64,000 nucleotides of DNA from Pseudomonadota bacterium (GTDB lineage Bacteria; Pseudomonadota; Gammaproteobacteria; Steroidobacterales; Steroidobacteraceae). Positions within the stretch are counted from its first letter, which is position 1. The number at the start of each line of letters is the position of its first letter. The notes beneath the pieces were generated by a model. That model had not been told where the DNA came from, made no database searches, and saw nothing but the letters and a program-made list of their open reading frames with translations. The DNA lies in the NCBI GenBank assembly GCA_018241525.1, contig JAFEDR010000001.1, forward strand, positions 124,001-188,000, in the 5' to 3' direction. A program made the position numbers and the translations under genes. Shown here piece after piece: positions 1 through 64,000 of the stretch.

Positions 1-1184
1 TTGGGGTCGATCAGCGCCCGCGTGGTCGCGTACCCGCCCCAGCCGAACTGCCCGGCGGAGCCGAGCTGCTCGGCCGCGGCCGGGCTCGTCATCACGCCGA
101 CACCCAGCCCGTAGCCGTAGCCGGGCGCGAGCGGCGCGATGCCCGCGGGCGCGAGGTGGTCGGCGCTCAGCAGCTCGACCGTCTTGCGGCTGAGGATCCG
201 CACGTCGCCGAGCCGCCCGCCATTGAGCAGCATCTGCGCGAAGCGCAGGTAGTCGCGCGGGGTCGACGAGAGGCTGGCGCCGCCGAAGGGATGGCCGGTG
301 AAGCGCGCGTAGGCGTCACCGTCGAAGTTGTCGCCCGGCAGGATGCGCCCGTCCGCGGCCGGGTGGTAGATCGACGCGAAGCGATCGCGCAGCGCTGGTG
401 GCACGCCGAAGACGGTGTCCTTCATGCCGAGCGGGCCAAAGATGACCTTCCGGCAGTAGGCGTCGAAGGGCATCCCGGAGAAGTGCTCGACCAGTGCCGC
501 CTGGACCTCGTGCGCAAAGCTGTAGTGCCAGTGCGTGCCGGGCGCGTACAGGAGCGGCATCGTCGCCAGCTTGTCGACGAAGGCCTGCAACGTCAGCTGG
601 TCCGTATAGGCGAGCCCGGCGGCGCGGTAGGCGCGATCGATGGCGGTGTCGCCGAAGTAGCCGTAGCTGAAGCCGGCGGTGTGACGCAGCACGTCCTCGA
701 TCGTGATCGGCTGGGTCGTCTCGTCGTAGAGCGGCGCGTCCGGTGCCTCGGGGTTGCGCAGCACCTTCATGTGCGCGAACGCCGGCAGGTACTTCGCGAC
801 CGGGTCGGAGAGCCGGAAGCGGCCCTGCTCGTAGAGCGTCAGCAGCGCCACGCTGGTCACCGGCTTCGTCATCGACTGCAGCCGGAACAGCGCGTCGGCG
901 CGCATCGGCCGGTGGCTGGCGGCGTCGGCCTCGCCGTAGGCCTTGAGGTAGGCGAGCTGGCCGCGACGGGCGATCAGCACCACGGCACCGGCCTTGCGGC
1001 CGGCAGCGACCTCCGACTCGATGTATTGATCGAGCCGCGCCAGCCGCTCGGCGGAGAGGCCCGCGCTTGCGGGTGGAACGGCCGGCAGCGGCGCGTCGGC
1101 CGGGGTCGCGGCGCGCGCGACCGAGAGGGCGAGGACGAGGCAGAGGGCCGGAACGGCAGTCCGGCGACGCGGGGTCGGCATCAT
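1..1184 (-). CDS. Serine hydrolase, beta-lactamase/EstB family (C-terminus cut by window edge)
   Basis: An open minus-strand frame runs from ATG at 1184 off the left edge (394 codons visible). The N-terminus is a basic stretch followed by an Ala/Leu/Val-rich segment ending in ARA, a likely Sec signal peptide, so the enzyme is probably periplasmic or outer-membrane associated. The class-C-type nucleophile motif SMTK (SxxK) follows about 100 residues in. A YSF triad (YxN position) and a late GWGG segment resemble EstB-type esterases more than true beta-lactamases. An ATG three bases downstream (1181) is an alternative start. It lies 19 bp behind the dimethylargininase gene and is probably the last gene of that operon. 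The substrate is unknown; an ester of a small amine is conceivable but is only inference. Confidence 0.8.
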   Translation of the reverse strand, partial: MMPTPRRRTAVPALCLVLALSVARAATPADAPLPAVPPASAGLSAERLARLDQYIESEVAAGRKAGAVVLIARRGQLAYLKAYGEADAASHRPMRADALFRLQSMTKPVTSVALLTLYEQGRFRLSDPVAKYLPAFAHMKVLRNPEAPDAPLYDETTQPITIEDVLRHTAGFSYGYFGDTAIDRAYRAAGLAYTDQLTLQAFVDKLATMPLLYAPGTHWHYSFAHEVQAALVEHFSGMPFDAYCRKVIFGPLGMKDTVFGVPPALRDRFASIYHPAADGRILPGDNFDGDAYARFTGHPFGGASLSSTPRDYLRFAQMLLNGGRLGDVRILSRKTVELLSADHLAPAGIAPLAPGYGYGLGVGVMTSPAAAEQLGSAGQFGWGGYATTRALIDP

Positions 1185-1203
1185 CTGCCGAGCGTAGCAG
1201 GGA

Positions 1204-1983
1204 TCAGAAGCGCAGCGACAGGCAGCTGAGGCCGCCGTCCATCTTGCGGAACTCACTCATCTCGAGCGGCAGCGGGTCGTAGCCGAGGCGCGCCAGCGCG
1301 TCCGCGAAGCGCGGGTAGCCGGCGGCGACGAGCACGCGGTCGTTCACGCGGACGCAGTTGGCCGCGTAGCCTTCGGCCGGCTCGACGCGCACGAGCTCGT
1401 AGCGCGCGAAGGCCGGCAGCGCCGGCAGGTTCGCCTGGATCGCGAGCCGGCCGTCGCCGAGGTAGGCGATGCCGGTCTTGAGGTGCAGGAGCCCCGCGAC
1501 CGCGCGGATGTCGACCGTCGTCGCGCGCAGGCCGAGATCGCCGAGCCGCGCCGCGAGCTGCGCGGCGCCGGCCTCGTTGGTGCGCGCGGTGATGCCGATC
1601 AGCACGCCGTCGTCCGTCTCGCAGACGTCGCCGCCGTCGACCGTGCCCGGGGCCTCGACCCGCGTGCTCGGGCAGCCGAGCTGCGCCAGCGCGGCGGCGA
1701 CGACCTCGGTCTCGCCGCGGCGCGCGTCGGCGCCGGGGCGCGTGATCACCGCGCCCCGGGGGGTCACGATCGCGACGTCCTCGACGAACGTGCCGTCCGG
1801 GTAGCGCGGGTCGGCGGGCAGGGTGGTCGTCTTGAGACCACAGCTCTCGAGCGCCGCCTGGTAGCGGCGATGCTGCTCCAGCGCCCGGGCGATGACCGGC
1901 GCGCCCTCGGCGGAGGTCGTGATGCCGGCGGCGTAGTTGTCGCCCGGCGTGCGCAGCAGGGCCCGCGTGAAGCGTGTGCTCAC
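1204..1983 (-). CDS. Dimethylargininase (N(G),N(G)-dimethylarginine dimethylaminohydrolase)
   Basis: A 259-residue cytoplasmic enzyme of the amidinotransferase/pentein fold. The family hydrolyses dimethyl- or monomethylarginine to citrulline plus dimethylamine or methylamine. Visible landmarks are FVED early in the chain, TVDGGDV, a His in GLLHLKTG and the C-terminal MDGGLSCLSLRF block with the catalytic Cys; order and spacing match bacterial DDAH and length is usual. GTG at 1983 is chosen because it follows the upstream dehydratase stop (1985-1987) by one base and begins the conserved N-terminus (FTRALLRTPG). It is co-transcribed with carnitine-type genes and faces AruI/AruH, linking methylarginine, dimethylamine and arginine breakdown. 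Arginine deiminase is less likely because of the DDAH-type C-terminus. Confidence 0.9.
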   Translation of the reverse strand: MSTRFTRALLRTPGDNYAAGITTSAEGAPVIARALEQHRRYQAALESCGLKTTTLPADPRYPDGTFVEDVAIVTPRGAVITRPGADARRGETEVVAAALAQLGCPSTRVEAPGTVDGGDVCETDDGVLIGITARTNEAGAAQLAARLGDLGLRATTVDIRAVAGLLHLKTGIAYLGDGRLAIQANLPALPAFARYELVRVEPAEGYAANCVRVNDRVLVAAGYPRFADALARLGYDPLPLEMSEFRKMDGGLSCLSLRF

Positions 1984-1984
1984 C

Positions 1985-2761
1985 TCAGCGGCCCTTCCAG
2001 ACCGGCTTGCGCTTCTCGGTGAAGGCGCGCGTGCCCTCGAGCAGGTCCTCGGAGCGCGCCACGCGGTTGACCGCGTGCAGCGCATCGTGCACCTCGAACG
2101 CCGCGTTGGTGCCGACCATCTCGGTGTGCTGCAACAGCTGCTTCAGCGCCGGGAACAGCAGCGGTGGGCCCTCCTCGAGCAGCTGCGCGACCTCGCGCGC
2201 CTTGGCAAGGCCCTGGCCCTTCGGGACGACCCAGTTCGCCAGACCCCAGTGCTTGGCCTCGGCGGCCTCCATCGGCCGGCCGGTGAACAGCATCTCGACC
2301 GCGATGTGGTAGGGAATCCGCCGCCTGAGCTTGATCCCGGCCGCGTCGGGCACCACGCCGACCTTGATCTCGGGCAGCGCGAAGCGCGCGTGCTCCTCCA
2401 TCACGATCAGGTCCGTGCCGAGCACCATCTCGAACCCGCCGCCGTAGGCGATGCCGTTCACGGCCGAGATGATCGGCTTGTCGAGGTTGCGCGGGTAGTT
2501 GAGCCCGCCGAAGCCCGCCACGCCCCAGTCCGAGTCCGTGGGCTCGCCCGAGGCGGCGCCCTTGAGGTCCCAGCCCGGGCAGAAGAACTTCTCGCCGGCG
2601 CCGGTCAGGATGCCGATGCGCAGCTCCGGGTCGCGCTGGAAGCTCGTCCAGATGTCGTTGAGCCGCAGGCTCATGGCCCGGTCGATCGCGTTGGCCTTCG
2701 GCCGGTCGAGCGTGACCTCGAGGATCGAGCCGCGTCGCTCGGTCTTGACGCCGTCAGTCAT
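1985..2761 (-). CDS. caiD: Carnitinyl-CoA dehydratase-like crotonase (CaiD family)
   Basis: A 258-residue crotonase-fold protein. CaiD interconverts crotonobetainyl-CoA and L-carnitinyl-CoA. It carries both crotonase glutamates, E111 in GGGFE and E131 in ALPEIKVG. It also carries the oxyanion-hole GWDLK segment and a C-terminus (SEDLLEG...AFTEKRKPVWKGR) very like E. coli CaiD. ATG at 2761 is preferred over an in-frame upstream codon because it lies one base after the stop of the ligase gene and gives the family N-terminus. It sits between an acyl-CoA ligase and DDAH in a tightly packed operon whose first genes resemble CdhC/CdhB. A generic enoyl-CoA hydratase is the alternative, but the specific C-terminal match favours CaiD. 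Confidence 0.82.
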   Translation of the reverse strand: MTDGVKTERRGSILEVTLDRPKANAIDRAMSLRLNDIWTSFQRDPELRIGILTGAGEKFFCPGWDLKGAASGEPTDSDWGVAGFGGLNYPRNLDKPIISAVNGIAYGGGFEMVLGTDLIVMEEHARFALPEIKVGVVPDAAGIKLRRRIPYHIAVEMLFTGRPMEAAEAKHWGLANWVVPKGQGLAKAREVAQLLEEGPPLLFPALKQLLQHTEMVGTNAAFEVHDALHAVNRVARSEDLLEGTRAFTEKRKPVWKGR

Positions 2762-2762
2762 G

Positions 2763-4817
2763 TCAGTCTCCCGTGAGTCGGACCAGCGCATCCACCGCCA
2801 CGACCCCGCGGCCGGCCGGACGCACGATGATGGGGTTCACGTCGAGCTCGGCGAGCGTGTCGAGCTGCGCACCCGCGTACTCGGCCACGGCCAGCACGGC
2901 CTGCACCAGCGCCTCGACGTCGCCGGCCGGCTTGCCGCGAAAGCCTGCCAGCAGCGTCGCGACGCGCAGCCCGGCGAGCGCGGCGCGCACCCGCGGCGCG
3001 GTGAACGGCGGCAGCAGGCTGACGCTGTCCTTGAGGTACTCGGTCATCACGCCGCCGGCGCCGAGCACCAGCACCTGGCCGAACTGCGCATCGACCGTGA
3101 TACCGACCAGGATCTCGGCGACGCCGTCCGTGACCATCTGCTCGACCAGCACCTGGTCCGCGAGCCGGCTCAGGCGCTGCGCGACGGCGCTCGCCTCGGC
3201 GGCGCTGCGCACGTTCAGGGCGACGCCGCCGACGTCGGACTTGTGCGCGATCTCGGCCGACAGTGCCTTGATCACGACCGGATAGCCGATCGCGTCCGCC
3301 GCCGCGGCCGCCTCGGCGCAGGCGACCGCCCGCGCCGCCGGCACCGGCACGCCATGCGCGGCGAGCGCGGCCTTGCCGGCGCGCTCGTCGAGCGTGCGCA
3401 CGCCGGCCCGCGGCCGCGGGATACGCAGCGCCACGGTCGCGCCCTCGCGCCAGGCGCGGCCGATCGCCGCGGCGAGATCGAGCGCCTCGACCGCCTCGCG
3501 CTGGCCCTGCAGCGGAATGACGCCGGCGGCCAGCAGCCGCTCGCGCAGGCTGCGGAAGATCGTCTCGGGCAGCGCCGCGAGCAGCGCGGCGCGCGTCTTC
3601 GTGCCGCGGCTCGCGGCGATGAACTCGTCGATCGGCATCATGAACGACGACGGGTCGGCGCGATCGTCCGGCGGGCAGTCGAGCATGTATGCGGCGACGT
3701 CGTAGCCGGCGTTCAGCACCGTGTCGAACATGCCGCGCAGGCCCTGCTGGTCGAACCAGTTGTAGGTATGCGCGTCGAAGGGGTTGGCGACCGTGATGCG
3801 CTCGTCGAGCGCGGCGCGCAGCCGTTCGGCAGTCGCTCCCGGGAACGGCGGGAACTCGAGCGCGGTGTGGCGCGCGACGTCCGAGATCATCGCCATGTCG
3901 CCACCCGAGTGGCCGAAGACCAAGGTCCGGGCGCCGGGCAGCGGCCCGCCGAAGTGCAGCACCTTGAGCGTCTCGGCGAGCGTCGCGAGCGTGTCGCAGC
4001 GGGCGATGCCGGCCTGCCGGCAGAAGGCATCGAACACCTGGTCGGCGCCGGCGAGCGCGCCGGTGTGGGTCGCCGCGGTCTGTGCCGCGGCGGCGGTGCG
4101 GCCCGCCTTGACGAGCGCGATGGGCTTGCCCTTGGCGCGCGCGATTTCGACGGCGCGCGCGAAGCGAGCGATGTCCTTGACGCCCTCGAGGTACAGGCCG
4201 AAGGCGCTGACGCGCGGATCCTCGCTCAGCGACTCGATCAGGTCCTCGACCGCGAGGCGCGACTGGTTGCCCACCGACACCAGGTAGCCGATCGGCAGCG
4301 AGCGGCCGTTGAAGGTCAGGGTCAGCGAGATGGTGCCGCTCTGGCACAGCAGCGCGACGCCGCGCTCGGGACAGTCGCCGACCACCTGGTCCGGCCAGAG
4401 CGCTGCACGGTCGAAGAAGTTGATGAGCCCGTAGCAATTGGGGCCCGTGAACGGCAGGTCGCCGGCCGCGGCGAGCAGCGCGCGCGTCAGCTCGCGGCCG
4501 CGCTCGGTCGCGGTCTCGTCGAAGCCGGAGGCGAAGCAGACGAAGCCACCGGCGCCGCGGCGGGCGAGCGCGCCGGCGAGCGCCGGGATGTCGGCGGCCG
4601 GGGCGGCCAGGAAGGTCGCATCCGGCGCCCCGGGCAGCTCGTCGACCGACCGGTAGTAGTGCGTGTCGGCGGTCGAGGCGCGGGTCGGGTGGATGCGCCA
4701 GGTGGTGCCGGCGAAGCCGATGCGCCGGCCGGCGGCTGCGACGCCGTCGGTCCAGCCGCCGCCCACGAGCGCGATCGTGCGCGGCGCGAGCAGGCGCTCA
4801 AGGGGGGCGCGCGCCAT
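2763..4817 (-). CDS. Acyl-CoA synthetase, NDP-forming (CoA-binding, CoA-ligase and ATP-grasp domains)
   Basis: A 684-residue single-chain ADP-forming acyl-CoA ligase. The N-terminal Rossmann CoA-binding domain starts at TIALVGGG, followed by succinyl-CoA-synthetase-like domains (GPNCYGLIN, CQSGTISL, FGHSGGDMA). The C-terminal ATP-grasp domain has VVIKALSAEIAHKSDVGGV and ends in LDVNPIIV. The family activates a carboxylate to its CoA thioester with ATP to ADP. ATG at 4817 abuts the stop of the thioesterase (4818-4820). Placed between CdhB/CdhC-like and CaiD-like genes, it probably takes the activating role that CaiC (an AMP-forming ligase) has in E. coli, acting on carnitine, crotonobetaine or gamma-butyrobetaine; that substrate is inferred. 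Length and domain order are normal for the family. Confidence 0.85.
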   Translation of the reverse strand: MARAPLERLLAPRTIALVGGGWTDGVAAAGRRIGFAGTTWRIHPTRASTADTHYYRSVDELPGAPDATFLAAPAADIPALAGALARRGAGGFVCFASGFDETATERGRELTRALLAAAGDLPFTGPNCYGLINFFDRAALWPDQVVGDCPERGVALLCQSGTISLTLTFNGRSLPIGYLVSVGNQSRLAVEDLIESLSEDPRVSAFGLYLEGVKDIARFARAVEIARAKGKPIALVKAGRTAAAAQTAATHTGALAGADQVFDAFCRQAGIARCDTLATLAETLKVLHFGGPLPGARTLVFGHSGGDMAMISDVARHTALEFPPFPGATAERLRAALDERITVANPFDAHTYNWFDQQGLRGMFDTVLNAGYDVAAYMLDCPPDDRADPSSFMMPIDEFIAASRGTKTRAALLAALPETIFRSLRERLLAAGVIPLQGQREAVEALDLAAAIGRAWREGATVALRIPRPRAGVRTLDERAGKAALAAHGVPVPAARAVACAEAAAAADAIGYPVVIKALSAEIAHKSDVGGVALNVRSAAEASAVAQRLSRLADQVLVEQMVTDGVAEILVGITVDAQFGQVLVLGAGGVMTEYLKDSVSLLPPFTAPRVRAALAGLRVATLLAGFRGKPAGDVEALVQAVLAVAEYAGAQLDTLAELDVNPIIVRPAGRGVVAVDALVRLTGD

Positions 4818-5294
4818 CTAGCGCTTCTTGAGCGCGAGCTCGCGGGAGCGGGGCCCGGGCCAGTCGCCGCCATCGGCCTCGGCGCGCAGCCGCTCGAGCG
4901 CCGCCAGCACCTCGGGCGGGAAGGGCGCGGCGCCGGGCTTCTCGCCCTGGTGGACGTGCAGCAGCATGAACTCCGCAGTCGCGACCGGGGACGGATGGCG
5001 CGCGATGCGCACCTCGCAGCCGAGGTGCAGCCGCTTCGCATCGAGGCCGAGCACCACGCAGTCGATCTCGAGCGTGTCGCTCGCCTTGACCTCCTCGAGC
5101 CAGTGCATGTGCATCTCGAGGGTGTAGAGCGTGTTGCGGGTCCGGCCGCGGTAGGCCGCGTCGATGCCGACCCGGTCCATCAGCGCATCGATCGCATCGC
5201 TGAGCACGACGCCGTAGTAGGCGTCGCGCAGGTGGCCGTTGTAGTCGATCCAGCCGGGCTGGACCGCCGAGCGGTAGATCCGCAGTCCCGCCAT
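4818..5294 (-). CDS. cdhB: Hotdog-fold thioesterase, betainyl-CoA thioesterase-like (CdhB)
   Basis: A 158-residue 4-hydroxybenzoyl-CoA-thioesterase-type hotdog protein. The active-site region WIDYNGHLRDAYY (residues 15-27) has the Asp/Asn/His arrangement of the family and resembles pseudomonad CdhB, which releases glycine betaine from betainyl-CoA. It lies 8 bp behind the CdhC-like gene and directly abuts the ligase gene, the same pairing of thioesterase with 3-dehydrocarnitine cleavage enzyme known from carnitine catabolism. Cytoplasmic; no signal peptide. The last 20 residues are charged and without a recognised motif. The substrate call rests on neighbourhood plus motif, so a related short-chain acyl-CoA thioesterase cannot be excluded. 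Confidence 0.78.
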   Translation of the reverse strand: MAGLRIYRSAVQPGWIDYNGHLRDAYYGVVLSDAIDALMDRVGIDAAYRGRTRNTLYTLEMHMHWLEEVKASDTLEIDCVVLGLDAKRLHLGCEVRIARHPSPVATAEFMLLHVHQGEKPGAAPFPPEVLAALERLRAEADGGDWPGPRSRELALKKR

Positions 5295-5302
5295 GGCCGC
5301 CG

Positions 5303-6202
5303 TCAGCCGATCTTCAGCCGGTCACGGACCTCGGCCGGCCCGATGATCCGCGCGCCCATCGCCTCGACGATGCCGCGCGCCTTGCTGACGAGCTGCGCAT
5401 TCGAGGCGTACACGCCCTTGCTGAGGTAGAGGTTGTCCTCGAGGCCGACGCGCACGTTGCCGCCCACCAGCACCGACTGCGCCGCCCACGGCATCTGCAT
5501 GCGGCTGATCGCGAACGAGGTCCAGACGGCGTCCGCGGGCAGGGTGTTGATCATCGCCAGCAGGTGGCCGGTGTCGGCCGGCATGCCCCAGGCGATGCCC
5601 ATGCACAGCTGCACGAGCGGCGGCGGCACGACCAGGCCCTCCTTGATCATCTGCTTCACGAACCAGAGGTTGCCGGTGTCGAAGATCTCGAACTCCGGCT
5701 TGACGCCGAGGTCCTTGCAGATCGCCGCCCCCTGCCGCAGGTAGTTCGGCGTCGAGACGTAGGCGCGGTTGCCGTCGCCGAAGTTCAGGCTGCCGCAATC
5801 GAGCGTGCAGATGTCCGGGCGGTACTTGCCCTCGTGGCACAGGTCGATGACGTGCCGCATCCGGTCTTCCTGCGTGCAGAAGTCGCTGCCCGGGGCCGGC
5901 GTGTCCTTGAGGCCGTGCTCGCCGACCACGATGTAGCCGCCCATGCCGCAGGTCAGGTTGACGATGACGTCGGTGCCGCTCTCGCGGATGGCCTTGACCA
6001 CGGCGCGGTAGTGCTTGGTCTCCATGCTGAACGCGCCGGTCTCCGGGTCGCGCACGTGGATGTGGACGATCGCGGCGCCGGCCTTCGCGGCCTCGACGGC
6101 CGAGGCGGCGATGTCGGCGGGGGTAACCGCGCAGTACGGGCTCTTCGTCACCTTGGTGTCGTCGCCCGTAATGGCGCAGGTGATCATCACGTCGTGGTTC
6201 AT
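5303..6202 (-). CDS. cdhC: Beta-keto acid cleavage enzyme, 3-dehydrocarnitine:acetyl-CoA type (CdhC-like)
   Basis: A 299-residue BKACE/DUF849 TIM-barrel protein. These Zn-dependent enzymes condense a beta-keto acid with acetyl-CoA to give a new acyl-CoA and acetoacetate; CdhC turns 3-dehydrocarnitine into betainyl-CoA. HIHVRDP (H47 and H49 are metal ligands), NLTCGMGG, EFEIFDTG and VGLEDNLY are present in family order. ATG at 6202 is the first gene of the leftward operon, read from the intergenic region with the 6230-6250 inverted repeat. The adjacent CdhB- and CaiD-like genes support the dehydrocarnitine assignment. BKACE substrate specificity varies widely, so the exact substrate is inferred. 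Confidence 0.85.
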   Translation of the reverse strand: MNHDVMITCAITGDDTKVTKSPYCAVTPADIAASAVEAAKAGAAIVHIHVRDPETGAFSMETKHYRAVVKAIRESGTDVIVNLTCGMGGYIVVGEHGLKDTPAPGSDFCTQEDRMRHVIDLCHEGKYRPDICTLDCGSLNFGDGNRAYVSTPNYLRQGAAICKDLGVKPEFEIFDTGNLWFVKQMIKEGLVVPPPLVQLCMGIAWGMPADTGHLLAMINTLPADAVWTSFAISRMQMPWAAQSVLVGGNVRVGLEDNLYLSKGVYASNAQLVSKARGIVEAMGARIIGPAEVRDRLKIG

Positions 6203-6321
6203 GGGGCTCCCTCGCGATCGCGGATCGTCATATTATCGCGCCCATAATATTTACGCCACCGCACCGACGGGCCGCCCGGAAGCCGTCCGCGTGGGATACT
6301 GGGACCCGTGGGGGGTGACAG
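6203..6321. promoter_or_regulatory. Divergent promoter region between cdhC-like and aruI-like operons
   Basis: This 119-bp region separates divergently transcribed genes and holds an AT-rich island (about 6228-6253) in otherwise very GC-rich DNA. It contains the perfect inverted repeat described separately. The GGGGGTGAC stretch just before 6322 can act as ribosome binding site for the rightward gene, and CGAGGGAGC lies just upstream of the leftward start. I cannot define -35/-10 elements with confidence. Confidence 0.6.
6230..6250. promoter_or_regulatory. Perfect inverted repeat, candidate operator
   Basis: ATATTAT, 7-bp spacer, ATAATAT. The arms are perfectly complementary and lie 28 bp upstream of the cdhC-like start and 71 bp upstream of the aruI-like start. 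Such an AT-rich palindrome is improbable in this base composition and is well placed to control both operons. No regulator gene is adjacent, so the cognate protein is unknown. Confidence 0.6.
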
Positions 6322-7923
6322 ATGAAGAAGACTCTCGGAGCGTACCTGATCGAGGACCTGGAGGCGCGCGGCGTCCGCCACGTCTTCGGTATCCCGGGCG
6401 TGCACAACCTCGAGTTCTACCGCGGCCTCGCCCGGTCCGGGATCCGTCACGTGGCCGGCCGCCACGAGCAGGGGCTCGGGTTCATGGCGGACGGTTACGC
6501 GCGCGTGAGTGGCTCACCCGCGGTCTGCTTCACCATCACCGGGCCCGGGCTCACGAACATCGTCACCGCCATGGGCCAGGCGTACGGCGACTCGATCCCG
6601 CTGGTGGTGATCGCGAGCGAGAACCGCCGCGGCGAACTCGGCACCGGGCGGGGCTTCCTGCACGAGATGCCCGACCAGCTCGGCGTCGCGGCGCGGGTCG
6701 CCGGGCTCAGCCGGCGGGTGACGGCGCCCGAGCAGCTGCCGGAGGCGCTCGACCTCGCCTTCGGCGGCGCGGTCGGGCTGCGGCCACGGCCGGCGTACAT
6801 CGAGATCCCGCGCGACGTGATCACGGAGGACGCGAGCGCGCTGCCGCCGCCAGGTCGCGGCCGGCCGCCGCACCGGGCGGCCGCCGAGTCGGGCGCCGTG
6901 GCCGCTGCCGCCCGGCGGCTGGCGGCCGCCCGGGCGCCGGTGATTCTCGCGGGCGGCGGCGCACTCGGTGCCGCCGCCGAGCTGCGCCGGGTCGCCGAGG
7001 CGCTCGATGCACCGGTGGTGATGACGGTGAACGGGCGTGGCCTGCTGCCGCCCGAGCATCCGCTCGGCGTCTCGCTGAGCCCGTCGCTCGAGCCGGTGCG
7101 CGCGCTGATCGCGGCCGCCGACACGGTGCTCGCGGTCGGCACCGAGTTCGGCCCGACCGACTACGATATGTACTCGGTCAGCGACTTCCCGCAGCCGCCG
7201 CACCTGATCCGCATCGACATCGACGCGGCGCACATGAAGCGCAGCGTGCGCGCGGACCTCGCGCTGCTCGGCGACTCGCGCGCGACGCTGGCGGCGCTGC
7301 TCGGCCAGGATCTCGGTGCGGGCCGGCCGCGGCGCGGCGCTGAACGGACCGGCGCGGCCGCGAGCGCCGCGCTTGCTGCCCTGTCCCCCGCCTACCGGCG
7401 CGAGATCGGCTTCCTCGAGACGATCCGCGCGGCGCTGCCCGGTGCGATCCTGGTCGGTGACTCGACCCAGGCGGTCTACGCGGGCAACCTCGGCTTCGCC
7501 GCCGCGACCCCCGGGTCTTGGTTCAACAGCGCGACTGGCTACGGCACCCTCGGCTATGCGCTGCCGGCATCCACCGGTGCCGGGCTCGCTGCGCCCGACC
7601 GCCCGGTCGTGTGCCTGACCGGCGACGGTGGCATCCAGTTCACGCTCGGCGAACTCGCCGTGCCGCGCGACGTCGACGCATGGACCGCGATCGTGGTCTG
7701 GAACAACCACGGCTACGGCGAGATCAAGAACTCGATGATCGCGGTCGGCATCGAGCCCGAGGGCGTCGACGTCCGCCCGCCGGACTTCGCCGCGCTGGCC
7801 GGGGCCTACGGCTACGGCCATCGCGTGATTGACTCGCTGCCGGCGCTGGCGGCGGCGCTCGCCGACTTCGGCGCCCGGCGCCAGGTCGTCGTCCTCGAGG
7901 TCCGCGCGGAGCGCTTCGAATGA
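6322..7923 (+). CDS. aruI: ThDP-dependent decarboxylase, 5-guanidino-2-oxopentanoate decarboxylase-like (AruI)
   Basis: A 533-residue acetolactate-synthase/benzoylformate-decarboxylase family protein. The N-terminal PYR domain carries the ThDP-activating Glu in RHEQG (E49). The C-terminal PP domain has LTGDGGIQFTLGEL...NNHGYGEIKNSM, the GDG-NN cofactor motif. In the arginine transaminase pathway AruI decarboxylates 2-ketoarginine to 4-guanidinobutyraldehyde. The specific call comes from the next gene, which overlaps by 4 nt (ATGA) and closely resembles AruH. Length matches the family. With DDAH across the divergent promoter, the pair may handle arginine or a methylated or otherwise modified arginine-type keto acid. 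Other 2-oxoacid decarboxylases of the family are the alternative. Confidence 0.78.
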   Translation: MKKTLGAYLIEDLEARGVRHVFGIPGVHNLEFYRGLARSGIRHVAGRHEQGLGFMADGYARVSGSPAVCFTITGPGLTNIVTAMGQAYGDSIPLVVIASENRRGELGTGRGFLHEMPDQLGVAARVAGLSRRVTAPEQLPEALDLAFGGAVGLRPRPAYIEIPRDVITEDASALPPPGRGRPPHRAAAESGAVAAAARRLAAARAPVILAGGGALGAAAELRRVAEALDAPVVMTVNGRGLLPPEHPLGVSLSPSLEPVRALIAAADTVLAVGTEFGPTDYDMYSVSDFPQPPHLIRIDIDAAHMKRSVRADLALLGDSRATLAALLGQDLGAGRPRRGAERTGAAASAALAALSPAYRREIGFLETIRAALPGAILVGDSTQAVYAGNLGFAAATPGSWFNSATGYGTLGYALPASTGAGLAAPDRPVVCLTGDGGIQFTLGELAVPRDVDAWTAIVVWNNHGYGEIKNSMIAVGIEPEGVDVRPPDFAALAGAYGYGHRVIDSLPALAAALADFGARRQVVVLEVRAERFE

Positions 7924-9104
7924 AACCGCGATTCGCTGAATTCGCCGGGCGCATCGCCCACGACGCCGGCGGCGACCCCTGGGCGCTGCACTGGGAGGCC
8001 CGCAACGCCAAGGCGCGCGGCGAGGACGTGATCGTGCTGTCGGTCGGCGATCCGGACCTCGACACGCCGCCGGCGGTCGTCGACGCCGCCGTCGCCGCGA
8101 TGCGCGGCGGTGACACGCACTACACCGAGAGCGCCGGCCGGCCGGCGCTGCGGGCGGCGGTGGCGGCGCTGCACACCCGGCGCACCGGGCAGGCGGCCGG
8201 CGCCGAGAACGCGATCGTGCTCGGCGGCTGCCAGAATGGCCTGTTCGTGAGCTCGATGCTGCTCGCCGGCCCCGGCGACGAGGTGATCGCGCTCGACCCG
8301 ATGTATGCGACCTATCCGGCGACGATCCGCGCCAGCGGCGCGACGCTGGTGCCGGTGGCGGCGCCGGCCGCCAACGGCTTCCACCCGGACCTGGCCGCGC
8401 TCGAGGCAGCCGTCACGCCGCGCACGCGCGCGATCTTCCTCGCCACGCCGAACAACCCGACCGGCGTTGTGTTTACCGAGGCTGACGTGGACGGCATCGC
8501 GGCGCTCGCGCGCCGCCACGACCTGTGGGTGGTCTCGGACGAGGTCTACGCCGGCATTGCCGACGGTGGGCGCGTGCCGTCGCTGGCGGCGAGGCTGCCC
8601 GAAAAGGTGCTGACGCTCGGCAGCCTGTCGAAGACGCACGCGATGACCGGCTGGCGCGCCGGCTGGATCGTCGGCCCGGCGGACTTCATCGCCCACGCCG
8701 AGCAGCTGGCGCTCAACATGCTGTACGGCCTGCCCGGTTTCGTGCAGCAGGCGGCGCAGACCGCGCTCGACATCGCCGACGAGGCCGAGACCGTGGTGCG
8801 GGCCTACTGCACGGCGCGGCGCGAGCGTCTCTACCGGGCGCTCGAGGGCCTGCCCGGCGTGCGGGCGATCTGGCCTGACGCTGGCATGTTCATGCTGCTC
8901 GACGTGCGCGCGACCGGGCTCACGGCCGGCGACTTCGTCCGCGGGCTGTACCAGGCCGAGCGCGTCTCGCTGCTCGACGGCGCTGCCTTCGGCCGCGCCA
9001 CCGAAGGCTTCGTGCGCGCCTGCTACGCCGCGGAAGAGCCGATGCTCGACGATGCGGCGCGGCGCATCCGGCGCTACTGCGAGCGCCTGGCGCCGGCCCG
9101 CTGA
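7920..9104 (+). CDS. aruH: Class-I aminotransferase, arginine:pyruvate transaminase-like (AruH)
   Basis: A 394-residue fold-type-I PLP aminotransferase. VLSVGDPDLDTPP near the N-terminus, the ATPNNPTG motif, VVSDEVYAG (cofactor Asp and Tyr) and SLSKTHAMTGWRAGW (PLP Lys) are all present. Long stretches resemble P. aeruginosa AruH, which transfers the alpha-amino group of arginine to pyruvate. ATG at 7920 overlaps the aruI-like stop, so translational coupling is likely. The stop lies in the left arm of a strong hairpin (9091-9124). General aspartate/aromatic aminotransferases share the motifs, so the arginine assignment depends on overall similarity and the AruI partner. Confidence 0.8.
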   Translation: MKPRFAEFAGRIAHDAGGDPWALHWEARNAKARGEDVIVLSVGDPDLDTPPAVVDAAVAAMRGGDTHYTESAGRPALRAAVAALHTRRTGQAAGAENAIVLGGCQNGLFVSSMLLAGPGDEVIALDPMYATYPATIRASGATLVPVAAPAANGFHPDLAALEAAVTPRTRAIFLATPNNPTGVVFTEADVDGIAALARRHDLWVVSDEVYAGIADGGRVPSLAARLPEKVLTLGSLSKTHAMTGWRAGWIVGPADFIAHAEQLALNMLYGLPGFVQQAAQTALDIADEAETVVRAYCTARRERLYRALEGLPGVRAIWPDAGMFMLLDVRATGLTAGDFVRGLYQAERVSLLDGAAFGRATEGFVRACYAAEEPMLDDAARRIRRYCERLAPAR

Positions 9105-9124
9105 GTGCGCTCAGCGGGCCGGCG
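9091..9124. terminator. Hairpin at convergent gene ends, candidate bidirectional terminator
   Basis: A perfect 15-bp stem with TGCG loop (arms 9091-9105 and 9110-9124) lies between the converging aruH-like and TonB-receptor genes. The stem contains the aruH-like TGA. No U-tract follows on either strand, so it may act through structure or Rho rather than as a classical intrinsic terminator. Confidence 0.5.
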
Positions 9125-9131
9125 GCGGCCG

Positions 9132-11687
<2,556 letters not shown>

Positions 11688-11763
11688 GATCTCGTTCCCC
11701 CGGATGATCACCCAATCCCCGTCGGCCCGCGGGCGCCCGCCCGCCGGCCCGTACTGAACCTCG

Positions 11764-12909
11764 TCAGGCCTGCAGCAGGACCGCGGCGTTCGCGTCCCAG
11801 CTGAGGTAGACCTCGTCGCTCCAGTCGATTGACCAGTCGAGCGTCCGCCGCTCGTTCTGCGCGAACGCCGTGACCACCTTGCCGCCGGCAGTCTTCACCT
11901 GGTAGGTCGAGCGGCTGCCGAGATAGCCGAGCTCCCAGACCACGCCCTTCAGGCGGTTGCGGCGCTCGCCGGCGGGCGGCGACTTGCTGAGCTGCACCTT
12001 CTCGGGGCGGACGGCGACGCACACCCGCTCGCCGACCTGCACCCGCCCGGCGTCGTCGACGTACAGGTCGCAGCCGAGGTCCGCGCAGCGCACGGTGACG
12101 AGTCCCGGCTCCGCCGCCGCGACCGTGCCCTCGAGCAGGTTCGCCGTGCCGAAGAAGTCCGCCACGAAGCGCGTGCGGGGGAACTCGTAGACCTCGGCGG
12201 GCGTGCCGACCTGCACCACTGCGCCGCGGTCCATCACCGCGATCCGGCTCGACAGCGCCATCGCCTCGTCCTGGTCATGGGTGACCACCACGAAGGTGAT
12301 GCCGACCTCGTATTGCAGGTCCATCAGCTCGAACTGGGTGCTCTCGCGCAGCTTCTTGTCGAGCGCCGACAGCGGCTCGTCGAGCAGCAGCACCTTCGGG
12401 CGCCGGATCAGCGCGCGGGCGAGCGCCACGCGCTGCCGCTGGCCGCCCGACAGCTGGTGCGGCTTGCGCGCGCCGAGGCCGCCCAGCTGCACCATCTCGA
12501 GTGCCTCGTCGATGCGGCGCTGGCGGGTCGCGCCGTCGAGCCGCAGGCGCTTCAGGCCGTAGCCGACGTTGTCGGCCACCGTCATGTGCGGGAACAGCGC
12601 GTAGGACTGGAACATCATGTTGACCGGGCGCTCGTAGGGCGGCACCTCGGTCATGTCGACGCCGTCGATCACGACCCGACCGGCGCTCGGCGTCACGAAG
12701 CCTGCAAGCATGCGCAGCAGCGTCGTCTTGCCGCAGCCGGATGCACCCACCAGCGCGAACATCTCGCCCTTGTAGATCGACAGGTTGACGCTGCCGACCG
12801 CGGTGAAGGCGCCGTAGGTCTTGCCGATCCCCTCGAGCACGATCTGCGGCTTGGCGGCCGGGTCGAGCCATGGCCGCTCGGTGACGTTCGGGCGCTGCGC
12901 GGAGATCAC
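11764..12909 (-). CDS. potA: ABC transporter ATPase, spermidine/putrescine type (PotA family)
   Basis: A 381-residue ATPase: Walker A GASGCGKTT (about residues 55-63), Q-loop MMFQSYALFPHM, signature LSGGQRQR, Walker B VLLLDEPLSALD, switch VTHDQDEAM. A C-terminal TOBE-type domain contains CVAVRPEKVQLS. GTG at 12909 is chosen over a much longer upstream frame because GGGAGAGG precedes it and the extra sequence is low-complexity. It energises import of polyamines or related cations such as betaine-like amines. Its likely permeases (PotB/PotC types) are about 12 kb away at 24587-26363 on the other strand. No substrate-binding protein of this class is in the window. It is the last gene of the aminotransferase-flavoprotein operon. 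Confidence 0.88.
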   Translation of the reverse strand: MISAQRPNVTERPWLDPAAKPQIVLEGIGKTYGAFTAVGSVNLSIYKGEMFALVGASGCGKTTLLRMLAGFVTPSAGRVVIDGVDMTEVPPYERPVNMMFQSYALFPHMTVADNVGYGLKRLRLDGATRQRRIDEALEMVQLGGLGARKPHQLSGGQRQRVALARALIRRPKVLLLDEPLSALDKKLRESTQFELMDLQYEVGITFVVVTHDQDEAMALSSRIAVMDRGAVVQVGTPAEVYEFPRTRFVADFFGTANLLEGTVAAAEPGLVTVRCADLGCDLYVDDAGRVQVGERVCVAVRPEKVQLSKSPPAGERRNRLKGVVWELGYLGSRSTYQVKTAGGKVVTAFAQNERRTLDWSIDWSDEVYLSWDANAAVLLQA

Positions 12910-12991
12910 CTTCGTCCTCTCCCGGAAGCCGGTCCGTGAGTGCAGGGCATGTGGCGAGCCTACCCGACCTGCCGCGCGTCCGGGGGCAGAC

Positions 12992-14200
12992 CTAGCGGTC
13001 CGCCGGCGGCGTGGCGCGCCGTCGCTCGGGGGCGAAGAACGGCCGCTCGACGACCCGGCTGGCGGCCATGCGCCGCTCCCAGACGAGCTCGCGATTGAGG
13101 TAGATGTCCGCCCAGACGGTCGTGCCGGTGGCGTGAAAGGGGGCATCGACGATCGCCAGCGCGATGTTGCGCTTGCAGGTGGGGGACCACATCGCCGACG
13201 TGACGCTGCCGACCTCGCGCCGGCCCGCCTCCTCGGCGTACAGCAGGGCGTTGTGGGCAGGCTTGTTGCCGGCGACGTCGAGCCCGACGAGGAGCCGCCG
13301 CAGGCCCGCGGCCTGCTGCCGCAGGAGCGCGCGCCGGCCGGTGAAGTGGGGCTTGTCGAAGTCGACCAGCCAGGCGAGGCCGAGCTCGAGCGGCGTGCGC
13401 TCCCGGTCGACGCGCACGGTGTGCTCGGCCGAGACGAAATCGACGTTCGGCAGCAGGAAGCCCGCCTCGATGCGCACCATGTTGAGTGCCTGCGAGCCGA
13501 TCGGGCGCAGACCGCGCGTCCGCCCGGCCGCCATCAGCTCGTCCCAGACCCCGAGCGCGTGCTCCGGGCGCATCCAGAGCTCGTAGCCGAGGTCGCCCGT
13601 GAAGCCGGTGCGCGAGGCCATCAGCGGCCGCCCGCCGACCGAGAACTCCGCCAGCTCGAAGGGCTTCAGCCGCTCGAGTCCCTCGAGGCCGAAGCGCCGC
13701 AGGATGTAGGCCGACGTCGGACCCTGCACCGCGAGCGCCGCTACCTGCTCGGTGACCTCCTCGATGACGACGTCGAAGCCGATCGCCGAATCGAGGAACC
13801 AGTCGAGCTGGCGCTCGGCCGTACAGACCCGGAAGTCCTGCGCGGCGAGGCGAAAGACCGTGCCGTCGTCGATGATGTGGCCGTGGTCGTTGCACCAGAC
13901 CACGTAGCTGACGCGGCCGACCCGGAGCTTGCGAACGTCGCGCGTCACCAGCCGGTTCAGGTAGCGCTCGGCGTCCGCTCCGCTGACGCGGTACTTCACC
14001 ATCGGCGTCAGGTCGTACAGGGTCGCGGCGTTGCGCACCGCGAAATACTCCTGCTCGACGGTGCTGTAGACGTCGACCGTGCTGTACCCGGCCCAGGCCA
14101 CGAAGTGATCGACCTGCTGCAGCTCGCGCGTGCGCGGTGCGAACGGCGTGTCGAGCAGCGGCCGGCGGAAGTGGGGCGGCGAGGGGTAGGGGCTTGTCAT
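12992..14200 (-). CDS. GcvT/aminomethyltransferase-family protein (tetrahydrofolate-dependent demethylase-like)
   Basis: A 402-residue stand-alone T-protein fold. CNDHGHIIDDGTV matches the family segment with the catalytic Asp, and ASRTGFTGDLGYELW is the conserved TGxTGxxGxE block. The C-terminal barrel domain is complete. Members move a methylene or methyl group from a donor onto tetrahydrofolate (glycine cleavage, DMSP, methoxyaromatics). There is no GcvP/GcvH partner here, and it overlaps the stop of a CrtI-type flavoprotein gene by 4 nt. It is therefore more likely a dedicated demethylase or C1 acceptor for an amine oxidised by that flavoprotein (inference). The start is fixed by the ATGA overlap at 14197-14200. 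Confidence 0.82.
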   Translation of the reverse strand: MTSPYPSPPHFRRPLLDTPFAPRTRELQQVDHFVAWAGYSTVDVYSTVEQEYFAVRNAATLYDLTPMVKYRVSGADAERYLNRLVTRDVRKLRVGRVSYVVWCNDHGHIIDDGTVFRLAAQDFRVCTAERQLDWFLDSAIGFDVVIEEVTEQVAALAVQGPTSAYILRRFGLEGLERLKPFELAEFSVGGRPLMASRTGFTGDLGYELWMRPEHALGVWDELMAAGRTRGLRPIGSQALNMVRIEAGFLLPNVDFVSAEHTVRVDRERTPLELGLAWLVDFDKPHFTGRRALLRQQAAGLRRLLVGLDVAGNKPAHNALLYAEEAGRREVGSVTSAMWSPTCKRNIALAIVDAPFHATGTTVWADIYLNRELVWERRMAASRVVERPFFAPERRRATPPADR

Positions 14201-15768
14201 GCCGCGGCCTCCGCGAGCACGCGCCGGGCGGCATTGCGCCCCGCAAGGCCGGCGACGCCGCCGCCCGGATGGGCACCCGCGCCGCAGAGGTAGAGTCCCG
14301 CCATCGGCGTCGCATGCTGCGTCGCGCCCGGCACCGGACGCACCAGGTAGAACTGATCGAACGCCAGATCGCCGTGATGCCAGTGGCCGCCGCCGGAGCC
14401 GAACTCCCGCTCCAGGTCCTCCGGCACGAGCAATTCCGCCGCGCGCACGCTGCCGCGCAGGCCGGGCGCATGCGCCTCGAGCACGCCGAGCACCGCGTCC
14501 AGGAACGGCCCGCGCTGCGTCGCCCAGCCGCGCTCGGCGACGTACGGTGCGTACTGCACGATCGCCGACAGCACGTGGCATCCGGCCGGCGCGAGCGACG
14601 GATCGTGCAGCGTCGGCACGCTGACCTCGAGCGCAGGCGCCGGCGACCACTCGCCGTACTTGCTCGCGTTGAACGCGCGCTCGACGTAGTCCGGCGTCGG
14701 CGCGACCAGCAGCCGCCCGGCCGCGGCGCGTGCGCCGAGGCCGCGGAACGCGGGCGCCCGGTCGAGCGCGAGGTGCAGCTTGGCGGCGACGCCACGGCAG
14801 CGGAAATGGTCCACCCGGCGCACGAAGCCGGTATCGAGGTGCTCCGCGCCGAGCAGCGACAGGAAGGTGCGGCGCGGGTCGACGCCGGAGACGACCACCC
14901 CGGCGTCGAGCTCCTCGCCCGATTCGAGCACCACGCCATCGACCCGGTCGTTGCCGACCCGCAGGCGCGCCACCGGCGCGGCGGTGCGGATGCTGACGCC
15001 GGCCGCGGCGGCGGCGCGGCCGAGCGCCGCCGCGACCGCGCCCATGCCGCCGCGCGGCAGCGCGAGCTGCGCGGGGCCGGCCGCCGACTGCAGCGCGAGC
15101 CGGTACAGGAAGGTCAGCACCGTTCCCGGCGCCCGGGGCCCGAAGTTCGTGCCGAGGACGGCGTCGAAGGCGAGCGCGCCGCGCAAAAGCGGCGTCGCGA
15201 ACTCGTCGGTCACGAGGTCGTAGGCGTTCATGCCGATGATGCGCAGGAACTCGCGCATGTCGCGCCGGCCGAGCAGCCGCAAGCGCAGGCCGAGCCGCGC
15301 GAGCGCGAGGGCGTCGGCGGTCGCGCCGCTGCCGAGGCGCGGCGGCGGCGCGTCGAGCACGTGGTAGAGGAGGCGCGCGAACCGGCCGAAGCGGGCGATC
15401 ACGCCGGGCCAGGCATCGGCGTCCGCCGGCGAGATCGATCGCAGCGTCGCGAGATCGCCGAGCTCGAGCGGCGCGCCAGCGGCGTCGAGCGCCGTGGTCG
15501 GCAGGGCCGCGGCCGCGAGCTCGAGGCCGTGCCGGTCGAGTCCGAGCTCGCCGGCCAGCGCCGCGGGCAGCTGGTGCAGGAAGTGCGCCGCGCCGGAGAC
15601 CCTGAATCCCGGCGCGAACTCGCGGGTGCGCGCCGCACCGCCGATCTCGGCCGCCGCCTCGAGCAGCAGCACGCGGCGCCCGCCGCGCGCGAGCAGCGTC
15701 GCGCAGACGAGGCCGTTGTGGCCGCCGCCGACCACGATCGCGTCGAAGCGGGCGCGGGCGACGGCCAC
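14197..15768 (-). CDS. CrtI/phytoene-desaturase-type FAD oxidoreductase (copy 1)
   Basis: A 523-residue flavoprotein with N-terminal dinucleotide site DAIVVGGGHNGLVCATLLARGG and acidic end VLLLEAA. The C-terminal FAD segment LYLCGAGAHPGGGVAGLAG is typical of NAD(P)/FAD-dependent oxidoreductases related to phytoene desaturase and human PYROXD2. GTG at 15768, two bases after the upstream stop, gives the expected N-terminus; the frame upstream of it is a shadow. The central substrate-domain motif LPRGGMGAVAAAL is conserved. No carotenoid genes are nearby, so amine oxidation or desaturation is more likely than carotenoid synthesis. It overlaps the GcvT-like gene and follows a paralogue with only a 2-bp gap. 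Confidence 0.8.
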   Translation of the reverse strand: MAVARARFDAIVVGGGHNGLVCATLLARGGRRVLLLEAAAEIGGAARTREFAPGFRVSGAAHFLHQLPAALAGELGLDRHGLELAAAALPTTALDAAGAPLELGDLATLRSISPADADAWPGVIARFGRFARLLYHVLDAPPPRLGSGATADALALARLGLRLRLLGRRDMREFLRIIGMNAYDLVTDEFATPLLRGALAFDAVLGTNFGPRAPGTVLTFLYRLALQSAAGPAQLALPRGGMGAVAAALGRAAAAAGVSIRTAAPVARLRVGNDRVDGVVLESGEELDAGVVVSGVDPRRTFLSLLGAEHLDTGFVRRVDHFRCRGVAAKLHLALDRAPAFRGLGARAAAGRLLVAPTPDYVERAFNASKYGEWSPAPALEVSVPTLHDPSLAPAGCHVLSAIVQYAPYVAERGWATQRGPFLDAVLGVLEAHAPGLRGSVRAAELLVPEDLEREFGSGGGHWHHGDLAFDQFYLVRPVPGATQHATPMAGLYLCGAGAHPGGGVAGLAGRNAARRVLAEAAA

Positions 15769-15770
15769 GC

Positions 15771-17372
15771 TCAGACGCTCCGCCGCAGGTCGGCCAGCAC
15801 CCGGCGCGCCGCGTTCGCGCCGGGCGCGCCCATCACGCCGCCGCCCGGGTGCGTGCTCGAGCCCGACAGGTAGAGGCCACGCAGGGGGGTGCGGTACTGG
15901 GCGTAGCCCGGCACCGGCCGGTTGAAGAGCAACTGATCCATGGTCAGCTCCCCCTGGAAGATGTTGCCCTCGGTGAGGCCGACTTCGTTCTCGATGTCCC
16001 AGGGCGTGCGGATCTCGGCGTGCCGGATCAGGCTCTTGAAGTCCGGGCTGTGGGCGGCGATCGAATCGATGACGTTCGCGCCGAAGGCCTGGCGCTTCGC
16101 GTCCGTCCACGGACCGTCGGCCAGCTCGTACGGGCAGTACTGCACGAACACCGACATGTAGTGCTTGCCGTCGGGCGCCATCGTCGGATCGATCTGCGAC
16201 GGCATCAGCATGTCGACGTACGGCGTCGCCGACCAGCGGCCATCCTTCCAGTCGTCGTAGGCGCGCTCCATCATCGCGATCGTGTCGGTGATGTGCAGGT
16301 CGCCCCGCAGGCACGGCGCGCCCGCCGGGATCGACGGGAAGGTCGGCAGGCCGTCAAGGGCGATGTTCAGCTTGCCGGACGAGCCGCGGATCTTGAAGCG
16401 GCGCACGGCGGACAGGAAGTCGTCCGGCAGGTGCTCCGGCGCGACCGTCTTCAGGAACGTGCGCTTGACGTCGAGGTTCGAGATCACCGTGCGCGCCTCG
16501 ATCTCCTCGCCGCTCTCGAGCACCACGCCGCGGGCCCGCCCGCCACGCACCAGCACCTCGGCGACCGGCGCGCTGACCCGGACGTCGCCACCGCTGGCAC
16601 GCAGCGAGCTCGTCAGTGCCGCCGTGATCGCGCCCATGCCGCCGCGCGCGAAGCCCCACGCGCCCACGGTCTCGTCGATGTCGCCCATGTAGTGGTGCAG
16701 CAGCACGTAGGCGCTGCCGGGCGAGCGCGGGCCGAGCGCCGTGCCGATGATCGAGCTGCCGGAGAAGTGCGCCTTGACGATCTCGCTCTCGAAGTACTCG
16801 TCGAGGAAGTCGGCGGCGCTCATCGTCCAGAAGCGGATCGTGTCGTACATCCGCTCCTCGCCGACGCGGTGCAGGCGCTGGCCGAGGTAGAGCAGCTCCA
16901 TCAGGTCGCGCGGCCGGAACGAGGTCGGGTCCGGCGGCTCGCGCAGCAGCAGCGGCTTGATGAACTTGCACTGGCGGATGATGTCGCGCGAGAAGCGGTG
17001 ATAGGCCTCGGCGTCGCGCTTCGAGTGGCGCGCGATCTCGCGGCGCAGCGCGTCGTGGTTGTCGTAGAGGGCGAAGTGCCCGCCGCCACGCATCATCGTG
17101 CAGCCGCCGTCGTAAGGGATAATCTGCAGCCCGTAGCGTGGCAGCTCGAGCGTCCGCATGATCTCCGGCCGCAGCAGGCTGCAGACGTACGAGCAGTTCG
17201 AGTACGTGAAGTCCTGGTACAGCTGGCGGCTGACCGCGGCGCCGCCGATGTAGTCGTTGCGCTCGACCACCAGCACGTCGAGGCCGGCGCGCGCCAGGTA
17301 GCACGCGGCGACCAGCCCGTTGTGGCCGGCGCCGACGACGACCACGTCGTGGCGCTGCGTTCGAGCGCTCAT
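15771..17372 (-). CDS. CrtI/phytoene-desaturase-type FAD oxidoreductase (copy 2)
   Basis: A 533-residue paralogue of the adjacent gene, with N-terminal VVVVGAGHNGLVAACYLARAG and C-terminal LYLSGSSTHPGGGVMGAPG FAD motifs and a central FARGGMGAITAAL block. Sequence divergence from copy 1 is large, so the two are probably an old pair with different substrates or a heterodimer rather than a recent duplication. ATG at 17372 is 19 bp after the aminotransferase stop. Role in the operon: an oxidation of an amine-containing intermediate is the simplest reading, but no substrate is visible. Cytoplasmic, no signal peptide. Confidence 0.8.
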   Translation of the reverse strand: MSARTQRHDVVVVGAGHNGLVAACYLARAGLDVLVVERNDYIGGAAVSRQLYQDFTYSNCSYVCSLLRPEIMRTLELPRYGLQIIPYDGGCTMMRGGGHFALYDNHDALRREIARHSKRDAEAYHRFSRDIIRQCKFIKPLLLREPPDPTSFRPRDLMELLYLGQRLHRVGEERMYDTIRFWTMSAADFLDEYFESEIVKAHFSGSSIIGTALGPRSPGSAYVLLHHYMGDIDETVGAWGFARGGMGAITAALTSSLRASGGDVRVSAPVAEVLVRGGRARGVVLESGEEIEARTVISNLDVKRTFLKTVAPEHLPDDFLSAVRRFKIRGSSGKLNIALDGLPTFPSIPAGAPCLRGDLHITDTIAMMERAYDDWKDGRWSATPYVDMLMPSQIDPTMAPDGKHYMSVFVQYCPYELADGPWTDAKRQAFGANVIDSIAAHSPDFKSLIRHAEIRTPWDIENEVGLTEGNIFQGELTMDQLLFNRPVPGYAQYRTPLRGLYLSGSSTHPGGGVMGAPGANAARRVLADLRRSV

Positions 17373-17391
17373 GCCGCCGCGGCGGGCCGGG

Positions 17392-18717
17392 TCAGGCCCG
17401 GACCTTCTCGGCGGCGCGGGTCTTGAGCGTCGCGTCGACCGCGACCTCGAAGCCCCGCAGCGTGTCGGCGAGGCACGAGTCGTCGTGGGCCGCGGAGATG
17501 AACCACGGCTCGCGCGAATCGGGCTCGCACAGCACCCCCTCGTCGTGCAGCACCTGTGCCATCGCGTCGTAGAACGCGTAGTCGCTGCCCTTCCAGTCGC
17601 GGTAGTTGCGCGGCGGCTTGGCATCGAAGTACAGCCCCGGCATCGACGGGTGGCCGACGAAGCTGTGAGCGATGCCGCGCGCATTCAGTACCTGGGTCAT
17701 GCCCTTCATCAGCCGCCGGCCGAAGTCGGCGACCCGGTCGAGCGCATCCGTCTCGTCGAGGATCTGCAGGCACTTCTCCGCCGCCGCAAGCGACACGGAG
17801 TGGGCCGTGTAGGTGCCGCCGTGGGCGACGCCCCGGCCGAGCTTGCGCATCACGTCCTCGCGGCCGGCCAGCACCGAGATCGGGTAGCCGTTCGCGACCG
17901 CCTTGGCGAAGGTCGTCAGGTCGGGGCGCACGGCGTGCAGTGACTGGACGCCGCCGCGGGCAACGCGGAAGCCGGTCTTGACCTCGTCGATCAGCAGCAG
18001 CGTGCCGTACTTGTCGCACAGCATGCGCGCCGCGCGCAGGTACTCCGGCTCCATGCCGATGCCGAGACAATTGCCCATGATCGGCTCGATCAGCATGCAG
18101 GCGATCCGGCCGGCGGTGCGCTTGAACGTGTCCTCGAGCTGGTTGGCGTCGTTCGCCTGCACGAAGTGCGCGAAGCCACGCACGCCGAGCGGCACGCCCT
18201 GGCTGTAGGGCACGACCTCGGGCTCGCCCTGCTGCGACCACTTTTCCATGGGCGTGTACCACATCGCCGCGTCGAACAGCCCGTGGTAGCTGCCCTCGAG
18301 GATGATGTAGTCGTCACGACCCGTGTAGGCGCGCGCCAGCCTGAGCCCGGCCATGACCGCCTCGGTGCCGGAGTTCGAGAACCGCACCAGCTCGGCCGCC
18401 GGCACCATCTTCGCGATCCGCTCCGCGACCCGGAACTCGCGCTCGGTCGACAGGGCGAACACCCCGCCGACCTGCATGCCCTCGCGCGCCGCGGCGTCCA
18501 CCTCCGGGTGGGCGTAGCCGAGGATCGCCGGACCGTAGCCCAGCCGGTAGTCGACGTAGCGGTTGTCGTCGAGGTCGGTGATCCGGGCGCCGCGGCCTTC
18601 CTTGACGTAGATCGTCCGGCCCTCGCCCCAGAAGCGGAAGTTCGACGCGACGCCAAGCGGCAGCCGGGTGTTGGCCTTGTGCCAGTGTGCATTGCTCTTC
18701 GAAAGATCCCGCGGCAT
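17392..18717 (-). CDS. Class-III aminotransferase, glutamate-1-semialdehyde aminomutase-like
   Basis: A 441-residue PLP enzyme of the class-III (omega-transaminase/HemL) group. It has FSNSGTEAVMAGLRLARA, EGSYHG, LLLIDEVKTGFR with the cofactor Asp, and the PLP lysine in TTFAKAVANGYP. It is not HemL itself judging by its catabolic context and by the N-terminus and C-terminal domain. First gene of a leftward five-gene operon (aminotransferase, two FAD enzymes, GcvT-like, PotA-like). It probably removes or adds an amino group on a demethylated product, converting an omega-amine or beta-amino acid to the semialdehyde or keto acid. The start ATG at 18717 is the only good in-frame choice. Confidence 0.82.
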   Translation of the reverse strand: MPRDLSKSNAHWHKANTRLPLGVASNFRFWGEGRTIYVKEGRGARITDLDDNRYVDYRLGYGPAILGYAHPEVDAAAREGMQVGGVFALSTEREFRVAERIAKMVPAAELVRFSNSGTEAVMAGLRLARAYTGRDDYIILEGSYHGLFDAAMWYTPMEKWSQQGEPEVVPYSQGVPLGVRGFAHFVQANDANQLEDTFKRTAGRIACMLIEPIMGNCLGIGMEPEYLRAARMLCDKYGTLLLIDEVKTGFRVARGGVQSLHAVRPDLTTFAKAVANGYPISVLAGREDVMRKLGRGVAHGGTYTAHSVSLAAAEKCLQILDETDALDRVADFGRRLMKGMTQVLNARGIAHSFVGHPSMPGLYFDAKPPRNYRDWKGSDYAFYDAMAQVLHDEGVLCEPDSREPWFISAAHDDSCLADTLRGFEVAVDATLKTRAAEKVRA

Positions 18718-18785
18718 GGCGCGCTCCCCGTTCGCGTGTGCGTTCTGCGGGCGAAACTAACACCGCGGGCCGGCGCCCGTCCACG

Positions 18786-18809
18786 AAATTTATATGCTCA
18801 TATAATTTT
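18786..18809. promoter_or_regulatory. Inverted repeat, candidate operator upstream of aminotransferase operon
   Basis: Arms AAATTTATATG and CATATAATTTT around CT; the core TTATATG-CT-CATATAA (18790-18805) is perfect and one flanking pair mismatches. It starts 69 bp upstream of the aminotransferase start. Placement and symmetry suggest a dimeric regulator site. The TetR-Rieske fusion at 22.9-24.5 kb is a candidate binder by context only. Confidence 0.55.
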
Positions 18810-18873
18810 CGCTTGAATCGCGACGCACCAATTCCGGGTTGCCAAAACGATCGTGGCGAATGGCGAATTTTAA

Positions 18874-18885
18874 GTATTTAAATAC
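18874..18885. promoter_or_regulatory. Perfect 12-bp palindrome GTATTTAAATAC
   Basis: A perfect palindrome in an AT-rich patch, about 131 bp before the first Rieske gene and 157 bp before the aminotransferase gene. It is 25 bp upstream of the TTGACA candidate. It could be an activator or repressor site, or simply promoter AT-richness. Confidence 0.4.
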
Positions 18886-19015
18886 CTGATAAATAATAAG
18901 ATAATGAAATTGACAGCGCCCCCCTTTCTGGGCATTCAACGGCTTGCCGCCGCCGCCTGTTCCGGGTTAGATTGAATGTCGATATAGCATCCGCAGATCC
19001 CCGAGGAGAACCCCC

Positions 19016-20182
19016 ATGGCAAGCGTTCCGGCCTTCGACACTGCCAGGGCTCCCGTCGTACCCAGCCGCCGTGCGCTGCCGGCGTGGGTCTACAACAATG
19101 CCGAGATGCACCGGCTCGAGATCGACCGCATCCTGCGGCCGAGCTGGCAGATTGGCTGTCACGTGAGCCAGGTGCCTCGCACCGGGGACTTCGTCACCTT
19201 CGACCTCGGCCCCGACAGCATCGTCGTGCTGCGCGACCGCGACGGCCAGATCCGGGCCTTCCACAACGTCTGTCGGCACCGCGGCGCCCGGCTGCTGGAC
19301 GGCAGCGGGCATTGCGCCGGCACGGTGGTCTGTCCCTACCACGGCTGGACCTACGGCTACGACGGACGGCTGATCGGCGTGCCGGCGAAGGAGAGCTTCC
19401 CCGGGCTCGACCGCGCGGGCCATGGCCTCAAGCCGGTCCGCTGCGAGGTGCTGCTCGGCTTTGTGTTCGTCTGCCTGACGGGCGAGCCGGCGCCGGTGCG
19501 CGAGCAGTGGGCGCCGTTCCTCGACGAGCTGGCACCGTACCGCTTCGAGGACATGGTGCCGCTGACGCCGGTCTCCTACGAGGAGTGGGACGTCGACTGG
19601 AAGGTCGCGATGGACAACTACCTCGAGTCGTACCACGTGCCGGTCGGCCATCCGGGCCTCAACCGCATGTTCACGCCGGACTACGACGACCAGAAGGGCA
19701 GCCGCGGCATCGCGCGTGGCACGAGCTGGCTGCGCGAGCAGCCCTCGCCGCGCTGGAGCGAGCGACACTACCAGGCGCTCGTCGGCGCGACGGCGACACA
19801 TCTGCCGGCGGAATACCGTCGCTGCTGGCGGTTCTACAGCGTGCTGCCGAACCTCGGCGTCGACGTGTACCCTGAGCTGATGGACTTCTTCCAGGTGTTG
19901 CCGCGCGCACCGGGCAAGTGCGTGATCCGCTATGCGATCTTCGGCCTGCCCGACGAGCGGCGCGAGATGCGCGTGCTGCGCGGGCTCAGCAACCGGATCA
20001 ATGACTCGGTCAACGAGGAGGACCGCCAGCTGTGCCTGCGGGTGCAGCGCGGGCTCGCCTCGCCGAGCTACACGCCCGGCCCGCTGTCGAACATCGAGAC
20101 CTGGATGACCGAGTTCCACGAGCTGCTCGAGCGGCAGATCCCGGAAATCCGCCTGCCGGCGCCGCCCAGCCGCTTCGTCTGA
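19016..20182 (+). CDS. Rieske non-heme iron oxygenase, large subunit (quaternary-amine type), copy 1
   Basis: A 388-residue terminal oxygenase. The Rieske [2Fe-2S] site is C86-x-H88 and C106-x2-H109 (CRHRG and CPYHGW). The mononuclear iron site lies in WKVAMDNYLESYHVPVGH with H207 and H212 and bridging D200. This arrangement matches enzymes that N-demethylate glycine betaine (GbcA), stachydrine or carnitine. ATG at 19016 follows GAGGAG. A second Rieske gene begins 22 bp downstream. A ferredoxin-type reductase, normally required, is not seen anywhere in the window. The product could be dimethylglycine plus formaldehyde if betaine is the substrate (inference). The C-terminal VQRGLASPSY segment recurs in the degenerate fusion protein nearby. 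Confidence 0.88.
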   Translation: MASVPAFDTARAPVVPSRRALPAWVYNNAEMHRLEIDRILRPSWQIGCHVSQVPRTGDFVTFDLGPDSIVVLRDRDGQIRAFHNVCRHRGARLLDGSGHCAGTVVCPYHGWTYGYDGRLIGVPAKESFPGLDRAGHGLKPVRCEVLLGFVFVCLTGEPAPVREQWAPFLDELAPYRFEDMVPLTPVSYEEWDVDWKVAMDNYLESYHVPVGHPGLNRMFTPDYDDQKGSRGIARGTSWLREQPSPRWSERHYQALVGATATHLPAEYRRCWRFYSVLPNLGVDVYPELMDFFQVLPRAPGKCVIRYAIFGLPDERREMRVLRGLSNRINDSVNEEDRQLCLRVQRGLASPSYTPGPLSNIETWMTEFHELLERQIPEIRLPAPPSRFV

Positions 20183-20204
20183 GACCGCGACCGGGAGCGA
20201 GCCG

Positions 20205-21377
20205 ATGAGCGCCGAGCCGACCGACGATCCGATCACCACCGGCTTCAACGGCCTCAAGCAGCTCGAGCGCACGCTGCCGACGCGCTGGTACCTCGATCCG
20301 GCGCAGTACGCCCTCGAGCTCGAGCGCATCTGGTACCGCGAGTGGGTGTACCTGTGCCGGGCCGCGACCCTGCCCGAGGTCCGCAGCTACCGGACGTTCA
20401 CCGTCGGTACCCAGCCCATCGTGGTGCTGCGCGACGAGCACGGCGAGCTGCGTGCCTACTTCAACACCTGCCGGCACCGCGGCGCCGCGCTGTGCCCCGA
20501 GCCCGAGGGCCGGCTGCCGGGCAACGCGATCACCTGTCCGTACCACGCCTGGAGCTACCGGCTGTCGGGCGAGCTCGCGCGGGTACCGTCGCAGGGCCGG
20601 CGCCACTACCTGCCGGACGGGGAGATCTCGCTCTACGCGGTCCCGGTCCATGTCTGGCGGGGCTTCGTGTACGTGAACCTCGGTGACCCGAGCCGCGCCT
20701 TCTCCGACAACTTCAACGCCAACACCGAGCAATTCCGCCACTGGCCGGTCGAGGACCTCGAGCCCGGCCACCGCCTGACGACGCGGCTGCGCTGCAACTG
20801 GAAGGTGTTCTGGGAGAACTACAACGAGTGCCTGCACTGCCCGGGCGTGCACAAGAACCTGTCGAGCCTCGTGCCGATCTACCGGCGCGGCATCATGGAG
20901 CCCCGCGACGACCCGTCGTGGGCCGCGCACGCGGGCGAGCAGGACCCCACCTACGCCGGCGGGCTGCGCGCCGGCGCGGCGACCTGGTCGGTCGATGGCC
21001 GCTCGCTCGGCCACGAATTCCCGGCGCTGACCCCCGAGGAGCGGCGCCTCGGCTATCACTTCATGACCAGCTTGCCGTCGCACTACATGGTCTTCCACGT
21101 CGACCACGTGCGCTCGACGCGTCTGCTGCCGCTCGGCCCCGAAGAGACCGAGCTCAGCGTCGAGTGGCTGTTCCCGCGCGCGACGCTCGCGGACCCGGCC
21201 ATCGACGTCCGGCGTGCCTGCGACTTCTCGGCGGAAGTGCTCGCCGAGGACGGCGCGGTCTGCGAGCTCGCGCAGCGCGGCATGCAGTCCGCGCCGCACG
21301 AGCAGGGCTACCTGATGCCCGAGGAGTACGACGTGTTCCGCTTCCAGCAGTGGGTGCGCGCCGCGCTCGAGCGCTGA
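20205..21377 (+). CDS. Rieske non-heme iron oxygenase, large subunit, copy 2
   Basis: A 390-residue paralogue with intact Rieske ligands C89-x-H91 and C111-x2-H114 (CPYHAW). The iron site NWKVFWENYNECLHCPGVH has H211 and H216, and the E-N-Y-N-E-C-L-H-C-P-G-V-H pattern is close to GbcA-type glycine-betaine oxygenases. It follows copy 1 by 22 bp and is surely co-transcribed. The two proteins differ in many positions around the iron site, so sequential demethylations or two different amines are more likely than redundancy. The stop codon lies in a hairpin shared with the converging aldehyde dehydrogenase gene. Confidence 0.88.
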   Translation: MSAEPTDDPITTGFNGLKQLERTLPTRWYLDPAQYALELERIWYREWVYLCRAATLPEVRSYRTFTVGTQPIVVLRDEHGELRAYFNTCRHRGAALCPEPEGRLPGNAITCPYHAWSYRLSGELARVPSQGRRHYLPDGEISLYAVPVHVWRGFVYVNLGDPSRAFSDNFNANTEQFRHWPVEDLEPGHRLTTRLRCNWKVFWENYNECLHCPGVHKNLSSLVPIYRRGIMEPRDDPSWAAHAGEQDPTYAGGLRAGAATWSVDGRSLGHEFPALTPEERRLGYHFMTSLPSHYMVFHVDHVRSTRLLPLGPEETELSVEWLFPRATLADPAIDVRRACDFSAEVLAEDGAVCELAQRGMQSAPHEQGYLMPEEYDVFRFQQWVRAALER

Positions 21378-21392
21378 GCGGCCCCGCTCAGC
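21373..21392. terminator. Short hairpin containing both convergent stop codons
   Basis: GCTGAGCGG-CC-CCGCTCAGC: 9-bp complementary arms. The rightward TGA (21375-21377) and leftward stop (21388-21390 on the plus strand) lie symmetrically in the arms. No U-tract. Possible overlapping transcription end. Confidence 0.4.
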
Positions 21393-22884
21393 CGAGGTGG
21401 ATCCAAGCGGACTTCGTCTGCGTGTAGGACAGCAGGCTCTCGAGGCACTTGTCGCGCCCGAAGCCGGACTGCTTGTAGCCGCCGAACGGCTGCGTCATGT
21501 CGCCGTGGTCGAAGCAGTTCACCCAGATGACGCCCGCCTCGAGGTCGCGGATCGCGGTGTGCGCGGTCCTCAGGTCGCGCGTCCAAATCGAGGCGGCGAG
21601 CCCGTAGATCGAGTCGTTCGCGACCCGCACGGCCTCCTCGAGGCCGTTGACCGTGATCGCCGCGGCCACCGGCCCGAAGATCTCCTCGCGGGCGATCGTC
21701 ATGCGGTTGTGCACCCCGGAGAACAGTGTCGGGTTCACGTAGCTGCCGGGCAGCGACGGGGTGTCGCCGCCGAACTCGACGCGCGCGCCGTCCTGCCGGC
21801 CGCGTTCGATGTACGAGACCACGCGCGCGCGATGGCCAGCGGTGACCAGCGGTCCGAGGTTCGTGGCCGGGTCGAGCGGGTCGCCGGCGCGGTAGGCGTT
21901 GCGGCCGAGCTCGACGAAGCGCGCCACGAAGGCTTCGGCGATCGGCTTGTCGATCAGCAGGCGCGAGCCGGCATTGCAGACCTCGCCCATGTTGCCGTAG
22001 ATGCCGTTGATCGCGTAGTTCACGGCGCGATCAAGGTCCTCGAGATCGGCGAGGAAGATCTGCGGCGACTTGCCGCCGCACTCGAGGCTGACGCGCTTCA
22101 TGTTCGACTGGCCGGCGTAGACCAGCATCTGCTTGCCGATCTCGGTCGAGCCGGTGAAGGCGATCTTGTTGACGTCGCCGTGCAGCGCGAGCGGGGCCCC
22201 GGCGGCCTCGCCGTGTCCGTTCACGACGTTGAACACGCCGGCGGGACCGCCGGCCTCGACGAACAGCTCGGCCATCAGCAGCGCCGAGAGCGGCGACTGC
22301 TCGGCCGGCTTCAGCACCACGGAGTTGCCGGCCGCCAGCGCCGGCGCCACCTTCCACGCCGCCATCAGCAGCGGGTAGTTCCAGGGCACGATGCAGCCAA
22401 CGACGCCGAGCGGCTCACGCAGGATGTAGTGGAACGCATCGCTCGCGGTCGCGGTCACCGCGCCGTCGATCTTGTCGCTCAGCTCAGCGAAGTACGTGAA
22501 GGTCTGCACCGCGGACGGCACGTCGATCGCCAGCATGTCGCGGATCGGCTTGCCCATCGTCAGCGTATCGAGCAGCGCGAACCGCTCCGCGTTCGACTCG
22601 ATCAGGCGCGCGTAGCGGCCTAGTACGGCGAGCCGGTCGCGCGGCGCCATGCGCCGCCACGCACCACTCGCAAAGGCGCGGCGCCCGGAGGCGACGGCGC
22701 GGTCGATGTCGGCGGCGCCGCCGGCCGACACCTCGCACAGCGGCGCGAGCGTCGCCGGGTTCGTGACCGTGAAGCGCTCCGGCGAGCGGCCGCCGACGTG
22801 CTCGCCGTCGATGAAGTGCCCGGTCGCGTACTTGAGCGTGCGGGCGCGGTCGTGCCAGTCGCGGGTCGAAAGTTCGGCATTCAT
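21388..22884 (-). CDS. Aldehyde dehydrogenase, betaine-aldehyde-dehydrogenase-like
   Basis: A 498-residue NAD(P)-dependent ALDH: N169 in VPWNYP, E268 in SLECGGKSP, catalytic C303 in GEVCNAGSR, and GFGRDKCLESLLSYTQTKS near the C-terminus. The family oxidises betaine aldehyde, gamma-aminobutyraldehydes and related amino aldehydes to acids. ATG at 22884 overlaps the stop of the TetR-Rieske fusion gene (ATGA), so the regulator and the enzyme are translationally coupled, much like betI-betB organisation. Possible substrates are betaine aldehyde, trimethylaminobutyraldehyde, or 4-guanidinobutyraldehyde from the AruI reaction. Normal length, no oddities. Confidence 0.85.
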   Translation of the reverse strand: MNAELSTRDWHDRARTLKYATGHFIDGEHVGGRSPERFTVTNPATLAPLCEVSAGGAADIDRAVASGRRAFASGAWRRMAPRDRLAVLGRYARLIESNAERFALLDTLTMGKPIRDMLAIDVPSAVQTFTYFAELSDKIDGAVTATASDAFHYILREPLGVVGCIVPWNYPLLMAAWKVAPALAAGNSVVLKPAEQSPLSALLMAELFVEAGGPAGVFNVVNGHGEAAGAPLALHGDVNKIAFTGSTEIGKQMLVYAGQSNMKRVSLECGGKSPQIFLADLEDLDRAVNYAINGIYGNMGEVCNAGSRLLIDKPIAEAFVARFVELGRNAYRAGDPLDPATNLGPLVTAGHRARVVSYIERGRQDGARVEFGGDTPSLPGSYVNPTLFSGVHNRMTIAREEIFGPVAAAITVNGLEEAVRVANDSIYGLAASIWTRDLRTAHTAIRDLEAGVIWVNCFDHGDMTQPFGGYKQSGFGRDKCLESLLSYTQTKSAWIHLG

Positions 22885-24497
22885 CGCGGATCTCCAGGTT
22901 CGGGTTGGGCGCCGGGCAGCAGCCGGGCGATGGCCTGGCGGAATGCGGCCAGTGCGGGCGGTGCGGCGGCGACCGGTTCGGCGGCGTAACCCGGGGATTC
23001 TAGGCCACGCTGCACGGACTCCGCGAGCGCGATCTCGGCGAGCAGTCGCTGCCGCTCGAGGCGCCGCGCCAGGTACGCCCGCGCCCGTTCCGCGCGGGTC
23101 GCGCTCGCGGCGGGATACTGGAAGACCCGCAGCCGCGCGCCGCGCGCATCGGCCGGCAGTACCTGCAGAACCGTCAGGCCGCCGCTGCCGGCCTCGGCGA
23201 GCTGGTTCGGTCCGAGGAACGCGGCGGGCGGCGTGTCGCGCGCGGCGGCCGTGAGTGCCGCCAGCCGGCGCGCGCTCCAGCCCGCCGGGGCGACGCCAGC
23301 GCGTGGCTCGAGCCACAGCTCGACGAGCACCTTCCAGTTGGCGCGTACCGGGAACTCGGTGAGGGTCGCGGGCCCTGCCGTCAACGCCGAGGCGCCGAGC
23401 GCTGCCACCGGCGCCGGCGGCCGGGCGACCTCCGGTCCGGAGGCCGGCGGACCGACGAACACGCAACCCTCGACGCTCGCGACCGACAGCGCGCGCAGCG
23501 CGCCGCCCGGCGTGTCGCCGAGCGGCTCACCATCGAGACCGTAGCGCAGACCGTGCAGTGGGCAGCCGATCTCGCCGGCGAGCCGGCCGGCGCGCCCGTC
23601 CAGCAGCGCGTGCGGCCGCTGCGGGCAGGCGTTGCGGAACGCCCGCAGCCGGCCCGAAGCATCGCGCACCACGAGCGCGAGGCCAGCCGGTGAGTCGAGC
23701 GCGAGCCAGGTGCCGGCTGCGGGCAGCTCGCGTTCGAGGCCGGCGAACTGCCAGGCGTCCCGCAGCAGCGAGGCGCGCTCGGCCGCGAGCAGCGCCGCGC
23801 TCGTATAGGCGCTCGCCGGCAGGGTCGCGATCGCGGCTGGCGCGGCTGCACCGAAGGCGCCGGGAAACACCGAGCGCAGGTAGGCGAGCGCGCGCCGCCG
23901 CGCGCTGTCGCGGTCGATCGTCGATTCAGTCTGGAACGCGAAGCCCTGCCAGAGCATCTCGAGCACGCCGATCAGGCCGAGCGCGATCGCGTCGGCGTCG
24001 AGGTGGCGTGCGCCGCTCGTGGCGACCAGGCTCGCGATCAGCTCGCGGACCAGATCCTCGAACTTGCTGTCGCGCGAGCCGCAGATGTCGTGGTACTCCT
24101 GCCGCGCACTCGCCTCGCCCCAGAACGCGTACCAGACCGAGACCTTGCGGGTGCTGGCGAGCTCGACGCCGAGGTAGAGGTCGACGAGGTGCTCCAGGGC
24201 GGCGACCGGCCGGTCGCGCAGCGCCGCCACCGGCACCAGCAGGCGCTCCTCGAATTCCGCGGCCAGGAACTCGAGCGAGGCGACCAGCATCGCGTCCTTC
24301 GAGTCGAAGTAGAAGCGCACGATCCCGGGTGACATGCGCGCGATCGCGACCACCTTCTCGACGGTGGTCTTCGACGGCCCGTGCACGTGCAGGGCCGAGA
24401 TGCAGGCATCGATCAGCCGCTGCCGCTGGCGCTCGCGCGTCGCGCGCGGGCGTGCCGGCGGCGGGGCAGGGCGGGACCGGCGCGGCGAGCGGCTCAT
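22881..24497 (-). CDS. BetI-like TetR regulator fused to a degenerate Rieske-oxygenase-like domain
   Basis: A single 538-codon frame. Residues about 20-212 form a TetR/BetI regulator: helix-turn-helix TTVEKVVAIARMSPGIVRFYFDSKDAM and the BetI-type ligand domain with VWYAFW. After a linker (213-228), residues 229-525 align with Rieske oxygenase alpha subunits. Rieske-like segments are C291-P-Q293, where the His ligand is Gln, and C312-P-L-H315. The catalytic segment NWKVLVELWLEP has Ala at both iron-His positions (A400, A405), and AESVQRGLESPGY matches the real oxygenases nearby. It therefore cannot be a normal oxygenase. I infer a regulator with a pseudo-oxygenase sensory half. It is coupled to the aldehyde dehydrogenase and divergent from permeases. 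The neighbouring Rieske genes make a fusion after duplication plausible. Confidence 0.88.
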   Translation of the reverse strand: MSRSPRRSRPAPPPARPRATRERQRQRLIDACISALHVHGPSKTTVEKVVAIARMSPGIVRFYFDSKDAMLVASLEFLAAEFEERLLVPVAALRDRPVAALEHLVDLYLGVELASTRKVSVWYAFWGEASARQEYHDICGSRDSKFEDLVRELIASLVATSGARHLDADAIALGLIGVLEMLWQGFAFQTESTIDRDSARRRALAYLRSVFPGAFGAAAPAAIATLPASAYTSAALLAAERASLLRDAWQFAGLERELPAAGTWLALDSPAGLALVVRDASGRLRAFRNACPQRPHALLDGRAGRLAGEIGCPLHGLRYGLDGEPLGDTPGGALRALSVASVEGCVFVGPPASGPEVARPPAPVAALGASALTAGPATLTEFPVRANWKVLVELWLEPRAGVAPAGWSARRLAALTAAARDTPPAAFLGPNQLAEAGSGGLTVLQVLPADARGARLRVFQYPAASATRAERARAYLARRLERQRLLAEIALAESVQRGLESPGYAAEPVAAAPPALAAFRQAIARLLPGAQPEPGDPR

Positions 24498-24586
24498 GCG
24501 GCCGGGCGCTCTCTTCCAGATCCGGGCAGGCTCGGGCAGACTCCGTCGACGCGCCGCATCAGGCGCTCCGGGGCACGACGCACGCG

Positions 24587-25531
24587 ATGAAGACGGGAGC
24601 GAACCCAGCGGCCGCGGGCGACAGCCCGCGCCGCGGCCTGGCCGCCTGGGTCGACCGGTACGGTCGCTGGCTGATCATCCTGCCGCCGCTCCTGTTCCTG
24701 CTGGTGTTCTTCCTGATCCCGTTCGGCTACGCGCTCAAGATCAGCTTCGCCGAGGCCGCGCTCAGGATACCGCCGTTCAGCGACGTCGCGACGCTGACCC
24801 CCGACCACCGCCTGCACCTGACCCTGAGCCTCGCGAACTACAAATACCTGTTCACCGACGAAGTGTATGCGGTTTCCTACCTGTACTCGATCAAGACCGC
24901 CTTCTTTTCGACCCTGTTGTGCCTGCTGATCGGCTACCCGATGGCCTACGCGATGGCGCGCTCGTCGAAGGCGACGCAGAGCATCCTGATGCTCGTGATC
25001 ATCCTGCCGTTCTGGACCTCGTTCCTGCTGCGGGTCTACGCGCTCGAGGGAATCATCCGCGACCAGGGCCTGCTGAATACCGTGCTGCTCTGGTTGGGCG
25101 TGATCCACGAGCCGCTCAAGATCATGCGCACGACCGCCGCCGTGTACCTCGGCATCGTCTATTCGTACCTGCCGTTCATGGTGCTGCCGCTGTACGCGAC
25201 GCTCGAGAAGCTCGACCTGACGCTGCTGGAGGCCGCTTCGGACCTCGGCAGCCGCCCCTGGCAGGCATTCCTCGACGTGACGTTGCCGCTGTCGATGCCC
25301 GGCATCATCGCCGGCTCGATGCTGGTGTTCATTCCGGCGATTGGCGAGTACGTGATTCCGGCGCTGCTCGGCGGACCGGACAACCTGATGATCGGCCGCG
25401 TGCTGTGGGACGAGTTCTTCGCCAACCACGACTGGCCGGTGGCGGCGGCGGTCGCGATCGCGTTCCTGGTGCTGCTGGCGGGGCCGATCGCCGTGCACCA
25501 GCACTACCGCGTGCGGCAGCTCGAGGGCTGA
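24587..25531 (+). CDS. potB: ABC transporter permease, PotB type
   Basis: A 314-residue inner-membrane permease. About six transmembrane segments begin with WLIILPPLLFLLVFFLIPFG. The EAA-type cytoplasmic loop is LEAASDLGSRPWQAFLDVTLPLSMPG. It is typical of spermidine/putrescine PotB/PotH proteins. ATG at 24587 has a weak ribosome site (GGGGCACG). It is divergent from the TetR-Rieske fusion across 89 bp and followed after one base by PotC. No substrate-binding protein or ATPase adjoins; the PotA-type ATPase at 11764-12909 is the only matching one here. Substrate inferred to be a polyamine or quaternary amine. Confidence 0.85.
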   Translation: MKTGANPAAAGDSPRRGLAAWVDRYGRWLIILPPLLFLLVFFLIPFGYALKISFAEAALRIPPFSDVATLTPDHRLHLTLSLANYKYLFTDEVYAVSYLYSIKTAFFSTLLCLLIGYPMAYAMARSSKATQSILMLVIILPFWTSFLLRVYALEGIIRDQGLLNTVLLWLGVIHEPLKIMRTTAAVYLGIVYSYLPFMVLPLYATLEKLDLTLLEAASDLGSRPWQAFLDVTLPLSMPGIIAGSMLVFIPAIGEYVIPALLGGPDNLMIGRVLWDEFFANHDWPVAAAVAIAFLVLLAGPIAVHQHYRVRQLEG

Positions 25532-25532
25532 C

Positions 25533-26363
25533 GTGGAGCGCCGCGCCTCGCCGTTCCTGATCACGGTGCTGTGCCTCGGCATCGCCTTCCTGTACCTGCC
25601 GATGGTGGTGCTGATCGGCTACTCGTTCAACGCCTCGGCGCTGTCGAGCGTCTGGGGCGGCTTCTCGACGCAGTGGTACGTCGAGCTCGTCCACAACCGC
25701 CAGATCCTGAACGCGGCGGCGCTGTCGCTCGAGGTCGCGGCGCTCGCCTCGACCGGGGCACTGGTGCTCGGCACGCTCGCCGCCGTCGCGCTGGTGCGCT
25801 TCCCGGTGTTTCGCGGGCGGCTGCTGCTCAGCGGCATGGTCAATGCGCCGCTGGTGATGCCGGAGATCATCACCGGCATCACGCAGCTGCTGCTGTTCGT
25901 GTCGATGCTGCAGCTGATCGGCTGGCCGGCGCGCGGCATGACGACGATCATCCTCTCGCACGTCGCATTCTGCTCGGCGTACGTGACGGTGACGGTGCAG
26001 TCGCGGCTCGCGTCCGCCGATCGCTCGCTCGAGGAGGCGGCGATGGACCTCGGCGCGACGCCGTTCCAGGCGTTCGTCGACGTGACCCTGCCGATCATCG
26101 CGCCGGCGCTCGTCTCGAGCTGGCTGCTGAGCTTCACGCTCTCGCTCGACGACCTCGTGATCTCGAGCTTCGTCTCGGGACCGCGCTCGAGCACGCTGCC
26201 GATGGTGATCTACTCGAAGGTCAAGCTCGGCGTGAGCCCCGACATCAACGCGCTCGCGAGCCTGATCATCACGCTGGTGGGCGCCTGCGTGCTGCTGGCC
26301 GGCTACCTCGTGCGTCGCGCCGAGCGCCAGCGGCTCGCCGAGGCGCGCCTCGCCGCCAGCTGA
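25533..26363 (+). CDS. potC: ABC transporter permease, PotC type
   Basis: A 276-residue permease with six predicted membrane segments and the EAA loop LEEAAMDLGATPFQAFVDVTLPIIAP; SLDDLVISSFVSGP is characteristic of PotC/PotI. The GTG start at 25533 is one base after the PotB-like stop, and the coding sequence shows no other plausible start. It pairs with PotB to form the transmembrane channel. It converges on the HD-domain gene with a 3-bp gap. Confidence 0.85.
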   Translation: MERRASPFLITVLCLGIAFLYLPMVVLIGYSFNASALSSVWGGFSTQWYVELVHNRQILNAAALSLEVAALASTGALVLGTLAAVALVRFPVFRGRLLLSGMVNAPLVMPEIITGITQLLLFVSMLQLIGWPARGMTTIILSHVAFCSAYVTVTVQSRLASADRSLEEAAMDLGATPFQAFVDVTLPIIAPALVSSWLLSFTLSLDDLVISSFVSGPRSSTLPMVIYSKVKLGVSPDINALASLIITLVGACVLLAGYLVRRAERQRLAEARLAAS

Positions 26364-26366
26364 GCC

Positions 26367-26948
26367 TCAGGGCGCCCGGTTGCCGACGATCGACGGGTCG
26401 TGCGCGGGCCGCCCGAAGACCTCGCGGACCAGTGGCTCGAACCGCGACAACGGCTCGCTCGGGTAGTCCGGATCGAACGATGACTGGTCCCAGCGCTCGC
26501 AGAACGCCGCGCAGGCATCGAACCAGCGGTGCGAGCGCAGCCGCTCGCGCGCATGGCGGTCGCGACCGTAGTGGTGCGCGTAGTAGTAGCTCTGGAAGAG
26601 CCCGTGCTGCTCGACGATCCAGGTCACCTCGGCGCGCACGTACGGGCGCAGAATGGCCGCCGCGACTTCCGCGTGGTTGACCGGCGCGAGGTCATCGCCG
26701 ATGTCGTGCACGAGCGCTGCAACGATGAGTTCCGCATCGGCGCCGTCGCGCAAAGCCCGCGTCGCGCACTGCAGCGAGTGCGCGAGGCGGCTGACGGGAT
26801 AGCCGCCGAGCCCGGAGTCGAGTCGCCCGAGGGCGGCGAGGATGCGATCGGGCAGGGCGGCCAGGTAGACCCGCTCGTGCTCGTCGAGCAGGCGGTAGTC
26901 CGCCGTGGTGCCGTCCTTCATCTGGCGGAAGCTGACGATCGCGCTCAT
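26367..26948 (-). CDS. HD-domain protein, PhnZ/TmpB-like mixed-valent diiron oxygenase candidate
   Basis: A 193-residue HD-fold protein. H57 in LAHSLQCA, H81-D82 in VHDIGDD, H92, H115 and an Asp in the C-terminal part (D144 or D154) give the ligand set of an HD dinuclear site. The block LAHSLQCATRALRDGADAE...AALVHDIG is strikingly like PhnZ. PhnZ and TmpB cleave C-P bonds of hydroxylated aminophosphonates; TmpB releases glycine betaine from the trimethylammonium analogue. By hand alignment the PhnZ amine-binding Glu is replaced here by Y50, an aromatic residue suited to a trimethylammonium group (inference). It is 40 bp behind a choline-dehydrogenase-like gene. A plain phosphohydrolase is the alternative. 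Confidence 0.65.
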   Translation of the reverse strand: MSAIVSFRQMKDGTTADYRLLDEHERVYLAALPDRILAALGRLDSGLGGYPVSRLAHSLQCATRALRDGADAELIVAALVHDIGDDLAPVNHAEVAAAILRPYVRAEVTWIVEQHGLFQSYYYAHHYGRDRHARERLRSHRWFDACAAFCERWDQSSFDPDYPSEPLSRFEPLVREVFGRPAHDPSIVGNRAP

Positions 26949-26988
26949 CGGTACCTCGTTCGCCGGCCGGCGCTCCGCGCGCCGGGTG

Positions 26989-28599
26989 TCATCGGGACTT
27001 CATCAGGTCGGCGGCCTTCTCGGCCACCATGATGGTCGCCGCGTTGGTGTTGCCCGAGGTCACGGACGGGAACACCGAGGCGTCGACGACCCGCAGCCGG
27101 CCGACGCCGTGCACGCGCAGCCTGGCATCAACCACCGCCCGCGCCGGATCCGGACCCATCGCGCAGGTGCAGGAGGCATGGTAGACGGACCCGGCGCGGG
27201 CGCGGAAGTCGGCGAGCACGTCCGCCTCGCCCTGCACCGACGGGCCCGGCAGGTACTCGCGCTCGATGACGGCCGCCAGGGGCGGCGCCGCGGCGAGCGA
27301 ACGCAGCAGCCGCGCGCCTTCCTGCACGTCCGCGACATCGCCGGGGGTCGACAGGTAGCCGGTGCGGATCGCGGGGGCCTCGCGCGGGTCGGCCGAGCGG
27401 ATGGCGACCGAGCCGCGGCTGGTCGGGCGACAGGTGTTGAACGACATCAGGAACGCCGGGAACGGGTCCGGATTCAATAGCCGGCGTCGTGGCCCAGTGC
27501 TCGCCGTGTAGCTGATCGGGTTGAAGTACACGTGCATGTTCGGTCGTGCGAGTTCCGGCCGGGTCTTCAGGAACGCTCCCGCCTGATTGACGCTCATCGC
27601 GAGCGGTCCGCGGCGCGTCGCGAGGTAGCGCAGGCCCGCCCAGACCTTGCCCCACAGCGGCGCCAGCCGGTCGTTCAGCGTCGGTACGCGCGAGCGGTAG
27701 AAATAGGAGACCGCCAGGTGGTCCTGCAGTCCCGCGCCGACCGCGGGCAGCGCGTGGGCAACCGGGATGCCGTGGGCGGCAAGCAGCGCCGGCTCGCCGA
27801 TGCCCGACAGCTGCAGCAGCTGCGGTGAATTGATGGCCCCGGCGGCGAGCACCACCTCGCGGCGCGCCCGTGCCACCCGGCGCTCGCCACCCGCCAGGTA
27901 CTCGACTGCGCGCGCCTCGCCGCCCTCGAGCACGACCCGGGTGGCGAGCGCGTGCGTGCGCACCTCGAGGTTCGCTCGACGACGCGCCGGATGGAGGTAG
28001 GCCGAAGCGGACGAGACCCGCCGGCCATCCCGGATCGTGACCTGCCAGAGGCCCGCACCCTCGAGCACGCCGTCGTTGAAGTCGTCGGTGAGCCGTGCGC
28101 CGGTCGTGCGGCAGGCGTCGAGGAACGTGGCGCAGAGCGGGTGCACGTCGGCCGAGACGTCCGCGACGTGCAGCGGGCCGCCGCGACCGTGCAGCGCCGA
28201 TGGCCCGAGCTCGCTGTCCTCGCAGCGCCGGAAGTAGGGCAGCACGTCCTGCCAGGACCAGCCGGGGTTGCCGGCAGCGGCCCAGTCGTCGAAATCGCCC
28301 GCGTGCCCGCGCACGTAGACCATGGCGTTGATGGCGCTCGAGCCGCCGAGCACCTTGCCCCGCGGCACGAACGAGCGCCGGCCGTCGAGCGCCGGGTCGG
28401 GCTCGGACTCGTACATCCAGTTGTAGCGCGGATCGTTGAAGGTCAGGCCGTAGCCGATCGGCACCCGGATCCAGGGCGAGCGGTCGGAGCCGCCTGCCTC
28501 GAGCAGCAGCACGCTCGCCGTGCCGTCCTCGCTCAGGCGCGCGGCCAGCGCCGCCCCCGCCGAGCCGGCGCCGACGATCACGTAGTCGTGCTCGCTCAC
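26989..28599 (-). CDS. GMC oxidoreductase, choline-dehydrogenase-like
   Basis: A 536-residue FAD enzyme: YVIVGAGSAGAALAARLSED at the N-terminus, GMC signature 1 region GKVLGGSSAINAMVYVRG, signature 2 region GAINSPQLLQLSGIG, active-site HASCTCAMG and C-terminal SVTSGNTNAATIMVAEKAADL. BetA oxidises choline to betaine aldehyde; other GMC enzymes oxidise diverse alcohols. I prefer GTG 28599 (VSEHDYVIVG, the family N-terminus); GTG 28626 would add nine low-complexity residues. It is divergent from a LysR gene and followed by the HD-oxygenase gene, so the pair probably acts in one pathway feeding betaine. Confidence 0.85.
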   Translation of the reverse strand: MSEHDYVIVGAGSAGAALAARLSEDGTASVLLLEAGGSDRSPWIRVPIGYGLTFNDPRYNWMYESEPDPALDGRRSFVPRGKVLGGSSAINAMVYVRGHAGDFDDWAAAGNPGWSWQDVLPYFRRCEDSELGPSALHGRGGPLHVADVSADVHPLCATFLDACRTTGARLTDDFNDGVLEGAGLWQVTIRDGRRVSSASAYLHPARRRANLEVRTHALATRVVLEGGEARAVEYLAGGERRVARARREVVLAAGAINSPQLLQLSGIGEPALLAAHGIPVAHALPAVGAGLQDHLAVSYFYRSRVPTLNDRLAPLWGKVWAGLRYLATRRGPLAMSVNQAGAFLKTRPELARPNMHVYFNPISYTASTGPRRRLLNPDPFPAFLMSFNTCRPTSRGSVAIRSADPREAPAIRTGYLSTPGDVADVQEGARLLRSLAAAPPLAAVIEREYLPGPSVQGEADVLADFRARAGSVYHASCTCAMGPDPARAVVDARLRVHGVGRLRVVDASVFPSVTSGNTNAATIMVAEKAADLMKSR

Positions 28600-28731
28600 C
28601 GGGCCGTCCGCCGCCGCGGCGCGCACCGCGGTCGCTGGGGTGGCCGGGGCGGGGCTGTTACGCTAGCCGCCCGCGCACCGTCGCCGCGTCCCGCGGGGTC
28701 GCGTGCGTCGCGGCGCGCCGCGGGAGGCTCC

Positions 28732-29637
28732 GTGTCCGGCAAGATCGATCTCCGCAAGTTACCGCCGCTCAACGCCCTGAAGGGCTTCGAGGCGGCGACC
28801 CGGCGCCAGAGTGTACGGGAAGCCGCCGAGGAGCTGTGCCTGACGCACCCGGCGGTCAGCCACCAGATCCAGCAGCTCGAGGAGGAGTTCGGCGTCGAGC
28901 TGTTCTCGCGCGAGGGCCGCACGATCGTGCCGACGCCGGAGGGCAGGCTCTTCTACGGCTACGCCCGCCGCGCGCTCGACCTGCTGATCGAGGGGGCCGA
29001 GACCGTGCGCCGGGCCCACGCCAGCCGGCCGCTGCGGGTGCAGACCTACGTGACGGCCTCGATCCGCTGGCTGGCGCCACGCATCCCGCGCTTCGTCGCG
29101 GCGCACCCCGAGGTGCGGCTGATGCTCTCGACCTGTGCCGCCGAGTGGGAGTTCGACGAGTCGCTCGGCGAAGTTGGCCTCGTCTACTGCGACGTGCCGC
29201 CCGGCCCCGAGTACAGCTGGACGCCGCTGTTCGACTATCGGCTGTTCCCGGTCTGCAGCCCGGCGCTGCGCGCCCGTCTCGGTCCGCAGCCCGCGCCGAA
29301 GGACCTGCTGACACTGCCGCTGGTGGTGATCTACTCGGAGCCGCGCAACTGGGACCTGTGGTTCGAGTCGGCCGGCGTGCCGTACGCCTCCGACGCCGCG
29401 GTCGTGGTCGACACTCTGGCGCTGGCGCTGGAGTTCGCGCTCTCGGGCAGTGGCGTCGTGCTCGTCAACGGCCCGTTCGCCGAGGCGGAGCTCGCGAGCG
29501 GCCGGCTGGTGCGCGCGGTCGACCATCAGGCGCAGTGCCCGGGAGCGTGGGGCCTCGTCTGCCGGCGCGAGCATCGCGACCAGCCGCGCGTGCGCGCCTT
29601 CATCGAGTTCCTCGTGGCTGAGGCGGCAGCGGGCTGA
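28732..29637 (+). CDS. LysR-type regulator, GcvA group
   Basis: A 301-residue LTTR. The winged helix-turn-helix (about residues 12-70) contains SVREAAEELCLTHPAVSHQIQQLEEEFGVELF. The effector domain begins at LRVQTYVTASIRWLAPRIP, as in GcvA/AmpR-like regulators. GTG at 28732 follows GGGAGG with good spacing. It is divergent from the GMC/HD operon across about 130 bp, the usual arrangement for an LTTR controlling its neighbour. The effector is unknown, perhaps an amine or a C1-related metabolite. Confidence 0.85.
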   Translation: MSGKIDLRKLPPLNALKGFEAATRRQSVREAAEELCLTHPAVSHQIQQLEEEFGVELFSREGRTIVPTPEGRLFYGYARRALDLLIEGAETVRRAHASRPLRVQTYVTASIRWLAPRIPRFVAAHPEVRLMLSTCAAEWEFDESLGEVGLVYCDVPPGPEYSWTPLFDYRLFPVCSPALRARLGPQPAPKDLLTLPLVVIYSEPRNWDLWFESAGVPYASDAAVVVDTLALALEFALSGSGVVLVNGPFAEAELASGRLVRAVDHQAQCPGAWGLVCRREHRDQPRVRAFIEFLVAEAAAG

Positions 29638-29639
29638 GC

Positions 29640-30620
29640 TCAGGCGGGCGTTTGCGAGCGACCGCGCGGCACGACTTCGTAGCCCGGCTGCTTCGGCTGG
29701 TCGTCGGTCATCTGTGCCGGGAAGCCCTTGCCGAGCACGCGCACTTCGCAGGCGTCCTCGAGCCGGCGGATGATATTCGGCGACAGCTCGCGCGGCCCGT
29801 AGCGCCGCGCGCCGTCCTTGAAGATGCCGAGCACCAGCGGCGAGAGCTCGAGCGGCACGTGGTGCTCGCGCGCCACCTGGTCGAAGAGCCCCACGTCCTT
29901 GATCACGAGGTCCATCGTGAAGCTGATGTCGCGGCTGCCGTTCAGGATCACCTGCGACTCGGTCTCGTGGACGAACGAGTTGCCGGAGGAGATCCGGATC
30001 GCCTCGTAGACGGTGTTCATGTCCATGCCGACGACCTTCATGGTCGTCAGCGCCTCCGTGAGCGCCACCAGGTGCACCGTGCACAGGTAGTTCGTCATCA
30101 CCTTCAGCACCGAGGCCGAGCCGAGCGGGCCGGTGTGCAGGATCTGGCAGCCGAGGATCGACAGGACCGGCAGCACCCGCTCGAAGGCCGCGCGCGTGCC
30201 GCCTGCGAAGATCGCGATGTTGCCGGTAGCGGCCCGGTGGCAGCCGCCGGACACCGGGCAGTCCATCGCGGTGGCGCCACGCGCCTCGACCAGCGGCGCG
30301 AGTCGCTTCACCTCGGCCTCGTCGGTCGTGCTCATCTCGAGCCAGATCTTGCCGGCGCTGAGCCCGGCCAGGATCCCGTCGGGCCCCTCCATGACGCTCG
30401 CGGTGGCGGCCGGCGAGGGCAGGCAGGTGATGATTATGTCTACCTGCTCGGCCATCGCGCGCGGCGAGTCGGCGCGCTTCGCGCCCCCCGCGACGAAGCG
30501 CGCGACCAGCTCGTCGTTCAGGTCGCGCACGGTCAGGTCGACGCCGTGCTTCTGCAGGTTGCCGGCGAGGCTGCCGCCGACGTTGCCGAGCCCGATGAAG
30601 CCGATGCGGGGTGCTGTCAC
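29640..30620 (-). CDS. NAD(P)-dependent beta-hydroxyacid dehydrogenase (3-hydroxyisobutyrate dehydrogenase family)
   Basis: A 326-residue beta-HAD protein: Rossmann GFIGLGNVGGSLAGNL, substrate motif DCPVSGGCHRA, and the catalytic Lys in VLKVMTNYLC. The family oxidises 3-hydroxy acids (3-hydroxyisobutyrate, tartronate semialdehyde, L-threonate and others) or reduces imines. GTG at 30620 starts the conserved motif; the frame upstream is a shadow. The C-terminal 30 residues extend past the usual end. It is divergent from the MFS operon. It is not the known carnitine dehydrogenase type, but carnitine is a 3-hydroxy acid and no CdhA homologue is present, so this enzyme or another dehydrogenase could fill that step (speculative). 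Confidence 0.82.
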   Translation of the reverse strand: MTAPRIGFIGLGNVGGSLAGNLQKHGVDLTVRDLNDELVARFVAGGAKRADSPRAMAEQVDIIITCLPSPAATASVMEGPDGILAGLSAGKIWLEMSTTDEAEVKRLAPLVEARGATAMDCPVSGGCHRAATGNIAIFAGGTRAAFERVLPVLSILGCQILHTGPLGSASVLKVMTNYLCTVHLVALTEALTTMKVVGMDMNTVYEAIRISSGNSFVHETESQVILNGSRDISFTMDLVIKDVGLFDQVAREHHVPLELSPLVLGIFKDGARRYGPRELSPNIIRRLEDACEVRVLGKGFPAQMTDDQPKQPGYEVVPRGRSQTPA

Positions 30621-30849
30621 GACGGAACTCCGGAAGAGGGGGTCCGGCGCCGCGCCGGATGCATGACCGGGCAGGCTAGCGGCGGGCCGGAATCCGCGGC
30701 AAGTCAGCTTTTTTTCCCGGCACGACAACGGAATTTTCCCCGTCGCCGGGCCGCGGTCGACGCTACCCCCTTCGGCCGGTTATAAGGGAGGCCGTCCCGG
30801 AACGCCGGCCACCGGCCGGCCCGGGCCGGCTACGGGGGGCCGCCGCCAG
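30621..30849. promoter_or_regulatory. Divergent intergenic region, dehydrogenase and MFS operons
   Basis: A 229-bp gap with a T7 run (30709-30715), GAATTTTCC at about 30731 and TATAAG at 30781-30786, then a GC-rich leader to the MFS start. TATAAG could be a -10 element for the rightward operon. I find no convincing palindrome or ORF. Confidence 0.4.
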
Positions 30850-32178
30850 ATGAACGAGATCGCCGCGTCGCTGAAGCACGCAGACGTCGACAACACGACC
30901 TCGACCGCCGTCCGCTGGTACGTGCTCGTGATGATGGTGCTCGTCTACACCCTGAGCATCGCCGATCGCTACGTCGTCTCGACGGTGCTCGATCCGATCA
31001 AGGCGGACCTGCACCTGACCGACAGCGGCGTCGCCCGGCTGACGTCCTGGCCGCTGGCGCTCTTCTACGTCCTGCTGGGCTTTCCGATCTCCTACATCCT
31101 CGACCGCCACAGCCGGCGCAACATCGTCGCCGCCTCGATCGCGATCTGGTCGGCGATGACGGTGCTCTGCGGCATGACCAAGACGGTGGCGCAGTTCGCA
31201 TTCACGCGCATCGGCGTCGGCATCGGCGAGGCGGGCGGCACGCCGGGCGCGAACACGATCCTCTCGGACTACTTCCCCGCGTTCCGCCGGCCGATGGCAC
31301 TGACGATTTTCTCGCTCGGCGCGCCGCTCGGGGCGTGGCTCTCGTACCAGTTCGCCGGCCAGGTCGCCGCCCAGTACGGCTGGCGGACCGTGTTCTGGGT
31401 GCTGGGCGCCCCCGGCTTCCTCGTCGGCCTGTTGATCTGGCTGACGATCAAGGAGCCGGCCCGCGGCCAGCTCGATGCGACGCCGGACGGCGAGGTCCCG
31501 TCGCTGGGCGAGACCGTGCGCTTCCTGTGGAGCCAGCGCTCGGCCGTGCACCTGATGCTCGGCAGCGCCCTGACCGCGCTGTGGGGCTGGGGCCTCATCT
31601 ACTTCACGCCCTCGTACCTGCAGCGCATCTATCACCTCGACGCCGGCCAGGCGGGCGACGTCACCGGCAGCATTCATTTGTATGGCGGCGGCATCGCGAC
31701 GCTCGCCACCAGCTGGCTGATCGGGCTCGATGCGTTCAAGGACCCGCGGCGGATCGTCTGGTTCATGGGCGCGATCATCGGCATCGCGACCTTCGCCTCG
31801 ATCGGCATCTACTGGACCCACGACCTCGAGGTGGCGCGGGCCCTCTTCTGGATCTTCATCCCGTCGATCTATTTCTACATCGGCCCGTGCTTCGGCATGC
31901 TGAACAACCTCGCGCTGCCGCGCATGCGCGCGATGATCTGCGCCACGACGCTGTTCGTCGCCAATGTCGGCAACCTGCTGATCGCGCCCGGCTACGTCGG
32001 CGCGCTCAGCGATTTCTTCGATCCGGCCGGGCAGGGCAACGCCGAGTCGCTGCGGCTCGCGCTGCTGTGCCTCGCGCCGGTCGGGTTCTGGGCGACCTTC
32101 CACTACTTCTGGTCGGCGCGCGGACTCGTCGCCGAGCAGGAGCGCGCGACCGGCATTCGTTGTACGCCGGCCGCCTAG
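30850..32178 (+). CDS. MFS transporter, spinster-like
   Basis: A 442-residue permease with twelve predicted membrane segments. The loop-2/3 motif ILDRHSRRNIVA, ARLTSWPLALFYVLLGFP and GVGIGEAGGTPGANTIL match the spinster-like group common in sphingomonads and steroidobacters. It probably imports an organic anion or amine for the aldehyde-dehydrogenase, enolase and oxygenase genes downstream on the same strand. The substrate is unknown. ATG at 30850 has only a weak GGGGGG ribosome site 11 nt upstream. Confidence 0.82.
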   Translation: MNEIAASLKHADVDNTTSTAVRWYVLVMMVLVYTLSIADRYVVSTVLDPIKADLHLTDSGVARLTSWPLALFYVLLGFPISYILDRHSRRNIVAASIAIWSAMTVLCGMTKTVAQFAFTRIGVGIGEAGGTPGANTILSDYFPAFRRPMALTIFSLGAPLGAWLSYQFAGQVAAQYGWRTVFWVLGAPGFLVGLLIWLTIKEPARGQLDATPDGEVPSLGETVRFLWSQRSAVHLMLGSALTALWGWGLIYFTPSYLQRIYHLDAGQAGDVTGSIHLYGGGIATLATSWLIGLDAFKDPRRIVWFMGAIIGIATFASIGIYWTHDLEVARALFWIFIPSIYFYIGPCFGMLNNLALPRMRAMICATTLFVANVGNLLIAPGYVGALSDFFDPAGQGNAESLRLALLCLAPVGFWATFHYFWSARGLVAEQERATGIRCTPAA

Positions 32179-32214
32179 ACGACTTTTCCCGCGCCGCTCC
32201 GCGGGTGTTTCGCC

Positions 32215-32251
32215 GCCCGCCGCCGGGCGACGCGCCCGCCGGGCGGCGGGC
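32215..32251 (+). other. GC-rich hairpin between MFS and aldehyde dehydrogenase genes
   Basis: Arms GCCCGCCGCC (32215-32224) and GGCGGCGGGC (32242-32251), with a further inner pairing GGGCG/CGCCC. No U-tract. It may attenuate transcription, stabilise the processed mRNA end, or be neutral in GC-rich DNA. Confidence 0.35.
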
Positions 32252-32272
32252 CCCTAGCTGATGGAGACTCCG

Positions 32273-33706
32273 ATGAAGACCTTGCAGCACTACATCGACG
32301 GCCGCTGGGCCGCGCCGTCCGCGGACCACGGCCGCTTCGCCGTGATCAACCCGGCCACTGAAGCGCAGGTGGCCGAGATCGCGATGGGCGGTGTCGAGGA
32401 GGCCAACGCGGCCGTGGCCGCTGCGCATCGCGCCTTCCCGGAGTACGCGGCGCTGCCGCTCGAGCGGCGCGTGGCGCTCGCCGAGCGGCTGCTCGCGGTC
32501 TACGAGCGGCGCTATGGCGAGATGGCGGCGGCCATCACCACCGAGATGGGCGCGCCGCACGACCTGTCGCAGCGGGCGCAGGCGGCGGCCGGTGTCGGCC
32601 ATATCAAGGAGACGATCGCCGCGGCGCAGAAACTCGACTGGGAGACCCGCACCCGCGGCAAGGCGGCCGTGGTGCGCGAGCCGGTCGGCGTCTGCGGCCT
32701 GATCACGCCGTGGAACTGGCCGCTGAACCAGATTGGCGCCAAGGTTGCGCCGGCGCTGGTGGCCGGCTGCACGGTGGTGCTGAAGCCGAGCGAGCAGGCG
32801 CCGCTGTCGGCGCAGCTGTTCGCCGAGTTCATCGACGAGGCAGGCTACCCGGCGGGCGCGTTCAACCTCGTGCAGGGCACGGGCCCGGTGGTCGGCCACG
32901 CGCTCGCCGTGCACCCCAACGTCGACATGATGTCGTTCACGGGCTCGACGCGCGCCGGCATCAGCGTCGCCAAGGCCGCGGCCGACACGGTGAAGCGCGT
33001 CGCGCAGGAGCTCGGCGGCAAGTCGCCGAACCTCGTGTTCGCTGACGCCGACCTCGAGGCGGCGATCAAGCGCGGCGTGCTGCACTGCTTCAACAACAGC
33101 GGCCAGTCCTGCAATGCGCCGACGCGCATGCTGGTCGAGGACTCGGTGTACGAGCGTGCCGTCGAGATCGCGGCCGCGGTCGGCGCGACGGTCGAGGTGG
33201 GCGATCCGGCGAAGCCGGGCAAGCACCTCGGACCCGTGTCCTCGAAGATGCAGTTCGAGAAGATCCAGCGCTGCATCGAGCAGGGCATCGCGGAGGGCGC
33301 CCGGCTCGTGCTCGGCGGCCCGGGCCGGCCGCCGGGCCTCGAGCGCGGCTACTACGTCCGGCCGACCGTGTTCGCCGACGTGCGCAACACGATGAGCGTG
33401 GCGCGCGACGAGATCTTCGGGCCGGTGCTCACGATGCTGCGCTTCCGCACGCTCGACGAGGCGATCGAGATCGCCAACGACACTGCCTACGGTCTCGCCG
33501 CCTACGTGCAGACCCAGGACCTCGACAAGGCGCGCCAGGTCGCGCGGCGGCTCAGGGCCGGCAGCGTCTACCTGAACGGCGCGGCGCAGGACTACGACGC
33601 GCCGTTCGGCGGCTTCAAGCAGTCGGGCAACGGCCGCGAGTGCGGTGTCTACGGCCTGCTGGAGTTCCTCGAGTACAAGGCGATCAACGGCTTCTACGCC
33701 GCCTGA
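32273..33706 (+). CDS. Aldehyde dehydrogenase family protein
   Basis: A 477-residue ALDH: N148 in ITPWNWPLNQ, E246 in AQELGGKSP, catalytic C280 in NNSGQSCNAPTRM, and a conserved C-terminal FGGFKQSGNGRE. I place the start at ATG 32273 because GGAG lies 6-7 nt before it; an ATG 12 bp upstream overlaps that ribosome site. It groups with ALDHs acting on small aldehydes or semialdehydes of unknown identity. It is followed after 8 bp by the enolase-superfamily gene, so it probably oxidises a semialdehyde made by the same pathway. Confidence 0.84.
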   Translation: MKTLQHYIDGRWAAPSADHGRFAVINPATEAQVAEIAMGGVEEANAAVAAAHRAFPEYAALPLERRVALAERLLAVYERRYGEMAAAITTEMGAPHDLSQRAQAAAGVGHIKETIAAAQKLDWETRTRGKAAVVREPVGVCGLITPWNWPLNQIGAKVAPALVAGCTVVLKPSEQAPLSAQLFAEFIDEAGYPAGAFNLVQGTGPVVGHALAVHPNVDMMSFTGSTRAGISVAKAAADTVKRVAQELGGKSPNLVFADADLEAAIKRGVLHCFNNSGQSCNAPTRMLVEDSVYERAVEIAAAVGATVEVGDPAKPGKHLGPVSSKMQFEKIQRCIEQGIAEGARLVLGGPGRPPGLERGYYVRPTVFADVRNTMSVARDEIFGPVLTMLRFRTLDEAIEIANDTAYGLAAYVQTQDLDKARQVARRLRAGSVYLNGAAQDYDAPFGGFKQSGNGRECGVYGLLEFLEYKAINGFYAA

Positions 33707-33714
33707 GGCAGGCC

Positions 33715-34899
33715 ATGAAGCTCACCGACATCCGCACCTTCGTCGTCGGCAACCCGCCGCCGCACTACGGCGGCCGTTACTTCGTGTTCGTGAAGCTCAC
33801 GACCGACGGCAACGTCTCCGGCGTCGGCGAGGCGTACTGCGTGCCCTTCGAGCCGCACCTCGTGGCCAAGCTGATCGAGGACGTGTTCGCGCGCTACCTC
33901 GAGGGCGAGGACCCGCACGACATCGAGCGGATGTGGCGGCGCGTCTACTCGGCAGGGTTCACGCAGCACCCCGACCTCACGCTGATGGGCGTGCTGAGTG
34001 CGCTCGAGATGGCGTGCTGGGACATCATCGGCAAGGAGGCCGGCCAGCCGGTCTACAGGCTGCTCGGCGGGCGCGTGCACGAGCGGCTGCGCTCCTACAC
34101 CTACATCTACGCCCGTCCCGGGGATGCGGTCGACGTCTACCAGGATCCGGAGCTCTCGGCGATCCGCGCCGCCGAGTACGTGAGCCAGGGCTTCACGGCC
34201 ATCAAGTTCGACCCGGCCGGCCCGTACTCGGCCTTCGACGGCCGGCAGCTGTCGCTGCCGGCGCTCGAGCTCAGCGAGCGGTTCTGCAAGCTGCTGCGCG
34301 AGGCGGTCGGCTCGAAGGCGGACCTGCTGTTCGGGACGCACGGGCAGATGACCGCGGCCGGCGCCATCCGGCTCGCCCGGCGACTCGAGCCCTACGACCC
34401 GCTCTGGTTCGAGGAACCGGTGCCGCCGGACGCTCCCGAGGAAATGGCCAAGGTGGCGCGCGCCACCTCGATCCCGATCGCGACCGGCGAACGCCTGACG
34501 ACCAAGTACGACTTCGGACGCCTGCTCGCGGCGGGCTCCGCCGCGATCCTGCAGATGAACCTCGGTCGCGTCGGCGGGCTGCTCGAGGCGAAGAAGATCG
34601 CGGGCATGGCCGAGGTCCACCACGTGCAGATCGCGCCGCATCTCTACTGCGGCCCGGTGGTCGGTGCCGCCAACATCCAGCTGGCGACGGCGAGCCCGAA
34701 CTTCCTGATCCAGGAGAGCATCGAGCGCTGGCAGGGATTTCACGCCGACATCCTGCAGAAGCCGATCCGCTGGGAGGAGGGCTACATCATCCCGCCGACG
34801 GATCCGGGCCTCGGCGTCGAGCTCAACGAGGCCGTCATCGCGCGGCATCCGTACCGCGGCACGATGCTGCATCTCGACATGGCGGATCGCCCGGTCTGA
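33715..34899 (+). CDS. Enolase-superfamily protein, mandelate racemase/dehydratase group, with altered first metal site
   Basis: A 394-residue MR/MLE-type TIM barrel with N-terminal capping domain. K164 in TAIKFDPAG, metal ligands E233 (FEEPVP) and E259 (TGER), and a late H309 (APHLYCGP) fit acid-sugar dehydratases such as DgoD or RspA. The first metal position, normally D in D-x-H, is G207 in FGTHGQ, so the Mg site lacks its usual Asp. Known members acting on hydroxyproline betaine carry a Lys pair and are different. It may act on a hydroxy acid from the neighbouring dehydrogenase or a sugar acid. No signal peptide; co-transcribed with ALDH and a 2-oxoglutarate-type oxygenase. Confidence 0.75.
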   Translation: MKLTDIRTFVVGNPPPHYGGRYFVFVKLTTDGNVSGVGEAYCVPFEPHLVAKLIEDVFARYLEGEDPHDIERMWRRVYSAGFTQHPDLTLMGVLSALEMACWDIIGKEAGQPVYRLLGGRVHERLRSYTYIYARPGDAVDVYQDPELSAIRAAEYVSQGFTAIKFDPAGPYSAFDGRQLSLPALELSERFCKLLREAVGSKADLLFGTHGQMTAAGAIRLARRLEPYDPLWFEEPVPPDAPEEMAKVARATSIPIATGERLTTKYDFGRLLAAGSAAILQMNLGRVGGLLEAKKIAGMAEVHHVQIAPHLYCGPVVGAANIQLATASPNFLIQESIERWQGFHADILQKPIRWEEGYIIPPTDPGLGVELNEAVIARHPYRGTMLHLDMADRPV

Positions 34900-34916
34900 G
34901 GCCCGCCGGAACCGCC

Positions 34917-35957
34917 GTGGTCGCGGCAGCACCGATCCCGCGGATCGATGTCGGCGCGCTGTTCGGCGGGTCGCCCGCCGAGCGCGCCGACTGCGACGCG
35001 GCGCTGTATGCCGCGGCCTCCGGCATCGGCTTTCTGCTGGTCGCCGGCCTGCCCGCCGGGATCTGCCCCGCTGCTGGGGAGCGCGCGGACCTGAAGCGCA
35101 TCTTCGCGCTCGAGGAGGGCGCCCGCCGCCCGCTCTGGCGTCGCAAGTTTGCGCCGGAGAACCCGAACGTCTACCGCGGCTGGTTCCCCGCGCAGCCGGG
35201 CGCGGCGACCTACAAGGAAGGCATCGATCTCGGGCCGGACGTCGCACACCCGGACTGGCCGGCGGATGCCGCCGACCCCCTGACGGAGCCGACGCCTCTG
35301 CCCGCCGAGGCGGTCCTGCCGGGCTGGCGGGCGAGCGTCGTTCGCCAGTACCGCGCGATGGAGTCCCTCGCCGCGGCGCTCACCGCCTCCTTCGCGCGCT
35401 CGCTGGGCCTGCCGCCCGACTGGTTCGCGCCCCTCTTTGCGGCCGGCGGCCTGTCGACGCTGCGCTTCATCCGCTATCCGCCGCGCTCGCCGGCCTCGCT
35501 GCGGGGCGCCCCGGCCGGCGACACCTACATCGAGCACGCCGGGCGGCAGCGCCACACGGTCGGGATCGCGCACGTCGACACCGGCTGCATGACGCTGCTC
35601 GTGCAGGATGGCGTCGACGGCCTGCAGGCACGCGGCGCCGACGGCGGCTGGCTCGACGTGCCGCCGGAGGAAGGCACCGTGGTGGTCAACTTCGGCGCGC
35701 TGCTCGACCGCTGGACCGGCGGTCGGCTGCGGGCCACCGAGCACCGCGTGCTTGGCACGGGTTCCGAGCGCTACTCGATGCCGTTCTTCTACGAGCCGCG
35801 CGTCGACGCGCGGATCGTGCCCCTGCCGATCGCCGGCGCGCCGGTGTTCGCGCCGTTCGTGTTCGGCGACTACCTGTGGACCGCGGTCACGCGCTTCGTC
35901 GAGTTCCGCGGCCTCGAGTCGCTGCGCGCGCCGCGCGCCACGCTCAGCGCGCGCTGA
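34917..35957 (+). CDS. Isopenicillin-N-synthase-like Fe(II)/2-oxoglutarate oxygenase
   Basis: A 346-residue double-stranded beta-helix oxygenase. Iron ligands are the H-x-D of GIAHVDTGCMTLLVQD and the distal His in ATEHRVLG. The RYSMPFFYEP segment supplies the 2-oxoglutarate-binding Arg and Ser. GTG at 34917 is preferred; a CCGGAACC stretch precedes it. Such enzymes hydroxylate, desaturate or N-demethylate small molecules. The substrate is unknown; demethylation or hydroxylation of a betaine-type amino acid is suggested by the cluster only. Its stop lies in a palindrome shared with the converging lyase gene. Confidence 0.82.
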   Translation: MVAAAPIPRIDVGALFGGSPAERADCDAALYAAASGIGFLLVAGLPAGICPAAGERADLKRIFALEEGARRPLWRRKFAPENPNVYRGWFPAQPGAATYKEGIDLGPDVAHPDWPADAADPLTEPTPLPAEAVLPGWRASVVRQYRAMESLAAALTASFARSLGLPPDWFAPLFAAGGLSTLRFIRYPPRSPASLRGAPAGDTYIEHAGRQRHTVGIAHVDTGCMTLLVQDGVDGLQARGADGGWLDVPPEEGTVVVNFGALLDRWTGGRLRATEHRVLGTGSERYSMPFFYEPRVDARIVPLPIAGAPVFAPFVFGDYLWTAVTRFVEFRGLESLRAPRATLSAR

Positions 35958-35958
35958 G
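35943..35958. repeat. 16-bp perfect palindrome carrying both convergent stop codons
   Basis: CTCAGCGCGCGCTGAG. Read rightward it encodes the last residues and stop of the oxygenase; read leftward it encodes the last residues and stop of the lyase. Both proteins therefore end in L-S-A-R. The two coding regions overlap by 14 bp. It may double as a weak bidirectional terminator, though no U-tract is present. Confidence 0.7.
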
Positions 35959-37707
35959 ATCGGGCCGTGCCGCGTCGCGCGGCGCGAAGCGCGCGGCGGG
36001 CGTCGCGCGCACGAACGCGGCCGCCGCGGCGTGGCCCGAGGGCCGCGCCGGGTCGGGCTCGCCGAGTTCGAGTGGCACGGCCTGGCGCAGGGAGTGCCAC
36101 GCGGCGGTCGGCGCCGGCCCGAACTCGCGCGCCGGGTTCTGGCGATGGCGCACGTCGAGCCAGAGCGCGCCCTCGGCGACGTCGAAGGCCAGCAGCTCCC
36201 AGGTCGCCTCGAGCGCGGCGCGGGCGCGGCCGAGCTTGAGCCGCGTCTGGGCCTCGAGATCCTCGACGGTGGCGACCAGGGCGATGCCGGCCGGGGCGAC
36301 CGGCACCATCTGGCCCTGGATCTCCTGCAGCAGGTCGCCCGGCGCGTAGTAGGCGTCGTCGCTGCGGGTCGCGCCCGGCAGCACCTGCTCGGCCGCGACC
36401 ACGGTGAAGAACGGGTTGCGCAACCGTTCGATCCGCAGCGCCACCGCCACGTCCATGTTGCCGAGCGCGATCGTGAAGGCCTCGACGACGTTGGCGAGCG
36501 GGTACGGGTCCCAGTTGGCGTTCGAGACGATGTAGCCATGGCGGCCGCCGCTCAGCGCGCCGCCACGCACGTAGAACTTCATCAGCTGCGCCGTGCCGAG
36601 CTCCCAGGCATCCGTCGGGCCGAGATCGAGCGCGACCGCCGGATTGTGGTCGGAGCTGTTCGCCTGGAAGAGCACCGCGGACTTGAGCTCCGCCCACGCC
36701 TTCCACGCCGAGGCCTGGCGGATCGAGGAGGCGCGCAGGCTCTCCGGGTCCTGGATGATGCGCGCCGGGTCCGACTCGAACAGGTAGCTGCCCTTGAGCT
36801 GCGCGAGTGCGCGCGCCGCGTGCCAGTTCAGCCATGGATCGGGGCGGTCGCGCTGCACGGCCAGACTGAGCGGCGTGACGCTGCTGTTCATGCCGTCAAG
36901 CGCCATCAGGTAGCCGAGGTCCGCCCACTCGAGCGCGCGCTCGGCATCGTGCACGAGCAGCGCCGCCTGGGCGGTGGCGTAGGCGTTGCTGCTCGTCAGC
37001 GCGTTGTCGTCCGCGGCGAAGGGACGCAGGGTCTTGAGGCCCGCCTCGCGCAGCGCACGCTCGGCCGGCATCCGCACCCCCTGGTAGTACACCTCGCCGA
37101 CGCCGATCATCGCGCCGCCGACATTGCCGAGCGGCGCCAGGTCGCCTTCGCCGACCGTGCCGCGCGACAGCACCACTGGCGTGATGCGGTGGTTCAGGAA
37201 CTCGAGCAGCAGCTCCGCGAGCGCCGGGCTCGGCGCGTTGTGCAGCATCGTGTTGGCGCGCACCACCATCATCGCGCGCACCAGCTCCTCCTCGCCCACT
37301 TCCGGGCCGACGCCGAACACGGCGCCGCGGCGGAAGCTCGCGAGCTGCGCCGCCTCGACCTTCGGCCGGTTCTCGGCGCTCAGCGCATCGCCCTCGAACA
37401 GCACCGTCTCGCGCTGGTCGCCGGCGCCGCGGTTGAACCAGTACACCGGGATGCCCTCGGCGGCCGCCTCGAGCAGCAGGCCGTAGTTCGCCTGCTGGTG
37501 CGCCCGCGCGGCGGGGTCGACCGCGACACGCGCGCCCTCGCGAGCCACGCGCACGATGTCGTCGATCGAGAGGTCGCGGCCCGTCAGCGTGACCGTGCCG
37601 GCCGCGGCGGACGGAACGATCGGGTGGTAACCGGGCGCCGGCGCGGCGGCCGCGGTGGCGGCGAGACTGGCGGCGGCGAGCAGCACGAGCAGGCGGAGGC
37701 GGAGCAT
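35944..37707 (-). CDS. Exported histidine/aromatic ammonia-lyase homologue lacking the MIO triad
   Basis: A 587-residue HAL/PAL-fold protein. The N-terminal LRLLVLLAAASLAATAAAA looks like a signal peptide. HAL landmarks: PVYWFNRGAG at the catalytic-Tyr loop (Y89), SRGTVGEGDLAPL (residues 181-192) where canonical enzymes have GSVGASGDLAPL, IIQDPESLR, and FQANSSDHNPAV. The Ala-Ser-Gly that forms the electrophilic MIO prosthetic group is replaced by a shorter E-G. Ammonia elimination by the normal route is therefore unlikely. MIO-free members can eliminate a good leaving group such as trimethylamine (ergothionase type). Co-transcribed behind a dimethylglycine-dehydrogenase-like gene. I infer a periplasmic amine lyase acting on an amino-acid betaine. 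Confidence 0.8.
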   Translation of the reverse strand: MLRLRLLVLLAAASLAATAAAAPAPGYHPIVPSAAAGTVTLTGRDLSIDDIVRVAREGARVAVDPAARAHQQANYGLLLEAAAEGIPVYWFNRGAGDQRETVLFEGDALSAENRPKVEAAQLASFRRGAVFGVGPEVGEEELVRAMMVVRANTMLHNAPSPALAELLLEFLNHRITPVVLSRGTVGEGDLAPLGNVGGAMIGVGEVYYQGVRMPAERALREAGLKTLRPFAADDNALTSSNAYATAQAALLVHDAERALEWADLGYLMALDGMNSSVTPLSLAVQRDRPDPWLNWHAARALAQLKGSYLFESDPARIIQDPESLRASSIRQASAWKAWAELKSAVLFQANSSDHNPAVALDLGPTDAWELGTAQLMKFYVRGGALSGGRHGYIVSNANWDPYPLANVVEAFTIALGNMDVAVALRIERLRNPFFTVVAAEQVLPGATRSDDAYYAPGDLLQEIQGQMVPVAPAGIALVATVEDLEAQTRLKLGRARAALEATWELLAFDVAEGALWLDVRHRQNPAREFGPAPTAAWHSLRQAVPLELGEPDPARPSGHAAAAAFVRATPAARFAPRDAARPDLSAR

Positions 37708-37737
37708 CGGCAGGTCCTCGGGGTCGGAAGTCGGATC

Positions 37738-40152
37738 TCAGCTGCGCAGTCGTGCGCCCTCGGGGTCGTAGAGCGGCGCGAGATGAATCGTCGCCGGGCA
37801 GAGCTCGCCCAGGATGTCGATCTCGAATCGCTCGCCGTCGCGAACGAGCGCGGTCGGCACGTAGCCGGCGGCGAGGCTGCGGCCGATGCAGTGGCCGTAC
37901 GCCCCCGAGGTGACGTAGCCGACCGCACGCCCCTCGTGCAGCAGCGACTCGTAGCCGATCACCTCGGCGTCACGCGCCTCGACCGACATCACGACGAAGC
38001 GGCGCTTCGGGCCGGCCGCGCGCTCGGCGAGCGCCGCCGCGCGACCGGCGAAGTCGGCCTTGCCGAAGTCCACGAAGCGGTCGAGGCCGGTCTCCCCCGG
38101 CGTGTAGTCGGGGCGGAAGTCCTTGTTGAAGGAGCCGTAGGCCTTCTCGAGGCGCAGCGACGAGAGCGCCCGCCCGCCGAAGTGCACGAGTCCGAGGTCG
38201 CGGCCGGCCTCGCACAGGTCGTCGTGCAGCGTCGCGAAGAAGTCGGGCGTGGTCCACACCTCGTAGCCGAGTTCGCCGGTGAAGCCGGCGCGGGTCAGGA
38301 CCGACGGCGCGTAGCCGACGGCCGTCTCGCGCACGTCGAACAGGCGCAGCGCGCCCGCCGACACGTCGATCCGCGTCAGGCGCGCGAGCAGCTCGCGCGC
38401 CCGCGGCCCGGCGATCGAGAAGCCGGCGAGCGTCGAGGCCGCCGAGCGCACGAAGACGTCGGCCGGCGGCGCGGACTGCCAGAACCAGCGCAGGTGGAAC
38501 TCCTCGGCGAAGCCGCTGCCGACGATCAGGTAGCGGTCCTCGGCGAGGCAGGCGATCGAGAGGTCGCCGACGATCCGGCCGGCCGCGTTCAGCATCGGCG
38601 CGAGGCCGAGCCGTCCCGGGCGCGGGATCTTGCAGGCGAACACTCGGTCGAGCCAGGCACGCGCGCCGCGGCCCGTGACCTCGTACTTGCCGTAGTTGGT
38701 CGTTTCGTAGAGGCCGACCGCGCGGCGCACCGCGCGGCATTCCTCGCCGACGTGCGCGAAGGCCTCGGAGCGCCGGTAGGTCGGGGTCTCGAGCGGCGCC
38801 ACGCCCGGCGGCGCGAACCAGAGCGCGTGCTCGAGCCCGAAGTTCGCGCCCATCACGCCGCCGGCCTCGCGCAGCCGGTCGTAGATCGGCGAGCGCCGCA
38901 GCGGGCGGCCTGCCGGCAGCTCCTCGTTCGGGTAGGCGAGCCGGAAGCGGCGCGCGTAGTTCTCCGGCACCTTGACCGAGGTGTACTTCGGGGTCGCGAA
39001 GCTGCCGAAGCGCGACACGTCCATCGACAGGATGTCCTGGCCCGGGTCGCCGCTCGCCATCCACTGCGAGAGCACGAGGCCGATGCCGCCGCCCTGGCTG
39101 AAGCCGGCCATCACCGCGCACGCGACCCAGTAGTTGCGCAGCCCGCGCACGGGCCCAACCAGCGGGTTGCCGTCCGGCGCGAAGGTGAACGGGCCGTTCA
39201 CGGCCTTGCGGATGCCGACGCGGCCGAGGGCCGGGAAGTGCTGGAAGCCCACCTCGAAGTAGGGCGCGAGGCGGGCGAAGTCGTCCGGCAGGAGCTGCAT
39301 CGCGAAGTCGTCCGGCGTGCGCTGCGGCGACCAGACGATGCCATTCGGCTCGTAGGTGCCGATCAGGGCGCCGCCGCGCTCCTGACGCATGTAGATCTCG
39401 CCGGCGTAGTCGGTGGTGTTGACGATCTCGCGCGTACGGCCCTTGAGCTCCGGGATGTCCTCGGTCAGCAGGTAGTGGTGCTCCATCGCGAGCACCGGCA
39501 GCTCGATGCCGACCATCCGCCCGACCTCGCGCGCCCAGAGGCCCGCGCAGTTGACGACGTGCTCGGCGTGCACGCTGCCCTTGTCGGTGACCACGTCCCA
39601 GCTGCCGTCCGGCCGCTGGCGCAGCGACTCCACGCGCGTGAACCGCTCGACCGAGGCGCCGAGCGCGCGCGCCGCCTTCGCGTACGCATGGGTCGTGCCG
39701 GACGGGTCGCAGTGGCCGCCGTCGGCGCGCCACAGCGCGCCGATGAAGTACTGCTCGTCGATCAGCGGGTTGTACTCGAGCGCCTCGCGCATCGAGATGA
39801 TCTCGGTCTCCATGCCGAGGTAGCGCGCGCGGGAGCGGATCAGCTTCAGGCTGTCGAGCTCCCCTGGGGTCGCGGCCAGCATCAGGCCGCCATTCGGGTG
39901 CAGCGTGCACGACTGCCCGGACAGCGCCTCGATCTCGCGGTACAGGTCGATCGTGTACTTCTGCAGGCGCGAGATGTTCGCCTCGCCGTTGAAGGTGTGC
40001 ATGCCGCCGGCGGCGTGCCACGTCGAGCCGGAAGTCAGCTCGCTCTTCTCGATCAGCAGCGAATCGGTCCAACCGATCTTCGCCAGGTGGTAGAGGACGC
40101 TCGCGCCGACGACACCGCCGCCGATCACGACGGCTCGCGCAGAAGACTTCAT
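37738..40152 (-). CDS. Dimethylglycine/sarcosine-dehydrogenase-like FAD enzyme with C-terminal GcvT domain (copy 1)
   Basis: An 804-residue two-domain protein. The N-terminal DAO-type FAD domain has AVVIGGGVVGASVLYHLAKIG and TSGSTWHAAG, whose His is the usual covalent FAD attachment site. The C-terminal aminomethyltransferase domain (from about residue 425) contains TRAGFTGELGYEVW. Such enzymes oxidatively remove a methyl group from dimethylglycine or sarcosine and pass it to tetrahydrofolate as methylene. ATG at 40152 gives the expected N-terminus. It lies upstream of the lyase gene (30-bp gap). It belongs to the same family as the genes at 56120 and 63176, so three variants serve this cluster. 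Cytoplasmic; the exact substrate is not resolved. Confidence 0.85.
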   Translation of the reverse strand: MKSSARAVVIGGGVVGASVLYHLAKIGWTDSLLIEKSELTSGSTWHAAGGMHTFNGEANISRLQKYTIDLYREIEALSGQSCTLHPNGGLMLAATPGELDSLKLIRSRARYLGMETEIISMREALEYNPLIDEQYFIGALWRADGGHCDPSGTTHAYAKAARALGASVERFTRVESLRQRPDGSWDVVTDKGSVHAEHVVNCAGLWAREVGRMVGIELPVLAMEHHYLLTEDIPELKGRTREIVNTTDYAGEIYMRQERGGALIGTYEPNGIVWSPQRTPDDFAMQLLPDDFARLAPYFEVGFQHFPALGRVGIRKAVNGPFTFAPDGNPLVGPVRGLRNYWVACAVMAGFSQGGGIGLVLSQWMASGDPGQDILSMDVSRFGSFATPKYTSVKVPENYARRFRLAYPNEELPAGRPLRRSPIYDRLREAGGVMGANFGLEHALWFAPPGVAPLETPTYRRSEAFAHVGEECRAVRRAVGLYETTNYGKYEVTGRGARAWLDRVFACKIPRPGRLGLAPMLNAAGRIVGDLSIACLAEDRYLIVGSGFAEEFHLRWFWQSAPPADVFVRSAASTLAGFSIAGPRARELLARLTRIDVSAGALRLFDVRETAVGYAPSVLTRAGFTGELGYEVWTTPDFFATLHDDLCEAGRDLGLVHFGGRALSSLRLEKAYGSFNKDFRPDYTPGETGLDRFVDFGKADFAGRAAALAERAAGPKRRFVVMSVEARDAEVIGYESLLHEGRAVGYVTSGAYGHCIGRSLAAGYVPTALVRDGERFEIDILGELCPATIHLAPLYDPEGARLRS

Positions 40153-40329
40153 TCGGGACTGCTCCGGGGCCTGGATCGCGCGCCGGCCGTGCCGGCGACA
40201 GCGCATGGTACGGCAACGGGCGCCGCCATTGGGGCGGGCGGCGCCCTTGACGGGCCGGCCCGCAACCGACAACGTGGAGGCTGATCGTGACGGCCGCGGT
40301 GGGCAGGGCTCACGCGGCGGGAGGGGAGG

Positions 40330-41277
40330 GTGCGGAGGGTCTTAAGGTCGCTGCTCGTCGCCGCGGGCCTCGCGCTCGGCGCGGTGGCGTCCGCGCCGGC
40401 GGCCGTGGTCGTCTCCTCGAAGCTCTCGACCGAGTCCGCGACGATCGGCCACATGATCCGGATGCTGCTCGAGGCCCATGGCATCGAGACGATCGACCGC
40501 ATGACCCTGGCCGGTACGCCAATCATGCGCCGCGCGATCATCGCCGGCCTGGTCGACGTCTACGTCGAGTACACCGGCAACGCCGCGTTCTTCTTCAACG
40601 TGGCGGCCGACCCGGCCTGGAAGGACCTTGACGCCGGCTACGCGCTCGGCGCGCGGCTCGACTACGACGCCCACCGGATCGTCTGGCTCACGCCGGCGCG
40701 GGCCAGCAACGCGTGGGCGCTCGCGGTCCGGACCGACGTCGCCGGCCCGGCGGGGCTGCGCACGATGACCGACTTCGGCCGCTGGGTGTCGGGTGGCGGC
40801 GCGGTCGTGCTGACCTGCTCGGCGGAGTTCGCGAACTCCGGCGTGCTGCGCTCGCTGGAGAAGACCTACGGATTCCGCCTCGGTCCCTCGCAGCTGATCG
40901 TGCTGGCCGGCGGCGACACGTCGGCGACGATCCGCGCGGCTGCCGAGCGCACGAGCGGCACCAACACCGCCATGGTCTACGGCACCGACGGCGCGGTCGC
41001 GTTCTTCCACCTGCAGGTGCTCGACGACGACCGGCACGACCAGCCGATCTACGCGCCGGTGCCGATCATCCGCGAGGCGGTGTTGCGCGCCCATCCCGAG
41101 ATCGCGGCGATCGTCAAGCCGCTGATGGAGAGCTTCGACCGCGACGCGCTGCAGGAGCTGAACGCGCGCGTGCAGATCAACGGCGAGCCACCGGTCAGCG
41201 TCGCCGCCGAATACCTGCAGAGCCACGGGTTCCTGCCACGCTCCGCCACGCCCGCCGGCGGGGTCGCAAGGCCATGA
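40330..41277 (+). CDS. Quaternary-amine ABC transporter substrate-binding protein (OsmF/YehZ type)
   Basis: A 315-residue periplasmic protein: Sec signal (RRVLRSLLVAAGLALGAVASAPAA), then the OpuAC/OsmF domain starting SSKLSTESATIGHM. LVDVYVEYTGNAAFFF (the EYTG motif) and IRAAAERTSGTNTAMVYGTD follow. The family binds glycine betaine, choline, carnitine or proline betaine. GTG at 40330 follows GGAGGGGAGG. First of a four-gene operon with ATGA/GTGA couplings. It provides the periplasmic capture step for the whole cluster. Confidence 0.85.
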   Translation: MRRVLRSLLVAAGLALGAVASAPAAVVVSSKLSTESATIGHMIRMLLEAHGIETIDRMTLAGTPIMRRAIIAGLVDVYVEYTGNAAFFFNVAADPAWKDLDAGYALGARLDYDAHRIVWLTPARASNAWALAVRTDVAGPAGLRTMTDFGRWVSGGGAVVLTCSAEFANSGVLRSLEKTYGFRLGPSQLIVLAGGDTSATIRAAAERTSGTNTAMVYGTDGAVAFFHLQVLDDDRHDQPIYAPVPIIREAVLRAHPEIAAIVKPLMESFDRDALQELNARVQINGEPPVSVAAEYLQSHGFLPRSATPAGGVARP

Positions 41278-42431
41278 CCGCCGGCGCGCGGCTGCGGCCG
41301 CTCGGGCTGCTGCTGGCCGCGACCGGCGCCGTGGCGCTCGCGCTGCTGCCGTTCGTCGTCTTCAAGGCGAACCGGATCGCGACGGGCGAGGCCCGCGGCC
41401 TGCTCAATGTCCTGCCGCCCGGCGCCGCGCTCGGCCTGCTGGGGACGCTCGGCGTCGCGGCGGCCGCGCAGCTGTGGCGGTCGGGTGCGCGGCTGCGGCT
41501 CGCGACGGCGCTCGCGGCGCTCGCTGCGCTGCTCGCGGCACTGGCGCTCGCGGCGGACCGCCTGACGCCGGCGGGCGACCGGATCGTGCGGGTCGCGCCG
41601 GGTGGCGGATTCTGGCTGCTCCTGATCGTGCTCGCGCTCGCGGTCACCGATGCGCTCGCGCGCCTCAAGCCGGGCCCGCTCGCGCGCGTCGCGATCCTGG
41701 CCGCGCTCGCTCTGGCCGCCGGCCTCGCGCTCGCCGGCGGCGCGTTCGACCAGCTGTCGATCCTGCGCGAGTACGCGGTGAACGCCTCGAACTTCGGCCG
41801 CGAGGCGCGCCAGCACGCGGTCCTCGCGCTCGGCTCGACGGTGGCGGCGGTGCTCGCCGGCCTGCCGCTCGCGCTCCTCGGCCGACGCCATCCGCGGCTG
41901 CGGGCGCCGCTGCTGCAGCTGCTGAACTTCGTGCAGACCGTGCCGTCGATCGCGCTCTTCGGCATCCTCATGGTGCCGCTCGCGGCGCTCGCCACGCGGT
42001 GGCCCGGGCTCGGTGAGCTCGGCATCACCGGCATCGGTCCGGCGCCGGCCGCGATCGCGCTCTTCCTGTATGCACTGCTGCCGGTGGTCGGCAATACGCT
42101 CGCCGGTCTCGCGCGGGTATCGCCGGGCGTGATCGAGGCGGCGCGCGGCATGGGGCTCACGGACGCGCAGGTGCTGGCGCGCGTCGAGGTGCCGCTCGCG
42201 CTGCCCGTGATCCTGATGGGCGTGCGGATCGTGCTGGTGCAGAACATCGGCCTCGCGACCATCGCGGCGCTGATCGGAGGCGGCGGCTTCGGGACCTTCG
42301 TGTTCCAGGGCGTCGGCCAGACCGCGATCGACCTCGTGCTGCTCGGCGCGATCCCGACGGTGACGCTCGCGTTCGCCTCGGCGGTACTGCTGGATGCGCT
42401 GATCGACGGACTACGACGGGTGCCTGCATGA
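41274..42431 (+). CDS. Quaternary-amine ABC transporter permease (OsmY/YehY type)
   Basis: A 385-residue permease of the OpuB/OsmW group. It has an N-terminal extension with several extra hydrophobic segments, then the binding-protein-dependent transport domain (ALGSTVAAVLAGLPLALLG onward) and an EAA loop IEAARGMGLTDAQVLARVEVPLALP. ATG at 41274 overlaps the binding-protein stop by 4 nt. The long N-terminal membrane region is typical of YehY. It partners with the shorter permease at 43363 and the ATPase at 42428. Confidence 0.85.
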   Translation: MTAGARLRPLGLLLAATGAVALALLPFVVFKANRIATGEARGLLNVLPPGAALGLLGTLGVAAAAQLWRSGARLRLATALAALAALLAALALAADRLTPAGDRIVRVAPGGGFWLLLIVLALAVTDALARLKPGPLARVAILAALALAAGLALAGGAFDQLSILREYAVNASNFGREARQHAVLALGSTVAAVLAGLPLALLGRRHPRLRAPLLQLLNFVQTVPSIALFGILMVPLAALATRWPGLGELGITGIGPAPAAIALFLYALLPVVGNTLAGLARVSPGVIEAARGMGLTDAQVLARVEVPLALPVILMGVRIVLVQNIGLATIAALIGGGGFGTFVFQGVGQTAIDLVLLGAIPTVTLAFASAVLLDALIDGLRRVPA

Positions 42432-43366
42432 TCGAGCTCGAAGCCCTGACCAAGCGCTACGGCACGACGACCGTGGTCGACCGGGTCTCGCTGACGGTGC
42501 CCCACGGCTCGATCGCCGTGATCGTCGGCACCTCGGGGTCCGGCAAATCGACGCTGCTGCGGATGATCAACCGCCTGATCGAGCCGAGCAGCGGCCAGGT
42601 GCGCATCGACGGCCGGGACGTCGCCGCGACGCCGCCGCACCTGCTGCGCCGGCAGATCGGCTACGCGATCCAGAGCCACGGCCTCTTCCCGCATCGCACG
42701 GTCGCCGAGAACATCGCGACCGTGCCGCGCCTGCTCGGCTGGGAGGCGGCGCGCACGCGCGCCCGGGTCGACGAGCTGCTCGGGCTGTTCCAGCTGGAAC
42801 CCGGCGAGTACGCCGGCAAGTTCCCGCACCAGCTTTCCGGAGGTCAGCAGCAGCGGGTGGGGGTGGCCCGGGCGCTCGCGGCCGAGCCGTCGGTGCTGCT
42901 GATGGACGAGCCCTTCGGCGCCCTCGACCCGATCATCCGCGGAAAGGCGCAGGAGGACCTGCGCGCGATCCAGCGTCGCTTCGGCACCACGGTCGTGCTC
43001 GTCACGCACGACATGGACGAGGCCTTCCGACTCGCCGACCGGGTCGCGGTCATGACCCAGGGACGACTGCTGCAGTACGACCAGCCGGCGGCGCTGCTGC
43101 GGACGCCCGCCGACCCGTTCGTCGCGCGCCTCGCGGGCACCGCCGATCGCGCGCTCAAGCTGCTGGCGCTGATCCCCGCGGGCGAGGCCCTCGAGCCGGG
43201 CACGGCGCCGGGTGCGCCGCTGCCGGCGGCGATGCCCTTGCGCGAGGCGCTCGCCGAGCTGGTCTGGCGCGGCGCCAGCGAGGCGCCGGTCACTGACGCC
43301 GACGGCCGACCCGCCGGTCGCGTGACGCTCGCCGGGATCTTGGCGCGCGGGCGGGGTGCCGCGTGA
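42428..43366 (+). CDS. Quaternary-amine ABC transporter ATPase (OsmV/YehX type)
   Basis: A 312-residue ATPase with Walker A GTSGSGKST, Q-loop YAIQSHGLFPH, signature LSGGQQQR, Walker B VLLMDEPFGALD and switch VTHDMDEA. The tail of about 60 residues resembles a truncated CBS-type region (EAPVTDADGRPAGRVTLAGIL), as in OsmV/OpuA. ATG at 42428 overlaps the permease stop and the stop overlaps the next permease start, so the operon is translationally coupled. Confidence 0.88.
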   Translation: MIELEALTKRYGTTTVVDRVSLTVPHGSIAVIVGTSGSGKSTLLRMINRLIEPSSGQVRIDGRDVAATPPHLLRRQIGYAIQSHGLFPHRTVAENIATVPRLLGWEAARTRARVDELLGLFQLEPGEYAGKFPHQLSGGQQQRVGVARALAAEPSVLLMDEPFGALDPIIRGKAQEDLRAIQRRFGTTVVLVTHDMDEAFRLADRVAVMTQGRLLQYDQPAALLRTPADPFVARLAGTADRALKLLALIPAGEALEPGTAPGAPLPAAMPLREALAELVWRGASEAPVTDADGRPAGRVTLAGILARGRGAA

Positions 43367-44103
43367 GGCACCTCGGCCTCGCGCTCAGGCTCGCCGCCTT
43401 CGGCCTGCTGGCCGCCTTCCTGCTGGCACCGGCGCGGTTCGCGCCGCTGTTCGCGCCCTTCACCGAGTACGGCGCGCCGCCGATCTACGACCAGGGGAGC
43501 CTGCTCGGCCTGGCGCTCGCCCACCTCGCGACGGTGTTCGCCGCGACGCTCGCAAGCTCGCTGGTCGCGGTGCTCCTCGGCGTGCTGGTCACGCGGCCGG
43601 CCGGCAAGGAGTTCCTGCCGCTGTCGCGGGCGCTCGTGAACTTCGGCCAGACGTTTCCGCCGGTCGCGGTGCTCGCGATCGCCGTACCGCTCGTCGGCTT
43701 CGGCGAGGCGCCGACGCTGATCGCGCTCTTCGCCTACGGACTCCTGCCGGTCTTCGAGAACACGATCGCGGGACTCGAGTCCTGCCCGCCGGCGGTTCTC
43801 GAGGCCGCGGCCGGCATGGGCATGAGCGGGCGCGAGCGCCTCGTCGGCGTCGAGCTGCCGCTGGCGCTGCCGCTGATCCTCGAGGGGGTACGGCTCTCGC
43901 TGGTGGTCAACATCGGCACGGCGACGATCGGCTCGACCGTCGCCGCCAAGGGACTCGGCGAAGTAATCATCGCGGGGCTCCTGTCGAACAACACCGCATT
44001 CATCCTGCAGGGCGGCCTCGTGACCGGGCTGATGGCGATCCTGCTGTACGACGCCATGGCGGCCGTGGAGCGGCGGATCCTGGTCGCGGCCCGGCTCGGC
44101 TGA
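43363..44103 (+). CDS. Quaternary-amine ABC transporter permease (OsmW/YehW type)
   Basis: A 246-residue permease with five to six membrane segments. VNFGQTFPPVAVLAIAVPLVGFG and the EAA loop LEAAAGMGMSGRERLVGVELPLALP are characteristic of the second permease of this transporter class. GTG at 43363 is fixed by the GTGA overlap. With the three preceding genes it forms a complete importer. Confidence 0.87.
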   Translation: MRHLGLALRLAAFGLLAAFLLAPARFAPLFAPFTEYGAPPIYDQGSLLGLALAHLATVFAATLASSLVAVLLGVLVTRPAGKEFLPLSRALVNFGQTFPPVAVLAIAVPLVGFGEAPTLIALFAYGLLPVFENTIAGLESCPPAVLEAAAGMGMSGRERLVGVELPLALPLILEGVRLSLVVNIGTATIGSTVAAKGLGEVIIAGLLSNNTAFILQGGLVTGLMAILLYDAMAAVERRILVAARLG

Positions 44104-44170
44104 GCACCCGGCGGGGGTCGCGGGGCTCCGCTACACTTCCCGCTCACCCTGAGCCTCCCCGGACGCGACG

Positions 44171-45136
44171 ATGGCCGTGACCGCCGACTTTCGCAGCCGC
44201 GAGGCGCCCGTGCCCGGGCGCGCGCCCGGCCTGCCGGCCGTCGAGGCAGGGACGCTGGCGCTGATCCTCGCGACCTACGCGGCCTGGCTCGCGGCGACCG
44301 CCGAGTACGGCCACTGGCCGCTCGCGGTCGTCGCGCCGCTCGTGGCGCTCCTGCTCGTGCTCCACAGCTCGCTGCAGCACGAGATCCTGCACGGCCATCC
44401 GACGCGCTGGCGGGGCGTCAACGCGCTGCTCGGCATCGTGCCGCTGTCGCTGTGGCTGCCGTACCGGCGCTACCACGACCTGCACCTGATCCATCACATC
44501 AACGACCGGCTCACCGACCCGGTCGACGATCCGGAATCGAACTACTGGATGCCCGAGCCCTGGGCGCGCCTCGGGCCCGTCGGACGGGCGCTGGTGCGGG
44601 CACAGCTGACCTTCCCCGGCCGGGTCCTGATCGGGCCGTTCTGGCGCCTGCCGCGCTTCCTGCGCGCGGAGTGGAGCGCACTGCGCCGCGACGTGCGCAA
44701 CACCCGCCGCATCTGGCTCGAGCACCTGCTCTGGTGCGTGCCGGTGGTCCTGTGGGTGACCGTCGTCTGTGGCATGCCCTTCTGGGTCTACCTGCTGGCG
44801 ATGGTGGTGCCGGGGAACGCGATCCTCGGTATCCGCTCCTTCGCCGAGCACCGCGCGCGGCCGGCGATGCGCGAGCGCACCGCGATCGTCGAGCGTTCCT
44901 GGTTCCTGGGTCCGCTCTTCCTGTGGAACAGCCTGCACGCGCTCCACCACGAGGAGCCGCTGATGCCGTGGTACCGGTACCAGCGACGCTACCGGGAGCT
45001 GCGCGAGTCGCTGATCGCGAAGAACGGCGGGCTCGTCTACCGCAGCTACGTCGAGATCGCGACGCGCTTCCTGTGGCGCGCGCACGATGCGCCCGTGCAC
45101 CCGACCGGGGGCGTGCCCCGCGACCGGGCGGGGTAG
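44171..45136 (+). CDS. Fatty-acid-desaturase-family membrane oxygenase
   Basis: A 321-residue integral-membrane diiron protein. Histidine boxes: H70-E-I-L-H74 (HxxxH), HDLHLIHH (residues 102-109) and HALHHEEP near the C-terminus, with several hydrophobic segments between. The family desaturates or hydroxylates acyl chains, alkanes or small molecules. It follows the osmoprotectant transporter by 67 bp on the same strand, so it may process an imported substrate or remodel membranes. The substrate is not visible; the small size resembles desaturases acting on modified amino acids as well as on lipids. Confidence 0.8.
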   Translation: MAVTADFRSREAPVPGRAPGLPAVEAGTLALILATYAAWLAATAEYGHWPLAVVAPLVALLLVLHSSLQHEILHGHPTRWRGVNALLGIVPLSLWLPYRRYHDLHLIHHINDRLTDPVDDPESNYWMPEPWARLGPVGRALVRAQLTFPGRVLIGPFWRLPRFLRAEWSALRRDVRNTRRIWLEHLLWCVPVVLWVTVVCGMPFWVYLLAMVVPGNAILGIRSFAEHRARPAMRERTAIVERSWFLGPLFLWNSLHALHHEEPLMPWYRYQRRYRELRESLIAKNGGLVYRSYVEIATRFLWRAHDAPVHPTGGVPRDRAG

Positions 45137-45140
45137 CCGC

Positions 45141-45956
45141 TCAGGCGGGTTCCGGGTAGCCAGCGGCGATCGCCTCGCGATCCCAGGCGAGGGTGGTCTC
45201 GAAGTCGGCCCGACGCGCGGCCGCGAAGCCGCGGACGAGGAGTGCGTCGGCGAGCGCCCCGAACCACGGACGCGTGGCAGCCGCCACGAAGGCGGCCCGC
45301 AGCCGCTCGATGAGCTCGGGTGGGCTGCCGCGGGAAGCGACGAATGCCGGCATCGGCGCCAGCGCCGTCGACGCGAGCACCCGCACCCCGGCCGCGAGCT
45401 CCGGCTGGTGCCGCCGAATCAGCAGGTGCCAGTAGGCATCGAGGGGTCCCACGTCGATCCGCCCTTCGCGGACGGCATCGAGGATGGCCCGCGCGGTCAC
45501 GAGCGGGCCCAGCATCTCGCGGTAGAGCCGCGGACGGCTCGCTGTCCGGAAGCCGAGCAGGTGGTGCCGGAACGCATTGAAGCCCGAGTGCGAGTGCGCC
45601 ACGGTCCAGCCGGCGCGGCCGCCGAAGGTGTCCTCGAGGGAGCGGAACGGCGCGTCCTCGCGGACGATCAGGTCCGAGCGGTAAACCGCCCGGCCTTCGG
45701 CCCACGCCGCCGCCGGGATCGGGGCCGCGATCGGCTCGACGGCGGCAAGCTCGAGCGCGATCGGGTAGCCGCACATGAAGACGCAACCGAGGTCCGAGCG
45801 GCGCCAGAAGTCCTCGAGCGGCCGTGGCGCCGGGTAGGGGACGTAATCGAGCGCGACACCGGCATCGGCCGTCACGTGCTCGAGCAGCGCCCGCCAAGCA
45901 TCCTCCGCCGCCGGCGTGACCGCGTACATGCGGGCGTTCATGATCCGCGTGTTCAT
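45141..45956 (-). CDS. PhnD/SsuA-type substrate-binding-fold protein without signal peptide
   Basis: A 271-residue periplasmic-binding-protein fold of the PhnD family (VYRSDLIVREDAPFRSLEDTFGG, then a GFNAFRHHLLG region). The ATG start at 45956 overlaps the preceding MttB stop (ATGA). The N-terminus (MNTRIMNARMYAVTP) has no signal peptide or lipobox and no ABC permease adjoins. It is more likely a cytosolic ligand-binding partner or chaperone of the MttB enzyme than a transporter component. A real start further upstream with a signal peptide is not supported. Function unknown. Confidence 0.7.
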   Translation of the reverse strand: MNTRIMNARMYAVTPAAEDAWRALLEHVTADAGVALDYVPYPAPRPLEDFWRRSDLGCVFMCGYPIALELAAVEPIAAPIPAAAWAEGRAVYRSDLIVREDAPFRSLEDTFGGRAGWTVAHSHSGFNAFRHHLLGFRTASRPRLYREMLGPLVTARAILDAVREGRIDVGPLDAYWHLLIRRHQPELAAGVRVLASTALAPMPAFVASRGSPPELIERLRAAFVAAATRPWFGALADALLVRGFAAARRADFETTLAWDREAIAAGYPEPA

Positions 45957-47488
45957 GCCGGCAGCAGCGCCTCGCGGCGCCGGGCGATGAAGGCAGCCAC
46001 GGCCTCGCGCACCGCCGGATCGAGCGGCGGGGGCTCGTAGCCCGCGACCAGCTCCCGCCACAGTCCCGCGGCGCGGCGGGTCGCGTCCCGGCTACCCGCG
46101 TCGCGCCAGTTCTCGAAGTTCGACCAGTCCGACAGCAGCGGGCGGTAGAAGGCCCGCTCGTAGCGCGCCAGCGTGTGCGCGGTGCCGAAGAAGTGCCCGC
46201 CGGGGGGCACTTCCTTGATCGTCTCGACCGCGAGGTCCTCGTCGCTGAAGCGGATCGGCTTCAGCACCTCGGCCCAGCTGCGCAGGAGTTCCGCGTCGAC
46301 CACCACCTTCTCGAGCGAGGCGGTGAGCCCGCCCTCGAGCCAGCCGGCCGCGTGGTTGATCAGGTGGCTGTGCGAGAGGATTGCCGCCTGCAGCGAGAGC
46401 GCCGTTTCGTAGGTCGACTGCGCGTCGACCGCGGGCGAGGCGTTGACGGCGCTGGTGCGCACCGGCAGCCGCAGCCGCCGGCCGATCTGCGCGCTCGCGA
46501 TCGCCGCATGCACGTACTCGGGGGTGCCGAAGGCCGGCGCGCCGGTGCGCATGTCGACGTTCGAGGTGAAGCTGCCGAGCACGCAGGGCGTGCCGGGCCG
46601 GATCAGCTGGCACAGCGCGATGATCGCGAGCGCCTCCGCCGTCTGTAGCGCGAGCGCGCCCGCGAGCGTGATCGGCGCCATCGCGCCCATCAGCGTGAAC
46701 GGGGTGATCGCCACGCACTGGCCGTGCCGCGCCATCACCATGATGTTGTCGAGGATCTCCTCGTCCACGCGTCGAGGCGAGTTGACGTTGGTCACGGTCA
46801 GCAGCGTCGGCCGTGCGGCGAGTCCCTCGAGGCTGGTGCCGTGCTCGATCGCGGACAGTGCCAGCGCATCCTCCGCCTGCATGCCGCCGACGCCACGCGC
46901 GGCCCAGACGATGTCCGCGAGCTCGATGTGCGCCCGGTAGGCCTCGAGGTGGCGCAGCGGCACCGGCACGTCCATCGGCTCGAGCACCATGCCGCCCTGC
47001 CAGTGCAGCACGCCGAGCCGCTGGGTGAGCTGCAGCAGGGTCCGGAACGCGGCGAGGTCGCCGTAGCGGCGGCCACCCTCGAGGTCACTGACGTGTGGCG
47101 CGCCGTTGACCGGCCCGAAGTTCACGACGTTGCCGCCGACGTGAAGGTCGCGCGCCGGGTTGCGGGCGTGCAGCACGAAGCGCTCCGGGGCGCTTGCCAG
47201 CTGCGCCAAGACGAGGTCCCGGCCGATCCGGACGAGCTGGCTCGTCTCGTCGACCAGCGCGCCGGCGGCGGCATAGACCGCGCGGGCCCGGGCGCTGCGG
47301 ATCTCGAGGCCGGCCTCCTCGAGGATGCGGAACGCCGCGTCGAGGATCCGCTCGACCTGCTCGGCGTCGAGCACCTCGAGCGGCGCCCAGGGCACCGTGA
47401 GGCGTGGGAGCGGGGTGTGCGCCGGCCCCGGGGCGCGCGCCGCGCGCTCGTGCCCGCCCGGCCGGCGCCGCGGCGGCGAGCCGCTCAC
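45953..47488 (-). CDS. Trimethylamine/betaine methyltransferase family protein (MttB-like), copy 1
   Basis: A 511-residue MttB-type TIM barrel. Family blocks: RFVLHARNPARDLHVGG, NFGPVNGAPHVSDLEGGRRYG, PAFGTPEYVHA, and HFFGTAHTLARYERAFYRPLLSD. There is no in-frame UAG, so it is a non-pyrrolysine member like the glycine-betaine or proline-betaine methyltransferases (MtgB type), which pass a methyl group to a corrinoid protein. GTG at 47488 overlaps the stop of the sulfotransferase gene. No corrinoid protein or reactivator is in the window. The N-terminal 35 residues are low-complexity. The methyl acceptor and substrate are unknown. Confidence 0.83.
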   Translation of the reverse strand: MSGSPPRRRPGGHERAARAPGPAHTPLPRLTVPWAPLEVLDAEQVERILDAAFRILEEAGLEIRSARARAVYAAAGALVDETSQLVRIGRDLVLAQLASAPERFVLHARNPARDLHVGGNVVNFGPVNGAPHVSDLEGGRRYGDLAAFRTLLQLTQRLGVLHWQGGMVLEPMDVPVPLRHLEAYRAHIELADIVWAARGVGGMQAEDALALSAIEHGTSLEGLAARPTLLTVTNVNSPRRVDEEILDNIMVMARHGQCVAITPFTLMGAMAPITLAGALALQTAEALAIIALCQLIRPGTPCVLGSFTSNVDMRTGAPAFGTPEYVHAAIASAQIGRRLRLPVRTSAVNASPAVDAQSTYETALSLQAAILSHSHLINHAAGWLEGGLTASLEKVVVDAELLRSWAEVLKPIRFSDEDLAVETIKEVPPGGHFFGTAHTLARYERAFYRPLLSDWSNFENWRDAGSRDATRRAAGLWRELVAGYEPPPLDPAVREAVAAFIARRREALLPA

Positions 47489-49485
47489 GCGCCCGCCAGC
47501 GGTCCGAGCGCGGCCTTCAGCGGCCCGAGCCAGGGCTCGAAGTTCCGCCACTGGTCGAGGCCTTCCCGGTTGATCGGGCGGCGGACCTGCTCCGAGCTCG
47601 CCGTGCGGATGCTGCGCTCGGTCTTGTGGAACTCGAGGCAGGCCGGCTCGAACGGCAGTCCGCAGAAATCCAGCAGCCGGCGGACGTTGCCCTCGAGGTC
47701 CTCGACGACCGACTCGTGCTGGACGCGCAGGATCCGCCCTGGCAGCACCGCGTCCCAGTGGTCCATGAGCTCGACGTAGGTGCGGTAGTAGCGGGCGATG
47801 TCGTTGATCGAGTACGTGAACTCCTGCCCGCCCGCGAAGAGCTGCTTCAGGTTCGAGAAGCAGCAGGCCATCGGCTCGCGCCGGGCATCGATGATCTTCG
47901 CGTTCGGCAGGATCAGGTGGATGAAGCCGAGGTGGCGGAAGTTGTTCGGCATCTTGTCGATGAAGTACGCCTTGCCGCTGCGGTAGACGCGGGTGTCCTC
48001 GAGGTAGCGCTCGCCGTAGCGCAGCGCGTCCTCGCGGGTCAGCTCGGCGAGCACCGCCGGGTAACGGCGCTGGCTCGCGTCACGGTTCGGGCCCTCGAGG
48101 TCGACGGTGTAGGTCGCGATCTCGGCGAGCTCCATCGTCCCCTCGACCTGGGAGTGCGAGGCGAGGATCTGCTCGAGCAGCGTCGAGCCGGAGCGCGGCA
48201 GGCCGACGATGAAGATCGGGTCGGGTGCCTGACAGCCCCAGCCCCGGCGCGCCGCGAAGAACTCGGCAGTGCAGACGCGCTTCTGCTCGGCCGTGGCCTG
48301 CTCGATCGCCGCGATGTCGTAGTCGGACTCGGCGCGCTTCAGCGCGTTGCCGCGCTCGTAGTAGCGCCAGGACTCCTCGAACTGCCCGAGGTCCTCGAGC
48401 GCCTTGCCGAGTGCGAAACAGAGGTGGTAGCGGTCCTCGCGCGCGATACGGGGCGCCGCTTCCTGCTCGCGCATCGCGGCGATCTCGCGGTCCGTGAAGC
48501 GGTAGGTCTTGAGGTTCGCGAGGCTCCAGTAGGCATCGCCGAAGTCCGGACGTGCGTCCGCCGCGGCCCGGTACGCCTCGACCGCCTCGGGCTGGCGGCC
48601 AAGCGTCTTCAGCGTGTGCGCCACGGACAGGTGCAGGTCCGGCTGGCGTGGCGCATCGACCAGCAGGTCGCGGTAGAGCTCGAGCGCCCGCTCGTGGTTG
48701 CCCGTGCCGACGTGGGCCGTCGCGTAAGTCGTCCGGTACTGGCGGTTGGCCGGCTCGTCCTTGAGCAGCTGCTCGAGCTGAGCGAGCGCCGGAGCGTACT
48801 TGTGGCGTCGCATCAGCGCGCGCGCATAGTCGTAGCGGGCCGCCCGGTAGTCGGGCGCGAGCTCGAGGACCGCCTCGAGCAGGATGTCGGCGTCGTGCAC
48901 CACGTCGCGCTCGAGCGCGATCTTCGCGAGCAGGCGCATGCCCTCGACGTCCTGTGGGTGCTGCAGCAGGTACGGCCGGATCCGGCGTTCCGCCTCGCCG
49001 ACGTCGCCATCGCAAAATAGCCCGGTGGCCGCGATCACCTCCGGGTGGATCTTGCCGGCGGCCTCGACGTGCGAGGCGGCGATCGCCGCGTTGTCGTGCT
49101 GGCCGGTCATCCGGTAGAGCGTGGCGAGCTTCGACCAGCTCGCCGGCAGCGCCGGATTCCGGTTCACCGCCTTCTGGTAGGCCTCGATCGCATTCGGCGC
49201 ATCGCGCAACGCAACGTAGCAGTGGCCGCGCTCCTGGTAGAGGCGGCTGAAGCCGGGGTAAGCCTCCTCGAGGCGCGTCAGGACCTCGAGCGCCTCCGGA
49301 GCGCGCTGCAGGTACCGCAGGCACACCGCCCGCATGTACTCGACGTCGCGGATCCCGGGCGAGCGGGCGGCCAGCGCCTCGGCGGCGAGCAGCGCGTCCG
49401 CGAACTTGCCCTGCTCCATGGTCTGGCGGATCGCGGCGATCGCCGGATCGGGAAGGGCGGACGGGGTCGCGGGCTCGGCAGCCAT
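47485..49485 (-). CDS. TPR-repeat sulfotransferase family protein
   Basis: A 666-residue protein: about eight tetratricopeptide repeats (residues 16-325), then a sulfotransferase-3 domain whose PAPS loop is FIVGLPRSGSTLLEQIL (about 425-441). IIDARREPMACCFSNLKQLF carries the second PAPS-binding segment. The family adds sulfate to proteins or small molecules and often sits beside TonB-dependent receptors in sphingomonads and steroidobacters, as here. ATG at 49485 lies just downstream of a terminator from the receptor gene. No signal peptide; cytoplasmic or peripheral. Confidence 0.85.
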   Translation of the reverse strand: MAAEPATPSALPDPAIAAIRQTMEQGKFADALLAAEALAARSPGIRDVEYMRAVCLRYLQRAPEALEVLTRLEEAYPGFSRLYQERGHCYVALRDAPNAIEAYQKAVNRNPALPASWSKLATLYRMTGQHDNAAIAASHVEAAGKIHPEVIAATGLFCDGDVGEAERRIRPYLLQHPQDVEGMRLLAKIALERDVVHDADILLEAVLELAPDYRAARYDYARALMRRHKYAPALAQLEQLLKDEPANRQYRTTYATAHVGTGNHERALELYRDLLVDAPRQPDLHLSVAHTLKTLGRQPEAVEAYRAAADARPDFGDAYWSLANLKTYRFTDREIAAMREQEAAPRIAREDRYHLCFALGKALEDLGQFEESWRYYERGNALKRAESDYDIAAIEQATAEQKRVCTAEFFAARRGWGCQAPDPIFIVGLPRSGSTLLEQILASHSQVEGTMELAEIATYTVDLEGPNRDASQRRYPAVLAELTREDALRYGERYLEDTRVYRSGKAYFIDKMPNNFRHLGFIHLILPNAKIIDARREPMACCFSNLKQLFAGGQEFTYSINDIARYYRTYVELMDHWDAVLPGRILRVQHESVVEDLEGNVRRLLDFCGLPFEPACLEFHKTERSIRTASSEQVRRPINREGLDQWRNFEPWLGPLKAALGPLAGA

Positions 49486-49494
49486 GGGGGTCCC

Positions 49495-49527
49495 AAAAAA
49501 AGAAGGCGGGCATCGCTGCCCGCCTTC
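49495..49527 (-). terminator. Rho-independent terminator downstream of TonB-receptor gene
   Basis: On the minus strand: 11-bp stem GAAGGCGGGCA / TGCCCGCCTTC with TCGC loop (49502-49527), followed by seven U (49495-49501). A textbook intrinsic terminator ending the receptor transcript. It sits right in front of the sulfotransferase start, so expression of that gene needs read-through or its own promoter. Confidence 0.88.
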
Positions 49528-49581
49528 GATTCTAGCGCGACCGGCCGGAGGTCATCCGGCAGGCCGCCGTTGCTCAACTCC

Positions 49582-52314
49582 TCAGAACTTGATGCCCACC
49601 CGGAGGCCCAGGACGCGCGGACGGAGCGGAACTTCCGTCTTCACGAACTGGGCGGTCGAGGTGAACGTGCTCGCGTTCGAGTCGCCGAGGTTCTGGCCGA
49701 ACAGCTGCACCGACCACTGGTCCTTCGCCACGCCGAAGGACGCGTCGTAGGTCGTGTAGGACGGCTGCTCGAACCGGAACAGGGTGGTGTTGATGTACTG
49801 GATCGCCGCCGGGTTGTCGCCGTTCACGGACGGGTCGGTGTTGGTGTTGTTGAACATCTTGCCGACGTAGATCACGCCCACCTGGCCGAACCAGTTGTAG
49901 TCGTTGACCGTCCAGTCGTACCGCGCCCGCAGGTTCGCCTGCACCTTCGGCGAGTACGCAGTCGGCGTACCCGGATTGCCGAGGGCGTTGATGACCTGCT
50001 TCGGACCCGCCACCACGTTGCTGTAGTACGTCGTGATGCACTGGCCGAAGTTCGGATCGCCCGCGATGTTGTTCGTGAGACAGGGCGAGGCCGTCTGCTT
50101 GGCGTCGTTGTACGAGATCGAGCCGATCAGGGTCAGGTTCTGGGTCGCGCGCGCCGTCAGCTGGAGCTCCGCGCCCTTCACCTCGTAGTCCGCGCCGTTG
50201 ACCGCCAGCGTCAGGTTACCCAGCACGCCGGGGTTGAACAGAGCCGACTGGACGTTCTTCCACTCTTCCTTGTAGACCGAGCCGTTCAGCTGCAGCCGGT
50301 GGTGCAGGAACTCGGACTTGAAGCCGACCTCGTAGTTCGTGAGCTTGTCCGGCTTGAACGTCAGCGGCTTCTTATACTGCGGCGTACCCTTTGAATAGGT
50401 GTTCGTCACAGGATCCAGGACCGCGTACGGAAGCGCGAAGCCGCTCGTGCGGTTGAAGCCGCCCGGCCGGTAGCCTTCCGAGTACGTGCCGTACACCATC
50501 GCGTCCGGCGTGATGTGCCAGGTGATGTTGCCGCGGTAGATGTTGCCCGTGTACGTGGCGTTCAGGTGCTCGGCGTCCATATTGTGGCCGTAGCCCGTGC
50601 AGCCGGACGGCGCCTCGAAGCAGCCGAACGACGTGCCGACCCAGCCCTTCTGGTCGAGCTTGTAGTCGTAGTGGCGGATGCCGCCCGTGACCGTCAGCAC
50701 CTTCGGCAGGATGTCGAAGTCCACCGAGCCGTAGAACGCCGTCTGCTTGTAGCCCTTGGTCGTGTCCTCGAAGAAGCCGACCGTGTCGTCGCGCAGGTTC
50801 GGGTTGTTGAGCGTGACGCCGGCACCGGGGATCAGGTTGCCCATGCAACCGGTGCCGTAGAACACGCCGCTCGCCGGGACCGTACCCGTGCAGTTCGGCA
50901 GCGACTTGTACGACCAGTCGGTCTGGTCGTAGATGCGCAGCTCTTCCCAGAACGCGCCGGCGTCGAAGCGCAGCCGCCACTCGGCCGGCGCGCTGACGCG
51001 GAACTCATGGGACTGGTGCGTGTTGCGCTCCTGCTCGCGCCAGGTCGCGCTCGGCGAGTAGCAGTGCGAGTTGGTGATCGTCGTGTCGCCGGCGCCGTAG
51101 ATCGCGTAGCCGCCCGCCGCGCTGTAGCCGCCCGAGCCCGGGCCGTAGCACTGGTAGTAGGAGGCGTACACGCCGCGGGCGTAGTTCGTGTAGTCCTGCA
51201 CCTGGTCGACGTTGCGGATGAGGTAGCCGCCCGAGTAGATCGCGTGCAGGGGTCCGAGCTTGCCGTTGATGGTCAGCGCCGTGTTCGAGAACTTGTCCGT
51301 GTTGTAGGACGAGTTGAACAGCGTCACCTGGTTCTCTTGCAGCGCGACGTTCTCCGAGCTCTTCGGCATCTGGTAGAAGACGCCGTCGGCATGGATGTTC
51401 TGGTAGGTCTGCGCGAGCAGCACGTTCCAGTCGTCGTTGATCTGCCACAGCGCCGAGAAGCGGCCGCCGTTGTAGGTCACCGGGTTGATGTTGTTCTTGG
51501 CGATGTTGTAGTTGTTGATGACCGGGCTGCCGGTCGGCACGCAGAAGCCGTTGTTCGGCTGGCCGTCCGGGCACTGCCCGTTCACCGCCGGGAACTTCGC
51601 GTAGTAGATGCCGAGGTCGGTGTTGCGGCGCGTGAACGTCGACGCCACGTTGTCGATGTAGCCGCCGCGCTGCTCGTTGTAGAGCACCGCGCGCACCGCG
51701 AGGTGGTCGTTGACGAGCGGCAGGTTCAGGACCGCGGTGAAGCCCGAGTTCGGGTCGCCGCCGGCGGTCACGCCGTACATGCCCTCGGCATTGCCCTCGA
51801 ACTTGTTGAGCTTCGGCTTGTTCGTGATGTAGCGCACGACGCCCGCCTGCGCTCCACCGCCGAAGGTCGTGCCCTGCGGGCCTTCCAGCACCTCGATGCG
51901 CTCGAGGTCGGCCGCGTAGATGTCTAGGTTGCGCGACGGCAGCTGGCCCGACTGCTCGTCGAGGTAGACCGCGACGTTCGGGTACAGGCCGATCGTGCCC
52001 GACGACTGCGTGCCCGCCGAGCCGAGCGCGAGGCCGCGCATGAAGATGTTGCCCTGCGCCGGGCCGTTCGTGGACAGCGCAACGTTCGGCAGGTACTTCG
52101 CCATGTCGTCGAACGTCGTCACGGACAGCTGGCTCAGCGTTTCAGCGGTGAGCGCCTGGATCGTGATCGGAACGTTCTGGATGCTTTCCGAGCGGCGCTG
52201 CGCCGTCACGACGATGTCGGCGATCTCGCCTTCCGGCGGCGCCGCCAGCGCCGCGCCGGCCGAGGCGCTGAGCGCGGCCATGATCGCGTACGAGAGCTTA
52301 CGGTTCGTATTCAA
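49582..52314 (-). CDS. TonB-dependent outer-membrane receptor (second)
   Basis: A 910-residue receptor. A signal peptide (residues about 1-26, NTNRKLSYAIMAALSASAGAALA) precedes IADIVVTAQRRSES, the TonB box and plug. LERIEVLEGPQGTTFGGGAQAGVVRY and a long barrel end in LGLRVGIKF, a typical aromatic-terminated strand. I choose TTG at 52314 because GGGGGA lies 5-8 nt upstream and the resulting N-terminus matches family signal peptides; a GTG 15 bp upstream overlaps that site. Tandem operator-like repeats lie 53-88 bp upstream. It is followed by an intrinsic terminator and a TPR-sulfotransferase. The ligand is not identifiable. Confidence 0.88.
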   Translation of the reverse strand: MNTNRKLSYAIMAALSASAGAALAAPPEGEIADIVVTAQRRSESIQNVPITIQALTAETLSQLSVTTFDDMAKYLPNVALSTNGPAQGNIFMRGLALGSAGTQSSGTIGLYPNVAVYLDEQSGQLPSRNLDIYAADLERIEVLEGPQGTTFGGGAQAGVVRYITNKPKLNKFEGNAEGMYGVTAGGDPNSGFTAVLNLPLVNDHLAVRAVLYNEQRGGYIDNVASTFTRRNTDLGIYYAKFPAVNGQCPDGQPNNGFCVPTGSPVINNYNIAKNNINPVTYNGGRFSALWQINDDWNVLLAQTYQNIHADGVFYQMPKSSENVALQENQVTLFNSSYNTDKFSNTALTINGKLGPLHAIYSGGYLIRNVDQVQDYTNYARGVYASYYQCYGPGSGGYSAAGGYAIYGAGDTTITNSHCYSPSATWREQERNTHQSHEFRVSAPAEWRLRFDAGAFWEELRIYDQTDWSYKSLPNCTGTVPASGVFYGTGCMGNLIPGAGVTLNNPNLRDDTVGFFEDTTKGYKQTAFYGSVDFDILPKVLTVTGGIRHYDYKLDQKGWVGTSFGCFEAPSGCTGYGHNMDAEHLNATYTGNIYRGNITWHITPDAMVYGTYSEGYRPGGFNRTSGFALPYAVLDPVTNTYSKGTPQYKKPLTFKPDKLTNYEVGFKSEFLHHRLQLNGSVYKEEWKNVQSALFNPGVLGNLTLAVNGADYEVKGAELQLTARATQNLTLIGSISYNDAKQTASPCLTNNIAGDPNFGQCITTYYSNVVAGPKQVINALGNPGTPTAYSPKVQANLRARYDWTVNDYNWFGQVGVIYVGKMFNNTNTDPSVNGDNPAAIQYINTTLFRFEQPSYTTYDASFGVAKDQWSVQLFGQNLGDSNASTFTSTAQFVKTEVPLRPRVLGLRVGIKF

Positions 52315-52943
52315 GCTGCAATCCCCCACGTGGATGTAATGAACCCAGTCAAACTGCAGTCGCCACTTGAACGGTAGATCAATCCATTGAACGGCCGGTC
52401 AAACGAAATGTGCGCAAAGTTGCTTACTCGCCAAAACTCCGATCGGGAGCAAGCAGTTGGCGTTTAGGCGCCTGAATCCCCCCTGCGAATGGGCCTACCG
52501 TACCGCATCGTCGCCGACCAGTGAAAGTAGCGTCGACGCAACAAGTTGGGCCGATTCGGGGCGAGTGTGCCGCCGCCGTCGTTGATCCCCGCGACCGTCG
52601 GACACCTGCATCGGGAGCGTTCCACAGAAGGAGGCCCCGTCCAAGCCGAGAAATTGGATCGGGGTCATCTCAAAAAGACATCGCTTGAAATATCAGCCGC
52701 AGGGTCAAAAATATCGGTGCTGTTGCGCTGCAATATGCCGGCTCGCGCACACCTGACCGAAAGGCGGTCTCCGAGTCCCGCCGCGCGGTGCGAATTCTTT
52801 CCACTTGGTAGAAAATCTCCCGCGCGTTCCGCCAGTTGGCGTGCCAACCTGCCTGCGCCGCCCGCTGCGGCAGGGTCCGCAGCCGTCGGCCGAGGGCTGA
52901 GCCGCCGGGGTCACGCGGCGCGCAGTATCACCACGGAGCATCC
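52315..52943. promoter_or_regulatory. Divergent intergenic region (receptor and MttB copy 2)
   Basis: A 629-bp region, the longest gene-free stretch. It holds the tandem repeats at 52367-52402 near the receptor. About 230-255 bp before the MttB gene there are two AAATATC direct repeats (52688-52694, 52709-52715; 21 bp apart). Base composition is much less GC-rich in the middle. A plus-strand frame of 133 codons (52546-52947) looks non-coding: no domain or codon bias, and it overlaps the real MttB start. Confidence 0.55.
52367..52402. promoter_or_regulatory. Tandem operator candidate: two 16-bp TTGAACGG-type repeats
   Basis: TTGAACGGTAGATCAA (52367-52382) and TTGAACGGCCGGTCAA (52387-52402) are direct repeats spaced 20 bp start to start, two helical turns. 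Each is bounded by TTGA/TCAA and the second is nearly palindromic (14 of 16 positions). They sit 53-88 bp upstream of the receptor start, consistent with cooperative binding by a TetR-type dimer. No regulator gene adjoins. Confidence 0.65.
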
Positions 52944-54545
52944 ATGAGCGAGTGTCAGAACAAGGCGCGGCGGTCCGGACGTGAGGCGCGGCGCGCCCTT
53001 CGGGCAGGCCCGCTGCCCGACAACCTGCGTCCCGCCTGGCCCGGCATGGAAAGCGGCCGGTACCGGCCGCTCTCCGACGCCGACACGCTCGCGATCCACC
53101 GGACGGCGCTGCGGCTCCTCGCCGAGGTCGGGCTCGCCGATGCGCCACCCTCGGGGGTCGAGCTGCTGACCGCGGCCGGCTGCACGCTGAGCGACCGCGG
53201 CCGGCTGCTGTTCCCGCAGGCGCTCGTGGAGGACATGCTCGCCAAGGCGGCCCGGCGCTTCGTGCTGCACGCGCAGAACCCGCGCCACGACCTCGAGCCC
53301 TGGGGCAAGCGGACGTACTTCGGTACCGCGGGCGCAGCGGTCAACGTGGTCGGGCCGGACGGCACCTACCGCGAGTCGACGATCCAGGACCTGTACGACA
53401 TCGGCCGCATCGTCGATGTCATGGACCACATCCATTTCTTCCAGCGGGCGGTCGTGCCGCGCGACATCCCCGACCCGTTCGAGATGGACTTCAACACCTG
53501 CTACGCGTCGGTCTCGAGCACGACCAAGCACGTCGGCAGCAGCTGGACGCAGCCCGAGCACGTCACCGCCTCGCTCGAGATGCTGCACGCGATCGCCGGC
53601 GGCGAGGACAAGTGGCGCGAGCGGCCGTTCGTCAGCCAGTCGAACTGCTTCGTCGTGCCGCCGATGAAGTTCGCGACCGACGCCTGCCGCTGCCTCGAGG
53701 TCGCGGTCCGCGGTGGCATGCCGGTGCTGCTGCTCTCGGCCGGCCAGGCCGGCGCGACCGCACCGGCCGCGCTCGCCGGCGCACTCGCCCAGGAAGTGGC
53801 GGAGTGCCTGGCGGGCCTCGTCTACGTCAACGCGATCAAGCCCGGCGCCCCGGCCATCTTCGGGACCTGGTGCTTCGTTTCGGACCTGCGCACCGGCGCG
53901 ATGTCCGGCGGCAGCCCGGAGCAGGCGCTGCTGTCCGCGGCGGCCGGCCAGATGGCGCACTTCTACGACCTGACCGGTGGCACCGCCTCCGGCATGACCG
54001 ACTCCAAGGTCGCCGATGGGCAGTCGGGCGCCGAGAAGGCCCTCAACCACGCGCTCGTGGGCAATGCGGGCGCCAACCTGATCTACGAGTCGGCCGGCAT
54101 GCACGCGAGCCTGCTCGGCTACTCGCTCGAGAGCCTGGTCATCGACAACGACATCATCGGCATGACCCAGCGCACGATCCGCGGCATCGAGGTCAACGAG
54201 GAGCGCCTCTCGTTCGAGACCATCCGCGACGTCTGCCTGAATGGTCCCGGCCACTTCCTCGGCTCCGACCAGACGCTGCAGCTGATGCAGACCGAGTACC
54301 TGTATCCGGGCGTCGGCGACCGCAAGAGCCCGACCGAGTGGGCCGAGCAGGGTTCGACCGACGTCATCGCGCGCGCCGCGAAGAAGGTCCGCGAGATCCT
54401 GGCATCGCACTACCCGGCGCACGTGGCCGAGGACGTCGACGCCGCGATCCGCGCGCGCTACCCGGTGCGCCTGCCGCGCGCCGGCATGCGCCCGGCCGCG
54501 GACGCCGACCCGCGGGTCGTCGGCCTCGCCGGCAAGCGCGCCTGA
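52944..54545 (+). CDS. Trimethylamine methyltransferase family protein (MttB-like), copy 2
   Basis: A 533-residue MttB-type barrel of a different subgroup from the other two: FVLHAQNPRHDLEPWGKR, YFGTAGAAVNVVGPDG, SSWTQPEHV, NANA-type segment LVGNAGANLIYESAGM and GHFLGSDQTLQLMQTEYLYPGVGD. No amber codon in frame. ATG at 52944 is preceded by CGGAGC. It is a lone gene, divergent from the receptor and converging on MttB copy 3. Closest in style to MttB proteins of marine aerobes, where the substrate is often unknown. The donor may be a betaine; the methyl acceptor is not encoded here. Confidence 0.83.
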   Translation: MSECQNKARRSGREARRALRAGPLPDNLRPAWPGMESGRYRPLSDADTLAIHRTALRLLAEVGLADAPPSGVELLTAAGCTLSDRGRLLFPQALVEDMLAKAARRFVLHAQNPRHDLEPWGKRTYFGTAGAAVNVVGPDGTYRESTIQDLYDIGRIVDVMDHIHFFQRAVVPRDIPDPFEMDFNTCYASVSSTTKHVGSSWTQPEHVTASLEMLHAIAGGEDKWRERPFVSQSNCFVVPPMKFATDACRCLEVAVRGGMPVLLLSAGQAGATAPAALAGALAQEVAECLAGLVYVNAIKPGAPAIFGTWCFVSDLRTGAMSGGSPEQALLSAAAGQMAHFYDLTGGTASGMTDSKVADGQSGAEKALNHALVGNAGANLIYESAGMHASLLGYSLESLVIDNDIIGMTQRTIRGIEVNEERLSFETIRDVCLNGPGHFLGSDQTLQLMQTEYLYPGVGDRKSPTEWAEQGSTDVIARAAKKVREILASHYPAHVAEDVDAAIRARYPVRLPRAGMRPAADADPRVVGLAGKRA

Positions 54546-54549
54546 GCGC

Positions 54550-56103
54550 CTAGCCGATCTCGTCCGGCATCGAACTCTTGCGCTGCGCGATGAAGTCGCG
54601 CAACGCCGCGTCGATCGCCGGATCGAGCGCCGGCGGCTCGTAGGACGCCAGCTGCGCCTGCCAGCGCGCGTGGGCGCGCTGCGTCTGGTCGAGCGAGCCC
54701 TCGGCGCTCCATTGCTCGTACGGCGTATTGTCGGCGAGCTCGAAGTCGTAGAACGCGCTCTGGTAGTTCGCGAGCGTGTGCGCCGATCCGAGGTAGTGCT
54801 TGCCGGGCCCGATCTCGCGGAACGCCGCGAGCCCGAAGCCGTTCTCGTCGAGCGCGAGCCCGCGGGCGAGCGTGTGGAACGCCCCCAGCTGGTCGACGTC
54901 CATCACGAACTTCTCGTACGACATCGCGAGGCCCGCCTCGAGCCAGCCGGCCGCGTGCAGCACGAAGTTCGCGCCGCCGAGGAACGCCGGCCACAGCGAG
55001 TTCGCGCTCTCGGACGCCGCCTGCGCATCCGCCGCCTTCGAGGCGCAGAGGTTGCCGCCGCAGCGCAGCGGCACGCCGAGCCGGCGGGCCAGCTGGCCGA
55101 TCGCGAAGTAGGCGAGCGCGGGCTCGGGCGTGCCGAAGGTCGGTGCGCCGCTGCGCAGCGACATCGACGACAGGAAGTTGCCGAGGATCGCCGGTGAGCC
55201 CGGCCGCTCGAGCTGGCCGAGCGCGACGCAGAACATCGCCTCCGCGAAGCACTGCGCGAGCGCCCCGGCCGTGGTCACCGGACCCATTGCGCCGCCGAGG
55301 ATGAAAGGCACGCATACGGGCGCCTGGTTGGCGGCCGCGTAGGTGCGGATCACGCGGCTCGCCTCGCCGTCGAGCACGAGCGGTGAGTTGACGTTCACGT
55401 TGCCGAGGATCACGCAGTGGCGATCGACAAACTCGGCGCCGAACGCGAGCCGGCACAGCTCGATGGAGTCGGCCGCCCGGCCGGCCGTCGTCACCGAGCC
55501 CATCAGCGGCTTGTCGGAGAGCCGCAGGTGCGCGTACACCATGTCGAGGTGGCGCTTGTTGACCGGTACGTCGACTGGCTCGCAGACGGTGCCTCCGGAG
55601 TGGTGCAGCCAGGGCGCGAGGTAGGCGAGGCGGACGAAGTTCTCGAAGTCCGCGAGCGTGCCGTACCGGCGGCCGCGGCCGAGGTCGGTCACGAACGGCG
55701 AGCCGTAGGCCGGCGCGAACACGGTATGCGGTCCGCCGATCTCCACGCTGCGTGCCGGGTTGCGGGCATGCTGCGTGAACTGCGCCGGCGCCGAGCGCTG
55801 CACGATCGCGCGCGCGAGCCCGGCCGGCACGTGCACGCGCCCGCCCGCGCGCACGGTCGCGCCGGCGTCGCGCCAGAGCGCGAGTGCCACCTCGTCGCCG
55901 CGGATCTCGAGGCCGATTTCCTCGAGCAGCTGGTCGGCGTGCCGCTCGATCGACTCGAGCCCCGACGGCTCGAGCAGCGCGTACGGCGGAATCCGGCGGG
56001 TCAGGTAGGCCGGTGCGGTCGGCGCTCGGGCGCGCTCCGCGCGCCGCGCCTCGCGGGCGGTCGTCCTCGGGCGCGGGCGCCCCGGCGTGTCGGGTCCGGT
56101 CAT
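54550..56103 (-). CDS. Trimethylamine methyltransferase family protein (MttB-like), copy 3
   Basis: A 517-residue MttB-type barrel, close in type to copy 1: FTQHARNPARSVEIGG, FAPAYGSPFVTDLGRGRRYG, PTFGTPEPALAYF, and KHYLGSAHTLANYQSAFYDFELAD. No in-frame UAG. The N-terminal 30 residues are rich in Arg/Ala/Pro and probably disordered. ATG at 56103 is 16 bp after the stop of the upstream dimethylglycine-dehydrogenase-like gene, so the two are co-transcribed. That pairing suggests the MttB protein makes or consumes a demethylated amine that the flavoenzyme oxidises. Confidence 0.83.
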   Translation of the reverse strand: MTGPDTPGRPRPRTTAREARRAERARAPTAPAYLTRRIPPYALLEPSGLESIERHADQLLEEIGLEIRGDEVALALWRDAGATVRAGGRVHVPAGLARAIVQRSAPAQFTQHARNPARSVEIGGPHTVFAPAYGSPFVTDLGRGRRYGTLADFENFVRLAYLAPWLHHSGGTVCEPVDVPVNKRHLDMVYAHLRLSDKPLMGSVTTAGRAADSIELCRLAFGAEFVDRHCVILGNVNVNSPLVLDGEASRVIRTYAAANQAPVCVPFILGGAMGPVTTAGALAQCFAEAMFCVALGQLERPGSPAILGNFLSSMSLRSGAPTFGTPEPALAYFAIGQLARRLGVPLRCGGNLCASKAADAQAASESANSLWPAFLGGANFVLHAAGWLEAGLAMSYEKFVMDVDQLGAFHTLARGLALDENGFGLAAFREIGPGKHYLGSAHTLANYQSAFYDFELADNTPYEQWSAEGSLDQTQRAHARWQAQLASYEPPALDPAIDAALRDFIAQRKSSMPDEIG

Positions 56104-56119
56104 CGGCAGTTCCCCGCGT

Positions 56120-58537
56120 TCAGCCGCGCATCCGCGCGCCGGACGGGTCGACGGGCGGCTCACCGAGCACCCGGCACGCGCGCGGCTCGCCGACCACCGT
56201 CACGGTGAGCGCGGTGCCGGGCGCCGCGGCAGCGCTCGCGACGTAGCCGAGCGCAAGGCTCTTGCCAGAGCAGTGCCCGTAGGCGGCAGAGGTCACGAAG
56301 CCGACGCGCTGCGCGCCCGCCCAGATCGGCTCGTAGAAGCTCGCGTCGGCGTCGGTCGCATCGACCTCGAGCAGCACCAGCCGGCGCGGCGGCGGGCGCT
56401 CGCGGTCCCGCAGCGCCGCCTCGCGACCGACGAACCCGGGCTTGTCGTAGGCGATGAAGCGCCCGAGCCCGGACTCCGACGGCGTGTAGTCGCGAGAGAA
56501 CTCGCGCGTCCAGATGCCGAAGCCCTTCTCGATGCGCAGCGACAGGAGCGCGTACATGCCGGCATCGACGATGCCGAGCTCCGCCGCGACCGCGGCCAGC
56601 CGATCGTAGACCGGGCCGAGCGCGGACTGCGGGCCGTGGATCTCGAAGCCGAGCTCGCCGGTGACGGACATCCTGACGACCAGCATGCGCGCGAGTCCGA
56701 CGTCCATCAGGCGCGCGCCCATGAACGGCAGCGCCGCGCCGGAGACATCCTCGCCCGTCACGCGGGCGAGGAGCTCGCGCGAGCGCGGGCCGAACAGCGC
56801 GATCCCGCCCCAGTCGTCGGACAGGTTGCGAACCACGACGCCGCTGGCCGGCAGATGCTCGCTGAACCAGCGCAGGTGCCAGGCCTGCAGGTAGCCCGAG
56901 CCCATCACCAGGAAGCGGTCGTCCGCCAGCCGGATCGTCGTGAGGTCGCCCATCAGGCGACCGCTCGGCGCGAGCATCGGCGTCAGGCGTGCCCGACCCT
57001 GCGGCGGTAGGCGCGCCGCCAGCAGCCGATCGAGCGCCGCCTCGGCCTGGGCGCCGGAGAACTCGTAGCGGCTGAACGAGCTCGCATCCAGCATCGCGCC
57101 GCTGGTGCGCGCGGCGCGGCATTCCGCGCCGACCGGATCGAAGGCGTTGGAGCGATACAGGCTCGGCACTTCCTCGTCGGCCGCGCCCGCGGGAGCGAAG
57201 TAGAGCGGGTACTCGAGGCCGTAGCTGACGCCGTGCACGGCGCGCCGCGCGCGCAGCCGGCCGTAGAGCGCCGAGGTCTTCGCCGGCCGGCCGGCCGGCC
57301 AGTACTCGTTCGGGTACGCAATCCGGAAGCGCCGCGAGTAGAACTCGCCGGCCTTCTCGAGCACGTACGCCGGCGTCGCGTGCGGTCCGAAGCGCGCGAC
57401 GTCGAGTGCGAACGCATCGCCGTCCGGCTCGCCGGTCGTCATCCAGGTGGCGAGTGCGAGCCCGACGCCACCGCCCTGGCAGAAGCCGGCCATCACGCCG
57501 CACGCCGCCCAGTAATTGCGCACGCCCGGCACCGGCCCGACCAGCGGATTGCCGTCCGGCGTGAAGGTGAACGGGCCATTGACCATCCGGCGGATGCCGG
57601 CGGCGTTCAGGGTCGGAAAGCGCGTGAATCCCTTCTCGAGCGCGGTGGCCAGCCGGTCGAGATCCGGCGGCAACAGTTCCTGGTCGCCGTACTCCCAGGG
57701 CGTGCCGCGCACCGCCCAGGGCGTCGCCGGTGTCTCGTAGACGCCGAGCAGCACGCCCTGTCGCTCCTGGCGGAAGTAGAGTTCGCCGTCGAGGTCAACG
57801 ACGACCGGCAGCTCGCGCGGCGCGCCGGCGAGCGCCGGCAGGTCCTCCGTGATCAGGTAGTGGTGCTCCATCGGCACGAGCGGCAGCTCGACGCCCGCCA
57901 TCCGCCCGACCTCGCGCGCCCACAGGCCGGCCGCGTTGACGACGTGCTCGGCCTCGATGTCACCCTGGTCGGTGCGGACGAGCCAGCTGTCGCGGCCGGT
58001 CCGCGTCAGCGCGAGCACGCGCGTGTGACGGTAGATCTCCGCGCCGTTCTGGCGTGCCGCGCGGGCGAAAGCATGGGTCGCGCCGGACGGGTCGAGGTGC
58101 CCCTCCATCGGGTCGTAGATCGCGCCGTAAACGTCCTTCGTGTCCATGATCGGGCAAAGCTCGCGGATCTCGGCCGGCCCGACCAGGCGTGTCTCGAGGC
58201 CGAGCGTCTGGTGGCGGGCGACATCCGCGCGCAGCAGGTCCCAGCGCTCGCGGGTGGCGGCGACGTTGAGGCCGCCCGGGTAGTGCAGGCCGATGGCCTG
58301 GCCGGACACGCGCTCGAGCTCGGGGTAGAGCGCCACCGTGTAGGCCTGCAGTCGCGACATCGCCGCGTCGCCGTTGAGCGCATGGAACGCGCCCGCCGCA
58401 TGCCAGCTCGAGCCCGCCGTCAGCTCCTTGCGCTCGCAGAGCACCACGTCGCGCCAGCCGGCCCGGGTCAGATGGTAGAGGACACTGCAGCCGACCACGC
58501 CGCCGCCGATCACCACGACTTGCGCCCGAGACTTCAT
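56120..58537 (-). CDS. Dimethylglycine/sarcosine-dehydrogenase-like FAD enzyme with GcvT domain (copy 2)
   Basis: An 805-residue paralogue of the gene at 37738. FAD site VVVIGGGVVGCSVLYHLTRAG, covalent-FAD motif TAGSSWHAAG, FTPDGNPLVGPVPG, and a C-terminal aminomethyltransferase domain with VRMSVTGELGFEIHG. It would oxidise an N-methyl group to methylene-tetrahydrofolate. ATG at 58537 follows AGGAG with 5-nt spacing. It leads an operon with MttB copy 3 and is divergent from folD, which processes exactly the C1 product expected. Confidence 0.85.
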   Translation of the reverse strand: MKSRAQVVVIGGGVVGCSVLYHLTRAGWRDVVLCERKELTAGSSWHAAGAFHALNGDAAMSRLQAYTVALYPELERVSGQAIGLHYPGGLNVAATRERWDLLRADVARHQTLGLETRLVGPAEIRELCPIMDTKDVYGAIYDPMEGHLDPSGATHAFARAARQNGAEIYRHTRVLALTRTGRDSWLVRTDQGDIEAEHVVNAAGLWAREVGRMAGVELPLVPMEHHYLITEDLPALAGAPRELPVVVDLDGELYFRQERQGVLLGVYETPATPWAVRGTPWEYGDQELLPPDLDRLATALEKGFTRFPTLNAAGIRRMVNGPFTFTPDGNPLVGPVPGVRNYWAACGVMAGFCQGGGVGLALATWMTTGEPDGDAFALDVARFGPHATPAYVLEKAGEFYSRRFRIAYPNEYWPAGRPAKTSALYGRLRARRAVHGVSYGLEYPLYFAPAGAADEEVPSLYRSNAFDPVGAECRAARTSGAMLDASSFSRYEFSGAQAEAALDRLLAARLPPQGRARLTPMLAPSGRLMGDLTTIRLADDRFLVMGSGYLQAWHLRWFSEHLPASGVVVRNLSDDWGGIALFGPRSRELLARVTGEDVSGAALPFMGARLMDVGLARMLVVRMSVTGELGFEIHGPQSALGPVYDRLAAVAAELGIVDAGMYALLSLRIEKGFGIWTREFSRDYTPSESGLGRFIAYDKPGFVGREAALRDRERPPPRRLVLLEVDATDADASFYEPIWAGAQRVGFVTSAAYGHCSGKSLALGYVASAAAAPGTALTVTVVGEPRACRVLGEPPVDPSGARMRG

Positions 58538-58716
58538 CACTGCTCCTTGACCATCCCGCCGTCAGGCGCTGCCGCCGCGGCCCGTCCGGCAACTTAGCCG
58601 AGCGGCAGCCGACTTGCGTGCGGATCTTCACGCACCGGCGACCGGCGGCCCCGGTCGCGTGTCTTGTTGCAGTGCGGGCGCTAGAATGCGCGCCCCCGGC
58701 ACAGGACTCCACGACG

Positions 58717-59607
58717 ATGACGGCACGGATCATTGACGGCAAGGCGGTCGCGAAGAAGCTGCGCGGCGAGTACCAGGGCCGGGTCAGGCACCTCGTCCGG
58801 GCGCACGGCCTGCAGCCGGGTCTCGCGGTGATCCTGGTCGGCGGCAACCCGGCCTCGCGGCTCTACGTCAGCAACAAGGTGCGTGCCTGCGAGGAGATCG
58901 GCATCCGCTCCGAGCGCATCGAGCTCGCGGCCGACGTCTCCGAAGAGGCGCTGCTCGCGCAGATCGACCGGCTGAACGCGGATCCGACCGTGCACGGCAT
59001 CCTGGTGCAGCTGCCGCTGCCGGCGCACATCGCGATGCGCCGGGTGCTGGAGCGCATCTCGGCCGACAAGGACGTCGACGGCTTCCATCTCTACAACGTC
59101 GGCGGCCTGCTGACCGGCTCGACGATCTTCCCGCCGTGCACGCCCTACGGCGTGCAGAAGCTGCTCGAGCACGAGCGCGTCGAGATCGCGGGACGCAACG
59201 TGGTCGTCGTCGGCGCCAGCAACATCGTCGGCAAGCCGACCGCCATGATGCTGATGCAGCAGGATGCGACGGTCTGCATTTGTCACAAGCTGACGCGCGA
59301 TCTGGCGATCTTCACGCTGCTGGCGGACATCCTCGTGGTCGCCGCGGGCGTGCCCAACCTGATCGTGCCGCAGATGGTGCGCACCGGCGCGGTGGTGATC
59401 GACGTCGGCATCAACCGGCTGCCCGACGGACGCATCGTCGGCGACGTCGACTTCGAGGGCGTGCGCCAGAAGGCTTCGCTGATTTCGCCGGTGCCGGGCG
59501 GCGTCGGCCCGATGACGGTCACGATGCTGCTGTACAACACGCTGCGCTCCGCCGAGCGCTCGGTCGGCATCGGCGACGACAGCGAGACGCGGCTCCCGGC
59601 CCCCTGA
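58717..59607 (+). CDS. folD: FolD, methylene-THF dehydrogenase / methenyl-THF cyclohydrolase
   Basis: A 296-residue bifunctional enzyme turning methylene-THF into formyl-THF with NADP. Active-site YVSNK (Tyr-x3-Lys), GILVQLPLP, PPCTPYG, and the C-terminal PVPGGVGPMT block are all present. The NADP loop reads GASNIVGKP, with Ala where many FolDs have Arg (GRS), which could shift cofactor preference. Housekeeping copies exist in every genome, so this may be a cluster-dedicated extra copy handling methylene-THF from the dimethylglycine-dehydrogenase-like enzymes. Divergent from that gene across 179 bp. Confidence 0.93.
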   Translation: MTARIIDGKAVAKKLRGEYQGRVRHLVRAHGLQPGLAVILVGGNPASRLYVSNKVRACEEIGIRSERIELAADVSEEALLAQIDRLNADPTVHGILVQLPLPAHIAMRRVLERISADKDVDGFHLYNVGGLLTGSTIFPPCTPYGVQKLLEHERVEIAGRNVVVVGASNIVGKPTAMMLMQQDATVCICHKLTRDLAIFTLLADILVVAAGVPNLIVPQMVRTGAVVIDVGINRLPDGRIVGDVDFEGVRQKASLISPVPGGVGPMTVTMLLYNTLRSAERSVGIGDDSETRLPAP

Positions 59608-59613
59608 CGGAGC

Positions 59614-60645
59614 TCAGGGCAGCAGCACGATCTTGCCGACGTGCGCCTTGGCGAGGAACGCGCGCTGCGCCGCAACGATGTCGCCAAGCGTGAACCTCGC
59701 ACCGATCGCCGGGCGCAGTTCGCCGCGCTCCACGTAGCCGGCGAGCGTGGCGACGGTGCCGGGTGCGGGCACCGTGCAGCCGTGCAGCGCGAGGTCCTTC
59801 AGGTAGACCGAGCGCAGGTCGAGCGCAACCACCGGACCTGAGATCGCGCCGGCGACGCCGCAGCGGCCGCCGCGCCGCAGCACCTCGATCAGGGCCGCAA
59901 AGCCGCTGCCGCCGACCACGTCGATCGCGACGTCCACCGATTCGCGGCCGAGCACCGCGAGCAGGTCGGCGTCGCGGGCCAGCACGCGCGCGGCGCCGAG
60001 TGCCGCGACCGCGGCAGCCTTCGGCGGCGCGGAGAGGGCGATCACGGTGGCCCCGCGCAGGCGCGCGAGCTGGACCGCCGCCGCGCCGACGCCGCCCGAC
60101 GCCCCGGTGACGAGGACGGTCTCACCCGCCGCGACGCCGGTCCGCGCCAGCAGGTTCTCCGCGGCGCCGTAGGCGCAGGGCAGGGCCGCGAATTCGGCAT
60201 CGCTCGCCGCGCCGTGCACGGCGATCGCGTTGCGCGCGGGCACGCAGACGAAGTCCGCGAAGGCCCCGGGGCAGTCCGAGCCAAGGTAGCGCGGGGCCTC
60301 GCCGGGCGGGCCGCGCAGCACCGGATCGACCAGCACGCGCTGCCCGAGGCGCGCGCCGTCCACGCCCTCGCCGAGCGCGACGATCTCGCCACAGCAATCG
60401 GCGCCCTGGATGCGCGGGAAGCGCAGCGCCCCACCGGTCCAGCCGGCGTCCTCGGCGCGCTCGTCCTTCGAGTACCAGCCGGTGCGCAGGTTGATGTCGG
60501 TGTTGTTGAGCGCGCTCGCGCGCACCCGTACCCGCACCTCGCCCGGGCCCGGCTCCGGCAGCGGCACGTCGTCTCGGACCTCGAGCTGCTCGAGTCCGCC
60601 GTGGCCGAGCAGCAGCGCGGCCCGCATGCGGCCGGCGGCGGGCAT
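59614..60645 (-). CDS. MDR-superfamily (quinone-oxidoreductase/zinc-alcohol-dehydrogenase-like) enzyme
   Basis: A 343-residue MDR protein: catalytic GroES domain with RIQGADCCGEIVALGEGV, Rossmann motif VTGASGGVGAAAVQLARLRG, and a C-terminal FLAKAHVGKIVLLP. The usual structural-zinc cysteine cluster is not evident, so it resembles NADPH-dependent quinone or enone reductases. I use ATG 60645, 8 bp after the amidohydrolase stop; an ATG at 60627 would remove six residues. It reduces or oxidises an unknown carbonyl or alcohol. Co-transcribed with the amidohydrolase. Confidence 0.8.
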   Translation of the reverse strand: MPAAGRMRAALLLGHGGLEQLEVRDDVPLPEPGPGEVRVRVRASALNNTDINLRTGWYSKDERAEDAGWTGGALRFPRIQGADCCGEIVALGEGVDGARLGQRVLVDPVLRGPPGEAPRYLGSDCPGAFADFVCVPARNAIAVHGAASDAEFAALPCAYGAAENLLARTGVAAGETVLVTGASGGVGAAAVQLARLRGATVIALSAPPKAAAVAALGAARVLARDADLLAVLGRESVDVAIDVVGGSGFAALIEVLRRGGRCGVAGAISGPVVALDLRSVYLKDLALHGCTVPAPGTVATLAGYVERGELRPAIGARFTLGDIVAAQRAFLAKAHVGKIVLLP

Positions 60646-60653
60646 GGTCGCGC

Positions 60654-62351
60654 TCAGCGCGCGCGGTACACCCAGGCGCCCGACACCATCGTGCCGAGCA
60701 CCTTCGCTTCCTTGAGCTGCTCGACCGGAACCGTCAGCAGGTCGCGGTCGACCAGCGCGAAGTCCGCGTCCTTGCCGGGCTCGATCGAGCCGATGTGCGC
60801 CTGCTCGCGCATGGTGCGCGCGGCGTTGATGGTGTACGCGTACAGCATCGCCTCGCGCGGCATGTCCTGGTTCGCGTCGAGCACGCCCTTGCCGCCGCGG
60901 CGGGTCTCGGCCTGGTAGATCGCGAGGAACACGTCGGGCGTCGAGACGAACCAGTCGCTGGCGCCAGCGATGGTCGCACCGGCATCGAGCATCGACCGCG
61001 CCGGGTACTGCCACGGGTAGATCGCCGGGTCGACGTACGGCTGCACGAGGTCGATCGTGTCGACGTCGGCGCCCGCCCACAGCAGCTGGTAGGACGCAAG
61101 CACGCCGAGCGCGGCGAAGCGCGGGATGTCGACCGGGCGCACGAACTGGAGGTGCGTGATCGTGTGCGGCAGGCCGCTGTTGCCGTTCGCCTTGCGCGCC
61201 GCCTCGATGCCATTCAGCGCCTCGGCGACCGCGCGGTCGCCGATGGCGTGCGTGTGGACGACGAGCCCGAGCTTGTCGGCCTCGACGCACATCTGCGCGA
61301 AGTGCGCCGGGTCGAACAGCAGGTCACCGGTCTTGCCGGTCTTGGCATACGGCGCGTACATCGCCGCCGTCTGCGACGGGTACTCGACCACGCCGTCGGC
61401 GAACACCTTGACGCCGTTGACGGTCAGGTTCGGGACGCCGGCGTACTGGCTGCGCAGCGCAAGCGTCTGCTTGAGCGGCTCGGGGTCATTCGGATGCACC
61501 ACGACGTGCGCCGCGACGTGCGCCGTCAGCTCGTGGGCGGTGGCGAGGTCGCGGTACGCGGCGAGCACCGGCTCGTCGGCGGCCGGGTCGAGCCAGGAAG
61601 TGATGCCGAGGCTGTGCAGGTAGTCGACGGCCGCCTTGGCGCCGGCGCGCAGCTTGGCCGCGTCCGGGCTCGGCACATGCTTCATCAGCACGTCGAGGCC
61701 GGCGTCGACCGCGAAGCCGTTCGGCTGCAGCTTGGCGTCGAAGCCGTAGTACTTGCGCCGCTCCTCGCTCAGCTTGCGCAGGTAGGCGGCGTCCAGGCCC
61801 GCCCGCTTGCGCAGCGCCGCATTGGCCCAGCCGGTGTGGCCGTCCATGCCGCGCAGGAACATCGGCTGCTTCGCGTACTCGCCGCCGCTGAACTTCTCGT
61901 TCAGTTCGTCGGTGTGCGACCAGATGGCGAGCGGGATGCCATAGATCACCAGCACGTCGCCGCTCATGCCGCGGCCGCTGCGCTTCGCCTCGGCGGCGAC
62001 CCCGACCAGCTCCTCGACGCCCGACAAGGCGTTCTTGACGTCGGCCGAGATCAGCGTGACGCCGCCCCACACCGCGTGGATGTGGCTGTCGATGAAGCCC
62101 GGCAGCAGCAGTTGACCCTTGAGGTCCACGACCTCCGGGGTCGTGCCGAGCGCGCGCGCCGCCTCGGCGTCGCTGCCCACCGCGACGATCTTGCCGTCGC
62201 GGACCGCGACCGCCTCGGCGTAGGGATGCGCCGGGTTGGCGGTCCACACCTTGCCGTGCGCGAGCAGCAGTTCGCCCGCGGAGGCGGCCAGCGGCACGAC
62301 GGCGAGCAGGGCGGACAGGATCAGCGGCAACGGGCGGGCGGGCGAGGGCAT
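60654..62351 (-). CDS. Exported amidohydrolase family protein (Amidohydrolase_3, YtcJ-like)
   Basis: A 565-residue metal-dependent hydrolase. The signal peptide LPLILSALLAVVPLAASA suggests periplasmic location. Amidohydrolase motifs: PGFIDSHIHAVWGG (HxH metal site), LVVHTHAIGDRAV, GASDWFVSTPD and the C-terminal IGSIEPGKDADFALVDRD. The family hydrolyses amides, imides and related C-N bonds in formamide-like or cyclic compounds. The substrate is unknown; perhaps a ring or amide-bearing amine released outside the cell. It leads a two-gene operon with the MDR enzyme, divergent from the XRE-cupin regulator whose operators lie upstream. Confidence 0.83.
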   Translation of the reverse strand: MPSPARPLPLILSALLAVVPLAASAGELLLAHGKVWTANPAHPYAEAVAVRDGKIVAVGSDAEAARALGTTPEVVDLKGQLLLPGFIDSHIHAVWGGVTLISADVKNALSGVEELVGVAAEAKRSGRGMSGDVLVIYGIPLAIWSHTDELNEKFSGGEYAKQPMFLRGMDGHTGWANAALRKRAGLDAAYLRKLSEERRKYYGFDAKLQPNGFAVDAGLDVLMKHVPSPDAAKLRAGAKAAVDYLHSLGITSWLDPAADEPVLAAYRDLATAHELTAHVAAHVVVHPNDPEPLKQTLALRSQYAGVPNLTVNGVKVFADGVVEYPSQTAAMYAPYAKTGKTGDLLFDPAHFAQMCVEADKLGLVVHTHAIGDRAVAEALNGIEAARKANGNSGLPHTITHLQFVRPVDIPRFAALGVLASYQLLWAGADVDTIDLVQPYVDPAIYPWQYPARSMLDAGATIAGASDWFVSTPDVFLAIYQAETRRGGKGVLDANQDMPREAMLYAYTINAARTMREQAHIGSIEPGKDADFALVDRDLLTVPVEQLKEAKVLGTMVSGAWVYRAR

Positions 62352-62424
62352 CGGCGACTCCAGCGGCTCGGGGACGGAGCGCCGATGATAGGCAGGGCCG
62401 CGGGCGATGCACCAGCGCCCCTGC

Positions 62425-62461
62425 GTGAAAATTTGCGTCAGATTTTCACGCGTGTGAAAAT
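62425..62461. promoter_or_regulatory. Operator cluster: three GTGAAAAT half-sites
   Basis: GTGAAAAT (62425-62432), ATTTTCAC (62442-62449) and GTGAAAAT (62454-62461). The first two and the last two each form inverted repeats, with 9-bp and 4-bp spacers. They lie 74-110 bp upstream of the amidohydrolase start and 49-85 bp upstream of the XRE-cupin start. The likely ligand is the adjacent XRE-cupin regulator, controlling itself and the divergent operon (inference). Confidence 0.7.
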
Positions 62462-62509
62462 CCTGCCCGATCGGTCCGCCGCCGGCGGGCCCGTGGTCCC
62501 GGGGGATCC

Positions 62510-63148
62510 ATGCCGGAGCGGACGCGGCGACCAGCCCGAGGGCGGGCTACCAGCCCCCGACGTGCCGCGCGCGCCCGTGCCGGCGAGCCACCGCATCCGC
62601 TCGGCAGCCAGGTCCGCGACCTGCGCGTCGCGCGCGGCATGAACCTCACCGCGCTCGCCCGGGCCATCGGCAAGTCGATCGGCTACGTGAGCCAGCTCGA
62701 GCGCGGGCGATCGGAGATCTCGATCTCGACGCTGAAGTCGATCAGCGAGGCGCTCGGCGTGCAGATTAGCTGGTTCTTCCAGGGCTATGACCCAGACGTG
62801 CCGACCGAGCAGGGCCACGTCGTGCGCCGCGAGCACCGGCGCCGGCTCAGCTTCCCGGGCACCGGCGTCGACGAGGAGCTGCTGTCGCCGACCCTGACTG
62901 GCGAGGCGGAGCTGATCCTCTCGACGTTCGCGCCTGGCGCCCGCAGCGGGGACGAGCAGGTGGCGCGCATGGCCGAGCAGTCGGGCTTCGTGATCGAGGG
63001 CGAGCTCGAGCTGCGCGTCGGCTCGAAGCGCTTCCGCCTGCGGGCGGGTGACAGCTTCCGCATCGCGCGCGGCGAATCCTTCACCGCGCGCAACCCCGGC
63101 CAGGCGACCTCGCTGTCGCTGTGGGTCATCGCCCCGCCGCGCTACTGA
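62510..63148 (+). CDS. XRE-family regulator with C-terminal cupin domain
   Basis: A 212-residue regulator: helix-turn-helix LRVARGMNLTALARAIGKSIGYVSQLERGRSEISIS (about 38-75) and a cupin sensor domain (about 125-210) with FVIEGELELRVGSKRFRLRAGDSFR. This architecture is common for regulators of amine and polyamine catabolism (PuuR-like). ATG at 62510 follows GGGGGATCC. The first 30 residues are basic and unstructured. A dimethylglycine-dehydrogenase-like gene starts 27 bp after it, so it probably controls that gene, itself and the amidohydrolase operon. Confidence 0.87.
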   Translation: MPERTRRPARGRATSPRRAARARAGEPPHPLGSQVRDLRVARGMNLTALARAIGKSIGYVSQLERGRSEISISTLKSISEALGVQISWFFQGYDPDVPTEQGHVVRREHRRRLSFPGTGVDEELLSPTLTGEAELILSTFAPGARSGDEQVARMAEQSGFVIEGELELRVGSKRFRLRAGDSFRIARGESFTARNPGQATSLSLWVIAPPRY

Positions 63149-63175
63149 CCGTCGTCCGTCGCCAAGGAAATGCCC

Positions 63176-64000
63176 ATGTCACTCCCGAATCGTGCCAGCG
63201 TCGTGATCGTCGGCGGCGGCGTGGCCGGCTGCTCGGTGGCCTATCACCTGACGAAGATCGGCGTCACGGACGTCGTGCTGCTCGAGCGCAAGCAGCTGAC
63301 CTGCGGTACGACCTGGCACGCGGCAGGTCTCGTGGGCCAGCTGCGCGCGACCCGTAACCTCACCGAGCTCGCGAAGTACACGGCGGACCTCTTCCGCTCG
63401 CTCGAGGCGGAGACCGGCCAGGCGACGGGCTTCAAGCAGAATGGCTCGATCAGCGTCGCCAAGACGCCGGCGCGACTCGAGGAGCTGCACCGTGGCGCCT
63501 CGATGGGCAAGACCTTCGGCCTCGCCATTGACCTGCTGAGTCCCGGTGACATCCAGGAGCGCTGGCCGCTGCTCGACCTCACGGACGTCGTCGGCGGCAT
63601 CTTCCTGCCGAAGGACGGCCAGACGAACCCGATCGACACCACGCACGCGCTCGCCAAGGGCGCGAAGCAGCGCGGCGCCCGGATTTTCGAGAACGCCAAG
63701 GTGACGCGCATCCTCGTCGAGCGCGGCCGCGCCATCGGCGTCGAGACCGCCGACGGCGCGATCCACGCCGATACCGTGGTGCTCTGCGGCGGCATGTGGT
63801 CGCACCGCCTGGCGGCCGAGGCCGGCGCCGCGGTGCCGCTGCACGCCGCGGAGCACTTCTACATCGTCACCGAGCCCATCGAGGGCGTGCCGCGCAACCT
63901 GCCCGTGCTGCGCGTGCCGGACGAGTGCGCGTACTACAAGGAGGACGCGGGCAAGATCCTGATGGGCTGCTTCGAGCCGGTCGCGAAGCCCTGGGGGATG
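63176..64000 (+). CDS. Dimethylglycine/sarcosine-dehydrogenase-like FAD enzyme (copy 3; C-terminus beyond window)
   Basis: 275 codons are visible, open to the right edge. The FAD-binding domain has SVVIVGGGVAGCSVAYHLTKIG and the covalent-FAD block TCGTTWHAAGLVGQL. GFKQNGSISVAKTP and GGMWSHRLAAEAG follow. It matches dimethylglycine/sarcosine dehydrogenases closely and differs from copies 1 and 2 at many sites. ATG at 63176 has AAGGAA six nt upstream; an in-frame ATG at 63170 lies too close to that site. Probably in one transcript with the XRE-cupin regulator. Confidence 0.83.
   Translation, partial: MSLPNRASVVIVGGGVAGCSVAYHLTKIGVTDVVLLERKQLTCGTTWHAAGLVGQLRATRNLTELAKYTADLFRSLEAETGQATGFKQNGSISVAKTPARLEELHRGASMGKTFGLAIDLLSPGDIQERWPLLDLTDVVGGIFLPKDGQTNPIDTTHALAKGAKQRGARIFENAKVTRILVERGRAIGVETADGAIHADTVVLCGGMWSHRLAAEAGAAVPLHAAEHFYIVTEPIEGVPRNLPVLRVPDECAYYKEDAGKILMGCFEPVAKPWGM

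What the first reader, a model, noticed from the sequence alone, without database searches (positions are those of the whole stretch)
22881..24497. TetR/BetI regulator fused to a catalytically dead Rieske oxygenase
One uninterrupted frame encodes a BetI-like DNA-binding and ligand domain plus a nearly full-length Rieske-oxygenase-like half. The Rieske first motif is C-P-Q instead of C-x-H (Q293), while C312-x2-H315 remains. Both iron histidines are Ala (A400, A405), but E393, NWKV and the distal VQRGL-SP-Y segment are kept. Seen directly in sequence. A regulator using a pseudo-oxygenase as sensor for the oxygenase substrate, or for oxygen or redox state, is inference. It is translationally coupled to the aldehyde dehydrogenase and lies beside two intact Rieske oxygenases, which suggests birth by duplication and fusion. 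I know of no described family with this architecture, but could not search.
Basis: partly seen in the sequence, partly recalled or inferred. Interest (0 to 1): 0.93.

Follow-up and report, generated by a model that had tools for sequence, protein, structure and literature searches.

The report
Gene switch built from dead oxygenase
One bacterial gene joins a BetI-type DNA-binding regulator to a Rieske oxygenase that has lost its catalytic iron ligands; the layout is conserved in many relatives, a related group keeps all the catalytic motifs, and the protein is therefore likely a gene switch that would sense methylated amines through a retired enzyme.

Summary
It is no read-through: the 118 relatives examined (47-87% identical in the listing) share the TetR/BetI + Rieske-oxygenase layout. 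Two facts change the picture. (1) A second group of fusions keeps the full catalytic motifs (115 of 117 database proteins; also Inquilinus limosus), and the densest tree places the dead halves with them (support 84), not with the neighbouring oxygenase. (2) The dead half is under selection. Among 150 non-redundant dead fusions C291, H296 and C312 are in 150 and H315 in 149, while the normal Rieske ligand H293 survives in 17 and none has His at both aligned iron positions; the half is otherwise only 34% identical. A perfect palindrome, TTATATGCTCATATAA (18790-18805), lies between the aminotransferase and oxygenase genes; 44 of 47 such regions have its core within two mismatches. Best reading: a one-component repressor of methylated-amine catabolism that reads its inducer with a pseudo-oxygenase. 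What it senses, what it binds, and whether it holds a [2Fe-2S] cluster are untested.

The parts
22881..24497 (-). BetI-type TetR regulator fused to a pseudo Rieske oxygenase, 538 aa
24279..24416 (-). TetR_N DNA-binding domain, residues 28-73; residues 56-64 (SPGIVRFYF) invariant in 119 of 119
23865..24209 (-). TetR_C_6 (BetI-type) domain, residues 97-211
   Evidence: fold match to a choline-bound TetR (4kwa)
23523..23753 (-). Rieske-fold domain, residues 249-325
23553..23627 (-). altered Rieske motif C291-x4-H296 ... C312-x2-H315 with Q293 in place of the ligand His
23283..23321 (-). vestigial iron site, residues 393-405: E393, W395 (CntA Y203 position), E397 (CntA E205 position), A400 and A405 in place of the iron histidines
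   Evidence: PMC7948474 (passages)
22917..23219 (-). Ring_hydroxyl_A catalytic-domain remainder, residues 427-527
22881..22884 (-). ATGA overlap of regulator stop and aldehyde dehydrogenase start
21388..22884 (-). aldehyde dehydrogenase, 498 aa
18790..18805 (.). perfect palindrome TTATATGCTCATATAA, predicted operator
18972..18987 (.). possible second, weak copy of the palindrome (4 mismatches)
17392..18717 (-). class III aminotransferase (GntE-like), predicted target
19016..20182 (+). intact Rieske oxygenase RHO1, predicted target and enzyme partner
20205..21377 (+). intact Rieske oxygenase RHO2
24587..25531 (+). PotH-like polyamine ABC permease, divergent from the fusion
25533..26363 (+). PotI-like polyamine ABC permease

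Best explanation
This is a BetI-type (TetR-family) regulator fused in one frame to a Rieske oxygenase that has lost the iron-binding histidines; it likely represses the divergent aminotransferase/oxygenase promoter through the palindrome TTATATGNNCATATAA and would release it when a methylated or quaternary amine binds in the retired oxygenase. Shown: the fusion, its conservation, the loss of the Rieske ligand His and both iron His, and the retention of C291, H296, C312, H315, an aromatic residue at the CntA cation-pi position (W395) and the bridging carboxylate (E397). Shown: a group of fusions with intact motifs, and a conserved palindrome between the aminotransferase and oxygenase genes. Inferred: that the dead half descends from an active BetI-oxygenase fusion, and that the separate oxygenase RHO1 now does the chemistry. 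Inferred: that the regulator binds that palindrome, that the signal is an N-methylated amine of the catabolic cluster, and that the C/H/C/H site still holds a metal (perhaps a [2Fe-2S] cluster with H296 replacing H293) as a structural or redox element.
Against: No binding, ligand or cofactor was measured. The oxygenase half is missing in at least five dead-clade loci with >=1.6 kb of following sequence (L067, L068, L070, L073, L075), all of which keep the palindrome, so the half is dispensable in places. Two relatives, G075 and G148 (96% and 84% complete), carry the palindrome at an OYE/MttB promoter but have no close TetR half (best 33-35%), so another regulator can own that site. The BetI half is more conserved than the oxygenase half and could be the sensor. 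Four of 40 dead loci (L032, L043, L047, L082) lack the RHO1 partner, and L032, L038, L047 and L082 carry an H-x4-H pair two residues upstream of the lost iron positions, so 'dead' is not proven for that subclade. E/D397 is gone in 19 of 150. pTM is 0.62, so the placement of the halves is uncertain.
Confidence: 0.5

Rival explanations
1. The BetI half senses the ligand; the oxygenase half only sets oligomer state or docks to the active oxygenase RHO1.
For: TetR half far more conserved (mean top-residue frequency 0.81 against 0.51); oxygenase half missing in five checked loci with the palindrome kept; BetI-type pocket fold.
Against: Does not explain why C291, H296, C312, H315 and W395 are kept while the catalytic ligands vanish.
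Confidence: 0.25
2. The oxygenase half is an Fe-S redox, oxygen or iron sensor: a Rieske-like [2Fe-2S] cluster held by C291, C312, H315 and H296 changes state and alters DNA binding.
For: Four invariant or nearly invariant candidate ligands, while the normal ligand position 293 is something other than His in 133 of 150 (Q 47, E 34, R 29, V 9, A 6, K 3, N 2, M 1, S 1, I 1).
Against: H296 is also present in intact fusions (11 of 12 loci; 107 of 116 proteins) and in CntA, where a normal ligand exists, so it may keep an older structural role. No coordinates were available to test the geometry.
Confidence: 0.15
3. The oxygenase half is a decaying passenger without function.
For: Fast evolution, shortened iron loop, loss of the half in some loci.
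Against: Continuous frames in dozens of loci, full predicted fold, invariant residues.
Confidence: 0.07

Closest known systems
Intact-motif BetI-Rieske oxygenase fusions (Inquilinus limosus, Labrys wisconsinensis, Kiloniellales MAG)
   Same: Same domain order and, in most, the +5 His; Inquilinus clusters also hold PotHI, PotG and the aminotransferase
   Different: Keep CxH...CxxH and D/E-x2-H-x4-H; different recognition helix; no RHO1-type partner found nearby. No published description found in the searches named
CntA / stachydrine demethylase / GbcA-type quaternary ammonium Rieske oxygenases
   Same: Best sequence and fold matches of the oxygenase half
   Different: No DNA-binding domain; catalytic ligands present
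BetI, choline-responsive TetR repressor
   Same: TetR_C_6 domain, BetI profile 69.5 bits
   Different: Far below the BetI equivalog cut-off of 201.3; 300-residue extra half
MocR/GabR regulators such as EnuR
   Same: Works alike: DNA reader fused to an enzyme fold reused as inducer sensor (abstract of PMC8739950)
   Different: GntR reader with a PLP aminotransferase fold; unrelated domains
PutA (recalled, not read)
   Same: Enzyme and repressor in one chain, as the intact fusions would be
   Different: Ribbon-helix-helix and flavoenzyme domains

Membership tests
TetR family, BetI type | TetR_N helix-turn-helix and TetR_C_6 above Pfam gathering score | tested here: met
   25.2 vs 24 and 44.4 vs 27 bits
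BetI (TIGR03384 equivalog) | score above the curated cut-off | tested here: not met
   69.5 vs 201.3 bits
Rieske oxygenase alpha subunit | Rieske and Ring_hydroxyl_A domains, full alpha-subunit fold | tested here: met
Rieske oxygenase alpha subunit | C-x-H ... C-x2-H cluster ligands | tested here: not met
   Q293; His there in only 17 of 150 dead fusions
Rieske oxygenase alpha subunit | two-His mononuclear iron site | tested here: not met
   A400 and A405; 0 of 150 have both aligned His, 1 (L062) has one; four loci have an H-x4-H pair two residues upstream
Rieske oxygenase alpha subunit | bridging carboxylate | tested here: met
   E397; E/D in 131 of 150
Glycine betaine monooxygenase GbcA (NF058607) | score above the curated cut-off | tested here: not met
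   49.1 vs 670 bits
Fe-S transcription regulators | bound iron-sulfur cluster | not testable with these tools
   needs spectroscopy
MocR/GabR | GntR reader plus aminotransferase-fold domain | tested here: not met
   Pfam shows TetR and Rieske domains only

The most novel reading that the evidence does not exclude
A TetR-family iron-sulfur regulator born from a self-regulating enzyme: a single-chain BetI-oxygenase lost catalysis, shifted one cluster ligand from H293 to H296, swapped Tyr for Trp in the cation-pi pocket and became the substrate and redox sensor for a new, separate oxygenase.
Probability: 0.25. Interest if true: 0.95.

Novelty: new variant of a known kind. Interest (0 to 1): 0.84.

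Why it matters
It offers an enzyme-to-sensor transition with living candidates for each stage: fusions with intact motifs, dead fusions with a separate enzyme beside them, and regulators without the oxygenase half. If the metal site is real it would add a TetR-family Fe-S regulator with an altered Rieske ligand set. The predicted operator and its two candidate target promoters make binding, inducer and cofactor directly testable.

Tried and rejected
Chance read-through or sequencing artefact: rejected by homologues. Birth by copying the neighbour RHO1: disfavoured, not excluded. Operator in the fusion/PotH intergenic region: none of 64 fusion-upstream regions has the palindrome core within 2 mismatches; 3 of 64 at 3 mismatches.

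One origin of all fusions: for the TetR half not rejected without L124 (p-AU 0.461). For the oxygenase half, dead + intact including L088 is rejected (p 0.0002), without L088 not (p 0.42). My test (dead + 'core' intact) was rejected (p 0.0009); it included four rows (P0233, P0234, P0235, P0239) that sit with L088 and the unfused S clade. So a second fusion event, or a fission, near L088 is possible.

Exclusive ownership of the palindrome by the fusion: not shown. A scan of 150 genomes of the family gave 70 with a core match of at most 1 mismatch; the backward control pattern also matched in some. Of the 30 loci fetched, 14 lie between aminotransferase and RHO1, 6 between an OYE-type reductase and an MttB-like methyltransferase, 10 at neither; of the 14 with a perfect core, 13 are at these two promoters and L173 is not.

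No plasmid record covered 80% of the dead or intact query. Not tried: the second structure job, viral and phage collections, the third protein search.

Dropped rows and samples: one of 120 listed proteins (332 aa) before alignment; profile and model alignment A1 holds 64 of the 120; 21 of 171 (119 database proteins plus 52 loci) for >=90% identity, leaving 106 and 44; three of 120 in the intact list under 560 aa. Trees used chosen subsets: 97 of 167 oxygenase rows, 45 of 99 TetR rows, 54 and 60.

Full report
What is there. The frame 24497->22881 (minus strand) encodes 538 aa without a stop. Pfam finds TetR_N, the BetI-type TetR_C_6, Rieske and Ring_hydroxyl_A, all above their gathering scores. 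Its stop overlaps the aldehyde dehydrogenase start as ATGA.

It is a family. A search of 5.8 billion proteins scored 7996 candidates, 1706 at E<=1e-3; the 120 best are listed, and the 119 of at least 450 aa that I aligned (the window's own protein and 118 relatives) cover both halves. In the named genome collection 80 loci were kept of 144 that encode a relative, and in a sample of 150 genomes of the window's family 117 match the profile, separate oxygenases included. Of the 118 loci then in hand 96 hold both halves in one open frame, duplicates and the window's own genome included. Names given by records include Steroidobacteraceae, Gammaproteobacteria and Acetobacteraceae MAGs.

An intact group. 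Distant fusions keep the whole active-site motif set, for example CRHRAHAV...CPYH with DNYLEDYHFPTGHPG in Inquilinus limosus; five genomes of the window's own family have such fusions too. A second protein search scored 7996 candidates, 450 at E<=1e-3, and listed 120 relatives of the Inquilinus protein; of the 117 of at least 560 aa, 116 have the Rieske motif, 116 the iron motif and 115 both. Labrys wisconsinensis and a Kiloniellales MAG are among the names. That they are active enzymes is not shown.

Where the dead half came from. All TetR halves of fusions in the tree, dead and intact, fall in one supported clade (97/92); its other six members are one unfused TetR (L124, which overlaps a separate oxygenase gene) and five dead-clade TetRs without a full oxygenase half. 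The dead oxygenase halves are one clade (100/100) on a long stem, and with denser sampling they group with the main intact fusions at SH-aLRT 84; grouping them with the neighbour oxygenases is rejected at p-AU 0.041, but not in the sparser set (0.0885). The histidine at +5 from the first Rieske cysteine agrees: 150 of 150 dead, 11 of 12 intact loci, 107 of 116 intact database proteins, 0 of 58 neighbour-type (best unfused oxygenase of each locus numbered below L080), 0 of 11 second-best and 3 of 32 other unfused oxygenases. Long branches and the L088 group keep the exact number of fusion events open.

What selection keeps. Over 861 pairs of 42 dead loci the median identity is 0.69 for the TetR half, 0.62 for the partner oxygenase and 0.34 for the dead half. 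Yet in 150 non-redundant dead fusions C291, H296 and C312 are in 150 and H315 in 149 (the exception is L051), while position 293 is Q 47, E 34, R 29, H 17, V 9, A 6, K 3, N 2, M 1, S 1, I 1. W388, A386, L334 and P448 are also in all 150. By alignment to CntA, our 397 is its bridging E205 and our 395 its Y203, which binds the quaternary ammonium group by a cation-pi contact (PMC7948474; I saw passages, not the whole text). Position 395 is W in 135 of 150 dead fusions, against Y in 11 of 12 intact loci and 54 of the 57 (of 58) partner oxygenases with a readable motif; 397 is E in 120 and D in 11. That pattern fits a pocket kept for binding without chemistry; this is inference. The +5 position corresponds, as I recall, to the disulfide cysteine of bc1-type Rieske proteins, beside the cluster; no coordinates were available to test ligation.

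The lost iron site, and an exception. Counting from W388, none of 150 has His at both iron positions and one (L062) has one of them. But L032, L038, L047 and L082, one TetR clade together with L043, carry an H-x4-H pair two residues upstream (EQLLLHRLPEH-like), without the bridging carboxylate at 397. Three of these (L032, L047, L082), with their relative L043, which has one of the two His, are also the four of 40 dead loci without a RHO1 neighbour (L038's contig is short). This subclade may keep or have rebuilt part of a metal site; I cannot tell.

Neighbourhood. Of 40 dead loci with at least 6 kb downstream, 36 have a RHO1-type oxygenase (at least 50% identical) within 8 kb and 36 the aminotransferase. 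Of 47 with at least 2 kb upstream, 45 have PotH divergent from the fusion; L019 and L051 do not. None of the 12 intact loci has a RHO1-type neighbour; one (L087) has another oxygenase, and flanks are short in L085, L122 and L123. So the intact fusion would be its cluster's enzyme and the dead one delegates to RHO1 (inference). The window's cluster also holds PotG, a GcvT/TMAO-demethylase-like protein, CrtI-like oxidoreductases and a TonB receptor, which suggests uptake and demethylation of an N-methylated amine.

Operator. Between the aminotransferase and RHO1 lies TTATATGCTCATATAA (18790-18805), the only site in the window within 3 mismatches and the only perfect one in the genome. Against TATATGNNCATATA, 47 such regions (46 loci and the window) have best sites with 0, 1, 2 and 3 mismatches in 19, 20, 5 and 3; of 940 block shuffles 8 reach 2 or fewer. 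In 40 of 47 a second site (up to 4 mismatches) is present, often about 31 bp away. Of 120 loci scanned (1.55 Mb), 47 have a hit within 2 mismatches of the 16-mer; in 45 the nearest window-type genes are the aminotransferase and RHO1; L076, L120 (an intact-fusion locus) and one extra site in L026 are elsewhere. The genome's other site is a tandem pair (2 mismatches each) between an OYE-type reductase and an MttB-like methyltransferase, and six relatives have it at the same promoter. Against sole ownership: two of these six, G075 and G148, have only 33-35% identical TetRs.

Loss of the half. L067, L068, L070, L073 and L075 sit inside the dead TetR clade, keep a TetR 67-73% identical to the window's, have at least 1.6 kb of following sequence without an oxygenase remnant, and keep the palindrome. 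L076, L077 and L081 also show none; L064 and L065 show only weak fragments (4 and 13 bits). L082 has the dead half in another frame; L069, L071, L072, L074 and L078 run off their contigs too soon to judge.

Verdict. A real, widespread architecture, undescribed in the sources searched. It works most like MocR/GabR regulators (enzyme fold reused as sensor) but belongs to none of them; it is a TetR regulator by domain tests and not a working Rieske oxygenase by ligand tests.

Noticed in passing
L005:1351-3540:+ (G000:C6 about 217.5-219.7 kb) and L033:992-3160:+: A second enzyme-fused regulator: one 730- or 723-aa open frame with TetR_N, BetI-type TetR_C_6 and a complete aldehyde dehydrogenase domain whose ELGGK and GEVC motifs are kept. 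Open frames of 705-708 aa with TetR hits occur in four more genomes (their other half was not checked).
   Followed up: partly
G000:C14:299947-299983: Tandem copies of the palindrome (2 mismatches each) between an OYE/FadH-type reductase and an MttB-like trimethylamine methyltransferase gene, a predicted second target promoter.
   Followed up: partly
L032, L038, L047, L082: A subclade of otherwise dead fusions with an H-x4-H pair two residues upstream of the usual iron positions; three of the four are also without a RHO1 neighbour, L038's contig being short.
   Followed up: partly
L124:8052-9949:-: Separate, overlapping TetR and intact oxygenase frames in the order of the fusion: an unfused antecedent or a fission product.
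   Followed up: partly
L070, L072, L073, L074, L075: Loci where the bare dead-clade TetR lies on the same strand as RHO1, next to it, instead of convergent to it.
   Followed up: no
L086: Record named Mycobacterium sp. KBS0706 carries a fusion 95% identical to that of Inquilinus limosus; the name is probably wrong.
   Followed up: no
window 6322-9104 +: A 5-guanidino-2-oxopentanoate decarboxylase (above its cut-off) followed by a GntC-like PLP enzyme (below its cut-off), with a GntE-like aminotransferase at 17392-18717 (below its cut-off): hints at an arginine-derived compound.
   Followed up: no
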